From Oscillospiraceae bacterium (GTDB taxonomy: Bacteria > Bacillota > Clostridia > Oscillospirales > Oscillospiraceae): a stretch of DNA of 43,224 nt. Of this stretch, positions 1 to 43,224 are shown one piece after another (the first letter of the stretch is position 1; each line of letters starts with the position of its first letter). Under the pieces are notes generated by a model. That model was not told the origin of the DNA and did not search any database. It saw only the letters and a list, made by a program, of their open reading frames with translations. The position numbers and the translations under genes are program-made. The stretch is from contig CACWLG010000036.1 in assembly GCA_902761635.1 (NCBI GenBank), forward strand, positions 1 to 43,224, written 5' to 3'.

Positions 1-1
1 T

Positions 2-1033
2 TTGCCCATCAATCAGGACATCAAGCTCGTCGTTCATGAGATCGGCGATCTGCTGGCCGCGGCTCGGAGCAATGTCGCCCGGCAGGTGAACAATGAGCTC
101 CTGAGCACCTATTGGAATATTGGCCGCATCATTGCCGAGTATGAACAGACGGTGCCGGAGCGGGCCGACTACGGCAAGCAGACGCTCAAGGAGCTGTCAA
201 AAGCGCTGACCGCGGAGTTCGGAAAAGGCTTTTCCCGGGCAAATCTGTATAACATGCGGCAGTTTTATCTGTCCTATGAAAAAGTCCAGTCAGTGACTGG
301 AAAATTGACATGGACACATTACTGCGAATTACTGACAATATCCGACCCGGACAAGCGCAGCTTTTATGAGAAGGAAGCGGTCAATTCCAACTGGTCGGTG
401 CGCGAGCTCAAGCGCCAGATCGACAGTTCCCTGTTCGAGCGTCTGTTGCTCTCCCGCGGGGATGCAAACAAGGAGCAGGTGCTGGCGCTGGCAGAGAAAG
501 GAATTGAGATCGCTGAACCGTCTGATCTCATCCGCGACCCTTATGTGTTCGAGTTCCTCGGCATCCCGGAAGACAAGCCCATGCTGGAGAGTGATCTGGA
601 GCGAGCGTTGGTACAGCAGATCGAAAAATTTCTGCTGGAGCTGGGGCGTGGCTTCATGTTCGTCGGCACGCAGCAGCGGGTGACGATCAACAATACGCAC
701 TACTATGTGGACATGGTGTTCTATAACAAGATTCTTCGTGCCTATGTGCTGATTGAGCTGAAGACCACAAAACTGACGCCGGAAGCCGCAGGGCAAATCA
801 ATATGTATCTGAATTACTATGCCTCTGAGGTCAACGACCCGGACGACAATCCGCCGATCGGGATCATTCTCTGCACTGAGAAGGACAGCATCACCGCTGA
901 ATATGCTTTGGGCGGTCTGTCAAACAACATCTTTGCCTCGCGTTATGTGCTGTATATGCCCGACAAGGAACAGTTGATCGCCCAGGTAGAAGCGGTGTTG
1001 GAAAAGCGGAAAGAAAACGGGAGCGAATCTTGA
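2..1033 (+). CDS. YhcG/DUF1016-family PD-(D/E)XK nuclease (possibly 5'-truncated by the window edge)
   Basis: The protein has the two-part layout of the YhcG/DUF1016 family: an N-terminal helical domain (roughly residues 5-150) and a C-terminal PD-(D/E)XK nuclease fold (about 180-330). The putative catalytic residues are the Asp in YYVDMVFYN (near residue 236) and the Glu and Lys in LIELKTTKLT (near 252). Family members occur in defence islands and beside type I restriction genes; the precise substrate is not established. The first readable codon is a TTG at base 2, so the true start may lie outside the window. The gene is GC-rich like the host chromosome and unlike the AT-rich genes that follow. 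It ends just before the first copy of a hairpin repeat that bounds the defence island. Confidence 0.85.
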   Translation: MPINQDIKLVVHEIGDLLAAARSNVARQVNNELLSTYWNIGRIIAEYEQTVPERADYGKQTLKELSKALTAEFGKGFSRANLYNMRQFYLSYEKVQSVTGKLTWTHYCELLTISDPDKRSFYEKEAVNSNWSVRELKRQIDSSLFERLLLSRGDANKEQVLALAEKGIEIAEPSDLIRDPYVFEFLGIPEDKPMLESDLERALVQQIEKFLLELGRGFMFVGTQQRVTINNTHYYVDMVFYNKILRAYVLIELKTTKLTPEAAGQINMYLNYYASEVNDPDDNPPIGIILCTEKDSITAEYALGGLSNNIFASRYVLYMPDKEQLIAQVEAVLEKRKENGSES

Positions 1034-1038
1034 TTATT

Positions 1039-1080
1039 GATGAACATGCGCGGCGGGGCGTGATCCCCGCCGCCATTTTC
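1039..1080 (+). terminator. Hairpin repeat copy 1, terminator-like, left edge of the AT-rich island
   Basis: A 9-bp stem (1050-1058 with 1065-1073, loop CGTGAT) is followed by a T-rich stretch, so it probably terminates the YhcG-type gene. The 35 bases 1039-1073 recur at 5373-5407 with three mismatches by hand count. The two copies enclose the AT-rich restriction/defence genes. Confidence 0.7.
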
Positions 1081-1090
1081 TTGTTTAAGA

Positions 1091-1119
1091 TTGACAACAT
1101 CAACTAAATATTTTATAAT
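1091..1119 (+). promoter_or_regulatory. Consensus sigma-A promoter for the XRE-methyltransferase pair
   Basis: TTGACA at 1091-1096 and TATAAT at 1114-1119 are separated by 17 bases, a perfect vegetative promoter. It lies about 30 bases upstream of the XRE regulator start, so the regulator and the methyltransferase are probably transcribed together from here. Confidence 0.85.
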
Positions 1120-1150
1120 ATCAATGTCCATGAGTGAAGGGAGTGGCAAA

Positions 1151-1363
1151 ATGACTACCTCAGAACAAATACGAGTCTTGTGTGTCAGAACAGGGGTGAG
1201 TTTATCTGAGCTCGCCCGAAGGATTAATCAATCACCACAGAACTTCAATGCAAAACTAAAAAGAAATACTATCACTCAAGATGAGCTAAACAGGATTGCT
1301 GATGCATTAGGCGTAACCTACGAACAGTACTTTGTCCTGGCTAATGGTGAGCAAGTCAAATAG
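1151..1363 (+). CDS. Small XRE-family helix-turn-helix regulator (70 aa)
   Basis: A 70-residue protein that is almost entirely one helix-turn-helix domain: LSELARRINQSPQNFNAKLK contains the two DNA-binding helices. I place the start at the ATG at 1151, preceded by a GAAGGGA Shine-Dalgarno. It sits 12 bases upstream of the methyltransferase start and under the same promoter. A small regulator in this position usually sets the timing of modification before restriction. It is AT-rich like the rest of the island. The operator was not identified. Confidence 0.8.
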   Translation: MTTSEQIRVLCVRTGVSLSELARRINQSPQNFNAKLKRNTITQDELNRIADALGVTYEQYFVLANGEQVK

Positions 1364-1375
1364 AGAGGTATGCAA

Positions 1376-2653
1376 ATGACTGAACATAGAATCATTTTCG
1401 GTGATAGTCGATCTCTGAATGAAATAAAAGATAAGTCTGTCCAACTGATTATTACATCCCCTCCATACTGGCAGCTTAAAGATTACGGCACAGAAGATCA
1501 GATTGGTTTTAATGACAGTTACGAAGAGTATATTAACAACTTGAATCTGGTGTGGCAAGAATGCTATCGTGTGCTGTCTGACGGATGCAGAATGTGTATC
1601 AACATAGGCGATCAGTTTGCTCGCTCTGTATACTATGGTAGGTATAAAGTGATTCCTATTCGTACGGAGATTATCCGATTTTGCGAGTCTCTCGGTATGG
1701 ACTATATGGGAGCTATTATATGGCAGAAGACTACTACCATGAACACCTCTGGTGGCGGTGCTATTATGGGTAGTTTTCCATATCCGAGAAACGGCATTCT
1801 GAAGATGGATTATGAATTTATCCTTCTCTTTAAGAAGTTGGGAAATGCACCTAAGCCAACAAAAGAGCAGAAAGAGCGTTCAATTATCACAAAAGAAGAA
1901 TGGGGAGAGTACTTTTCTTCTCATTGGCACTTCAACGGCGTAAAACAATACGAACATATTGCCATGTTCCCGGAGGAGCTGCCCAAGCGCTTGATCAAGA
2001 TGTTTTCTTTTGCAGGAGAAACAGTGCTTGACCCATTTGCTGGGAGCGGCACTACATCATTGGCAGCGAAGCATTTGGGGCGGAACTCTATCGGTTATGA
2101 GATTAACAGATCGTTTGCTCCGATTATTAAGAGCAAACTATGTGAAGGCCAATTATCGTTCAACGAAGAGGAATCTCAAGTATTCTTTTTTGAAGATAGA
2201 GCAGGAAGTACGGCAACATTCGACAGGCTACCCTACATCTTCAGAGATCCACATAGGATGGACAAGAAGATTGATGTAAAAAAGCTCCAATTCGGTTCTT
2301 CAATAGATGGGAGTTCAACAAAACGGGATGATTTGTTTTCGGTAAAACAAGTTATATCTCCTGAGAAAATCGAGCTGACCAGCGGCCTTATCGTAAAGTT
2401 GTTGGGCGTTAAAGAGAACAAACGCCACTCTCAAGAAGCTGTTGACTTCTTAAGAGGGAAGTTCCAAAAGCGTAAGGTTTTCTTGCGATATGACTCTATC
2501 AAATATGATAGCGAAAACAATCTGCTCTGCTATGTATACCTGGATAACAAGACGTTCATAAATAATCACTTGATTCGCACTGGTTTTGTGGATGTAGACG
2601 TTTCGCTTGACTATTCCTGTAAATCTAAGTTCCTAAACTCCGTTCCCGTATAA
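1376..2653 (+). CDS. Type II DNA methyltransferase (beta class, MjaI-type partner) with C-terminal SNase-like domain
   Basis: An amino-methyltransferase of the beta class: the catalytic motif TSPPYW (about residues 27-32) precedes the SAM-binding motif DPFAGSGTT (about 219). The SPPYW form is typical of N4-cytosine enzymes and the neighbouring nuclease resembles MjaI (CTAG), so m4C at CTAG is the best guess; this is inference. From about residue 330 to 415 there is an added domain that follows the staphylococcal-nuclease pattern (LIVKLLGVKEN, SQEAVDFLRGKF, NNLLCYVYLDNKTFINNHLI). The arginines and glutamate needed for SNase cleavage are not visible. GAGAGG at 1363-1368 fits the ATG at 1376 better than the in-frame ATG at 1370. 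It should protect host DNA from the endonuclease encoded convergently. Confidence 0.88.
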   Translation: MTEHRIIFGDSRSLNEIKDKSVQLIITSPPYWQLKDYGTEDQIGFNDSYEEYINNLNLVWQECYRVLSDGCRMCINIGDQFARSVYYGRYKVIPIRTEIIRFCESLGMDYMGAIIWQKTTTMNTSGGGAIMGSFPYPRNGILKMDYEFILLFKKLGNAPKPTKEQKERSIITKEEWGEYFSSHWHFNGVKQYEHIAMFPEELPKRLIKMFSFAGETVLDPFAGSGTTSLAAKHLGRNSIGYEINRSFAPIIKSKLCEGQLSFNEEESQVFFFEDRAGSTATFDRLPYIFRDPHRMDKKIDVKKLQFGSSIDGSSTKRDDLFSVKQVISPEKIELTSGLIVKLLGVKENKRHSQEAVDFLRGKFQKRKVFLRYDSIKYDSENNLLCYVYLDNKTFINNHLIRTGFVDVDVSLDYSCKSKFLNSVPV

Positions 2654-2666
2654 TCCGTACAAAATA

Positions 2667-2692
2667 GTATGGCTGCCGATCGGCAGCCATAC
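2667..2692. terminator. 26-bp perfect palindrome between the convergent methyltransferase and nuclease genes
   Basis: GTATGGCTGCC followed by GATC and its exact reverse complement, ending six bases before the nuclease stop. It can fold identically on both strands, which suits a bidirectional terminator, although flanking T-runs are weak. Confidence 0.7.
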
Positions 2693-2697
2693 ATGGG

Positions 2698-3288
2698 TTA
2701 TTCTTCCACTTCAATTTTTAATCCGGTCTTAGTCTTGGTGTAATAGATCATTTTTACATCGATGGTCTCTGAAAGACGCCCCATTGTCTTGTAAGTATCA
2801 GGTTTAACAGAGTACGGAGTCTCGCCTACATAGCCGTCAATTCCAACGGATTCTTCAGAAGGAGTCGCCAATCTATAAGTAGTTCCCTTCTTCTCGGCCA
2901 GAGATGCTAAAATAGCTTTTTGAAAATACATGCCGTTAAAAGTCTTATTAATAACAAGGTCTTCAACAAAATGCATCACCATCTCTCTATCGATTAGGGG
3001 AATGGCATTGCGAAGGTTTTGAACTTGAGCGAAAATCTTGTCGGTTGCTTTTTCGAATGCATCCGGGTACTTTTCTATATACCATTTACGCCAGTTTTCA
3101 ACTGAGATCTCTTCGCCAGAAGATAAGAATTCCGGGAACAATTCGGACATCTGACCTACTACTTTTGGTCTTGTCCCTTGAGCGTTTTGATTTGCCCAGT
3201 TAATAAGCTGCGAGGTGTACTTAGGAAATTCAAATTCACTGCTCTCGTTATAGGCAACAATGCTTTCATTTTTAAGAGTGTAATTCAT
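2698..3288 (-). CDS. MjaI-family type II restriction endonuclease
   Basis: A 196-residue protein carrying the signature I associate with the MjaI restriction endonuclease family: an N-terminal block INWANQNAQGTRPKVVGQMS and a later block GIDGYVGETPYSVKPDTYK. The second block has the acidic residue, spacing and final Lys expected of a PD-(D/E)XK-type active site. MjaI cuts CTAG, so that is the likely target, but specificity cannot be read from sequence. The gene overlaps the upstream controller gene by 17 bases and is convergent with the methyltransferase. ATG at 3288 follows a GGAGGA site lying within the end of the controller gene. Confidence 0.82.
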   Translation of the reverse strand: MNYTLKNESIVAYNESSEFEFPKYTSQLINWANQNAQGTRPKVVGQMSELFPEFLSSGEEISVENWRKWYIEKYPDAFEKATDKIFAQVQNLRNAIPLIDREMVMHFVEDLVINKTFNGMYFQKAILASLAEKKGTTYRLATPSEESVGIDGYVGETPYSVKPDTYKTMGRLSETIDVKMIYYTKTKTGLKIEVEE

Positions 3289-3499
3289 CTTTCTCCTCCA
3301 AAAAGAGTTTATACGGTTCTATTTCGAGCGCATCCGCAATACGCTGAACGTTTTCCAAGGCAATACTCCGCCGATAACATTCAATAGCGCTGATATAAGT
3401 TCGGTGCAATCCGCACTTTTCCGCAAAAGCCTCTTGAGACAACCCCAATGCGGTTCGGTACCTCTTTAGATTGTTGCCGAAAACTCTAACAATATCCAT
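3272..3499 (-). CDS. XRE-family controller (C-protein-like) regulator of the restriction operon
   Basis: A 75-residue helix-turn-helix protein: LGLSQEAFAEKCGLHRTYIS is a canonical XRE domain and the whole protein has the size of restriction-modification controller (C) proteins. It is the first gene of a two-gene minus-strand unit, with the endonuclease overlapping its end, the classic C-R arrangement in which C autoregulates and delays nuclease expression. ATG at 3499 has a GGAGG site eight bases upstream. I could not define C-boxes confidently in the 90-base divergent region that follows (3500-3589), which is AT-rich and must hold both this promoter and that of the plus-strand cassette. Confidence 0.82.
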   Translation of the reverse strand: MDIVRVFGNNLKRYRTALGLSQEAFAEKCGLHRTYISAIECYRRSIALENVQRIADALEIEPYKLFLEEKDELHS

Positions 3500-3589
3500 G
3501 CTTGCAATCCTCCAGTATTTTTATAATAATGAGGATGAATACAAAAAGTCTACATACAATAAGTCACAAACAGAAAGGAACTTCCATAT

Positions 3590-4549
3590 ATGGCAAGGGT
3601 AGATACACTAACCGCTTATCGTTGTAAGTTTAGTTATTTACAACGGAACAATCCCTTGATTGAAGAGCAACGTGAAGACATTAAATTAGGAAAAACCCCT
3701 GAGTTTTCTTTTAGTGATTTTATTGCCCTCTATTGTGAGAATGCCGTCGACATTCTTGTCGGGAAAAACACAGATAGAGCTATCAGTCTGTCAAAAGAAA
3801 GTATTACTACGAGGTCCCTGGGTAATATTCGTTCGTGGTATATATCTCCTATGGCAGGCAAACAAGGTCAGCCAATGACCGTTGTAAAACAAACAACAGG
3901 CAAAAGATATAGTTTTGGAGCTGATTCAGCCGCATTGTACAATTATCATATTTTTGTTTACGAGGATGATGATAGTATAATCGCTGTTTTTCACAGGCAA
4001 AACAGTTCTGGGTGTAAGAGTGTTTTTCTTGAGACTGCGAATAGCATTTTAAAGGCCAAAGGCGTAAAGATGGAGATGGATTTAATTATCCCACTATCTG
4101 ACGAAGCAGATGATGTTACAGCAACAAAAATTACGCTTCAATATGTAGAGCCAAACGATTCAAGTGATATTGCGGATAACTTGAGGAAAAAGAAAAAAAT
4201 AATTCGTGATATTGGATTAAACCTTGAAGCACAGGAGAACTCGGTTTTCGCTGGAATAATGCGTAATATGCAGTTGAGAAAAATCAGCAAAGAAGTTGCA
4301 TTTGCTCAGATAAAAACCGAATTAAAGAATGCTGAAGAGTTTAATGATGCTGAAGTACAATTCAAAGTTGGCAGAAGATCCAAAAAGCTTCCATGGAATG
4401 AATTTGAGCACATTGTCGGTGTTCACGATATAAGTGAAGAACTGCATGCGGCATATAAGCGCAGCAATAATTTCGTAGAAGAGCTTACAAAGCTTTCAGA
4501 CAACTACTATAATGACATGAAACGTTCAGGGATGATTGATTATGAATAG
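3590..4549 (+). CDS. Unrecognised 319-aa soluble protein of a two-gene cassette in the defence island
   Basis: I do not recognise this family. The protein has no signal peptide or membrane segment. The first two thirds look beta-rich (for example YNYHIFVYEDDDSIIAVFHR, about residues 118-137); the last third is charged and helical. The start has an AAAGGA site ten bases upstream. Its stop overlaps the start of the membrane-protein gene by eight bases, so the two are almost certainly translationally coupled. AT-rich base use and its position between a restriction system and the right-hand boundary repeat suggest a horizontally acquired, possibly antiviral, function. This is inference from context only. 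Confidence 0.8.
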   Translation: MARVDTLTAYRCKFSYLQRNNPLIEEQREDIKLGKTPEFSFSDFIALYCENAVDILVGKNTDRAISLSKESITTRSLGNIRSWYISPMAGKQGQPMTVVKQTTGKRYSFGADSAALYNYHIFVYEDDDSIIAVFHRQNSSGCKSVFLETANSILKAKGVKMEMDLIIPLSDEADDVTATKITLQYVEPNDSSDIADNLRKKKKIIRDIGLNLEAQENSVFAGIMRNMQLRKISKEVAFAQIKTELKNAEEFNDAEVQFKVGRRSKKLPWNEFEHIVGVHDISEELHAAYKRSNNFVEELTKLSDNYYNDMKRSGMIDYE

Positions 4550-5093
4550 GCAAATATTGGTAGTTATGCTTATAGCCCTTTTAGTTGTTATAATGCTCTT
4601 TTTTAACAAAAAGGTTAACCTGATTCGGTTGTTTATCGAACAACTAAAAGTATTCAAAAACGCTCGCACCGGCAAGCAATCTATATGGGATCTGATATGT
4701 TTTTTCGTTTTTCCTATTGCCATTTCTGGGTTGATCGTATTTGGCCTATCTTTTAGAGTAACTGCTCAATTAGCAGAAACACTTACAACGGTTTTTTCCC
4801 TTGTGTTCACAATCCTATTTGGCTTTGCAGCTGTCATCGTCGAAAGAAGAGAAAGAGATACTGAAAAAAAGAAGCGAGTAGTTAGTGAAACATTTGTTTC
4901 GATTATTACGTCAACATCACTCTCGCTGTTTGCAGCGTTTATTTCAATTTTATTGACGATCATAACAAAGGACTTGTATGTTTCAATACTGTCAATAATT
5001 CTATTTGCCGTCTCACTTCATATCATAATGCTACTGCTGATGATAATAAAAAGGACTTTTGTTATTTACTGTGAGGGCGAACGAGAAAAGTAG
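4542..5093 (+). CDS. Small multi-pass membrane protein, partner of the preceding unknown gene
   Basis: A 183-residue protein with about five hydrophobic segments: one at the N terminus (ILVVMLIALLVVIMLF), then IWDLICFFVFPIAISGLIVF, TTVFSLVFTILFGFAAVI, SLSLFAAFISILLTII and a final ILFAVSLHIIMLLLMI. A basic stretch (VERRERDTEKKKR) separates segments three and four. I do not recognise the family. The ATG at 4542 overlaps the upstream stop, and AGGGA lies nine bases before it. A soluble protein coupled to a small membrane protein is a common architecture for sensor-effector defence pairs, but no function can be assigned from sequence. Confidence 0.8.
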   Translation: MNRQILVVMLIALLVVIMLFFNKKVNLIRLFIEQLKVFKNARTGKQSIWDLICFFVFPIAISGLIVFGLSFRVTAQLAETLTTVFSLVFTILFGFAAVIVERRERDTEKKKRVVSETFVSIITSTSLSLFAAFISILLTIITKDLYVSILSIILFAVSLHIIMLLLMIIKRTFVIYCEGEREK

Positions 5094-5302
5094 GTCCAAT
5101 TGACGGGGTAAATACGATACCGTTCCTTGACAACACAGTGACAACAAAAATCCTGATAGCCCATAATTTATAGGTAATGCAAATAATCCTGATACTCTGC
5201 GCTATATGACCTACACAAAATCGTTTAGCTCACGGTTTGCAGGAGCGAGTGGGAATAAATCAAGGTTTGACTTGAATTAACTCGAATTATCTCAAAACAC
5301 TT

Positions 5303-5338
5303 GAAACAGCAGGCATTCTGCGGAGTGCCTGCTGTTTC
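5303..5338. terminator. Perfect 13-bp stem-loop downstream of the membrane-protein gene
   Basis: GAAACAGCAGGCA (5303-5315) pairs exactly with 5326-5338; the right arm ends in TTTC. It is probably a terminator of the island transcript, although it lies 210 bases beyond the last stop codon. Confidence 0.5.
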
Positions 5339-5372
5339 CTGTGATTTGCAACGACAGCAGAATGACAGCAAA

Positions 5373-5417
5373 GATGAGCATGGGCGGCGGGGAGTGATCC
5401 CCGCCGCAGCGTTTTCT
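5373..5417. repeat. Hairpin repeat copy 2, right edge of the AT-rich island
   Basis: 35 bases (5373-5407) match 1039-1073 at 32 positions. The stem is 5384-5392 with 5399-5407, and a TTTTC tract follows as in copy 1. The direct orientation of the two copies is what would remain if the island had entered beside, or between, duplicated terminators. Confidence 0.7.
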
Positions 5418-5438
5418 AAAAAAAGAGGGAGAGTGCCC

Positions 5439-5468
5439 TTGACTCCTCCTATGTTTTTAAGATATAAT
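5439..5468 (+). promoter_or_regulatory. Sigma-A promoter of the DUF6291 gene
   Basis: TTGACT at 5439-5444 and TATAAT at 5463-5468 with an 18-base spacer, 33 bases upstream of the start codon. Confidence 0.75.
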
Positions 5469-5501
5469 GACTGTAACTCAAAACGGACGAGGAGCGAGCC
5501 G

Positions 5502-6248
5502 ATGAAACAACCGGGATTCATGATCTACGCCGAGGACTGGGCGTGCTATACCGAGGATTACAGCGACGAGGAGCTGGGCCGTATGCTGCGGGCCCTGCTC
5601 GGCTATTTCGACACGCAGGAGCAGCCGAGCTTTGACGACAGGGGCATGCGGCAGTTTTTCAAGCTGGCGTCAAAGAGCATCGACCTCGACAGAATGCGCT
5701 ACGAGAAAAAATGCCGTCTCAACGCCTATGCCCGTTATAAGGGCCTCTGCAGGCAGGAACACAAAAAGCCCCCGTCCTTTGAGGAGTGGGAAGCAAGTAT
5801 TGAAAGCAGACGCCAAAACGCGCCGGACGACACCGGCGCTCACCAGTCGCTGCCGGTGGTCACCGGCGGCCTCATCGACGATACCCAAACATCACCGGAC
5901 GTCATCGACGGTCACCAAACGTCACCGGACGTCACCGAACGTCACCAAACGTCACCAAACGTCACCGAACGTCACCAAACGTCACCGGACGTCACCGAAC
6001 GTCACCAAACGTCACCAACTATAACACCAACCTTCAACGATCAACCACCAACAGTCAACCGCCAACAGCCAACAGTCAGCAATCAAAAACAAGAAATAAA
6101 AAATAAAAAATCAGTTTTCAGCCCGAGCGCAGGCGGGGAGCCGCGCTTTGAGGACAGGCCGTACCGCCCGCTCTCCGAGGACGCCTTTGAAAAGCGGCGG
6201 GAAAAGATGATCGCCTCTCTGCATACAACAGACCGGTGCTTCTTGTAG
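5502..6248 (+). CDS. DUF6291-type phage/replicon replication protein with a repetitive linker
   Basis: A 248-residue protein. The first about 100 residues (MIYAEDWACYTEDYSDEELG, then LRALLGYF, FFKLASKSIDLDRMRYEKKC) match the DUF6291-type domain found in phage-like replication initiator proteins. Residues about 130-175 are a repeat of the ten-residue unit VTERHQTSPD and variants, followed by a Gln/Asn/Thr-rich stretch and a basic C-terminal tail. The ATG at 5502 follows GAGGAGCGAGCCG. No partner gene (DnaC-like loader, primase) lies nearby, so this may be a remnant of an integrated element. The DNA encoding the linker resembles an iteron array; see the repeat entry. Confidence 0.75.
   Translation: MKQPGFMIYAEDWACYTEDYSDEELGRMLRALLGYFDTQEQPSFDDRGMRQFFKLASKSIDLDRMRYEKKCRLNAYARYKGLCRQEHKKPPSFEEWEASIESRRQNAPDDTGAHQSLPVVTGGLIDDTQTSPDVIDGHQTSPDVTERHQTSPNVTERHQTSPDVTERHQTSPTITPTFNDQPPTVNRQQPTVSNQKQEIKNKKSVFSPSAGGEPRFEDRPYRPLSEDAFEKRREKMIASLHTTDRCFL
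5891..6020. repeat. Tandem 10-bp repeats (GTCACCRRAC) inside the DUF6291 gene
   Basis: Thirteen consecutive 10-bp units, eleven of them (5911-6020) starting GTCACC and two degenerate ones at the left. Units vary only at positions 7-8 (AA, GA or GG) apart from the last. The unit equals about one helical turn, so all copies face the same side of the DNA. An A-rich tract follows at about 6084-6112. The array also encodes the ten-residue protein repeat. Confidence 0.9.
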
Positions 6249-6320
6249 CACGGCCTTCCCTTCGGGCTGATGAGGGCATCAGCCCCTACAACAACAGACC
6301 GGCGCTTCTTATAGCGCAGC
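6225..6320. repeat. 30-bp direct repeat flanking a half-copy of a dispersed GTAGGGG/CCCCTAC element
   Basis: 6225-6254 and 6291-6320 match at about 26 of 30 positions (core ACAACAGACCGG). The first copy overlaps the end of the DUF6291 gene and the second overlaps the end of the lysR gene. Between them, 6261-6289 (TTCGGGCTGATG ... CAGCCCCTAC) matches the right half of the elements at 31941-32027 and 34162-34277. The layout looks like insertion of a short repeat with duplication of its target. Confidence 0.65.
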
Positions 6321-7250
6321 TTTAATAGTCCTCTTTACGGTTGCCAGAAACTCCTCCATCGGGCGGGTGTGGATGCGGTTTTTCTTGCTGAAGAGGGAGA
6401 TGGTCTGACGGGAGAGCTTCGCATCGCAGGCGTAGAAGCACAGACGTCCGTCCGGCGAAAGGCGGCGCACCAGGGCGCGGCTGACGAAGGTGCAGCCCAT
6501 GCCCTCGGCCGCGAAGTTATACGCCACGATCTGGTGGTCTGTCTGCAGGCGCACCGTGGGCGAGAGCTCGGCAAGGTCGATGAGGGCGTCGGCCCGCTCC
6601 CGGGTGTCGTTGCCGCGCTTTAAGAGCAGAAAGTCCGCGTCGGAGAAGAGGCGCAGGGGGACAGGGCTTGCGTGCTCCGTCTCCAGCGTCGGGGAGAGGC
6701 GGTAGTCCGCCGCGGCCCTGTTCTGCCGGAAGCCCGAGGGCACGGCCAGCAGCAGCTCATCGTCCAGGATGGGCGTGCGGCTGAACAGCTTCCTGTCAAG
6801 CCTGCCGTTATCCACCACGAAATCCAGGGAGCCGGATAAAAGCTCCTCCTGCAAAAGATCCGTGCCCGCCTCGTGCAGGAAGAGGTCCACCCGCGGGAAC
6901 TGCCCGGCGAAGGCCGAGAGGCTGGGGGCCAGGATGTAGCTTGTAAAGAGGGTCGTGCCGCCGAGGGCGAGCCTGCCGGACAGGCAGTTGTTGAGGCTGT
7001 CCACATCGGAACGGAAGGTCTCCGTCACGCTGCGGATCTGCTCGACCGCGCGGATATAGGCCTCCCCCGGCTCCGTGAGCGTGACGGGCAGAGAGCTGCG
7101 GTCGAAGATCGGCGCGCCGATGCGCCGCTCGGCCTTCTTCACCATCAGGCTCAGCGAGGACTGGGACAGGAACATCGCCTCCGCCGCCTTGGAAAAGCTT
7201 TTGTGTACGTACACCGCGTACACGTAGTCCATCTCTCGAAACAGCTCCAT
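6309..7250 (-). CDS. LysR-family transcriptional regulator, divergent from the pxp operon
   Basis: A 313-residue LysR-type regulator: an N-terminal winged helix-turn-helix (YVHKSFSKAAEAMFLSQSSL, residues 13-32) and a two-lobed periplasmic-binding-like effector domain (about 90-300). It is divergent from the NRAMP-like transporter gene with a 155-base intergenic region, the standard arrangement for a LysR activator and its target, so its effector may be 5-oxoproline or a related lactam; that is inference. The gene ends inside the second copy of a 30-bp direct repeat. Confidence 0.88.
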   Translation of the reverse strand: MELFREMDYVYAVYVHKSFSKAAEAMFLSQSSLSLMVKKAERRIGAPIFDRSSLPVTLTEPGEAYIRAVEQIRSVTETFRSDVDSLNNCLSGRLALGGTTLFTSYILAPSLSAFAGQFPRVDLFLHEAGTDLLQEELLSGSLDFVVDNGRLDRKLFSRTPILDDELLLAVPSGFRQNRAAADYRLSPTLETEHASPVPLRLFSDADFLLLKRGNDTRERADALIDLAELSPTVRLQTDHQIVAYNFAAEGMGCTFVSRALVRRLSPDGRLCFYACDAKLSRQTISLFSKKNRIHTRPMEEFLATVKRTIKAAL

Positions 7251-7405
7251 CTTGCCTAAATCTCCCCTCTGATCTTCAGAATGTTTTATAAAAATAGCAC
7301 AGTTATTGATGTTTGTAAATAGTCTTCATGTGCATAAATGTATTTGCAAATAGCTTTGCGGGATGTTAAGGTAACAGCGTCAATCTTTTCAAGGAGGCGT
7401 TCTTC
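7251..7405. promoter_or_regulatory. Divergent lysR/pxp control region with spaced direct repeat
   Basis: TTTGTAAATAG at 7312-7322 recurs as TTTGCAAATAG at 7343-7353, 31 bases apart (about three helical turns), in an otherwise AT-rich interval. This fits a LysR-type binding region with two half-sites on one DNA face. I could not choose a single convincing -35/-10 pair. Confidence 0.45.
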
Positions 7406-8608
7406 ATGAATGACAGGAAGAAAAGCAGCGGAGCTCTGATCGGAGCCGCATTTTTGATGGCAACATCCGCCATCGGCCCGGGCTTTCTGACCCAGACGTC
7501 CAAGTTCACCGGCGACTACGGCGCAAGCTTCGGCTTTGTGATCCTGGCCTCGGTGCTGCTGGCTGCGATCGCGCAGCTGAATATCTGGCGTGTGCTCTGC
7601 ACGACCGGCCTGCGCGGGCAGGATGTGGCGAATAAGCTGCTGCCCGGCCTGGGGTACGTGCTGTCCGGCCTCATCGTCCTCGGCGGCCTGGTGTTCAACA
7701 TCGGCAACGTCGGCGGCGGCGCGCTCGGCTTCCAGACCCTGCTGGGCATCCCGACCTGGCTGGGCTGCATTCTCTCCGGGGCGCTGGCCATCGTGATCTT
7801 TGTGTTCAAGAACGCGAAGGGCATCATGGACCGCATCGTGAAGATCCTCGGCGGCGTGATGATCGTCGTGATCCTCATCGTCATTTTCATCGTCAAGCCC
7901 CCCATCGGCTCGGCGGTCAAGAACAGCTTCGTCCCCGAGACGGGCTACACCGTCCTCTTCCCCTCCATCCTGACCCTGCTGGGCGGCACGGTCGGCGGCT
8001 ACATCACCTTTGCCGGTGCCCACAGGCTCATTGACGCGGGCATCACCGGCAAGGACAACAGCGGGGAGATCACCAAGAGCTCCGTCGTCGGCATCCTGAT
8101 CGCGGCGCTGGTGCGCGTGCTGCTGTTCCTCGCGGTGCTCGGCGTGGTGGCGGCGGGCGCGAAGCTTGACGCCTCCAACCCCGCGGCGGACGCCTTCCGC
8201 CAGGGCGCGGGTGAGATCGGCTACCGCTTTGCGGGCCTTGTGCTCCTGTGCGCGGCCATCACCTCCATCATCGGCGCGGCCTACACCTCGGTCTCCTTCC
8301 TGAAGACCTTCCACAGCGGCATCGCCAAAAACGAGAACTGGTGGGTCATCGGCTTCATCGCCTTCTCGACTCTCATCATGGTCATCTCCGGCAGCCCCGC
8401 GACCCTGCTGGTCGTGGCGGGCGCCCTGAACGGCCTGATCCTGCCGCTCTCGCTCGGCATCTGCCTCGTCGCCGCGAAGAACAAAAAGATCGTCGGAAAC
8501 GACTACAGGCACCCCACGTGGCTGCTGGTCCTCGGCGTGATCGTCGTGGTGCTCTCGGCCTATGTCGGCGTCAAGTCCCTCGGCAATCTCGGGACGCTGT
8601 TTCACTGA
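7406..8608 (+). CDS. NRAMP-related membrane transporter of the pxp operon (YcsG-like)
   Basis: A 400-residue protein with about eleven membrane segments and the overall sequence pattern of the NRAMP superfamily. It resembles Bacillus YcsG, which also lies beside the 5-oxoprolinase genes. In NRAMP metal transporters helix 1 carries DPGN and helix 6 carries MPH; here the equivalents read SAIGPGFLTQTSKF and YITFAGAHRLIDAG, so the Asp and Met metal ligands are missing. A non-metal substrate such as 5-oxoproline is therefore more likely. AAGGAGG lies eight bases before the ATG. It is first in the operon, three bases before pxpB. Confidence 0.85.
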   Translation: MNDRKKSSGALIGAAFLMATSAIGPGFLTQTSKFTGDYGASFGFVILASVLLAAIAQLNIWRVLCTTGLRGQDVANKLLPGLGYVLSGLIVLGGLVFNIGNVGGGALGFQTLLGIPTWLGCILSGALAIVIFVFKNAKGIMDRIVKILGGVMIVVILIVIFIVKPPIGSAVKNSFVPETGYTVLFPSILTLLGGTVGGYITFAGAHRLIDAGITGKDNSGEITKSSVVGILIAALVRVLLFLAVLGVVAAGAKLDASNPAADAFRQGAGEIGYRFAGLVLLCAAITSIIGAAYTSVSFLKTFHSGIAKNENWWVIGFIAFSTLIMVISGSPATLLVVAGALNGLILPLSLGICLVAAKNKKIVGNDYRHPTWLLVLGVIVVVLSAYVGVKSLGNLGTLFH

Positions 8609-8611
8609 GCC

Positions 8612-9346
8612 ATGGCGGACATGAAACTGCGCATCCTGCCGGAGGGCGACGCGGCCCTGCTCGTACAGCTCGAGCAGGAGATCCGCCCGGACATCAACGC
8701 CCGCCTTGCGGCCCTGGTGAAGCTCATCCGCCAGCAGCAGATCGAAGGCATCGTCGATCTCATCCCCACCTACTGCGCGCTGCTGGTGCAGTATAACCCC
8801 CTTGTCGTGTCCTATGATGCGCTCTATCAGCGCGTCTCCTCGATTGCGAAAATGGACATCCGCACCGACGAGTGGCACAGAAAGATCTGGGAAATCCCCG
8901 TTTGCTACGGCGGGGATTTCGGCCCGGATCTGCCCGCCATCGCAAGGCACGCGGGCCTGAGCGAGGACGAGGTCATCCGCATCCATTCCGGGCGCGACTA
9001 CCTCATTTACATGCTGGGCTTTCTGCCGGGCTTCACCTACCTCGGCGGGCTTGACGAGCGCATCCACACCCCGCGCCTCGGCACGCCGCGAAAGCGCATC
9101 CCGGCGGGCTCGGTGGGCATCGGCGGGTCCCAGACCGGCATCTACCCGATGGACTCCCCCGGCGGCTGGCAGCTCATGGGCATGACGCCCGTGAGGACCT
9201 ACGACCCCGAGAGGCCCAACCCCATCCTCGTGGAGGCCGGGGACTACATCCGCTTTGTCCCGATCTCCGGGGGAGAATTTCAGGAGATCAAGGCGGCGGT
9301 CGAGGCGGGCACGTACCGCGTGACGGCACGAAAGGGGGACAGCTGA
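8612..9346 (+). CDS. pxpB: 5-oxoprolinase subunit PxpB (KipI/AHS1 family)
   Basis: A 244-residue member of the allophanate hydrolase subunit 1 / KipI family. Family blocks are visible: LPEGDAALLVQLEQEI at the N terminus, YLIYMLGFLPGFTYLGGLD near residue 130 and IPAGSVGIGGSQTGIYPMDS near 165. PxpABC cleaves 5-oxoproline to glutamate with ATP. The same fold forms half of the carboxyltransferase domain of urea carboxylase. It starts four bases after the transporter stop and is followed two bases later by pxpC. Confidence 0.92.
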   Translation: MADMKLRILPEGDAALLVQLEQEIRPDINARLAALVKLIRQQQIEGIVDLIPTYCALLVQYNPLVVSYDALYQRVSSIAKMDIRTDEWHRKIWEIPVCYGGDFGPDLPAIARHAGLSEDEVIRIHSGRDYLIYMLGFLPGFTYLGGLDERIHTPRLGTPRKRIPAGSVGIGGSQTGIYPMDSPGGWQLMGMTPVRTYDPERPNPILVEAGDYIRFVPISGGEFQEIKAAVEAGTYRVTARKGDS

Positions 9347-9347
9347 G

Positions 9348-10379
9348 ATGGGCTTTCGCGTATTGAAGGGCGGCCTTCTCACAACGGTGCAGGACATGGG
9401 CCGCACCGGCTACCAGAGCCAGGGCTTCGGCGTCGGCGGCGTGATGGACAGGAGGAGCTTCCGCATTGCGAACATGCTGCTGGATAACCCGGAGAACGAG
9501 GCGGCGCTGGAGTGCACGCTCATCGGGCCGACCCTGGAGTTTACAAGCCCCATGATCATCGCCCTTGCCGGGGGCGATTTCCGGCCGGAGCTCAACGACG
9601 AGCCGGTCAAAATGTACACGGCGATCTATGTGAAAAAGGGCGATGTGCTGCACGTCGGCAGCGCGCGGACAGGGCGCTGCTGCTACATCGCCTTCTCCAA
9701 TTATCTCTCCGTCCCGGTGGCGCTGGGCTCGCGAAGCACGAATCTCAAGTGCGGCCTCGGCGGCTTCAAGGGGCGGCGGCTGGAGGCGGGCGACTATATT
9801 GAGACGCGCATCCAGCGGCGGCAGTACCTGCCGTTTTTTCTCTCGCGGACCCTGCCGCTGCACGAGTTTGACGGCGACAGCGCGACGATCCGCGTGATCA
9901 TGGGCCCGCAGCAGGACCGCTTCTCCAAGAAGGGGATCGAGACCTTCCTGACAAGCGAGTACACGGTCTCCACGGACTTTGACCGCATGGGCGTGCGCCT
10001 GGAGGGGCCGTATATCGAGACAAAGCACGGCTCGGATATCATCTCCGACGGCATCGCCTACGGCGCCATTCAGGTGCCGAGCCACGGAAAGCCCATCGCC
10101 CTGATGGCGGACCGGCAGACCACGGGCGGCTATGCCAAGATCGCCGTGGTGGCGAGCGTGGATATGCCGAAGCTGGCACAGCGGCGGACCGACGACCGGG
10201 TACGCTTCGTCCCGATCACCGTGCAGCAGGCCCAGCAGCTCATCCGCGAGGAGGAAGCCGAGCTGCAGGAGCTGCGCAGCCGCATCCACCGCCCCTGCAG
10301 GGAGGTGCTCGAGGTGCGCCTGACCGCCAAGCGAATCGAATCACTGATGGAGGATGGAAGAGCATATGCTGGATCTTGA
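9348..10379 (+). CDS. pxpC: 5-oxoprolinase subunit PxpC (KipA/AHS2, biotin-dependent carboxyltransferase family)
   Basis: 343 residues of the AHS2/KipA family: LLTTVQDMGRTGYQSQGFGV at the N terminus, then VGSARTGRCCYIAFSNYL, IMGPQQDRFSKKGIETFL and FDRMGVRLEGPYIE. It pairs with PxpB to form the ATP-dependent lactamase core; the corresponding domain pair in urea amidolyase is the carboxyltransferase. The stop overlaps the start of the biotin-carrier gene, so translation of the two is coupled. GAGATG at the start forms a tight junction with pxpB. Confidence 0.92.
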   Translation: MGFRVLKGGLLTTVQDMGRTGYQSQGFGVGGVMDRRSFRIANMLLDNPENEAALECTLIGPTLEFTSPMIIALAGGDFRPELNDEPVKMYTAIYVKKGDVLHVGSARTGRCCYIAFSNYLSVPVALGSRSTNLKCGLGGFKGRRLEAGDYIETRIQRRQYLPFFLSRTLPLHEFDGDSATIRVIMGPQQDRFSKKGIETFLTSEYTVSTDFDRMGVRLEGPYIETKHGSDIISDGIAYGAIQVPSHGKPIALMADRQTTGGYAKIAVVASVDMPKLAQRRTDDRVRFVPITVQQAQQLIREEEAELQELRSRIHRPCREVLEVRLTAKRIESLMEDGRAYAGS

Positions 10380-10809
10380 GAGAATCGAAGGGCTCATGAA
10401 GCTCATGGAGCAGTCGAGCCTGAAAACGGTCACGATTGAGGACGAGGGCTTCAAAATCAAAATGAGCAAGCTGGACAACGCCCCCATTCTGGCCCAGGGG
10501 ACGCTGGCCCCGGCGGCGGCTCCCGTCGCCCCGGCAGCCGCCGTGCAGACCGCGCCTGAGGACGAGACGGAGCTGAACATCACAAGCCCCATCGTCGGCA
10601 CCTTCTACTCCGCGGCAGGCCCCACCATCCCCGCCTATGTGAAGGTCGGCGACAGCGTCAAGAGCGGCGACACGATCTGCATCATCGAGGCCATGAAGAT
10701 GATGAACGAGATCACGGCGGAGTTTGACTGCCGCATCGAGTCGGTGCTGGTGTCGAACGAGCAGAAGGTCGAATACGGCCAGCCGCTCTTCCGCGTGCGC
10801 AGGCTCTGA
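10366..10809 (+). CDS. accB: Biotin carboxyl carrier protein (AccB-like) of the pxp operon
   Basis: A 147-residue biotin carrier: an N-terminal helical segment (MLDLERIEGLMKLMEQSSL), an Ala/Pro-rich hinge (about residues 45-62) and a C-terminal biotinyl domain with IIEAMKMMNEITAE, whose central Lys is biotinylated. I prefer the ATG at 10366, with GGAAG just upstream, over an in-frame ATG at 10354 that would touch the GGAGG. The gene overlaps pxpC by 14 bases. No acetyl-CoA carboxyltransferase gene is nearby, so the carrier probably serves the PxpBC-type core or a complex elsewhere. Confidence 0.9.
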   Translation: MLDLERIEGLMKLMEQSSLKTVTIEDEGFKIKMSKLDNAPILAQGTLAPAAAPVAPAAAVQTAPEDETELNITSPIVGTFYSAAGPTIPAYVKVGDSVKSGDTICIIEAMKMMNEITAEFDCRIESVLVSNEQKVEYGQPLFRVRRL

Positions 10810-10820
10810 GGGGGACAGAC

Positions 10821-12173
<1,353 letters not shown>

Positions 12174-12185
12174 AGGAGAATAAGC

Positions 12186-12950
12186 ATGCGAATAGATCTC
12201 AACAGCGACCTCGGCGAGAGCTTCGGCCGCTACACCCTCGGAAACGACGCCGCGGTCCTCGAGCGCGTCAGCTCTGCCAACATCGCCTGCGGCTTTCACG
12301 CGGGCGACCCCGTCGTGATGCAGAAGACCGTGGGCCTCTGCCGGGCCTCCGGCGTGCGCGTCGGCGCCCATCCGGGCTTTCCGGATCTGATGGGCTTCGG
12401 GCGGCGGAGCATGAGCCTCTCCTTTGACGAGGCGAAGGCTTACGTCCTCTGTCAGCTCGGCGCGCTCGACGCCTTCTGCCGGGCGCAGGGGGTGCGCATG
12501 CAGCACGTCAAGCCCCACGGCGCCCTGTACAACATGGCGGCGAAGGACGAAAGCCTCTCCCGCGCCATCTGCGAGGCGGTGCGGGACTTCGACCGGGAGC
12601 TCATCGTCCTGGGCCTGGCAAACAGCGCCCTTGTGAAGACGGCGAAGGACCTCGGCCTGCGCGTCGCGTCCGAGGTGTTTGCCGACCGCGCCTATGAGCC
12701 GGACGGCAGCCTTGTCGCCCGCAGCAAGCCCGGCGCCATGATTACCGACGAGGACGAGGCCCTCCGGCGCGTCATCCGGATGGTGACGGAGCACCGCGTT
12801 TCCGCCGTCACGGGTGAGGACATCGAGATCGTCCCGGATTCCATCTGCGTCCACGGCGACGGGGAAAAGGCGCTGCTGTTTGTGCAGAGGATCCGCGACG
12901 CCCTCGCCGCAGACGGCATCGAGCTTGCGCCGCTCGACGCGATCGTGTGA
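12186..12950 (+). CDS. pxpA: 5-oxoprolinase subunit PxpA (LamB/YcsF family)
   Basis: 254 residues, the usual length of LamB/YcsF proteins, with the signature blocks IDLNSDLGESFGRYTLGND, SANIACGFHAGDPVVM, VRVGAHPGFPDLMGFGRR and VKPHGALYNM. The conserved Asp, His and Glu residues of this TIM-barrel-like fold are intact. It supplies the hydrolytic component of 5-oxoprolinase together with PxpBC. AAAGGAG precedes the ATG by eight bases. It is the last gene of the operon and is followed by a strong stem-loop. Confidence 0.93.
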   Translation: MRIDLNSDLGESFGRYTLGNDAAVLERVSSANIACGFHAGDPVVMQKTVGLCRASGVRVGAHPGFPDLMGFGRRSMSLSFDEAKAYVLCQLGALDAFCRAQGVRMQHVKPHGALYNMAAKDESLSRAICEAVRDFDRELIVLGLANSALVKTAKDLGLRVASEVFADRAYEPDGSLVARSKPGAMITDEDEALRRVIRMVTEHRVSAVTGEDIEIVPDSICVHGDGEKALLFVQRIRDALAADGIELAPLDAIV

Positions 12951-12960
12951 AAAAAAAATC

Positions 12961-13009
12961 ATCCCCCGGCGAATGCGTACACGGAAACGGTACGTTTTCG
13001 CCGGGGGAT
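12961..13009. terminator. Terminator of the CCCCGGCGAA family between pxpA and the CoA-transferase gene
   Basis: 12961-12973 (ATCCCCCGGCGAA) pairs perfectly with 12997-13009. A-run on the left and TTTT on the right suit bidirectional termination between convergent genes. The same stem core occurs at 24631-24667 and 42210-42254. Confidence 0.8.
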
Positions 13010-13037
13010 TTTGCGTTTTATTCGATTGCAGCGCGCC

Positions 13038-14348
13038 TCACACAATGTACCCCGCCTGTTTCGCCTCGAAGCGAAGCCGGTCCCGGAAGTCCGGGTGCGC
13101 GATCTCAATGAGGCGCTTTGCCCGCACGTCTGCCGGCTCGTCCAGGAGATCCGCCGCGCCGAACTCGGTGACGATGAAGTGCACGTCCGTGCGCGGGGTG
13201 GTGACGATGCTGCCGGCAGGCAGGGTCAGGGAGATGCTCGAGCTTCTGTTCCCCATCCTGTCCACATGCACCGCCGGGAGGGTCAGAAAGCTCTTGCCGC
13301 CGCAGCTCCAGCGGGCGCCGCGCACATAGTCGAGCTGGCCGCCCGTGCCGGAAAAGTGGCGGAAGCCGATGGTCTCGGCGCAGACCTGGCCCGCGAGATC
13401 ACAGCAGATGGCCCCGTTGACGGAGATCATGTTGTCGTTGCGGGCGATGTTGCGCGGGTCATTGAGGAGGGAGCAGGGCTGGGCCTCCAGCAGCGTGTTG
13501 TGATCCAGATAGTCGTAGAGCGCGCGGCTGCCGAGGGCGTTGGTGAACACCGTCCTGCCGGGGCAGTAGCTCTTGCGGGAGTTCGTGATGACGCCCGCCT
13601 GCATGAGCTTCATGAGGGGGTCGGTGAACATTTCCGAGTGGCAGCCGAGCTCCCGCCGCACCGTGAGCGCTTCCCCGATCGCGGCGGACACGCCCCCGAT
13701 GCCGAACTGCACGCAGGCCCCGTCCGGCACCCGCTCGGCGACATACGCCGCAATGGCGCGCTGCTCCGGCGTGGGGGCGGGCAGGTGCATCTCCGGCAGC
13801 TCCTCATCCAGGGGGACAAGGCAGCTCACCCGCTCCGCCGGGATCAGGCAGCCCGGGCCGCAGACAAAGGGCATGCGCCGGTTCACCTGCAGGATCACCG
13901 TCTCGCACACGTCCAGCAGCGCAGGGTCGAAGGGGGCAAGCCCCAGGCTGATCATGCCGTTTTCATCCGGCAGGCTCCCCGCGGCGAGCAGGACGCGGGC
14001 CCGGTGCTTTTCCATGCGGTCCTGCGTGATGTTTGAAAGGTGTATCGCCTGGTAGCTCAGGTCCGAGCCGCCGCTGACCGCCCGGCGCTCACCGGGGCCG
14101 AAAAAGCAGCTTTTGACATGCACATGCCCGTTGCAGCGTTTCTCGGCGATGCGCGCCTCCTTGAAAAAGCCCGCGAGGTACAGCGTCACATCCTCCAGGT
14201 TTTCAAGCGCGTAGTCCGCGAGGGCGTCCAGCAGGGCGTAGGGGATGCTGCCGCCGAAATTGGAGTTCACCGTATCGCCGCTGCGGATGAGGCGCACGGC
14301 CTCGGCGGGGCTCATGATTTTGTCCCGGTATTTTTTCTGCCAATCCAT
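13038..14348 (-). CDS. Acetyl-CoA hydrolase/transferase-family CoA-transferase (4-hydroxybutyrate or butyrate type)
   Basis: A 436-residue family I CoA-transferase of the acetyl-CoA hydrolase/transferase type. Visible features are the N-terminal ADYALENLEDVTLYLAGFF region, FGIGGVSAAIGEAL and HSEMFTDPLMKLM (the region holding the catalytic Glu in 4-hydroxybutyrate CoA-transferases) and the CoA-site block FSGTGGQLDYVRGA. Length matches the family. It moves CoA between short-chain acids and acetate in fermenters; the substrate cannot be fixed from sequence. It starts 21 bases after the guanylate-kinase-like gene, with AAAGGAG upstream of ATG 14348, and ends against the pxp terminator. Confidence 0.88.
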   Translation of the reverse strand: MDWQKKYRDKIMSPAEAVRLIRSGDTVNSNFGGSIPYALLDALADYALENLEDVTLYLAGFFKEARIAEKRCNGHVHVKSCFFGPGERRAVSGGSDLSYQAIHLSNITQDRMEKHRARVLLAAGSLPDENGMISLGLAPFDPALLDVCETVILQVNRRMPFVCGPGCLIPAERVSCLVPLDEELPEMHLPAPTPEQRAIAAYVAERVPDGACVQFGIGGVSAAIGEALTVRRELGCHSEMFTDPLMKLMQAGVITNSRKSYCPGRTVFTNALGSRALYDYLDHNTLLEAQPCSLLNDPRNIARNDNMISVNGAICCDLAGQVCAETIGFRHFSGTGGQLDYVRGARWSCGGKSFLTLPAVHVDRMGNRSSSISLTLPAGSIVTTPRTDVHFIVTEFGAADLLDEPADVRAKRLIEIAHPDFRDRLRFEAKQAGYIV

Positions 14349-14369
14349 GGGCAGCGTCTCCTTTTCGGC

Positions 14370-14921
14370 TCAGTCTCGGGCGCGGTCTATGAGGGCGCAG
14401 AGCGCCTCAACAGCCTTGCCCGCATCATCGGTGGGGATAAAAGCGTCGCAGAAGCCGGCCTGTGCCTTCTCCCCTGCCGCCCTGTCCATGCGGGCCGTGA
14501 CCTCGAAGGGGCTGCGGGCGGTCTTCTCATAGCGGGCGCGGAGGAGTTCCTCCGTCGAGGGGGCCATGTAGACGCACACGGCCTCCGGCATGCTGCGCTT
14601 TATCTGGGCGGCCCTGTCGATCTCAAGATTCAGCAGGACGTTTTTCCCGGCCGCGAGCTGCTCAAGCACAAGGCGGCGGGAGGTGCCGTAGTCGTTGCCG
14701 GCGAACTCCGTGCTCTCCAGCAGCTCCCCGGATTCCCGCATGGCCTTCCAGGCGTCCAGATCGTAAAACCAGAAGCCGGCGCCGTCCCGCTCCCCGGGCT
14801 TTTTCTTGCGCGCCGTGACGGGGACCACGCTGCCGATGTCACGCCGACTGTCCAGCACGGCGCCGACGATCTCCCGCAGCCCGGCCCCGGAGGGACCGGA
14901 GATCACAAACAACTTTGCCAT
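14370..14921 (-). CDS. Guanylate kinase-like protein lacking the P-loop lysine
   Basis: A 183-residue protein that follows guanylate kinase along its length: start LFVISGPSGAG, then VPVTARKKKPGERDGAGFWF (GMP-binding region), ELLESTEFAGNDYGTSRRLV and KNVLLNLEIDRAAQIKR. In normal enzymes the P-loop reads GPSGAGKST; here it reads GPSGAGLRE, so the ATP-phosphate-binding Lys and Ser/Thr are absent (codons CTG CGG GAG, read on the minus strand). It is probably a non-canonical paralogue, not the essential Gmk. ATG 14921 has AGGAG upstream. It is the first gene of a pair with the CoA-transferase. Confidence 0.85.
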   Translation of the reverse strand: MAKLFVISGPSGAGLREIVGAVLDSRRDIGSVVPVTARKKKPGERDGAGFWFYDLDAWKAMRESGELLESTEFAGNDYGTSRRLVLEQLAAGKNVLLNLEIDRAAQIKRSMPEAVCVYMAPSTEELLRARYEKTARSPFEVTARMDRAAGEKAQAGFCDAFIPTDDAGKAVEALCALIDRARD

Positions 14922-15014
14922 CCCTGTTCTCCTTTGCAGATTTTTTCTCATTATACCCGATTCCCCGGCGCTTTGCAAGGCAGGAATACAGCGCGCCGCC
15001 GCGCGCGTTTTTTC

Positions 15015-15043
15015 TTTGCATTTGCGGGAAACTGTGATATGAT
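15015..15043 (+). promoter_or_regulatory. Probable promoter of the RlmD-type gene
   Basis: TTTGCA at 15015-15020 and TATGAT at 15038-15043 with a 17-base spacer, about 30 bases before the start codon, in the divergent gap between the guanylate-kinase-like gene and this gene. Confidence 0.6.
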
Positions 15044-15074
15044 AGGGTATACTATCCTTTTTTGGGAGGCGGCC

Positions 15075-16232
15075 ATGGATCAAGGCTATACGGCGCCCTG
15101 CCCGCTGCACAAGAGCTGCGGCGGCTGCCAGCTCCAGCATCTCCCCTATCCCGAACAGCTCCGGCGCAAGATGGCGCGGGAGATCGCCCTGCTCGGGCGC
15201 TTCGGCCATGTGGAGCCCATCCTCGGCATGGCCGACCCCACCCATTACCGCAACAAGGTCTGCGCCGCCTTCGGGCTGGACGGAAAAAGGCGCATCGTCT
15301 CCGGCATCTACCAGCCGGGCAGCCACCGCATCGTGCCGGTGGACACGTGCCTGATTGAGGACGAGATTGCCGACCGCATCATCGTGGATATCCGGCACAT
15401 GCTGCGGGATTTCAAGATCCAGGTCTTTGACGAGCGCTCGGGGCGCGGCTTTCTGCGCCATGTGCTGGTGCGCCGGGGCTTTCAGAGCGGCGAGGTGATG
15501 GTGGTCCTCGTCGCCGCCTCACCCGTCTTCCCGACGCAGAAGCCCTTTGTGAAAAAGCTTTTGGAGAAGCACCCCGAGATCACGACCGTGGTGCTGAATA
15601 TAAACGATCGCTTCACCCCCGTGGTCCTCGGCGAGCGGGAGAAGCTCCTCCATGGCCCCGGCACGATCGAGGACACGCTCTGCGCTCACCGCTTCCGCAT
15701 CTCGCCCCGCTCCTTCTACCAGGTAAACCCCGTGCAGACCGAGGTCCTGTACGGCACGGCGGTCTCCTTCGCCGCTCTCACCGGGGCCGAGACCGTGCTT
15801 GACGCCTACTGCGGCATCGGCACCATCGGCATCACCGCGAGCGGCGGGGCAAAGCAGGTCATCGGCGTGGAATTAAACCGCGCCGCGGTGAAGGACGCCA
15901 TCGCAAACGCGAAGCTGAACGGTCTCAAAAACTGCTGGTTCACCGCCGGGGACGCGGGCGAATACATGTTGGGATGCGCGCGCGAGGGGATACGCCCGGA
16001 CGTGGTGTTTCTTGACCCGCCGCGCGCGGGCAGCAGTGAGGCCTTCCTGCGCGCCCTTTTGAAAAGCGCGCCCGCCCGCGCGGTCTACGTCTCCTGCGAC
16101 CCCGGGACCCTGGCCCGGGATCTGGACGTGCTGACGGCCGGAGGCTATCAGGTGCGGAAGATCCAGCCGGTGGACATGTTCCCCTTTACCGAGCATGTGG
16201 AGACCGTGGTTCTGCTGACACGTCCATGCTGA
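15075..16232 (+). CDS. RlmD/RumA-type 23S rRNA (uracil-C5) methyltransferase
   Basis: A 385-residue SAM-dependent RNA methyltransferase. The N terminus carries the cysteine cluster CPLHKSCGGCQLQH that with a further Cys binds a 4Fe-4S centre in RumA/RlmD. The C-terminal half has the SAM motif LDAYCGIGTIGI, FLDPPRAGSSE, and VYVSCDPGTLARDL with the catalytic Cys; QPVDMFPFTEHVETVVLL is the family's closing motif. An N-terminal TRAM domain is missing, as in short Firmicutes homologues. GGGAGG lies six bases before the ATG at 15075; the open frame continues far upstream but is not supported by a start there. Exact uridine target is uncertain. Confidence 0.9.
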   Translation: MDQGYTAPCPLHKSCGGCQLQHLPYPEQLRRKMAREIALLGRFGHVEPILGMADPTHYRNKVCAAFGLDGKRRIVSGIYQPGSHRIVPVDTCLIEDEIADRIIVDIRHMLRDFKIQVFDERSGRGFLRHVLVRRGFQSGEVMVVLVAASPVFPTQKPFVKKLLEKHPEITTVVLNINDRFTPVVLGEREKLLHGPGTIEDTLCAHRFRISPRSFYQVNPVQTEVLYGTAVSFAALTGAETVLDAYCGIGTIGITASGGAKQVIGVELNRAAVKDAIANAKLNGLKNCWFTAGDAGEYMLGCAREGIRPDVVFLDPPRAGSSEAFLRALLKSAPARAVYVSCDPGTLARDLDVLTAGGYQVRKIQPVDMFPFTEHVETVVLLTRPC

Positions 16233-16271
16233 ACATCCGATCCGTAAATTCCGTAGCAGGGGGGATAAACT

Positions 16272-17477
16272 ATGGAAAAGAATCAGATTTCCAGCTTTTT
16301 GCTGTATTGTGGGATTGGCAGGGACAACTTTGATCTGGTGCGTCCCATGCTGTGGGAGAGAAACATCCTTGCGCTCAGAATCACCTCGCTGCTGGCCGGC
16401 GGCCTCGGCCTGATCTTCCTTGTCCTGCATTATTTTCTTCGGTCGGGCATCTGGTTTCCCTACCTGTTCCTGCTATGCGGCAGCGTCGTCATCTTTCTGC
16501 TGCTTCAATGGATACGCAGACATGACAGCAGGGAGATCTGGTGCATTCTGATCTGCTATGCCGAGATGATCCTCGCCTGCGTGTATGCGAGCATTCTCAG
16601 TCTGCAGAGCAGCAACCATGATATCCCCGCGACCAGCGTGATCGTGTTTATCGCACTGCTCCCGCTGAGCATTGACGACCGTCCCGTTCGCATGTATGCG
16701 GTCATGCTGTGTGAGACCCTGGGGTATCTGGCGCTGTCTTATTTTCGAAAATCCGCGCACGCCTTTTCTCTCGATCTCATGAACGCCGTGACCTTCTGTA
16801 TTGCCGGAATGATTGTGTACGGCATCATCTGCGCAAGAAACGTCAGGGAGATCTACCAGAACCTTCGCGTGGAACGCATCCAGCGGAGCATCATTTCCTC
16901 CCTCGCCGCTGTGGTCGAGGAGCGGGACGAAAACACCGGCAATCATATCCAGCGCACGGAAAGCTATGTGGAACAGCTCCTCCTGCGCATGAGAAAGCAT
17001 GCCGGCTATTCCGGCCTGACGGAAGACTATTGCAGCAACGTTGCCCTGGCGGCACCCATGCATGATATAGGCAAGATCAGGATACCTGACGCGATCCTTA
17101 ACAAGCCCGGAAAGCTGACAAAAGAAGAGTTTGAGATCATGAAGCGTCACGCCGCGTTCGGCGGCGACATCATACGCAAGACCATGAGCGATGTGGAAGA
17201 ACGGAAATACTGCGACATCGCGTACAACATTGCCCGCTATCATCATGAGCGCTGGGACGGCACGGGATATCCGGACGGACTGAACGGAGAGGATATCCCT
17301 TTGGAGGCCCGGGTCATGGCGCTGGCGGATGTCTACGACGCGCTGGTTTCCGAGCGCGTGTACAAAAAGGCTTTTTCCGAGGAGGAAGCGAGAAATATCA
17401 TCCTGGAAGGCAGCGGAACGCAATTTGATCCGAACCTTGTTCCGCTCTTTCTGGAATGTGTCGGGACATATGAGTGA
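16272..17477 (+). CDS. Membrane HD-GYP domain protein, probable c-di-GMP phosphodiesterase
   Basis: A 401-residue protein. The first half has about five to six membrane segments (for example ITSLLAGGLGLIFLVLHYFL and YLFLLCGSVVIFLLLQWI, residues 37-85). The second half (about 215-395) is an HD-GYP domain: MHDIGKIRIPDAILNKPG near residue 264 and HHERWDGTGYPDGL near 323, with the HD pair and metal-ligand histidines intact. HD-GYP enzymes hydrolyse cyclic di-GMP to GMP. It lies 40 bases after the RlmD-type gene and close upstream of a GGDEF protein gene, suggesting a local signalling cluster. GGGGG precedes the ATG. Confidence 0.9.
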   Translation: MEKNQISSFLLYCGIGRDNFDLVRPMLWERNILALRITSLLAGGLGLIFLVLHYFLRSGIWFPYLFLLCGSVVIFLLLQWIRRHDSREIWCILICYAEMILACVYASILSLQSSNHDIPATSVIVFIALLPLSIDDRPVRMYAVMLCETLGYLALSYFRKSAHAFSLDLMNAVTFCIAGMIVYGIICARNVREIYQNLRVERIQRSIISSLAAVVEERDENTGNHIQRTESYVEQLLLRMRKHAGYSGLTEDYCSNVALAAPMHDIGKIRIPDAILNKPGKLTKEEFEIMKRHAAFGGDIIRKTMSDVEERKYCDIAYNIARYHHERWDGTGYPDGLNGEDIPLEARVMALADVYDALVSERVYKKAFSEEEARNIILEGSGTQFDPNLVPLFLECVGTYE

Positions 17478-17519
17478 TACGACCTGACCGCAGGCGAATA
17501 AGAAAGAGAGAGATGCTGC

Positions 17520-17798
17520 ATGGAAGTATACACATTCGCGGTCCCGATGGCCCTGGTCGATTTCATCCCCGTGTTCCTGTTCGGCATCTCCGCCGTACTG
17601 ATGCAGCGCGACCTGTACAACAAAATGTCCGCGTGCGCCTTTGCCTGTCTCGCCGCCGGCAACATTGACGCCTCCCGGGACGGCGCCTCGGCCGCCTTGA
17701 ACCGGGTAGAGCTCGGCGTCAACTGTCTGGGCCAGGCGCTGCTGGGCGGCGTGTACGCGCTGCACCGTGCCGGTCTGCGGGAGTACAGGCTGCTGTGA
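17520..17798 (+). CDS. Small membrane protein (92 aa), possibly internally deleted
   Basis: Unrecognised. It has an N-terminal hydrophobic segment (FAVPMALVDFIPVFLFGISA), a middle stretch rich in Ala/Ser that does not look membrane-embedded, and a second semi-hydrophobic segment (GVNCLGQALLGGVYALHR). The N terminus resembles longer clostridial membrane proteins, so this could be a version missing its central helices. GAGAGAG lies upstream of the ATG. It is placed between the HD-GYP and Ntn-hydrolase genes and is co-directional with both. Confidence 0.55.
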   Translation: MEVYTFAVPMALVDFIPVFLFGISAVLMQRDLYNKMSACAFACLAAGNIDASRDGASAALNRVELGVNCLGQALLGGVYALHRAGLREYRLL

Positions 17799-17832
17799 GC
17801 CGGGGCCGTAAGAAAGGCGGAGAGCTTGAACA

Positions 17833-18981
17833 ATGAAAAAATGGAAGCGTACGATTCTTCAGGCAGTCATGGCGCTGGCTCTGCTTGCACATCCCCTGAC
17901 CGCCTGCCCGGCCGAGGCCGCCGAACCCGCTGCTGCGCGGCTGGATGAGGACGGGTACCTGTACTACATGGACTACGGAAAGGATTATTACAGCCCGGAG
18001 GTCATGGACGCCATGAGGAAGATCGGCTTTATTGATCCGGGCTGCTCGGTCTTCTTCACCCACAATCCCGACGGCGAACCGATCACCTGCCGGAATTATG
18101 ATTATCCGCATTATGTGTCGCAAGAGGACAGAACCCTGACCGGGCTCAGCATCGTACTTCACTGCAAGCCGGAGGGCAAGTATGAATCCATTGCCGTGGC
18201 CGACGCGGTCTGGTGCGGGGAATACGATCCTCTGCTGCAGCGGGGAGGCCCGGACCTGGAGGGCTTTGATCCCAAGGTCCTGGATATTCTTCCCTATCAG
18301 TGCATGGACGGGATCAATGAAAAGGGGCTTTACGTCTCCATTCAGCGCGTCGATATCAAGGAAGGGGATCAGCCTGCGCGATTCCCGGCGGGGTCCAGCA
18401 TGCTCCTGCGCCATATGCTGGACGATTGTGCGAATGTCGAGGAAGCCGTGCGAAAGACGGAGACCGGCATCCTGCTGCCGGAGGACTGGCAGAACTGCCA
18501 TGTGATGGTCTCTGACGCGGCCGGCCGCAGCGTCGTGATCGAGAGCCGCAACAGCGTGGTCAGCGTCATCCCTGCCGATGTCTGCACCAATTTCTATCTG
18601 GCCAGCGACGATATGGAGGATTCCTACCGGGACGGTGTTCTCAGAGAGGAAGCTGTCAAAATGACCGATGAAAACCAGGTCTCGAGCGATCACTACGGAT
18701 ACGGTCACGGTTATCATCGCTTTGTGATCATCGAGAGCCAGCTTGAGCGCTGCCAGGATGCGGCGAAGGAGGAGCGCTATACGGTCATGCCGGAATCCCT
18801 GGCGCTGGCCCTGCTCCAGACGGCTGCGCAGAACCCCTTCACGGACGCCTCCGGCATCTCCATGACGCAGTACAGCGCGATATACAACAACGAGCGAAAG
18901 ACCGTTGAGATCTGGCCGTTCCAGAACTATTCAAAATCCTTCACATTCGATGTGACGGGAAAACAGATACCGGCCGCGTGA
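17833..18981 (+). CDS. Linear amide C-N hydrolase (choloylglycine hydrolase-like Ntn hydrolase), predicted lipoprotein
   Basis: A 382-residue exported Ntn hydrolase. The N terminus has a signal peptide ending in LTAC, a plausible lipobox, so the protein may be lipid-anchored outside the membrane. The catalytic-type block PGCSVFFTHNPDGEPITCRN followed by YDY (about residues 73-95) matches the nucleophile region of penicillin V acylase, bile salt hydrolase and related amidases, although the Cys is internal and would need cleavage of the preceding segment. HVMVSDAAGRSVVIES and the C-terminal SMTQYSAIYNNERKTVEIW are also typical. Substrate unknown; N-acyl amino acids, bile amides or quorum signals are possible. 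Confidence 0.8.
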   Translation: MKKWKRTILQAVMALALLAHPLTACPAEAAEPAAARLDEDGYLYYMDYGKDYYSPEVMDAMRKIGFIDPGCSVFFTHNPDGEPITCRNYDYPHYVSQEDRTLTGLSIVLHCKPEGKYESIAVADAVWCGEYDPLLQRGGPDLEGFDPKVLDILPYQCMDGINEKGLYVSIQRVDIKEGDQPARFPAGSSMLLRHMLDDCANVEEAVRKTETGILLPEDWQNCHVMVSDAAGRSVVIESRNSVVSVIPADVCTNFYLASDDMEDSYRDGVLREEAVKMTDENQVSSDHYGYGHGYHRFVIIESQLERCQDAAKEERYTVMPESLALALLQTAAQNPFTDASGISMTQYSAIYNNERKTVEIWPFQNYSKSFTFDVTGKQIPAA

Positions 18982-19021
18982 TGCGTCGGCAGCGCTGAAT
19001 TGATCAGGAGGGAAATCTGCT

Positions 19022-19534
19022 GTGATTGACAGAAAAACCAAAACCATTGCGATCGTACTGATGATCGCAATGGGAGCATGCATGCATTTTGTGATTGAGT
19101 CGCTTCCTGCCGGGCCGATCACGACGTTTCTCGGCAACATCTTCCCGGTAAACGAGACGAGCTGGGAGCACATGAAGATGATGTGGTATCCGCTTCTTAC
19201 CGTCGGGATCATCTTCAGCATCAAGACCGGGAACCGTGGCTACTTCGGCGCCTTTGTCGTCTGCGCCGTCATGGCGATGCTGATGAACCTCGGGGCGTTT
19301 TCCGTCTATCAGTCTTTCTCGGGACACAGCATCCTGCCCGTGGATATCATGATCTTTGTTTCCACCATGCTGATCGGCGCCCTGCTTGCCTGTGAGCTGG
19401 CCTATAAAAAGTGGGCACGAACGCTGTTTCCTCTGTGGGTGGCGCTCGCGGTGATGGTAACTGCCGGGATCATCCGGCTGACGTACTATCCCGGGAAAGG
19501 CTATGTATTCCTGGACAACGGGGGACTGACCTGA
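19022..19534 (+). CDS. DUF6512-like four/five-helix membrane protein
   Basis: A 170-residue integral membrane protein that matches the pattern of the DUF6512 family: an N-terminal helix with MHFVIESLP, then FPVNETSWEHMKMMWYP, a motif repeated across that family, followed by three more helices. Function is unknown. The start is GTG at 19022 with GGAGGGA upstream. It lies 40 bases after the Ntn-hydrolase gene and 54 bases before the GGDEF gene. Confidence 0.75.
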   Translation: MIDRKTKTIAIVLMIAMGACMHFVIESLPAGPITTFLGNIFPVNETSWEHMKMMWYPLLTVGIIFSIKTGNRGYFGAFVVCAVMAMLMNLGAFSVYQSFSGHSILPVDIMIFVSTMLIGALLACELAYKKWARTLFPLWVALAVMVTAGIIRLTYYPGKGYVFLDNGGLT

Positions 19535-19588
19535 GCCGGCACTGCACAATACGCTGACGGCGGGGCGCTTTGTTTGAGGTGAAGTACA

Positions 19589-20668
19589 ATGATATCCAAT
19601 TATTTTCTGCAAAACTGGACACTGATCCTGATCCTCCTGGCGTTCACGGCGACGCTCAGGGCGACGGTGTTTCTCGACAGGAAGACCATTGACCGCATGG
19701 TTGTTCTGATCGTCCTGATCTTTCTGCTCTCCATCTGCGTCTATGTGGAGTTTCTGCCGGGGGATTCCGGCGTCAGCCGGTCCCTGCGGCTCGTGCTGAT
19801 GGCGATACGCTACAGCGCGACGCCCTTTATCATCGCGCAGGTCATCTATACGCTGGTCAAAAAGTTCCGCCCGGTTATCTTCGTCCCGGCGTTGCTGCTT
19901 GCGCTTTTGAACTTCTCTTCGATCTTTACCGGGATCGTGTTCAGCATCGACGGCGAAAACGTCTTCCACCGCGGCCCGCTCGGTTATCTCCCCTTCGTTA
20001 TGGTCGGGCTTTACTGCGTCTTTCTGGTGTATATCCTCTATAAGCGCAGCAACAAGACATCCATCGAGCTCATCCCCATCGGCTTTCTCTGCTTCGCGTT
20101 TCTCTCGGGGCTCATCCTGCCGTTCGTGTTCGGCAAGGATTACGCCCAGCTCTTCTGCTCGATCCTCGCCATTGCGCTTTTTGTGTATTACGTTTTCCTG
20201 ATCCTTCAGCGCACGACCATTGATTCGCTGACGGGTCTTCTCAACCGTCACGCCTTCTACGCCGATATCGGCAGCAGCCCCGAGGACATCACCGCCGTCA
20301 TGTCCCTTGACATGAACGGCCTCAAAACCATCAACGACAGCGAAGGACACGCCGCCGGGGACGAAGCCCTCGTCACGCTCGGCGTCTGCTTCACCCGGGC
20401 GCTCAGGCGCGGACAGTCCTGCTACCGGGTCGGCGGGGACGAATTTGTGATCGTCTGCCGCAAAAACACCCCGGACGAGGTTGAGGCGCTTGCCGGGCGC
20501 ATCCGGCACGCCGTCGCCGAGACGAAGTACAGCTGCTCCATCGGGTACTGCTGCCGCTCGGACGCGGCGGAATCGGTCGACGCGATCCTCAAGAAATCCG
20601 ATGCGATCATGTACGCGGACAAGGCGGCCCACTATGCCGGCGCCGGGCGGGACAGACGCCGGAGATAA
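19589..20668 (+). CDS. Membrane GGDEF protein, probable diguanylate cyclase
   Basis: 359 residues. The N-terminal half (about 1-205) contains about seven hydrophobic helices. The C-terminal half is a GGDEF domain beginning TIDSLTGLLNRHAFY, with MSLDMNGLKTINDSEGH and RVGGDEFVIVCR near residue 281, so the active-site GGDEF is intact and it should make c-di-GMP. The product-inhibition I-site (RxxD) reads RRGQ, so feedback control is probably absent. Its proximity to the HD-GYP gene (16272-17477) suggests opposing enzymes of one signalling pathway. AGGTGA lies upstream of the ATG. Confidence 0.9.
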   Translation: MISNYFLQNWTLILILLAFTATLRATVFLDRKTIDRMVVLIVLIFLLSICVYVEFLPGDSGVSRSLRLVLMAIRYSATPFIIAQVIYTLVKKFRPVIFVPALLLALLNFSSIFTGIVFSIDGENVFHRGPLGYLPFVMVGLYCVFLVYILYKRSNKTSIELIPIGFLCFAFLSGLILPFVFGKDYAQLFCSILAIALFVYYVFLILQRTTIDSLTGLLNRHAFYADIGSSPEDITAVMSLDMNGLKTINDSEGHAAGDEALVTLGVCFTRALRRGQSCYRVGGDEFVIVCRKNTPDEVEALAGRIRHAVAETKYSCSIGYCCRSDAAESVDAILKKSDAIMYADKAAHYAGAGRDRRRR

Positions 20669-20720
20669 CGCAGGAAGCTTTCCCGGGGTCTGACACAGGA
20701 TTGCAAAGGAGGAATTGTCA

Positions 20721-21941
20721 ATGCTGAAATACTATGAACCGCGCCTGAATCTGGCATCACCCGAAGGGCTCAATATCATGGGCATCGTCGTCTCCCTGCG
20801 CGAGCCGGTGGACGGGGAGATCCTGCGCGCCGTGGTCGAGGAGCTGCGCGTTCGCTTTCCGTATTTTTACGTCAAGCCCGCCTGTAGAGGCGACGACCTT
20901 GTCACCGTGCCGAACGAGCTGCCGATGACGGTCCGCGGCACCTGGGAGCCGATCCGACTGAACAGTGAAGAATCCAACTTCCATCTCGCGGCCTGGAAGT
21001 ATGAGGGCTGCAGGCTGGCCTTTGAGATCCCCCACGATCTGACGGACGGAGCGGGCCTGTTTCCTTATGTGAAAAGCGCGCTGTTCCTGTACCTGTCAAG
21101 GGCGACCGGCAGGACGTTTGATCCGTCCGGATTTCGTCTGCCCGGTGAGGAGATCCCGGAATCGGAAACCGGAGACCCGTTCCGGGATCTGGACGTCAAG
21201 GCTGTGAAGGCCCCGTTTTACCAGAGGAAGCTGATTCCCGATGTTTTTCATGTGTCCGGCGGAGGGGCACATGAAAAGAGGGTTTTCTGTCTGAAGCTCC
21301 CCGAAGAGGATGTCATGCAATACTGCCGGGCGCAGGACGCGAGCCCCAATGTGCTCTTCTCCGTCTTTCTGGCAAAGGCGGCGAGGCGATATGATCCGGA
21401 CAACGAAAAGCCGGTCACGATTTTCGTGGCCGTCGACCACAAGGCGATCCTCGGAAACCATGACAACTATCGCCTGTTCGTGGGCAACAACCTGCTGGAG
21501 TTTCCGAAGAGCATGGATCTGAACGACATCTCGCGGACCTGCACCATGGCCCGCGGGCAGCTGATGCTGCAGGCGCAGCCGGAGAATTCCCTCTGGGAGA
21601 TCAAGGAGCTCATGCGCATGCTGCCGCCTCCCTCTCTTGAAATCCCGCTGGGGAGCTTCAGCATTTCCTATCCGCGAAATACAAGCTTCGGACCGCTGGA
21701 CCCCTATATCGAAGAAGTATACGTCCTGACGACCCTGAAGCCGATCACGGATATTCTGCTTGAGCTGACGTGCCTCAACCACAGCTTCTTTCTTGCGTTC
21801 ATGCAGCCGTTTTCCGCAACGGAATTTTTTGACTGCTATCTTGAGCAGCTTCGTCTGGCGGGGCTTAAGTACGAGCTGCTTCACAGCGAGCCGCTGCGCA
21901 TGTGCACGGTACAGGGAATGAAGAAGGGCAATACCGCATAA
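20721..21941 (+). CDS. Condensation/acyltransferase-like protein (alcohol acetyltransferase family)
   Basis: A 406-residue soluble protein with the fold pattern of CoA-dependent acyltransferases and NRPS condensation domains. The catalytic HxxxDG motif is present in IPHDLTDGAGLF (about residue 105). A later FVGNNLLEFPKSM segment occupies the position of the family's second half. Similar stand-alone proteins are annotated as alcohol acetyltransferases or polyketide-associated acyltransferases; substrate is unknown. AAAGGAGG lies eight bases before ATG 20721, a very strong start. It ends the co-directional run from the HD-GYP gene. Confidence 0.7.
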   Translation: MLKYYEPRLNLASPEGLNIMGIVVSLREPVDGEILRAVVEELRVRFPYFYVKPACRGDDLVTVPNELPMTVRGTWEPIRLNSEESNFHLAAWKYEGCRLAFEIPHDLTDGAGLFPYVKSALFLYLSRATGRTFDPSGFRLPGEEIPESETGDPFRDLDVKAVKAPFYQRKLIPDVFHVSGGGAHEKRVFCLKLPEEDVMQYCRAQDASPNVLFSVFLAKAARRYDPDNEKPVTIFVAVDHKAILGNHDNYRLFVGNNLLEFPKSMDLNDISRTCTMARGQLMLQAQPENSLWEIKELMRMLPPPSLEIPLGSFSISYPRNTSFGPLDPYIEEVYVLTTLKPITDILLELTCLNHSFFLAFMQPFSATEFFDCYLEQLRLAGLKYELLHSEPLRMCTVQGMKKGNTA

Positions 21942-21954
21942 TTCGGCAAGAGCA

Positions 21955-22050
21955 GATCCTGAGAAAATTTGGGTTCTGATAAAGGCACTTTTTCGCAGAT
22001 GTACTTTGTGTACCTCAAGAAAAAATCAGGGCACAAATTTTCCAGGAGAT
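21955..22050. repeat. About 95-base imperfect palindrome (large stem-loop) upstream of azlC
   Basis: The outer stem GAAAATTTG (21963-21971) pairs with 22034-22042, extended outward by ATCCT/AGGAGAT. Inside, CTGAT pairs with ATCAG, TTTTTC with GAAAAA, and GTAC with GTAC around a five-base apical loop. It is much more AT-rich than its surroundings. It could be a MITE-like repeat, a terminator, or an RNA leader; it matches no riboswitch class I know. Confidence 0.6.
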
Positions 22051-22105
22051 GCCGAAGGCGGATTGTGCGGTGTTGCCCAAGTAAACCCGCCCCCGCGCTT
22101 GACCC

Positions 22106-22123
22106 GCAGCCCGCCGGGGCTGC
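22106..22123. terminator. Short GC-rich hairpin in the azlC leader
   Basis: GCAGCCC (22106-22112) pairs with GGGCTGC (22117-22123), 33 bases before the azlC start. No T-run follows, so attenuation is only a possibility. Confidence 0.3.
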
Positions 22124-22155
22124 ATGAAAAAGATACAGGAGAACATCCAGACGCA

Positions 22156-22845
22156 ATGAAAAAGCAAGTAATCAGACTGGCATTCAAAACCTCCATCCCG
22201 GTGCTCGCGGGCTATATCGTGCTGGGCATGGGCTTCGGCCTGCTGCTGCACAACGCGGGCTACGGCCCGGGCTGGGCCCTGCTCATGTCCGTCATCATCT
22301 ACGCGGGCACCATGCAGTATGTGGGCGTGGGCCTGCTCGCCGGCGCGGCCTCGATCCTGACCACGGCGCTCACCACGCTCATGGTGCAGGCAAGGCACCT
22401 CTTCTACAGCATCTCCCTCATCGAGAAATACAAGGGCATGGGCAAATACAAGCCCTACATGATCTTCGGCATCACGGACGAGACCTACTCGCTCATGAGC
22501 GACCCCTACATCCCGGTGGATAAAAAGGACGAGCCGCTCTACCGCTTCCTCGTCACCCTCTTCAACCACTGCTACTGGATCACCGGCTGCGTGCTCGGGA
22601 ACCTCCTCGGGGAGGTCCTCCCCTTCTCCACCGACGGTCTGGAGTTTTCGATGACGGCGCTCTTCGTCGCCTCCTTCACCGAGCAGTGGATCACCATGCG
22701 CGATCATGTCCCGGCCCTCACGGGCTTTGTGAGCACGCTGGTGTGCCTGCTCGTTTTCGGGCCGGAGCGCTTTCTGATCCCGGCGCTGCTGCTCATGACG
22801 CTGATCCTCACGCTCCTGCGCAGGAGAGAGGAGGCCCAGGCATGA
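22156..22845 (+). CDS. azlC: AzlC family branched-chain amino acid permease subunit
   Basis: 229 residues with the AzlC pattern: a first helix containing SIPVLAGYIVLGMGFGLLLH, IIYAGTMQYVGVGLL, and the conserved ARHLFYSISL and FGITDETYSL segments, with about six or seven membrane helices. AzlC is the large subunit of AzlCD exporters of branched-chain amino acids and analogues. The frame is open further upstream, but the ATG at 22156 begins the recognisable protein. Its stop overlaps the azlD start by four bases. Confidence 0.92.
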   Translation: MKKQVIRLAFKTSIPVLAGYIVLGMGFGLLLHNAGYGPGWALLMSVIIYAGTMQYVGVGLLAGAASILTTALTTLMVQARHLFYSISLIEKYKGMGKYKPYMIFGITDETYSLMSDPYIPVDKKDEPLYRFLVTLFNHCYWITGCVLGNLLGEVLPFSTDGLEFSMTALFVASFTEQWITMRDHVPALTGFVSTLVCLLVFGPERFLIPALLLMTLILTLLRRREEAQA

Positions 22846-23153
22846 GAGAGCTCGGCATCATCCTGACCATGGCCGCCGTGACGGCGCTGCTGCGTTTTCT
22901 GCCCTTTATCGTTTTCCGCAAATACACGCCGCCCTACATCAAGTATCTCGGGCGCGTGCTGCCCCCGGCGCTGATCGGCATGCTCGTCATCTACTGCTTT
23001 AAGGACGTGCGCTTTTCCACCGCTCCCCACGGTCTGCCGGAGCTGATTTCGGCGCTCTGCATCGTGGGGCTGCAGGTCTGGAAGCGCAGCAGCCTTGTGA
23101 GCATCCTCGGCGGCACGGCGATCTATATGCTTTTGGTACAAGTGGTATTTTGA
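22842..23153 (+). CDS. azlD: AzlD family branched-chain amino acid transport subunit
   Basis: 103 residues and about four short membrane helices (IILTMAAVTALLRFLPFIVF; YLGRVLPPALIGMLVIYCF), the expected size and pattern for AzlD, the small partner of AzlC. The ATG overlaps the azlC stop (ATGA), so the subunits are translationally coupled. The next gene, the prephenate enzyme fusion, follows after 25 bases and may share the transcript. Confidence 0.92.
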   Translation: MRELGIILTMAAVTALLRFLPFIVFRKYTPPYIKYLGRVLPPALIGMLVIYCFKDVRFSTAPHGLPELISALCIVGLQVWKRSSLVSILGGTAIYMLLVQVVF

Positions 23154-23178
23154 TTCTTTTTTGAATGGAGTGTTCCCG

Positions 23179-24600
23179 ATGAAAATTGCCTATCAGGGTA
23201 TCCCCGGCAGCAATTCCGAGGCTGTGAGCGTCCTGTTCGCACAGAACCAGGGCTTTATCGCGCCGGAGTACATCCCCGCCGTCCACTCAAAGGGCGTCAT
23301 CGACATGCTCAGGACCGGGCAGGCCGACTACGGCGTCATGGCGACGAGGAATCTCATGGCCGGCGCCGTCGGCGAATCCGACAACGCCCTGAGCACTTTG
23401 AGCCACCGCGTCATCGACGCCCAGTGGCTGAGCGTGCACCACTGCCTGTTCACCAAAAACGCCGACAGTCAATTTGACACCATCGCCTCCCATATCCAGG
23501 CCCTCGGCCAGTGCCGCAACAATCTGCGCACCCACTACCCCGACTGCAGGCTCCTGGAGATGGAGGACACGGCCCTTGCCGCGCGCATGCTTGCCGACGG
23601 GAGCCTGCCGGAGACCACGGCGGTGCTCTGCCGCCGCAACGCAGGCGAGATGTTCGGCCTGCACCTGGCGGCGGAAAACCTTGAGGACGACTCGCGCAAC
23701 ATGACGGAGTTCGTGCTCATCAAGGCCATGCACATGATCAGCAAGACCGTCATTGTTGCCGGCCTCGGCCTCATCGGCGGGTCGATGGCGAAGGCCATCA
23801 AGAAGAACACCGACTGCCGCGTGCTGGGCTGGAACCGTACCCGCGCCGTGGCGGAGAGGGCTCTCGCGGAGGGCAGCATCGACGGCATTGCCGAGGACAG
23901 CGATTTTGCCGGCTGCGACCTGCTGATCGTCGGCATGTACCCCGCGGCGACGGAGGCGTATCTGCGCGAGAAGATCCCCCTCATGAAGCGCGGGGCCCTC
24001 GCGGTGGACCTCGTCGGCGTGAAGACGCGCATTGTCGAGTCCATCGGCCCGCTCGCCAGGGAGTACGGCGTGCGCTTTACCGGCGGTCACCCGATGCAGG
24101 GCCTGGCCCACGCCGGCTATGAGCGCTCCTTCGCCGATCTCTACAAGGGGGCTAGCATGATCCTGGTGCCGAGCGCCGCGACCCAGCCCGGAGACATTGA
24201 CGAGCTCGGCAGCTTCTTCCGCTCGGTCGGCTTCGGGCGCATCACCGTCGCCGGGTGCGAGGTGCAGGACCACATGATCGCCCACACCTCCCAGCTTGCC
24301 CACATCGTCTCCAACTCCTATGTCAAAAGCCCCGTGTCCACCAACTACGTCGGCTTCTCCGGCGGCAGCTACAAGGACATGACCCGTATCGCCTGCCTTG
24401 ACGAGCGGGTGTGGAAGGAGCTTTTCATCTGGAACAAGGACGCCCTGCTGCCCGAGATCGACGACCTCATGCGCAACATCTCGCAGCTCAGGGACGCCAT
24501 CGAGCGCGAGGACTACGACACCCTCGAAACGCTCCTGCGCGCCGGGCGTGAGGCCAAGGAGCGCATCGACGCCGCCAACCCCGACCAGCCCTCGGATTGA
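23179..24600 (+). CDS. tyrA: Fusion of a prephenate dehydratase-like domain and prephenate dehydrogenase (TyrA)
   Basis: 473 residues in two parts. Residues 1-185 look like prephenate dehydratase (start MKIAYQGIPGSNSEAV), but the usual ENS-containing block reads VMATRNLMAGAV and the essential TRF near the end reads NMTEFVLI, so dehydratase activity is doubtful. Residues 190-473 are a prephenate dehydrogenase: NAD-binding GLGLIGGSMAKAIKK, GGHPMQGLAHAGYERSF and AHTSQLAHIVSN with its conserved His. The second part makes 4-hydroxyphenylpyruvate for tyrosine. No ACT regulatory domain is visible. ATG 23179 has GGAG eight bases upstream. The N-terminal domain might act as a ligand-sensing module. 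Confidence 0.88.
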   Translation: MKIAYQGIPGSNSEAVSVLFAQNQGFIAPEYIPAVHSKGVIDMLRTGQADYGVMATRNLMAGAVGESDNALSTLSHRVIDAQWLSVHHCLFTKNADSQFDTIASHIQALGQCRNNLRTHYPDCRLLEMEDTALAARMLADGSLPETTAVLCRRNAGEMFGLHLAAENLEDDSRNMTEFVLIKAMHMISKTVIVAGLGLIGGSMAKAIKKNTDCRVLGWNRTRAVAERALAEGSIDGIAEDSDFAGCDLLIVGMYPAATEAYLREKIPLMKRGALAVDLVGVKTRIVESIGPLAREYGVRFTGGHPMQGLAHAGYERSFADLYKGASMILVPSAATQPGDIDELGSFFRSVGFGRITVAGCEVQDHMIAHTSQLAHIVSNSYVKSPVSTNYVGFSGGSYKDMTRIACLDERVWKELFIWNKDALLPEIDDLMRNISQLRDAIEREDYDTLETLLRAGREAKERIDAANPDQPSD

Positions 24601-24630
24601 GTTTGGAGTACAGCTCCCGATCATGCAAAC

Positions 24631-24667
24631 CGCCCCGGCGAATACGTTCGATGTATTCGCCGGGGCG
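24631..24667. terminator. Terminator of the CCCCGGCGAA family between tyrA and yvcK
   Basis: A perfect 15-bp stem: CGCCCCGGCGAATAC (24631-24645) with 24653-24667, loop of seven. It lies between convergent genes and shares its core with stem-loops at 12961-13009 and 42210-42254. Confidence 0.8.
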
Positions 24668-24671
24668 ATCG

Positions 24672-25622
24672 TTATTTCCCCATCAGGTAGGAGAAAATCA
24701 AAAACGCGGTCTTCATGGCGTCGTGGCGGATGCTGCCGTCCTCGAGGGCGATGAGATCGTCCTCCACAATGCGCGCGCCCTGGGCCTCCACCGCCTCCCG
24801 ATCCAGCAGGACGGGGGTCTTGTTCTCCTTCGTCAGGTACACGTCCGCAACGCCCGGGTCGATCTCGCCCCGGTTGACCAGGACAATGTCCACCCGGCGC
24901 GCCCCCAGATACCGGTTGAGTACCTGCAGATGGTCGCTGACCCGGTAGTGATCCGTCTCCCCCGGCTGGGTGACCAGGTTGCAGACATAGAGGATCGGCG
25001 CGCGGCTTTTCCCGATGGCCTCGACCACCTCCTCCGCGATCAGGTGCGGGAGGATGCTGGTATAGAGGCTGCCGGGGCTGAAGATGATGAGGTCGCTGTC
25101 GAGGATGTGGGACACGACCTCCTTGCCCACATGCACGTCGCGGTCATAATTCAGGCGGGCGATGCTGCGGATATTGCGGCTTACCTCCACCTGACCGTAA
25201 AATTGCTGCTCATGCGCGGCGTTTTCCCCCACCAGCTCCACCTTTTCCTCGGTCAGCGGCAGGACCGTCCCCTTTACATTGAGAAGGCGGCACATGTAGC
25301 GCGTGGCCTCGGTGAGGCTGCCCTTGAGGTCGATGAGCGCGGCGAGCATGATGTTGCGCACCGGGTGGTTATGGAGGCTGCCGTCCTTGGAAAAGCGGTA
25401 GCGCAGCAGGCTTGTGAAGTCCTCGTCCACGTTCGCCATGGAGATGAGCACCTTGCCCACATCGCCCACGGCCGGGATATCCAGCTCCTTTTTCAAAACG
25501 CCGGTGCTGCTGCCGTTGTCGCTGACCGCGATGACGGTGGTGACGTCCACCGGGAAAAGCTTCAGCCCGGACAGCAGGCAGGAAAGCCCCGTGCCCCCGC
25601 CGAAGACGACGATTTTTTTCAT
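24672..25622 (-). CDS. yvcK: YvcK/CofD-like gluconeogenesis and cell-shape factor
   Basis: 316 residues of the YvcK (UPF0052) family: IVVFGGGTGLSCLLSGLK at the N terminus, TTVIAVSDNGSSTGVLKKEL, PAVGDVGKVLISMAN and DLIIFSPGSLYTSILPHL. In Bacillus YvcK binds UDP-sugars and is needed for peptidoglycan synthesis on gluconeogenic carbon sources. It usually neighbours rapZ and whiA; here it is beside ddl and alr, which also fits a cell-wall role. It starts six bases after the ddl stop and ends against the terminator shared with tyrA. Confidence 0.93.
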   Translation of the reverse strand: MKKIVVFGGGTGLSCLLSGLKLFPVDVTTVIAVSDNGSSTGVLKKELDIPAVGDVGKVLISMANVDEDFTSLLRYRFSKDGSLHNHPVRNIMLAALIDLKGSLTEATRYMCRLLNVKGTVLPLTEEKVELVGENAAHEQQFYGQVEVSRNIRSIARLNYDRDVHVGKEVVSHILDSDLIIFSPGSLYTSILPHLIAEEVVEAIGKSRAPILYVCNLVTQPGETDHYRVSDHLQVLNRYLGARRVDIVLVNRGEIDPGVADVYLTKENKTPVLLDREAVEAQGARIVEDDLIALEDGSIRHDAMKTAFLIFSYLMGK

Positions 25623-25628
25623 GGGCGA

Positions 25629-26696
25629 TCAGGCCTCCTTTTTTCTCTCCTCCAGGCTCAGCCGCACGATCTTCTCACACAGTCCCGCATAGCTCAGGCC
25701 CTCCGCCGCCGCCGAACGCGGGAGCAGGGAGATCGGCGTCATGCCCGGCAGGGTGTTGGCCTCGAGGCACCAGGCCTGCCCCTGATCGTCCAGGATGAAG
25801 TCGACGCGGGAGTAGACCGAAAGGCCCAGCTGCCTGTGGAAGCGGAGCGCCGCCTCGCCGACGGTGCGCCGCTGCTCCTCCGTGAGGCGGGCGGGGCAGA
25901 TCTCCTGCGCGCCCTCCGCGCCGCCCTGGTATTTGGCGACGTAGTCAAAGTACGTCCCCTCGGGCGGGACGATCTCGACGGCGGGCATGTAATGGTCATC
26001 CAGGATGGGCTGGGTGATCTCCCGGCCGCGGATCTTATCCTCCACGATGACGCGGCTGTGAAAGCACAGGAGTTCCCGCAGGGCCTCGTCGAGCTGGCCC
26101 CGCGTCTCCGGCAGCGCAACGCCGAGGGAGGAGCCGCCGTTGACCACCTTCACCGCGCAGGGCAGGGGCAGCTCCTGTACGAGCCGGGGGATATCCTCCT
26201 CGGTATAGCGCAGCTCCCGCCAGGCGGGGGTGCGCACCCCGGCGCTCTCCATGATGCGCTTGGCCACGGCCTTATCCATGGCCATGGCGCTCGCGAGGGG
26301 GCCGGAGCCGGTATAGGGCACGCCCAGCAGGTCAAGCGCCGCCTGGATCTTGCCGTCCTCCCCGTCGGCCCCGTGCAGGCCGAGGAAGACGCAGTCGGCA
26401 AGCTGGCAGAGCTCCAGTACGTTTTTGCCGATGCGGCTCGGGCTCTTGAGCCTGCGGGCGGCCTTCGCCTCGGTGATGTTCGGGGCGCTCCTGCCGATGG
26501 CGGCCTGACCGGCGAAGCCGTCGGGCGCGTCAAAGGCGTCCTCCAGCTTCCCCTCGAAGTTTTCAAGCCCCATGTAGAGGTCCACAAACACCGCCCGATG
26601 GCCGAGCTCTCTGAGCGCTCTGCACACGCAGCTGGCCGTGACGAGCGACACCTGCCGCTCGGTGCTGACGCCGCCGCCCAATACAACGATTTTCAT
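25629..26696 (-). CDS. ddl: D-alanine--D-alanine ligase
   Basis: A 355-residue ATP-grasp ligase. Visible are the N-terminal VVLGGGVSTERQVSLVTA, FLGLHGADGEDGKIQAALD, the ligase loop VVNGGSSLGVALPETRG, RVDFILDDQG and the metal/active-site block CLEANTLPGMTPISLLPRSA. It joins two D-alanines for the peptidoglycan stem peptide. Its substrate is made by the alanine racemase encoded 18 bases upstream, so the two form a D-Ala supply unit. Nothing in the sequence specifically suggests D-lactate or D-serine specificity, but the selectivity loop cannot be judged by eye. Confidence 0.93.
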   Translation of the reverse strand: MKIVVLGGGVSTERQVSLVTASCVCRALRELGHRAVFVDLYMGLENFEGKLEDAFDAPDGFAGQAAIGRSAPNITEAKAARRLKSPSRIGKNVLELCQLADCVFLGLHGADGEDGKIQAALDLLGVPYTGSGPLASAMAMDKAVAKRIMESAGVRTPAWRELRYTEEDIPRLVQELPLPCAVKVVNGGSSLGVALPETRGQLDEALRELLCFHSRVIVEDKIRGREITQPILDDHYMPAVEIVPPEGTYFDYVAKYQGGAEGAQEICPARLTEEQRRTVGEAALRFHRQLGLSVYSRVDFILDDQGQAWCLEANTLPGMTPISLLPRSAAAEGLSYAGLCEKIVRLSLEERKKEA

Positions 26697-26714
26697 ACAG
26701 GAAATCCTTTCCGT

Positions 26715-27848
26715 TCAAAAGTTTTTCATGACCCGCGGCACGCGCTTGGATACCGCGCACAGAAGCTCATAGGGGATGGTCTGCGCCGCCCGGGAGAGGG
26801 CGTTGAGGTCGGCGCGCGGCCCGAAGATCTCCGCCTCGTCCCCGGCCTTCACGCCGGGCAGCTCCGTGAGATCGACCATGCACATGTCCATGCAGATGCT
26901 CCCGCGCTGGGGGGCCATGCCGTCCCCGATCGCATAGGCGCAGCGGTTGGAGCTCAGGCGCGGCAGCCCGTCGGCATAGCCGATGCCGAGCACGCCCATG
27001 CGCGTCTCCCGCTCTGTGGTAAAGCGCCGCCCGTAGCTGACCGTCGTGCCGGGGGCGTAGGTCTTCACCGTCAGCACCCGGGTCATCAGGCGCATGCAGG
27101 GCCTGAGCCCCAGCTTTCCCTCCTCGTCCCCGTAGCCGTAGAGCAGCAGGCCCGGGCGCACCATGTCGAGGGCAAATTCCGGCAGGCAGTGCAGCACCGC
27201 GCCGGAGTTGGCGCAGTGGCGCAGCCGGAACGTCACGCCCGCTTCCCCGGCCGCGTCGATGGCGGCCATGAAAACGCGAAACTGCTCTCTTGTATAGCGC
27301 TCGTTCTCCTCGCCCGGCTCATCGGAGACGGCAAAGTGCGTGAACACGCCCTCGGCGTCCAGGCCCGGGAGCGCGCATGCCTTGACAAGCTCCTCCGTGC
27401 CGCGCCCGAAATCCTCCCCGGTGCAGAGAAAGCCGAGGCGGGACATGCCGGTGTCGAGCGCCATATGTACCCTGAGGGTGCCGTGCGCGGCCTGCGCCTC
27501 CCGGGCGAAGGCGCACGCCTCCCGCAGACCGGTGACGGCCTGGGTGATATCGTTTCCGATGAGCAGGGGCGTATACTTTGTGGGAGTGTGGCCCAGGATC
27601 AGGACCGGGATCTTCACGCCCGCCGCGCGCAGCTCCAGCGCTTCGTCCAGGCAGGCCACCGCGAGGTAATCCGTCCCGACGGATTCCAGAAGCTTCGCCG
27701 TCTCCACGGCGCCGTGACCGTAGGCGTCGGCCTTCACCACGCCGAGAAAGCGGCAGCCCTCGGGCAGGGCGGCGCGGATGGCCGCGGCATTGTGCAGGAT
27801 GTTCTCGGGGCTGATCTCCGCCCAGCATCTTTTTTCGGGTTCCTTCAT
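26715..27848 (-). CDS. alr: Alanine racemase
   Basis: A 377-residue PLP-dependent alanine racemase. The PLP lysine motif is present as VVKADAYGHGAVETAKLL, the second catalytic residue region as VSYGRRFTTERETRMGVLGI followed by YADGLPR, and the substrate loop as GSICMDMCMVDLTELPGV. It converts L- to D-alanine for ddl, encoded next. I take the ATG at 27848, which has AGGTGA five bases upstream; a GTG nine bases earlier would leave no room for a ribosome site. Confidence 0.94.
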   Translation of the reverse strand: MKEPEKRCWAEISPENILHNAAAIRAALPEGCRFLGVVKADAYGHGAVETAKLLESVGTDYLAVACLDEALELRAAGVKIPVLILGHTPTKYTPLLIGNDITQAVTGLREACAFAREAQAAHGTLRVHMALDTGMSRLGFLCTGEDFGRGTEELVKACALPGLDAEGVFTHFAVSDEPGEENERYTREQFRVFMAAIDAAGEAGVTFRLRHCANSGAVLHCLPEFALDMVRPGLLLYGYGDEEGKLGLRPCMRLMTRVLTVKTYAPGTTVSYGRRFTTERETRMGVLGIGYADGLPRLSSNRCAYAIGDGMAPQRGSICMDMCMVDLTELPGVKAGDEAEIFGPRADLNALSRAAQTIPYELLCAVSKRVPRVMKNF

Positions 27849-27907
27849 GTGCTTCACCTGATTTCATCAGCCCCGCCAGTCTATGCCGGCGGGGCCGGGA
27901 TGGTTCT

Positions 27908-28486
27908 TTATAAATGCTCCGGCTCCCGGCTGCGCGCGTGCAGCCACTGGCGCAGGCGGTTGAGGGGCGTTGCGCGCCGGATGAAGAGCCTGCCGGTTTT
28001 GTCCTGGACAAAGCGGCGGAATTCCTCCTCCCGCTCCCCGAGCCCGGACTTCGGGACGCGGTAGCCGCCGTATTCATTGCGGAAGAGGTAGTAGGCTCCC
28101 ATGTCCTCCCCGAGGCGCAGCACCTCGCCATAGGGCAGGGCGTCGAGCTCCTCGCCGTCGTTGAGGTCGAAAATGCGCATCCTGTCCTTTTCAAAGACAT
28201 AGCGCGAGGCGGGCAGGGGCCGGCCCGCGGCCTCGAGCTGATCGGCGATTTTGTGGGCCGTGCGGTTGGAGGCGGCGTAGGTGGAGGTCATGAGCCAGCA
28301 GCCGTAGCCGATGATCACAAGGCTCCAGACGCTGCCGTTTCCGTAGACGATGGCGGTCACGATCAGCATGGCGCTCAGGAGGCTGCGCGCGGTGCGGTTG
28401 CGGGCGCAGAAGAGATCGTACTGCATGTGCGCCAGGGCGACCAGGGTCTTGCGGTCATGCCGCATTTCGACTTCAAAGCTCTTCAC
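27908..28486 (-). CDS. YcxB-like protein with two membrane segments
   Basis: About 192 residues resembling the YcxB-like family: two adjacent hydrophobic helices near the N terminus (SLLSAMLIVTAIVYGNGSV and SLVIIGYGCWLM) followed by a soluble domain with YVFEKDRMRIFDLNDGEELD and YGEVLRLGEDMGAYYLFRN, where family members carry a PH-like beta fold. Function is unknown. The frame is open to 28525, but GTG at 28486 with AGGAGAGGG nine bases upstream is the better start. It is upstream of alr on the same strand with 59 bases between. Confidence 0.7.
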   Translation of the reverse strand: MKSFEVEMRHDRKTLVALAHMQYDLFCARNRTARSLLSAMLIVTAIVYGNGSVWSLVIIGYGCWLMTSTYAASNRTAHKIADQLEAAGRPLPASRYVFEKDRMRIFDLNDGEELDALPYGEVLRLGEDMGAYYLFRNEYGGYRVPKSGLGEREEEFRRFVQDKTGRLFIRRATPLNRLRQWLHARSREPEHL

Positions 28487-28790
28487 CGCGCGCCCCCTCT
28501 CCTGCCGCATCCGACAATTACCCATTATATAAACCGCATTGTATCACGTCCGCCCGAAAAGCGCAAGGCGGGAGCCCGCCGCCGCTGTCAAGAAAAATTC
28601 TTCCCCAAAAAACGCGGGCCGTTTTTGTTGACCTTGCCAAAAAGGCGCAGGAAAAATCCGTAGCTGTTGACAGATATGTGCAAATTGGTGTAAGTTATAT
28701 TTGTCTTAAAGGTTTGTTCACACTCGCTTTTCCGGCGGGTCGGGCGGCCTTAACCGTACTGAAAAAATCATTGAAAAGGAGACAGACAAC
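28487..28790. other. Divergent intergenic region between the YcxB-like gene and the TRAP operon
   Basis: About 300 bases with no confident gene. It contains a GGCGGG/CCCGCC hairpin near 28568-28582, a TTGACA-type promoter at 28667-28696 and the GAAAAGGAG ribosome site of the small leader gene at 28773-28781. A binding site for a regulator of the TRAP genes would be expected here but was not identified. Confidence 0.5.
28667..28696 (+). promoter_or_regulatory. Probable promoter of the DctPQM operon
   Basis: TTGACA at 28667-28672 and TAAGTT at 28691-28696 with an 18-base spacer. The -35 is perfect and the -10 poor, which would suit an activated promoter. Confidence 0.4.
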
Positions 28791-28877
28791 ATGAAGAAAC
28801 TGATTGCAGTGGTATTGGCTGTTGCCGCGATTGCGGCGCTGTGCGCCTTCTTTATGAGAGGGGGCGAGAACGAATGA
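28791..28877 (+). CDS. 28-aa single-helix leader peptide coupled to dctP
   Basis: A tiny gene with a strong AAAAGGAG site nine bases before its ATG. The product is a basic start (MKKL), one hydrophobic helix (IAVVLAVAAIAALCAFFM) and a charged end (RGGENE). Its TGA overlaps the dctP ATG (ATGA), so translation of the two is coupled. It may be a small membrane peptide or only a translational leader. Too short to identify by family. Confidence 0.5.
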   Translation: MKKLIAVVLAVAAIAALCAFFMRGGENE

Positions 28878-29911
28878 AAAAAGTTCTTGCTCTCATCCTG
28901 ACGCTGAGCATGCTGATGGCTCTGTGCGTTTTCTCCCCCGCCGCCTTTGCCGACGAGGCGGATGATTACTACATTGAGCTGACCTACTCCAACGTCTTCA
29001 ACCCCAAGGAATGGAACTACAAGGCCGCCGAGAAGTTTGCCGAGATGGTCACCGAGAAGACCGACGGCCACGTGAAAGTCACCTTCCACGGCCTCAACGA
29101 GCTCGACTGCTACCGTGACTCCGTCGTCCACGCCGTCAACGGCGACAAGTGGATCGGCCTGGAAGAGCCCTCTCTCTTCGCCGACTGGGTCGGCGACTGC
29201 GCCGTGCTCGTCGGACCGATGCTCTACAACAACGACGAAGAGTACAACTACGTCATGGATTCCGACATCGTCAAGGGCGTGAAGGACGCGCTGGCGGAGG
29301 AGAACATCCACATCCTCGACACCCACTACTCCTTCGGCTACCGCTCCGTCGTCACGAACCTCGACATCACCAAGCCCGAGGACCTCAAGGGCGTCAAGCT
29401 GCGCTCCACCACGGCGTCCCTCTTCATCAAGACCATCGAGTGCCTGGGCGCCACCCCTGTCCCCATGAGCTTTACCGAGTGCCTGTCCTCCATCTCCTCC
29501 GGCCTGGTCGACGGCTTTGAAGGCTCCACCTCCACCCTCGCCGGTGCCGGCGCCCCCTACGAGCTCGTCAAGAAGGTCGCTCTGACCAACCACTTCATCG
29601 CGACCCGCTGGCTCTTCATGGCCCAGGACGTGTATGAGGAGATGCCCGAGAAGTGGCGCAACATCCTCGATGAGTGCGCAGTCGAGTGCGGCAAGTGGGA
29701 GCAGACCTCCTGCGCCGACGACGAGGCTGTCCAGATCGAGAAGATGAAGACCGAAGCCGGCGTGACCTGGAACGAGGTCGACATCGACGCCTTCACCGAA
29801 GCCTGCGCTCCCGTGTATGACTGGATCGTGGAGGAGTACGGCGCCAATCCCGAGCTGCACCAGCAGCTTGTTGATCTCATCAACAACTTCCGCGCCTCGA
29901 AGGCCGCATAA
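28874..29911 (+). CDS. dctP: TRAP transporter solute-binding protein DctP
   Basis: A 345-residue DctP-family binding protein with a Sec signal peptide ending in AAFA (about residue 25). Typical blocks are VKVTFHGLNELDCYRDSVVH, DLKGVKLRSTTASLFIKTIE (the second holds the conserved Arg that pairs with the ligand carboxylate) and SFTECLSSISSGLVDGFEGS. It captures organic acids outside the cell for the DctQM membrane subunits. A strong hairpin after its stop should make it more abundant than the membrane subunits. Because DctM is broken, the protein may be orphaned or may serve another permease. Confidence 0.92.
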   Translation: MKKVLALILTLSMLMALCVFSPAAFADEADDYYIELTYSNVFNPKEWNYKAAEKFAEMVTEKTDGHVKVTFHGLNELDCYRDSVVHAVNGDKWIGLEEPSLFADWVGDCAVLVGPMLYNNDEEYNYVMDSDIVKGVKDALAEENIHILDTHYSFGYRSVVTNLDITKPEDLKGVKLRSTTASLFIKTIECLGATPVPMSFTECLSSISSGLVDGFEGSTSTLAGAGAPYELVKKVALTNHFIATRWLFMAQDVYEEMPEKWRNILDECAVECGKWEQTSCADDEAVQIEKMKTEAGVTWNEVDIDAFTEACAPVYDWIVEEYGANPELHQQLVDLINNFRASKAA

Positions 29912-29945
29912 GCTTTCAGCGCTTCGTATACCTGAGACAAGCCTT

Positions 29946-29973
29946 GGACTGCCCGTATTTTTACGGGCAGTCC
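29946..29973 (+). terminator. Intra-operon hairpin between dctP and dctQ
   Basis: GGACTGCCCGTA (29946-29957) pairs perfectly with 29962-29973 around TTTT. Without a following T-run it is more likely a 3'-end stabiliser or attenuator than a full stop, a common arrangement for keeping binding protein in excess. Confidence 0.6.
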
Positions 29974-30025
29974 ATGTCCGGTCTATACAGGCCTGACAAT
30001 TCAAGCTTTTTTAAGGATTTTGCCT

Positions 30026-30610
30026 ATGAAAAAGAAAATCACGCCAAAACTGATCTTTCATAATCTTGACGCGATCATCTGCGGCACCACGCTGACACTC
30101 TGCGTCATCCTGGTCAATGTGAACGTCATCTTCCGTTACTTCCTCAACAGCCCCATCAAGTGGACGGACGAGGTCGTGACGAGCCTTTTCGTGTGGACGG
30201 TGTTCATGGGCAGCGCCTATGCCCACCGCCGCAAGGCGCACCTCGGCGTGGACATTGTGGTAAACCTGGTCCACGGCCCCGCGAAAACGGTGATCGAGGT
30301 CATTGTGGAGCTGCTGGAGATCCTGGTACTGGCCCTGCTGACCTATATCAGCGCCCAGTATGTGCTGAACCTGATCTTCAAGCGCGGCATCATGTTCACC
30401 ATCAAGGACGGTGTCTTTGCCTGGGGCAAGGTGAAGCTCACCTACACCGACACCCTGCGTATCCCCAAGTGGTATACCGGCGTTGCGGTGCCGCTCGGCT
30501 TCGGCACCTCGTTTATCTACTCGGTGGTGGGCTTTCTGCGGGATCGCCTGCACCTTTTCAAATCCGGCACGCCCGCTGAGGCAGACAATGCGGAAGGGGG
30601 CGCGTACTGA
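30026..30610 (+). CDS. dctQ: TRAP transporter small permease DctQ
   Basis: 194 residues with four membrane helices in the DctQ pattern: LDAIICGTTLTLCVILVNV, FRYFLNSPIKWTDEVVTSLF followed by VWTVFMGSAYAHRRKAHLGV, VIVELLEILVLALLTYISA and a last helix near residue 160. DctQ holds the transport subunit DctM in the complex. AAGGA lies eight bases before ATG 30026, and the stop shares a base with the dctM start. Confidence 0.92.
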   Translation: MKKKITPKLIFHNLDAIICGTTLTLCVILVNVNVIFRYFLNSPIKWTDEVVTSLFVWTVFMGSAYAHRRKAHLGVDIVVNLVHGPAKTVIEVIVELLEILVLALLTYISAQYVLNLIFKRGIMFTIKDGVFAWGKVKLTYTDTLRIPKWYTGVAVPLGFGTSFIYSVVGFLRDRLHLFKSGTPAEADNAEGGAY

Positions 30611-31847
30611 TGACACTCAGCTTTGTTAACCTGATCCCCGTTTTCCTGGTCTTCATCCTTTACTTTGCGGGCATGCCCATTGTGTACGCCCTTTTCGGCT
30701 CCACCTTCTTCTACTTCTACTTCATCAACACCGGCGTACAGCCCTGGACCATCCTGCAGAAGGTCATGAACTCCACCCAGTCCTTCTCCATGCTGGCCAT
30801 CCCCTTCTTCGTCATGTCCGGCTCCGTCATGAACTACTGCTGATGGGCGGCTGCTCCGGCTCCGCCAACGCCGACTGCGCCATGCAGTCGAAGATGCTGG
30901 TGCCCGAGATGGAAAAGCGCGGCTACGGCAAGGCCTTCTCCGCCGCCATCACGGCGTCCTCGTCGGCGGCCACGCCCGTCATCCCGCCCGGCGTCAACCT
31001 CATCGTCTACTCCCTCATCGCGCAGGCGTCCCTGGGCCGCATCTTTGCCGCCGGCTATGTCCCCGGCATTCTGATGAGTATCTCCATGATGATCGTCGTG
31101 GCCATCATCGCCCACAAGCGCAACTACCCCACCACGCGCGACAAGTTCCCCCCGATCAAGGAAGTGCTCAAGCAGGCGTTCATCTCTTTCTGGGGCCTGT
31201 TCTTCCCGTTCGGCATCATCCTCGGCATGCGCTTCGGCCTGTTCACCCCGGCTGAGGGCGGCGCGGTCGCGGTGCTGTACTGCTTTGTGATCGGCAAGTT
31301 TGTGTACAAGAAGCTCAGCTTCAAGGAGCACTTCATCCCCATCCTGCTCGACACCATTGCAGGCACCTCCAGCGTCGTGCTGATCATGGTCTCGGCCTCC
31401 ACCTTCGGCAACTACATGAGCTATATTAACCTGCCGAAGATCGTCGCGGCCTCCATCACGACCCTCACCAGCAACAAGTATGTCTTCCTGATGCTGGTGA
31501 ACCTGGTGCTTCTGTTCATGGGCATGTTCCTGGAGGGCGGCGCGGCCCTGATGATCGCAACCCCCCTGCTGCTGCCCGTTGCCCAGAAGCTCGGCGTCGA
31601 CACCATCCACTTCGGTCTTGTCTGCATCGTCAACATCATGATCGGCGGCATCACGCCTCCCTTCGGCTCCATGATGTTCACCACCTGCGGCATCACCGGC
31701 TGCCGGATCGGAGACTTTATCAAAGAGGTCTGGCCATTCATATTGTGTCTGTTCCTCGTGCTGCTGCTGATCACCTTCATCCCGGTGCTCGTCACCATCG
31801 TACCGGATTTGATCTACGGCCCGATCAACACCACGATCTCGATGTAA
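30610..31847 (+). pseudogene. dctM: TRAP transporter large permease DctM, split by an internal deletion and frameshift
   Basis: The first reading frame (30610-30843, 77 aa) ends LAIPFFVMSGSVMNYC then stop. A second frame (30843-31847, 334 aa) begins MGGCSGSANADCAMQ and continues to a normal DctM C terminus (IGGITPPFGSMMFTTCGI). In intact DctM about 35-40 residues containing the GGI-R-L and GG-A-VNV motifs lie between these two points; they are missing, and the missing length is not a multiple of three. The stop and restart overlap as TGATG, so two polypeptides could be made, but the lost segment includes conserved membrane sequence. A sequencing or assembly deletion is the main alternative. 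Confidence 0.85.
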
Positions 31848-31858
31848 AGAACCAAAAC

Positions 31859-31888
31859 AAAACGGAGCGCCGCCCGGCGCTCCGTTTT
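31859..31888 (+). terminator. Rho-independent terminator after dctM
   Basis: AAAACGGAGCGCC (31859-31871) pairs with GGCGCTCCGTTTT (31876-31888) around GCCC and ends in a T-run, a textbook intrinsic terminator for the TRAP operon. Confidence 0.9.
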
Positions 31889-31893
31889 TATGT

Positions 31894-32138
31894 TTTCGCA
31901 GGGGTCGATCCGCGCCCCGGCTTCCCCTAAAGCGCGTTCCGTAGGGGTCGATCCCCAGATCGACCCGAAACGTCAGTACATTGTACAAGCCTCAGGGCTT
32001 CGGGCCGATGAAGGCATCGGCCCCTACGATGCAGATTTTTACGTTGTAAGTGTTGAACCTGCCTGTATTGCTGAGTTAAACCGATACGCACTTTCAATTA
32101 TTTCGCAGGGCTCGATCCGCGCCCCGGCTTCCCCTAAA
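31894..32138. repeat. 38-bp direct repeats enclosing a GTAGGGG...CCCCTAC dispersed element
   Basis: 31894-31931 and 32101-32138 are identical at 37 of 38 bases. Between them, 31941-32027 begins GTAGGGG and ends CCCCTAC, with inner palindromes (TCGATC ... GATCGA and GGGCCGATG ... CATCGGCCC). The right half matches 6261-6289 and the ends match 34162-34277. 32028-32100 holds nothing I recognise. The second repeat ends four bases before the metallo-hydrolase stop. Confidence 0.75.
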
Positions 32139-32141
32139 TCC

Positions 32142-32774
32142 TTATTCGATCTTCAGGCACACCTCGATGCCGCGGTCCAGGTGCCTGACAAACTCGCGCG
32201 CGTCGTCCAGGGAGCCGACGATGCTCGCGTAGTGGGTGGGTATGACCGTGTGCGGGCGTATGGCGTTGACAAAGGCCGCCGCCTCGGAGGCGTTCATGGT
32301 GTAGGTGCCGCCGATGGGGACAAGGGCGATGTCGCACTGGACGGCCTCCCCCTCCGGGATGCGGTCGGTGTCCCCCGCGACATAGATCTGGTGCGGGCCG
32401 ATCTCCAGGACATAGCCGAGCCAGCCGTTTTCCTTCGGGTGGTTGGGCTTGTTCGTGTTGTAAGCGGGCACACCCTCGATCTCGATGCCGAGGATGCCGA
32501 GGTTTTCCTCCGCCTCCAGGGTGCGCAGCTGCCCCGGCGCGATGCCGGCCTCCAGGGCCTTCTGCCGCATGCTGAGGGGGCAGACGTAGAGCGTGTCCGC
32601 CTTCGCCGCCTTGCGGAAATCCTCCGGCGAGAAGTGGTCATAATGCGGGTGGGTGAAGAGGATGAGGTCCGCGTCGTGCTTTTCCTCCTTCAGGCGGAAG
32701 GGGTCGATGTACGCGATGACCTTATCGTCGATGCGGATGCTGCTGTGTTCGTTGATGCTGATGTTGTCGAGCAT
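32142..32774 (-). CDS. MBL-fold metallo-hydrolase
   Basis: A 210-residue metallo-beta-lactamase-fold protein. The metal-binding motif is HPHYDHFSPEDF (about residues 42-53), a second ligand region is VAGDTDRIPEGE, and VIPTHYASIVGS gives the last His. It belongs to the short UPF0173/L-ascorbate-6-phosphate lactonase-like group, usually called metal-dependent hydrolase; substrate unknown. It lies three bases downstream of the thymidine kinase gene and probably shares its transcript with the nucleoside kinases. Confidence 0.85.
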   Translation of the reverse strand: MLDNISINEHSSIRIDDKVIAYIDPFRLKEEKHDADLILFTHPHYDHFSPEDFRKAAKADTLYVCPLSMRQKALEAGIAPGQLRTLEAEENLGILGIEIEGVPAYNTNKPNHPKENGWLGYVLEIGPHQIYVAGDTDRIPEGEAVQCDIALVPIGGTYTMNASEAAAFVNAIRPHTVIPTHYASIVGSLDDAREFVRHLDRGIEVCLKIE

Positions 32775-32777
32775 GAT

Positions 32778-33362
32778 TCAAGCCTCCTCTGCTTCGCGTC
32801 TGATCCGATCTTTCCAGCACTTGTGGCACATGGCGATATAGCGGTCGTTGCCGCCGAGCAGGACCTGGCTGCCCTCGGTGACGATGCGGCCGCGCTCGTC
32901 GATGCGGGCGTTGACCGTGGCCTTGCGTCCGCAGGCGCAGACGGTCTTGATCTCGGTCAGGGAGTCGGCCAGCTCCATGAGCCGCCGGGCCCCCGGGAAA
33001 AAGTGGGTGAGAAAGTCGGTGCGCAGGCCGAAGCACAGCACCGGCAGCTCCTCCTCATCCACCAGGGTGCGCAGGCCGTCGATCTGCTCGGGGGTGAAAA
33101 ACTGCGCCTCGTCGGCAATGATGACGTCGTGCCGCCCCGCCGCGCGGTAGGCCGCGATGATATCCTCCTCCGGGCCGATGACCCGGGCCTTCTCGCTCAG
33201 GCCGATACGGCTGCGGATCACGTCCACCCCGTCGCGGGTGTCGGTGCCGGGCTTGATGAGCCAGACGGACATGCCGAGCTCCTCATAATTGAACTTGGTG
33301 ATGAGGGCCTGGGCGGACTTGGACGAGCCCATGGCCCCGTATTTGAAATAGAGCTTAGCCAT
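32778..33362 (-). CDS. tdk: Thymidine kinase (type II)
   Basis: 194 residues. The P-loop reads YGAMGSSKSAQALITK, a variant seen in bacterial thymidine kinases. DVIIADEAQFFTPEQIDGL carries the catalytic and magnesium-binding residues, and the zinc site is formed by VCACGRKA and CHKCW pairs of cysteines. It phosphorylates thymidine for DNA precursor salvage. The start overlaps the end of the uridine kinase gene by eight bases, so the two salvage kinases are coupled. Confidence 0.93.
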   Translation of the reverse strand: MAKLYFKYGAMGSSKSAQALITKFNYEELGMSVWLIKPGTDTRDGVDVIRSRIGLSEKARVIGPEEDIIAAYRAAGRHDVIIADEAQFFTPEQIDGLRTLVDEEELPVLCFGLRTDFLTHFFPGARRLMELADSLTEIKTVCACGRKATVNARIDERGRIVTEGSQVLLGGNDRYIAMCHKCWKDRIRREAEEA

Positions 33363-33987
33363 TGGCGCTTTTTCCCTCCAGATGGGCGCGCACCCGCTCC
33401 ATCAGGAGCTCCAGCGCGACCCGGTTGTGGCCGCCCTCGGGCACGATGATGTCCGCGTTGCGCTTGCTGGGCTCCACGTATTTTTCGTGCATGGGCTTGA
33501 CGGTGTTGAGATACTGGTTCACGACGCTCTCGAGGCTGCGGCCGCGGTCGCGCACGTCGCGCACGATGCGGCGGAGGATGCGCACGTCGGCATCGGCGTC
33601 CACAAAGACCTTGATGTCCATCAGGCTGCACAGCTCCCTGTTCTCAAAGATCAGGATGCCCTCCACGATCACGACCCGCGCGGGCTTGACCGTAACGGTC
33701 TTCTCCGAGCGGTCATGGATCGAATAGTCGTAGACGGGGCAGATTACGCTGCGCCCTTTTTTCAGCGCCCGCACCGCCTCGATGAGCTGGTCGGTGTCGA
33801 AGGCGTCCGGCTGGTCGTAGTTGAGCTTGGCCCGCTCCTCATAGGGCATGTTGTGGTGGGCCTTGTAGTAGTTGTCGTGGTAGATGACGGACACGTCCGC
33901 CCCGAAGCGCTGCATGAGCTTGCGCGTGATGGTGGTTTTGCCGCTGCCGGTGCCGCCGGCAATGCCGATCACCATAACCTTATCCAT
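33355..33987 (-). CDS. udk: Uridine kinase
   Basis: A 210-residue uridine/cytidine kinase. The P-loop is GIAGGTGSGKTTITRKL near the N terminus; YHDNYYKAHHNMPYEERAKL, NYDQPDAFDTDQLI and VYDYSIHDRS are nucleoside-binding blocks, and VIVEGILIFENRELCSLMDI is the lid region. It makes UMP and CMP from nucleosides. ATG 33987 has GGGAGGGG upstream; the frame extends beyond but without a start site. With tdk and the nearby deoD it forms a nucleoside salvage locus. Confidence 0.94.
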   Translation of the reverse strand: MDKVMVIGIAGGTGSGKTTITRKLMQRFGADVSVIYHDNYYKAHHNMPYEERAKLNYDQPDAFDTDQLIEAVRALKKGRSVICPVYDYSIHDRSEKTVTVKPARVVIVEGILIFENRELCSLMDIKVFVDADADVRILRRIVRDVRDRGRSLESVVNQYLNTVKPMHEKYVEPSKRNADIIVPEGGHNRVALELLMERVRAHLEGKSANG

Positions 33988-34087
33988 GGGCTTCCCCTCC
34001 CTTTTCTGTCTCGCCCCTATCTTATCATATCCCGCGCCGGGTTTCAATCACGGTCGTTTCACAAAATGTCATGTTTCCTTAATCTGT

Positions 34088-34116
34088 TTGACTTTTCACG
34101 CCGCTGTTATTATAAT
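34088..34116 (+). promoter_or_regulatory. Strong sigma-A promoter upstream of deoD
   Basis: TTGACT at 34088-34093 and TATAAT at 34111-34116, 17-base spacer. It lies 256 bases before the deoD start because a palindromic element occupies the leader. Confidence 0.7.
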
Positions 34117-34121
34117 GGTTA

Positions 34122-34319
34122 ATGGGTATCGGCATTCATCAGCAAGGTTCCCTGTATGACCGTAGGGGCGATTCACGAATCGCCCGGCGGCAAAGGCCGC
34201 ATCCGACGAATGCGCCCGGGCGAATCCGAAAAACCGACTTTATACATACTGCCGGGCCGTTCGTGAACGGCCCCTACGATGTACGCGGTGATTGTTAGCT
34301 GACGTAAGCTGATACCCAT
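34122..34319. repeat. Palindromic element in the deoD leader: 22-bp inverted repeats around a GTAGGGG...CCCCTAC repeat
   Basis: 34122-34143 and 34298-34319 are imperfect inverted repeats (ATGGGTATC at one end, GATACCCAT at the other). Inside, 34162-34277 starts GTAGGGGCGATTCACGAATC and ends GAACGGCCCCTAC, with several nested palindromes. It matches the dispersed repeat family at 31941-32027 and 6261-6289. A TATAAT follows immediately at 34319-34324, which may supply a second start for deoD. Confidence 0.7.
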
Positions 34320-34372
34320 ATAATGGTTTTATCGACAAAGAGCGTTTCAATACCATATAAGGAGGAATCTCT

Positions 34373-35089
34373 ATGACCCCCCACAATTCCGCAAAGTCCG
34401 GCGATTTCGCCAAGACCGTCCTCATGCCCGGTGACCCGCTGCGCTCCAAATACATTGCCGAAAACTTCCTGACCGACCCGGTGCTCGTCAACAACGTGCG
34501 CGGCGTGCAGGGCTACACCGGCAAGTGGAAGAATGTACCCGTGAGCGTGATGGCCTCCGGCATGGGCATGCCCTCCATCGGTATCTACAGCTGGGAGCTG
34601 TACGACACCTACGGTGTGGAAAACATCATCCGTGTTGGCTCCGCGGGCGCGCTGCAGGACGATGTCAACGTCATGGACATCGTCATCGCCCAGGCGGCTT
34701 CCACCAACACCAATTACATCAATCAGTTCAATTTCCCCGGCAGCTTCGCCCCGATCGGCGACGCGACGCTCATTCAGCACGCGGTGACCGCCGCCATGGA
34801 AAACGGCGCCACCTGGCACGTCGGCAATATCTACTCTTCCGACAACTTCTACCACCCCAAATCCTATGAGGGGACCCGCGCCGTCAGAAGAATGGGTGTG
34901 CTGGCCGTGGAGATGGAGGCCGCCGCGCTTTACGCCAACGCCGCCTACCACGGCAAAAGAGCGCTGTGCATCTGCACCATCTCCGACCATCTCTACAAGG
35001 CGCAGGAGCTCAGCCCCGAGGAGCGCCAGACCGGCTTCAACGAAATGATCAGAATCGCCCTCGACACCGCCGTCAAGATGGAGAAGTGA
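34373..35089 (+). CDS. deoD: Purine-nucleoside phosphorylase DeoD
   Basis: 238 residues, the usual length for the hexameric DeoD family. MPGDPLRSKYIAENFL carries the phosphate-binding Arg, VMASGMGMPSIGIYSWEL and IIRVGSAGALQDDVNVMDIV form the core, VLAVEMEAAALYANA binds ribose and ICTISDHLYKAQ contains the catalytic Asp. It cleaves purine (deoxy)nucleosides with phosphate for base salvage. AAGGAGGA precedes the ATG. It is transcribed divergently from udk-tdk. Confidence 0.95.
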   Translation: MTPHNSAKSGDFAKTVLMPGDPLRSKYIAENFLTDPVLVNNVRGVQGYTGKWKNVPVSVMASGMGMPSIGIYSWELYDTYGVENIIRVGSAGALQDDVNVMDIVIAQAASTNTNYINQFNFPGSFAPIGDATLIQHAVTAAMENGATWHVGNIYSSDNFYHPKSYEGTRAVRRMGVLAVEMEAAALYANAAYHGKRALCICTISDHLYKAQELSPEERQTGFNEMIRIALDTAVKMEK

Positions 35090-35106
35090 CCGAAGGGCAG
35101 AGCAGG

Positions 35107-35146
35107 AAAAAGGAGAGCCGCCTTAGAACGAGGCGGCTCCCTTTTT
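35107..35146. terminator. Bidirectional terminator between deoD and the TAXI-TRAP permease gene
   Basis: AAAAAGG plus GAGCCGCCT on the left pairs with AGGCGGCTC plus CCTTTTT on the right (one bulged A), with A- and T-runs at the two ends. It serves both convergent genes. Confidence 0.9.
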
Positions 35147-35171
35147 CTATGCGTTTTTCGCGGAGCTTGAT

Positions 35172-37199
35172 TTACGCCGCTGCGGCGGCTTTTTTGGCCT
35201 TGAGGATCTGCACGGCGATGACGACGCCCACCAGCACGAGACCCACAAGGTCGGTGACGATGCCGGGGTAGATGAGCATCAGGCCGCCGGCGGCGGCGAC
35301 GATGCGCAGCAGCGCCTGCAGCGGGCCGTGGAAGTAGCCCTCCAGGGCCATGGACAGGGCGAACATGCCCACGAGCGAGGTGATGACGATGGCAATGACC
35401 TCGAGGACCGTGGTGTCCACAAAGACCATGGCGGGATTGAGCGCGAGGATGTAGGGAACGATGAAGGCCGCGATGGCGAGCTTGGTCGCGTTGACGCCGG
35501 TCTTCATGGGGCTGCCGTGGGCGATGGCGGCGCCTGCATAGGCGGCGAGGGCCACGGGCGGGGTAATGTCGGCGACGATGCCGAAGTAGAACACGAACAT
35601 GTGGGCCGCAATGCTGGGGATGCCCATGCGGATCAGCACGGGGGCGCAGGTCGTGGCCATGATGACATAGTTTGCGGTGGTGGGCACGCCCATACCGAGG
35701 ATGATGCAGGTGAGCATCGTGAGGAAGAGGGCCACGATCTTATAGCCGCCGGAGGCCCCGATGATGATGGAGATCAGGGAGGAGCCGATGCCGGTGGTGG
35801 TGATGACGCAGGCGATGATGCCCGCGACCGCGCAGGCCACGCCCACGGTCAGGGTGCTCTTCGCGCCGGACTCCAGCGCGTCAAAGAAGCGGGAGAAGTC
35901 GATGCGGTAGCCGTTTTCGTCGGTGTAGTTGATGCGGATGATGCGCGTCTCCTTGTACACCATGCTCACGGCCATGGCAAGGCAGGTGGCGGCGATGGCG
36001 GCGAAGGCCATCGTGCGGGTCATGAGGAAGTATACCAGCGCCACCAGCGGCAGCAGCAGGAAGCCCTTGCGCAGGAAGAGGGGCCAGAACTTCGGCAGCT
36101 TCTCGCGGGCAATGCCGGTCAGGCCGTTCTTCCTGGCCTCGAGATGCACCATCATGAAAATACCGGCGAAGTACAGCACGGCGGGCAGGATGGCGCGCAG
36201 GGCGATATAGCCGTAGGTCACGATGGTGTCCGGCATGGTGACGTATTCCACCATCAGGAAGGCGGCGGCGCCCATGATGGGAGGCATGATCTGGCCGCCG
36301 GTGGAGGCCGCAGCCTCGACGGCGCCCGCAAACTCGGGCTTGTAGCCGGTCTTCTTCATCATCGGGATGGTGACGGAGCCGGTGGTCACGGTGTTGCCGA
36401 CGGAGGAGCCGGACACCATGAGGGCCGAGGAGATGACCGCGACCTTTGCCGGGCCGCCGGAGGAGGCGCCAGCGATGGAGTTTGCAAGCTCAATGAAGAA
36501 CTGGGTGATGCCTGTCTTTTCCAAAAACGCGCCGAAGATGACAAACAGCACGATGAAGTTCAGGCAGGCGCGGATCGGGGTGCCGATGATGCCGTCGGCG
36601 GTATAGAAGAGGTTATACACGTTCATGCGCAGGGACTTCTGGGTCATGGCATAAACGATGAACAGCGAGGCGACGATCACGATCGGCAGGCCGACCGCGC
36701 GGCGGCAGGCCTCCAGCGTGACCAGGATACCGATCACGCCCAGCCACACCTCCAGCGGGGTGAGCATGATGCCGCGGTTGATGATCGCCCGGTAGTTGAT
36801 GACAAAGTAAAGATAGGAGACAAAGCCCAGGCCCATCAGAATGATGTCGTACCAGGGGATAAAGTTGACCTTCTTCGGGCCGCCGCGCGTGGCGGGAAAG
36901 TTCACGAACACCAGCAGGACAATGAGACCCACGAAGGAGGCGCGCTCCATCCGGATCTCGCCCGGATAGAACAGCAGGAACACGGAATACAGGGAGAACA
37001 GGACAAACAGCACGCGCACGATGCGGCGCGAGATGCCCTTATAGACGCGGACGTTTGCTTCGCGGTCATACTTTTCCAGGACGGCGGTGGCGTTTTTTTC
37101 GATCTCTTCGGCGGTTTCGCCGAAATCGTCCTTCGCGATCAGCTCCTCATCATGCAGCTCATGTGAGGTCTTTTTATACTTTTTCTCAAATTCTGGCAT
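35172..37199 (-). CDS. TRAP transporter fused permease (DctQM fusion, TAXI type)
   Basis: A 675-residue fused small and large TRAP permease (4TM/12TM type). After a charged cytoplasmic N terminus (about 60 residues) come helices of the DctQ-like part, then the DctM-like part with GGPAKVAVISSALMVSGSSV, AAASTGGQIMPPIMGAAAFL and a second ITPPVALAAYAGAAIAHGSP block. It moves organic acids with an ion gradient, using the TAXI binding proteins encoded upstream. The ATG at 37199 has AAGGAG; the frame is open 17 codons further. The C terminus ends in a poly-Ala run. Its last gene position is marked by the shared terminator. Confidence 0.92.
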   Translation of the reverse strand: MPEFEKKYKKTSHELHDEELIAKDDFGETAEEIEKNATAVLEKYDREANVRVYKGISRRIVRVLFVLFSLYSVFLLFYPGEIRMERASFVGLIVLLVFVNFPATRGGPKKVNFIPWYDIILMGLGFVSYLYFVINYRAIINRGIMLTPLEVWLGVIGILVTLEACRRAVGLPIVIVASLFIVYAMTQKSLRMNVYNLFYTADGIIGTPIRACLNFIVLFVIFGAFLEKTGITQFFIELANSIAGASSGGPAKVAVISSALMVSGSSVGNTVTTGSVTIPMMKKTGYKPEFAGAVEAAASTGGQIMPPIMGAAAFLMVEYVTMPDTIVTYGYIALRAILPAVLYFAGIFMMVHLEARKNGLTGIAREKLPKFWPLFLRKGFLLLPLVALVYFLMTRTMAFAAIAATCLAMAVSMVYKETRIIRINYTDENGYRIDFSRFFDALESGAKSTLTVGVACAVAGIIACVITTTGIGSSLISIIIGASGGYKIVALFLTMLTCIILGMGVPTTANYVIMATTCAPVLIRMGIPSIAAHMFVFYFGIVADITPPVALAAYAGAAIAHGSPMKTGVNATKLAIAAFIVPYILALNPAMVFVDTTVLEVIAIVITSLVGMFALSMALEGYFHGPLQALLRIVAAAGGLMLIYPGIVTDLVGLVLVGVVIAVQILKAKKAAAAA

Positions 37200-37210
37200 G
37201 TGGACACTCC

Positions 37211-37690
37211 TTATCGTACGGAAAAGTGGACCTTCGCATTCTTTCCGCAAAGCTCGTTTAATATGATCTTTTCGCCGTTGATGTCGAGGATGTGGTCATA
37301 GACCGTCCCGACGATGTAGGTCAGATCGTTCATCTTCATCTCGATGCTGCCGATGATCATCTCGCCGTTTTCCCCCTTGTCCAGGGTCCAGCCCGGCTCC
37401 AGCACCTCGGCCACGCCTGCGCCGAAGCCGTAGTAGACGCAGCCCGTGAGCCAGATTTCCGATCCGCGGCGCTGGTAGATCTCGGTGACGTCGCTCTTGT
37501 TGACGCTGTGGCGGAAGGTGACGGAGAAGCTGTCCCCGTCCTTCAGCGGCAGGCGCGCGAAGACTTTGCCGCTCTCATCGTCGGAGAGCACCAGCTTCTT
37601 CTCCCGCAGGAAAAAGAGCCCTAATATGGTAACCGCAGCGACCACAAGGATCGCCGCGGCTGCCATCATGGTTTTTTTGTTGGCTTTCAA
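37211..37690 (-). CDS. DUF1850 protein of the TAXI-TRAP operon
   Basis: 159 residues: a hydrophobic N-terminal anchor (MMAAAAILVVAAVTILGLFF) and an exported beta-rich domain with SFSVTFRHSVNKSDVTEIYQ, the hallmark of DUF1850. This family nearly always sits between a TAXI binding protein and a fused TRAP permease, as here, and is presumed to be an accessory of that transporter; its activity is not known. Eleven bases separate it from the permease gene and twelve from the binding-protein gene. Confidence 0.88.
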   Translation of the reverse strand: MKANKKTMMAAAAILVVAAVTILGLFFLREKKLVLSDDESGKVFARLPLKDGDSFSVTFRHSVNKSDVTEIYQRRGSEIWLTGCVYYGFGAGVAEVLEPGWTLDKGENGEMIIGSIEMKMNDLTYIVGTVYDHILDINGEKIILNELCGKNAKVHFSVR

Positions 37691-37702
37691 AACGTCTCAG
37701 AC

Positions 37703-38659
37703 TCAGCCGATCTTGAGACCCTGCTCGGTGTAGAACTTCGCGGCGCCGGCATGCCAGGGGATGGAAACGCCGGAGACTGCGGTGTTCAGATCGAGCTCGC
37801 TGCCCTTGACGTGGCCGGCGGTGATGTCGTCCTTGTAGTCAAAGAGGCCCTTGACGAAGGCGTAGATCACGTCCTCGGAGACCTTGTTGGAGGCAACGAT
37901 GGTGGCCATCACGGCGACGGCGGGGACATCGTCAGCCACGGGGCTGTAGGTGCCGCCGGGGATCACGCCGTAGTAGTAGAAACCGTAGTCGGCCTGGAGC
38001 TTGGCAGCGTGCTCATCGTCGATGGGCAGGAGGTTGAAGTCGAAGTTGGTGGCAAGCTCGGTCACAGCGGTGGTGGGGTAGCCGGCCACGACGAAGGCGG
38101 CGTCGATGGTGCCGTTCTTCAGGGAGTCGGCGGAGTCGGCAAAGCTCTGGTTGGAGACCTTGATGTCGTCGAAGCTCAGGCCGTAGGCGCCGAGGATCTG
38201 CTTGGCGTTGAACTCGGTGCCGCTGCCGGCGTCACCGACGGAGACGCGCTTGCCGGCGAGATCAGCGATGGAGGTGATGTCCTTCTTCGCCAGGATCTGC
38301 ACGTACTCGGGGTAGCAGGAGGCGACAGCGGAGAAGTCGGTGATGGGGGCGCCGCCGGCGAAGAGATCGGTGCCGGTGTAGGCGTAGTACATAACGTCAT
38401 TCTGCACGATGGCGATGTCAGCGTCGCCGGACTGCAGCATCTGGATATTGGCCTTGGAAGCGCCGGTGGACTCGACCTTGAGGTTCAGGGTGTCCTTGAG
38501 CTTCTCGTTGAGGACGTTGGCAATGACGCCGCTGAAGCCGTAGTAGGTGCCGGAGGTGCCGCCGGTGGCGTAGTTGAGCTTGGTGCCGGCCGCGAAGGCA
38601 GGGGCGCACAGAGCAAACACCAGGGTGAGGGCAAGCAGCGTGGCAATGACTTTTTTCAT
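37703..38659 (-). CDS. TAXI-family TRAP solute-binding protein, copy 1
   Basis: A 318-residue TAXI binding protein: signal peptide ending APAFA, then LNYATGGTSGTYYGFSGV (the family's opening motif), ASKANIQMLQSGDADIAIVQ, VSVGDAGSGTEFNAKQILGA and the C-terminal VSGVSIPWHAGAAKFY. It differs from the adjacent copy at only about 26 of 288 mature positions by hand count. This copy has a secretory signal with no obvious lipobox. GGAGG precedes ATG 38659. It heads the operon with DUF1850 and the fused permease and has its own promoter. Confidence 0.93.
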   Translation of the reverse strand: MKKVIATLLALTLVFALCAPAFAAGTKLNYATGGTSGTYYGFSGVIANVLNEKLKDTLNLKVESTGASKANIQMLQSGDADIAIVQNDVMYYAYTGTDLFAGGAPITDFSAVASCYPEYVQILAKKDITSIADLAGKRVSVGDAGSGTEFNAKQILGAYGLSFDDIKVSNQSFADSADSLKNGTIDAAFVVAGYPTTAVTELATNFDFNLLPIDDEHAAKLQADYGFYYYGVIPGGTYSPVADDVPAVAVMATIVASNKVSEDVIYAFVKGLFDYKDDITAGHVKGSELDLNTAVSGVSIPWHAGAAKFYTEQGLKIG

Positions 38660-38746
38660 GTTTGGTTCCTCCATATCATGATTTTCCGTCTCCCATGCGG
38701 GCGAGGGAAGGAATGGCGAAAGATGATTTACGCCGTTTCTGGCGTT

Positions 38747-38775
38747 ATACTACAACTAATAGTTGATCTTGGCAA
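38747..38775 (-). promoter_or_regulatory. Promoter with internal palindrome for TAXI copy 1
   Basis: Read on the minus strand, TTGCCA (38775-38770) and TAGTAT (38752-38747) are 17 bases apart. The spacer contains the palindrome CAACTAATAGTTG (38753-38765). The second TAXI gene has the same arrangement at 40000-40028, so the palindrome is a good candidate operator. Confidence 0.7.
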
Positions 38776-38917
38776 GAGGTTTTTTTGTTTTCTGCCGTTT
38801 TTACAATTTTGTTTCCCGCGCCAAATCATATTTTATGAATTTCAAATAAAGAAATGCCGCCGAAGACTGCGAAAATTCCCAGCATATAGAAACACCGCTG
38901 CTCCCCCGCCGGCAAAA

Positions 38918-38944
38918 AAAGAGGAGGGGCAAGCCCTCCTCTTT
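38918..38944 (-). terminator. Rho-independent terminator of TAXI copy 2
   Basis: On the minus strand AAAGAGGAGGG pairs with CCCTCCTCTTT around CTTGC and runs straight into more T residues. It separates copy 2 from the promoter of copy 1, so the two binding-protein genes are independent transcription units. Confidence 0.9.
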
Positions 38945-38960
38945 GGATTGCGCCGCAAGC

Positions 38961-39911
38961 TTACAGGACGCCCTTTTCCTTGTAGAACTTCTCGGCGCCG
39001 GCGTGCCAGGGGATGGAGACGCCGGAGACCGCGGTGTTCAGGTCGAGCTCGCTGCCCTTGACGTGGCCGGCGGTGATGTCGGCCTTGTAGTCAAAGAGGC
39101 CCTTGACGAAGGCATAGACCGCGTCCGCGGGGACCTTGTTGGACGCGACGATCGTGGCCATGACGGCGACGGCGGGCACATCCTCCGCCACGGGGCTGTA
39201 GGTGCCGCCGGGGATCATGCCGTAGTAGTAGAAGCCGTAGTCAGCCTGGAGCTTCGCGGCATGCTCGGCGTCGATGGACAGGAGGTTAAAGTCAAAGTTC
39301 GTGGCAAGCTCGGTCACGGCGGTGGTGGGGTAGCCCGCCACGACGAAGGCCGCGTCGATGGTGCCGTTTTTCAGCGCGTCGGCAGAGTCGGCAAAGCTCT
39401 GGTTGGAGACCTTGATGTCGTCAAAGCTCAGGTTGTAGGCGCCGAGGATCTGCTTGGCGTTGAACTCCGTGCCGCTGCCCGCGTCACCGACGGAGACGTT
39501 CTTGCCGGAAAGCTGCTCGATGGAGCTGATGTCCTTCTTCGCCAGGATCTGCACGTACTCGGGGTAGCAGGAGGCGACGGCGGAGAAGCCGGTGATGGGG
39601 GCGCCGCCCGCGAAGAGGTCCGTACCGGTGTAGGCGTAGTACATGACGTCGTTCTGCACGATGGCGATGTCGGCATCGCCGGAGGCGAGCATCTGGATGT
39701 TGGCCTTGGACGCGCCGGTGGACTCGACCTTCAGGTTCAGCGTGCCCTTGAGCTTCTCATTGAGGACGTTGGCAATGACGCCGCTGAAGCCGTAGTAGGT
39801 GCCGGACGTGCCGCCGGTGGCATACTTGAGCTCGGCGGTGCCGGTCTTTCCGCAGGCGCACAGCGCGAATACCATCACGGCCGCGAGCAGGAATGCGATG
39901 CATTTTTTCAT
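38961..39911 (-). CDS. TAXI-family TRAP solute-binding protein, copy 2 (lipoprotein)
   Basis: 316 residues, about 91% identical to copy 1 in the mature part (hand estimate). It has the same LKYATGGTSGTYYGFSGV opening and VSGVSIPWHAGAEKFY ending. The signal peptide differs: VFALCACGKTG includes LCAC, a plausible lipobox, so this copy may be membrane-anchored while copy 1 is free. Residue differences cluster in no obvious ligand motif. It is a monocistronic unit with its own promoter and terminator, adjacent to the divergent LysR gene. A recent tandem duplication that carried the promoter along explains the layout. Confidence 0.92.
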   Translation of the reverse strand: MKKCIAFLLAAVMVFALCACGKTGTAELKYATGGTSGTYYGFSGVIANVLNEKLKGTLNLKVESTGASKANIQMLASGDADIAIVQNDVMYYAYTGTDLFAGGAPITGFSAVASCYPEYVQILAKKDISSIEQLSGKNVSVGDAGSGTEFNAKQILGAYNLSFDDIKVSNQSFADSADALKNGTIDAAFVVAGYPTTAVTELATNFDFNLLSIDAEHAAKLQADYGFYYYGMIPGGTYSPVAEDVPAVAVMATIVASNKVPADAVYAFVKGLFDYKADITAGHVKGSELDLNTAVSGVSIPWHAGAEKFYKEKGVL

Positions 39912-39999
39912 GATAAAACCCTCCGAATCAAAAAATCTTCTTTCTTGTCTCAGATAAAAATTTTTCAGGCGGGACTTGTTTTACGCCTGATTCGATGAT

Positions 40000-40028
40000 A
40001 TACTACAACCCAAAGTTGATTTTTGCAA
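40000..40028 (-). promoter_or_regulatory. Promoter with internal palindrome for TAXI copy 2
   Basis: On the minus strand TTGCAA (40028-40023) and TAGTAT (40005-40000) are 17 bases apart, and the spacer holds CAACCCAAAGTTG (40006-40018), a weaker version of the palindrome in the copy 1 promoter. The LysR gene starts 107 bases away on the other strand. Confidence 0.7.
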
Positions 40029-40134
40029 GTCCCTTTCTCTTTTTTTGCCGTTTTGACCATAAGGTGCAGCCCGGCATGGCGGCTTTTATGAAAAAGAGAG
40101 AGAAGGGGAAACGAATCAGCGGAGGCAGATCATC

Positions 40135-41106
40135 ATGGACTTTACACTCTTAAAAAGCTTTATTGCGGTGGCCGAGGAGAAGAGCTTTTCCTCCGCCGCC
40201 AAAAATCTTTTCATCTCCCAGCAGACGCTCTCCAAGCAGGTGGCAAAGCTGGAGGAGGATCTGGGCACCACGCTCTTCATCCGCTCAAGGCCCCTCGGCC
40301 TCACGCCGGACGGCGGGCGGCTGCTGCCCATTGCCAAGGAGATCCTGCAGCTCAAGCAGCAGTTTGAGGAGAGCTCCAGCCGCAGCTTCAGCGGCGCGCA
40401 CTACATCCACCTGGGCATCGAGCACACCATCGCCCGCGCCATCCTGCCGCAGATCCTGCCGCGCTTTCTGAAGGACCACCCGGACACCTACGTCAAGCTC
40501 AGCGAGGAGACGCCGGACGTGATGCAGAAGTCCATTTCCTACGAGGGGGTGGACCTGGTCATCGGCTCTCTCGGGAGCGTGCCGGACAAGTTCAAGGCGG
40601 TGCCGCTGTGCCGGAAGGAGCACGTGCTGGTCGTGCCGAAGGAGATCCTGGCGGCCCTCGCCGGGGAAAAGGCCGGGGAGCTTGCGGAGAGGTTCTCCCG
40701 CAGCGCGGACCTGAGCTTTTTCGAGCAGGCCCCCTTCATCAAGATCCCGCGCCAGTCCTCCGGCGGGCGCGCCCTGGCAAGCTACCTCAAGTATTACGAC
40801 ATCAGCCCCCGCTTCGTCTGCGAGCTGACCAACATTGAAAACGCCTTCCAGCTTGCAAACGCGGGCGTCGGCGTGTTCATCTATGCCAGGGTCTTCTGGG
40901 ACATGCTCTCGCGCGAGCTGCAGGAGGACTATCTGCGCAACATCTGCATCTTCCCCCTGCCCTACCTGCCGGATATTGAGGACGTGTGCGCCTACTATAA
41001 CCGCGACGCCGGCATCAGCGGCATGACGCAGGAGCTGTTCCAGGCGGTGAAGGACTTCTTCGAGGAGTACAAGGCGCGGGAGGATTCGCCTGCATTCCTC
41101 TCATAA
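40135..41106 (+). CDS. LysR-family regulator, divergent from the TAXI genes
   Basis: A 323-residue LysR-type regulator: HTH region FIAVAEEKSFSSAAKNLFIS (residues 7-26) followed by QQTLSKQVAKLEEDLGTTLF, and an effector-binding domain from about residue 88. It starts 223 bases from the divergent TAXI gene and is the obvious candidate for binding the CAAC...GTTG sites in both TAXI promoters. Its ligand would then be the transported acid; inference. CGGAGG precedes the ATG. Confidence 0.9.
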   Translation: MDFTLLKSFIAVAEEKSFSSAAKNLFISQQTLSKQVAKLEEDLGTTLFIRSRPLGLTPDGGRLLPIAKEILQLKQQFEESSSRSFSGAHYIHLGIEHTIARAILPQILPRFLKDHPDTYVKLSEETPDVMQKSISYEGVDLVIGSLGSVPDKFKAVPLCRKEHVLVVPKEILAALAGEKAGELAERFSRSADLSFFEQAPFIKIPRQSSGGRALASYLKYYDISPRFVCELTNIENAFQLANAGVGVFIYARVFWDMLSRELQEDYLRNICIFPLPYLPDIEDVCAYYNRDAGISGMTQELFQAVKDFFEEYKAREDSPAFLS

Positions 41107-41125
41107 AATGCCGTCAGGGCATTTT
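41105..41125 (+). terminator. Stem-loop after the LysR gene
   Basis: AAAATGCC (41105-41112) pairs with GGCATTTT (41118-41125). It overlaps the stop codon region of the regulator gene and ends in TTTT. Confidence 0.65.
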
Positions 41126-41155
41126 GCGAAACGAACATGATTCGCCTGACTTTTC

Positions 41156-41183
41156 TTGACAAGCGGGCAAAAACCGCTATAAT
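41156..41183 (+). promoter_or_regulatory. Sigma-A promoter of the ribozyme-nagB transcript
   Basis: TTGACA at 41156-41161 and TATAAT at 41178-41183 with a 16-base spacer. The start site would fall about 40 bases before the ribozyme cleavage site, giving a 5' leader that contains the whole ribozyme. Confidence 0.88.
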
Positions 41184-41232
41184 ATCCCCGTATCAAAACA
41201 GACTCCCCACGGAGGTTGAAGGGAGCTCTGTT

Positions 41233-41361
41233 AGCGCCGGGACCGTGATTGGTTGACGAGGTTGGCGGTGATCGAAAGATTCGGCGGATGCCGCCACGGC
41301 TCACAGTGGGTCGTAAGGGCAAAGGGAAAAAGCAGAATCAAGACTGTAACAGAGCTTTGCC
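41233..41361 (+). ncRNA. glmS-class self-cleaving ribozyme (GlcN6P-responsive) in the nagB leader
   Basis: The sequence matches the glmS ribozyme core position by position. The cleavage site is A41233 | G41234 in TTAGCGCC. The core GTTGACGAGG (41252-41261) contains the catalytic G. P2 pairs GGCGG (41264-41268) with CCGCC (41291-41295), enclosing ATCGAAAGATTCGGCGGATG. A hairpin CGGCTC/GGGTCG is followed by the invariant GTAAGG, and P4 pairs GGCAAAG (41318-41324) with CTTTGCC (41355-41361). glmS ribozymes cleave their own mRNA when glucosamine-6-phosphate binds. The gene 37 bases downstream is nagB, not the usual glmS. Confidence 0.93.
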
Positions 41362-41398
41362 TGACACTGAATAACAATACAACACAAGGAGACTCACC

Positions 41399-42190
41399 AT
41401 GAGAGTTGTTATTCAGGACAATTACGATAAAATGTGCAAATGGGCGGCTGACTATATCGCCGCAAAGATCCGCGCCCACAAGCAGGCGCGCCCCTTCGTG
41501 CTGGGCCTGCCCACCGGCTCCTCCCCCATCGGCGTATATAAAGAACTTGTGCGGATGAATCAGGCCGGGGAGCTGAGCTTCAAAAATATCGTCACCTTCA
41601 ACATGGACGAGTATGTCGGCCTGCCCCACGAGCATGACCAGAGCTACTGGTACTTCATGCATGACAATCTCTTCGACCACCTCACGGACATGAAGCCGGA
41701 AAACATCAACATCCTCAACGGCATGGCCGAGGACCCGGAGGCCGAGTGCGCCCGCTACGAGGCGAAGATCGCCTCCTACGGCGGCATTGACCTCTTCATG
41801 GGCGGCATCGGCGTGGACGGGCATCTGGCCTTCAACGAGCCGTTTACCTCCCTCGCCTCCCGCACCGGGCTTCGCGATCTGACCACCGACACCATCCTGG
41901 TGAACTCCCGCTTCTTCGGCAACGACCCCTCGAAGGTGCCGACCCGGGCTCTCTCCGTCGGCATCGGCACCGTGACCGACGCCAGAGAGGTGCTCGTGCT
42001 CATCAGCGGGCACAACAAGGCCCGCGCCCTGGCCGCCACGGTCGAGGGCGGCGTGAGCCAGAAGTGGACCTGCAGCGCCCTGCAGCTTCACAACGCCGCT
42101 ATCATCGCCTGCGACGAGGCCGCCTGCGGTGAGCTCACGGTCGATACCTACAAGTACTTCCTGGATATCGAAAAGGGCGAGAGGCTGTAA
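41399..42190 (+). CDS. nagB: Glucosamine-6-phosphate deaminase/isomerase NagB under ribozyme control
   Basis: 263 residues, full length for NagB. Substrate and catalytic blocks are intact: VLGLPTGSSPIGVYKEL (phosphate loop), FNMDEYVGLPHEHDQSYWYF (the general-base Asp), GGIGVDGHLAFNEPFTSL (active-site Asp, His, Glu) and the C-terminal SALQLHNAAIIACDEAAC. It interconverts GlcN6P plus water and fructose-6-phosphate plus ammonia; the reaction is reversible. AAGGAG lies seven bases before the ATG. The leader holds a glmS-class ribozyme, so its message should fall when GlcN6P is plentiful, the opposite of what a purely catabolic deaminase would need. Confidence 0.95.
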   Translation: MRVVIQDNYDKMCKWAADYIAAKIRAHKQARPFVLGLPTGSSPIGVYKELVRMNQAGELSFKNIVTFNMDEYVGLPHEHDQSYWYFMHDNLFDHLTDMKPENINILNGMAEDPEAECARYEAKIASYGGIDLFMGGIGVDGHLAFNEPFTSLASRTGLRDLTTDTILVNSRFFGNDPSKVPTRALSVGIGTVTDAREVLVLISGHNKARALAATVEGGVSQKWTCSALQLHNAAIIACDEAACGELTVDTYKYFLDIEKGERL

Positions 42191-42209
42191 GGGCAAAGCG
42201 TAATTGTTT

Positions 42210-42254
42210 CCCCGGCGAAAACGCGCACCGAAGGGCGCCGCGTCTTCGCCGGGG
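42210..42254 (+). terminator. Terminator of the CCCCGGCGAA family after nagB
   Basis: CCCCGGCGAA (42210-42219) pairs with TTCGCCGGGG (42245-42254), with further GC pairing inside (ACGCG/CGCGT). Third copy of the stem-loop family in this window. Confidence 0.8.
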
Positions 42255-42542
42255 TCGTTGTTTCCGGAGGGCTGCGCCTTCCAAAGACCACGGAGCTTGC
42301 AGCACCCGCAGCCCGCGGCGGCCTTTCGCTTATTATGCGGGATCAGTCTGCTTTCATGATACCTACCTTTGCAGCGGTCGGACCGCCGGGCTTTGGTCAA
42401 AAAGAACGAATCCAGCCCCAAAAAAGCTCTGAAACTGAGCGGATTTGTACACTGTGACGCTTGACGCTCAAAGCGGATTGTGGTATTTTTATCATGTGTT
42501 TCCAGGCACAGATTGAATAACGGAAAGAGGTTTGATGCAATT
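42255..42542 (+). promoter_or_regulatory. nagB-pckA intergenic region with extended -10 promoter for pckA
   Basis: No gene was seen in 42255-42450. TTGACG at 42461-42466 and TATTTT at 42484-42489 are 17 bases apart, with a TGG just before the -10 (extended -10). GAAAGAGG at 42523-42530 is the ribosome site for pckA. The GC-poor stretch 42380-42500 may hold regulator sites that I cannot define. Confidence 0.6.
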
Positions 42543-43224
42543 ATGAATATTGATCTGAGCAAATACGGCATTACCGGCGCCACCGAAATCATCTACAACC
42601 CCAGCTATGAGCAGCTCTTCAAGGACGAGATGGACCCCTCCCTCGAGGGCTTTGACAAGGGCACCCTCACCGAGCTCGGCGCCGTCAATGTCATGACCGG
42701 CATTTACACCGGCCGCTCCCCCAAGGATAAATACATCGTCATGGACGAGAACTCCAAGGACACCGTATGGTGGACCACCGAGGGCTACAAGAACGACAAC
42801 CACCCCATGACCCAGGAGACCTGGCAGGCCGTCAAGAAGCTGGCGCAGGATCAGCTGTGCGGCAAGAAGCTGTACGTGGTCGACGCCTTCTGCGGCGCCA
42901 ACAAGGACACCCGCATGGCCGTCCGCTTCGTGATGGAGGTTGCCTGGCAGGCCCACTTCGTGCGCAACATGTTCATCAAACCCACCGCCGAGGAAGAGGC
43001 AAGCTTCGAGCCCGACTTCGTGGTTTACACCGCCTCCAAGGCCAAGTGCACCAACTACAAGGAGCTCGGCCTCAACTCCGAGACCGTCGTGGCCTTCAAC
43101 GTCACCAGCCGTGAGCAGGTCATCCTCAACACCTGGTACGGCGGCGAGATGAAGAAGGGCATGTTCTCCATGATGAACTACTACCTGCCGCTCAAGGGCA
43201 TTGCCGCGATGCACTGCTCCGCCA
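42543..43224 (+). CDS. pckA: Phosphoenolpyruvate carboxykinase (ATP), truncated by the window end
   Basis: The first 227 residues of an ATP-dependent PEP carboxykinase. The N terminus [40 protein letters not shown] (with the substrate-binding Arg), [20 protein letters not shown] and [20 protein letters not shown] are all family hallmarks; the nucleotide-binding P-loop lies beyond the window. It interconverts oxaloacetate and PEP, in gut anaerobes often in the PEP-carboxylating direction. The ATG is the only in-frame start close to the GAAAGAGG site, though spacing (12) is long. Confidence 0.95.

Follow-up and report, generated by a model that had tools for sequence, protein, structure and literature searches.

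The locus described here raises the question of why a ribozyme of the glmS class should stand before nagB. Standard teaching makes GlmS the indispensable first step of bacterial amino-sugar synthesis and casts NagB in the opposite, catabolic role, ordinary bacterial NagB being catabolic, and a ribozyme-nagB pairing runs counter to this scheme. A switch that shuts NagB down through its would-be substrate would predict the direction of the enzyme from regulation alone. The pairing lies in a 43,224-nt stretch of DNA, analysed at full length and referred to as the window, from an Oscillospiraceae genome assembly of 3.59 Mb (85.8% complete, 4.7% contaminated). In an Rfam covariance scan of the whole window, the glmS ribozyme (RF00234) was the sole family reaching its gathering threshold, matching over the full model (positions 1-167) at 41222-41371 on the + strand with 70.9 bits (E 1.9e-14), compared with a gathering cut-off of 37 bits. 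This significant match bore out the original prediction of a glmS-class leader at 41233-41361, and a complete nagB, as also predicted, follows from an ATG at 41399. The features of the region are:

41156..41183, + strand: putative sigma-70-type promoter, TTGACA-16-TATAAT, matching the consensus at all 12 positions; the ribozyme match lies 38 nt downstream
41222..41371, + strand: glmS-class ribozyme (RF00234), 70.9 bits in the covariance scan (cut-off 37, E 1.9e-14) and 58 bits with model R1 (see below)
41233..41234, + strand: predicted self-cleavage site between A41233 and G41234 (A/GCGCC), AGCGCC being present in 46 of 46 nagB-linked and 18 of 18 other ribozymes
41386..41391, + strand: ribosome-binding site AAGGAG, by sequence reading
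41399..42190, + strand: nagB, class B NagB-family protein of 263 aa, proposed ammonia-dependent GlcN6P synthase (TIGR00502 371.3 bits, cut-off 236.9)
42210..42254, + strand: stem-loop 3' of nagB, possible terminator (inverted repeat, 16-nt arms, 94% complementary; fold z -2.46)

Model R1, built solely from the family's 17 glmS-linked ribozymes and independent of nagB-linked copies, found the same place in the window (E 2e-12), and the covariance model returned exactly one match from the source genome's own contigs, that of the window. By sequence reading, the leader carries AGCGCC with the predicted cleavage site, GTTGACGAGG, ATCGA, TTCGGCGG and the P3/P4 region. Because its folding energy was not significant (z -1.62, 11 of 200 shuffles being equally good), this measure was not used, and the case for the ribozyme was built on the covariance model and on covariation. 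Chance or weak resemblance to a glmS ribozyme was ruled out by the RF00234 match, the R1 match and the covariation, and by every sequence and structure feature that could be tested the window RNA belongs to the glmS ribozyme class. The match ends 27 nt 5' of the nagB start codon; the place before glmS, typical of the class without defining it, was not found in the window, where nagB comes next. Upstream lies a gene for a LysR-type regulator (40135-41106) and downstream pckA, cut by the window end, such that nagB seems to stand alone, outside any gene run. The terminator scan did not call the stem-loop at 42210-42254, the tail of which is poor in T. On the - strand at 37703-39911, the translations read as two tandem, very similar genes resembling TRAP-type substrate-binding proteins, with a large membrane protein gene adjoining.

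A survey of related genomes established that the pairing recurs. Within 200 genomes of the family, the covariance model matched a ribozyme in 27 (26 above the cut-off), followed by glmS in 17, nagB in nine and glmM in one. In this single glmM case, G036 (C3:3983-7050, L214), the ribozyme (48 bits with Rfam, 107 bits with R1) precedes glmM, then an acetyltransferase and then a distant NagB, with glmS on another contig. Order-wide, ribozymes were found in 99 of 394 genomes (100 places), and at least four precede nagB by coordinates among the NagB matches listed (source genome, G131, G181 and G540), with G540, of another family, showing the order ribozyme-nagB-acetyltransferase-glmM. An alignment of 15 NagB proteins served as query for a further search, from which the best 80 of 583 loci, all named, were used. 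A ruminant host is named for 30 of these best 80, and many others carry RUG or RUI labels, which denote rumen sets. L121 is Ruminococcaceae bacterium P7, a cultured organism with two glmS copies and the order ribozyme-nagB-acetyltransferase-glmM. An Rfam ribozyme lies upstream of nagB or a nagB operon in 38 of the best 80 of 583, directly 5' of nagB in 30 and before an acetyltransferase and/or glmM leading to nagB in eight; a 39th named locus, L124, was seen with R1, its genome scoring 36.4 bits, just below the Rfam cut-off. With one genome in both sets (G178, which is G225/L128), the nine family and 38 named genomes (from the best 80 of 583) make 46 distinct ribozyme-nagB genomes, and a contaminant single case is ruled out by their shared arrangement. 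At L091 (2827-2926) and L103 (2854-2953), the place immediately 5' of nagB, which the ribozyme takes at other loci, is occupied by a small SRP RNA gene. No report of a glmS ribozyme before nagB was found by title or opening abstract in the open-access literature, a search whose range did not extend to the 2011 McCown survey and its 2012 successor. All but two of 463 glmS ribozymes in the survey by McCown and colleagues reportedly lay in glmS mRNAs, and a printed mention of the pairing, for example among those two exceptions, is possible.

R1 matched 47 of 88 sources, comprising the 46 distinct known genomes and L124. The motifs AGCGCC, ACGAG and TCGGCGG are present in all 46 nagB-linked copies and in the window, and the TCGA motif (ATCGA or GTCGA) in 45 of 46. 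Towards P3/P4 the motifs are more variable, with GGATG in 37 of 46 nagB-linked copies; the AC..AG motif occurs in 33 of 46, compared with 17 of 18 other ribozymes. Of the motifs in the original prediction, GTAAGG is present in the window but is not constant, a CGT[A/T]AG pattern occurring in 17 of 46 nagB-linked and 0 of 18 other copies. On the 47 copies, 88.6% of cells are paired and 25 of 38 pairs show double-sided changes, with 262 doubly changed cells compared with 80 in shuffles, a count that leans towards the structure derived from glmS-linked copies, to which the alignment was fitted. The covariation score was 0.330 against 0.123 in shuffles, with 0 of 500 shuffles as high and slid structures reaching at most 0.085. 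The weakest copy, that of G131, scores 33.6 bits with Rfam (below the cut-off) and 25.6 bits with R1 (E 3e-4) and keeps the core motifs, and the tail of the nagB-linked copies reaches only 25-36 bits with R1. The nagB-linked ribozyme RNA is under selection.

By TIGR00502 score, the NagB proteins of the family fall into class B (15 genes scoring above 350 bits, the window's among them) and class A (99 genes, 208-317 bits), class B being longer than class A. In a quick tree of 108 rows the split between the two classes is fully supported, and one 75-row branch (support 89) contains every one of the 47 ribozyme-linked rows (one genome twice). All 94 class B rows (one genome twice) keep the residues aligned with the catalytic Asp72, Asp141, His143 and Glu148 of E. 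coli, and in the alignment the window NagB keeps D70, D140, H142 and E147, with Gly157 and Arg159 replacing E. coli Arg158 and Lys160. The GlcNAc6P site of the E. coli enzyme is described as Tyr121, Asp141, Glu148, Ser151, Arg158, Lys160 and Tyr254 (PMC4281351). This E. coli-type allosteric site was not found in class B, where all 94 rows carry Thr at 151, Gly at 158 and Arg at 160 and at least 93 of them keep the remaining four residues, an invariance partly built in because the rows were picked by similarity; of the 14 class A rows, all have His at 158 and 13 have Val at 160. In the family sample, a listed nagA lies within 1.5 kb of 0 of 15 class B genes, one of which (G090) has a contig ending just past nagB, compared with 43 of 99 class A genes (Fisher p 9e-4). 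Elsewhere in the source genome (G000:C4:3250-6080, L269), and likewise in G174 (C26, L270), an acetyltransferase gene and glmM occur together with another NagB-like gene, from which the catalytic Asp and the customary phosphate-loop motif are absent. G004 carries an additional, weak NagB-like gene without the catalytic His; these are possibly inactive relatives retained for another role.

Contiguity was defined as same strand with gaps of at most 300 bp. By this measure, 31 of the 39 named ribozyme loci have glmM and/or a GlmU-like acetyltransferase gene contiguous with nagB, 27 of them both, compared with 18 of 41 named loci without a ribozyme (all from the best 80 of 583); the other eight ribozyme loci have neither gene contiguous, some of them at contig ends. 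Two glmM neighbours of class B nagB tested with TIGR01455 scored 532 and 545 bits, and two neighbouring acetyltransferases, left-handed helix proteins, best matched the C-terminal part of archaeal-type GlmU at 140-142 bits, below that model's whole-protein cut-off. The orders seen include ribozyme-nagB-acetyltransferase-glmM, ribozyme-acetyltransferase-nagB-glmM, ribozyme-glmM-nagB and others, some with glmS at hand: ribozyme-acetyltransferase-nagB-glmM-glmS (G231), ribozyme-glmM-nagB-glmS (G237), glmS-ribozyme-acetyltransferase-nagB-glmM (G202) and, in G203, glmS 1.2 kb beyond glmM with another ORF in between. The linked genes would take fructose-6-phosphate to GlcNAc-1-phosphate, which is difficult to reconcile with catabolism. 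At L206 (2059-3015; G231), a CofD-family gene (PF01933, 281 bits), presumably a YvcK/GlmR relative, lies 5' of the ribozyme operon. Class A nagB-glmM-acetyltransferase runs also exist, in 7 of 11 genomes without GlmS and nagA (L278, L279, L280, L282, L283, L284 and L286) and in 5 of 9 nagA-less genomes with GlmS; no ribozyme was found with such runs when the model was applied to the 11 GlmS- and nagA-less genomes.

GlmS fell below its cut-off in 44 of the 200 family genomes; long pieces are present in two of them (G110 and G115), and the other 42 have no long match. NagB above 200 bits was present in 33 of these 42 compared with 77 of the 158 others (p 8e-4, in a family sample of incomplete and related MAGs). 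Class B NagB was weakly associated with lack of GlmS (6 of 42 compared with 9 of 158, p 0.09), and no strong statistical link between the two was found. Nine of the 42, such as G002 (96% complete), also lack NagB above 200 bits, and may either make GlcN6P by another route or be incompletely assembled. In G131 (100% complete) and G004 (94%, same genus), the ribozyme-linked nagB encodes the only NagB above the cut-off, and searches of both genomes yielded no GlmS candidate and no nagA match; class B NagB is here the only recognised route to GlcN6P. GlmS is missing in three of the nine family ribozyme-nagB genomes, one of them 65% complete, while among the 38 named ribozyme genomes (best 80 of 583), for which completeness is not given, GlmS was above the cut-off in 30, present as sub-cut-off pieces in two (G212 and G234) and undetected in six. 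The sole ribozyme match is the nagB one in 37 of these 38; G235 alone has a second, before glmS. Scores for nagA exceeded the cut-off in 15 of the 38 named, four of the nine family and 19 of the 46 distinct ribozyme-nagB genomes (named ones from the best 80 of 583), and two more, G201 and G207 (204-207 bits), come close to it, so that some of these organisms could still catabolise GlcNAc. In the source genome, nagA (295 bits) lies away from nagB on another contig (C2:65025-66023).

We consider it quite probable, reading enzyme direction and cleavage from sequence, that the ribozyme provides product feedback on a biosynthetic, ammonia-using NagB, a confidence slightly lowered because the G131 ribozyme is weak. 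The leader ribozyme would sense GlcN6P, and plentiful GlcN6P would lead to cleavage and probable loss of the nagB message, so that NagB falls. The source genome encodes an MG423-family nuclease (606 bits), presumably of the RNase J type that destroys cleaved glmS mRNA. Class B NagB would aminate fructose-6-phosphate with ammonia to give GlcN6P, from which GlmM and the GlmU-like acetyltransferase would lead towards UDP-GlcNAc for peptidoglycan; in some glmS-less relatives, class B NagB would be the only recognised route to GlcN6P. A ribozyme on nagB would then be ordinary product feedback, because class B NagB is taken to run in the aminating direction. Rumen ammonia ranges from several to tens of mM. 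The NagB reaction is reversible, with a reported Km for ammonium of about 31 mM for the E. coli enzyme and 3.7 mM for the bovine enzyme with activator (PMC11593775). The backward-running, feedback-controlled NagB that had been predicted gains support on the side of comparative genomics, through the glmM/acetyltransferase runs, the lack of adjoining nagA in the family sample, the glmS- and nagA-less relatives and the placing of the ribozyme on nagB where glmS coexists. Its description as "the cell's GlcN6P synthase" fails for the source genome, where both a full glmS (788 bits) and nagA are present.

NagB could instead be catabolic if cleavage switched nagB on, through a stabilised message or an exposed ribosome-binding site, such that surplus GlcN6P is burnt. 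Membership of a mostly catabolic family, nagA in the source genome and a ribozyme ending close before the start codon are in keeping with this, but the core motifs are the same as those of glmS-linked ribozymes. The core is described as holding the active site (PMC11602151, PMC6171935), and in B. subtilis cleavage lowers the glmS message, since the A40 core mutation raised glmS mRNA more than 50-fold (PMC6171935). The glmM gene runs, the 0 of 15 class B genes beside nagA and the nagA scores below cut-off in 27 of 46 ribozyme-nagB genomes (named ones from the best 80 of 583) also stand against it, leaving cleavage that activates the message, the alternative offered originally, with little support and improbable. 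We give similarly low credence to the glmS-less organisms being amino-sugar auxotrophs in which NagB merely drains a surplus. The precedent is Akkermansia muciniphila, like the glmS-less relatives here a gut bacterium with NagB and no GlmS; it differs in that its NagB only deaminated, making no GlcN6P at physiological conditions, and GlcNAc or GalNAc is needed (PMC5902328), so absence of GlmS by itself is not proof of a synthetic NagB. A drain, however, should rise with GlcN6P rather than fall, and G131 and G004, neither of which has a nagA match, seem to lack the usual GlcNAc-to-GlcN6P route.

That the ribozyme is an inactive relic of a replacement of glmS by nagB would fit its presence outside its usual place, the variable motifs on the P3/P4 side (GGATG) and the copies scoring low with R1; against this, cleavage and core motifs persist in 46 of 46 copies over diverged sequences and covariation is strong, making a relic very unlikely. 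Least likely of all, class B NagB might act on another sugar phosphate, with control by GlcN6P being indirect: three E. coli allosteric-site residues differ in all 94 class B rows, yet the protein reaches 371 bits with an equivalog model (TIGR00502), its catalytic residues are intact and many of its neighbours are GlcN6P-pathway enzymes.

Feedback on a biosynthetic NagB has partial counterparts in known systems. The RNA resembles the B. subtilis type of glmS ribozyme (RF00234) in covariance model, cleavage site, core motifs and stems, and in its proposed ligand and OFF logic, and differs in its target, here nagB or a nagB-glmM-acetyltransferase run, and in that cleavage is predicted only. Catabolic nagAB operons, with class A NagB of the same family, share the protein superfamily and reaction, whereas class B is longer, forms a separate branch and has none of its 15 family genes next to nagA. 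Giardia lamblia lacks GlcN6P synthase and forms GlcN6P from ammonia with its NagB, on which GlcNAc6P has no activating effect (PMC4281351). The enzyme proposed here would likewise make GlcN6P from ammonia and departs from the E. coli GlcNAc6P site; the Giardia case differs in being eukaryotic, in feeding the cyst wall, in the residues changed and in that the available portion of its description mentions no ribozyme (PMC4281351).

More broadly, it seems somewhat favoured that many gut Clostridia, above all ruminant ones, make their first cell-wall amino sugar from free ammonia through a dedicated NagB class, a GDH-like counterpart to GlmS, the glmS ribozyme having moved to the nagB and glmM operon as a feedback valve and GlmS having been replaced outright in some species. 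If true, these genomes would be misannotated where nagB is taken for a catabolic gene. The switch opens the question of NagB-driven cell-wall synthesis in ammonia-rich guts to direct testing. Such bacteria might escape drugs against GlmS, while drugs against the glmS ribozyme might hit them via another gene.

In the source genome, a search for glmS and for other glmS ribozymes found a full glmS (C8:53383-55200) and no further ribozyme; neither the Rfam model nor R1 detected one at this glmS, and a glmS elsewhere with its own ribozyme is thereby rejected for this genome. Next to this glmS, at a distance of 217 bp, is a type III glutamine synthetase (GSIII; PF12437, 262 bits). Contamination is an unlikely source of this linkage because G174, of the same genus and cleaner (95% complete, 1% contaminated), has a like run of glutamine synthetase, GSIII, glmS, guaA and an ammonium transporter with a P-II part. 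A glutamine synthetase or ammonium transporter lies within 2 kb of glmS in 12 of 30 ribozyme-nagB genomes (source genome, G174 and 28 named genomes) compared with 0 of 17 ribozyme-glmS genomes (p 0.002), a manual count that is suggestive only, as different lineages are compared, p ignores kinship, several glmS contigs are short and G235, whose glmS has its own ribozyme, is among the 12. The count left out the glmS surroundings of G205, G212, G217, G234, G060, G199 and G181, which have glmS or pieces of it, and in two of the 17 controls (G189 and G128) GSIII lies 3.5-3.8 kb from glmS. A division of labour by nitrogen supply would fit the source genome better than NagB as sole synthase: NagB would probably be the cheap route at high ammonia, with glutamine-dependent GlmS for low ammonia. 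On the specific assignment of GlmS to nitrogen-poor and NagB to ammonia-rich conditions, suggested by gene position, we are evenly divided. The two-route logic is that of GDH and GS-GOGAT in ammonia assimilation, in which a cheap, low-affinity ammonia route stands beside a glutamine route; the product here would be GlcN6P, and the analogy is drawn from gene neighbours. The glmS genes near a type III glutamine synthetase include those associated with L210, L211, L217, L218, L220, L226, L233 and L241, and for L211, L233 and L241 an ammonium transporter is also near glmS.
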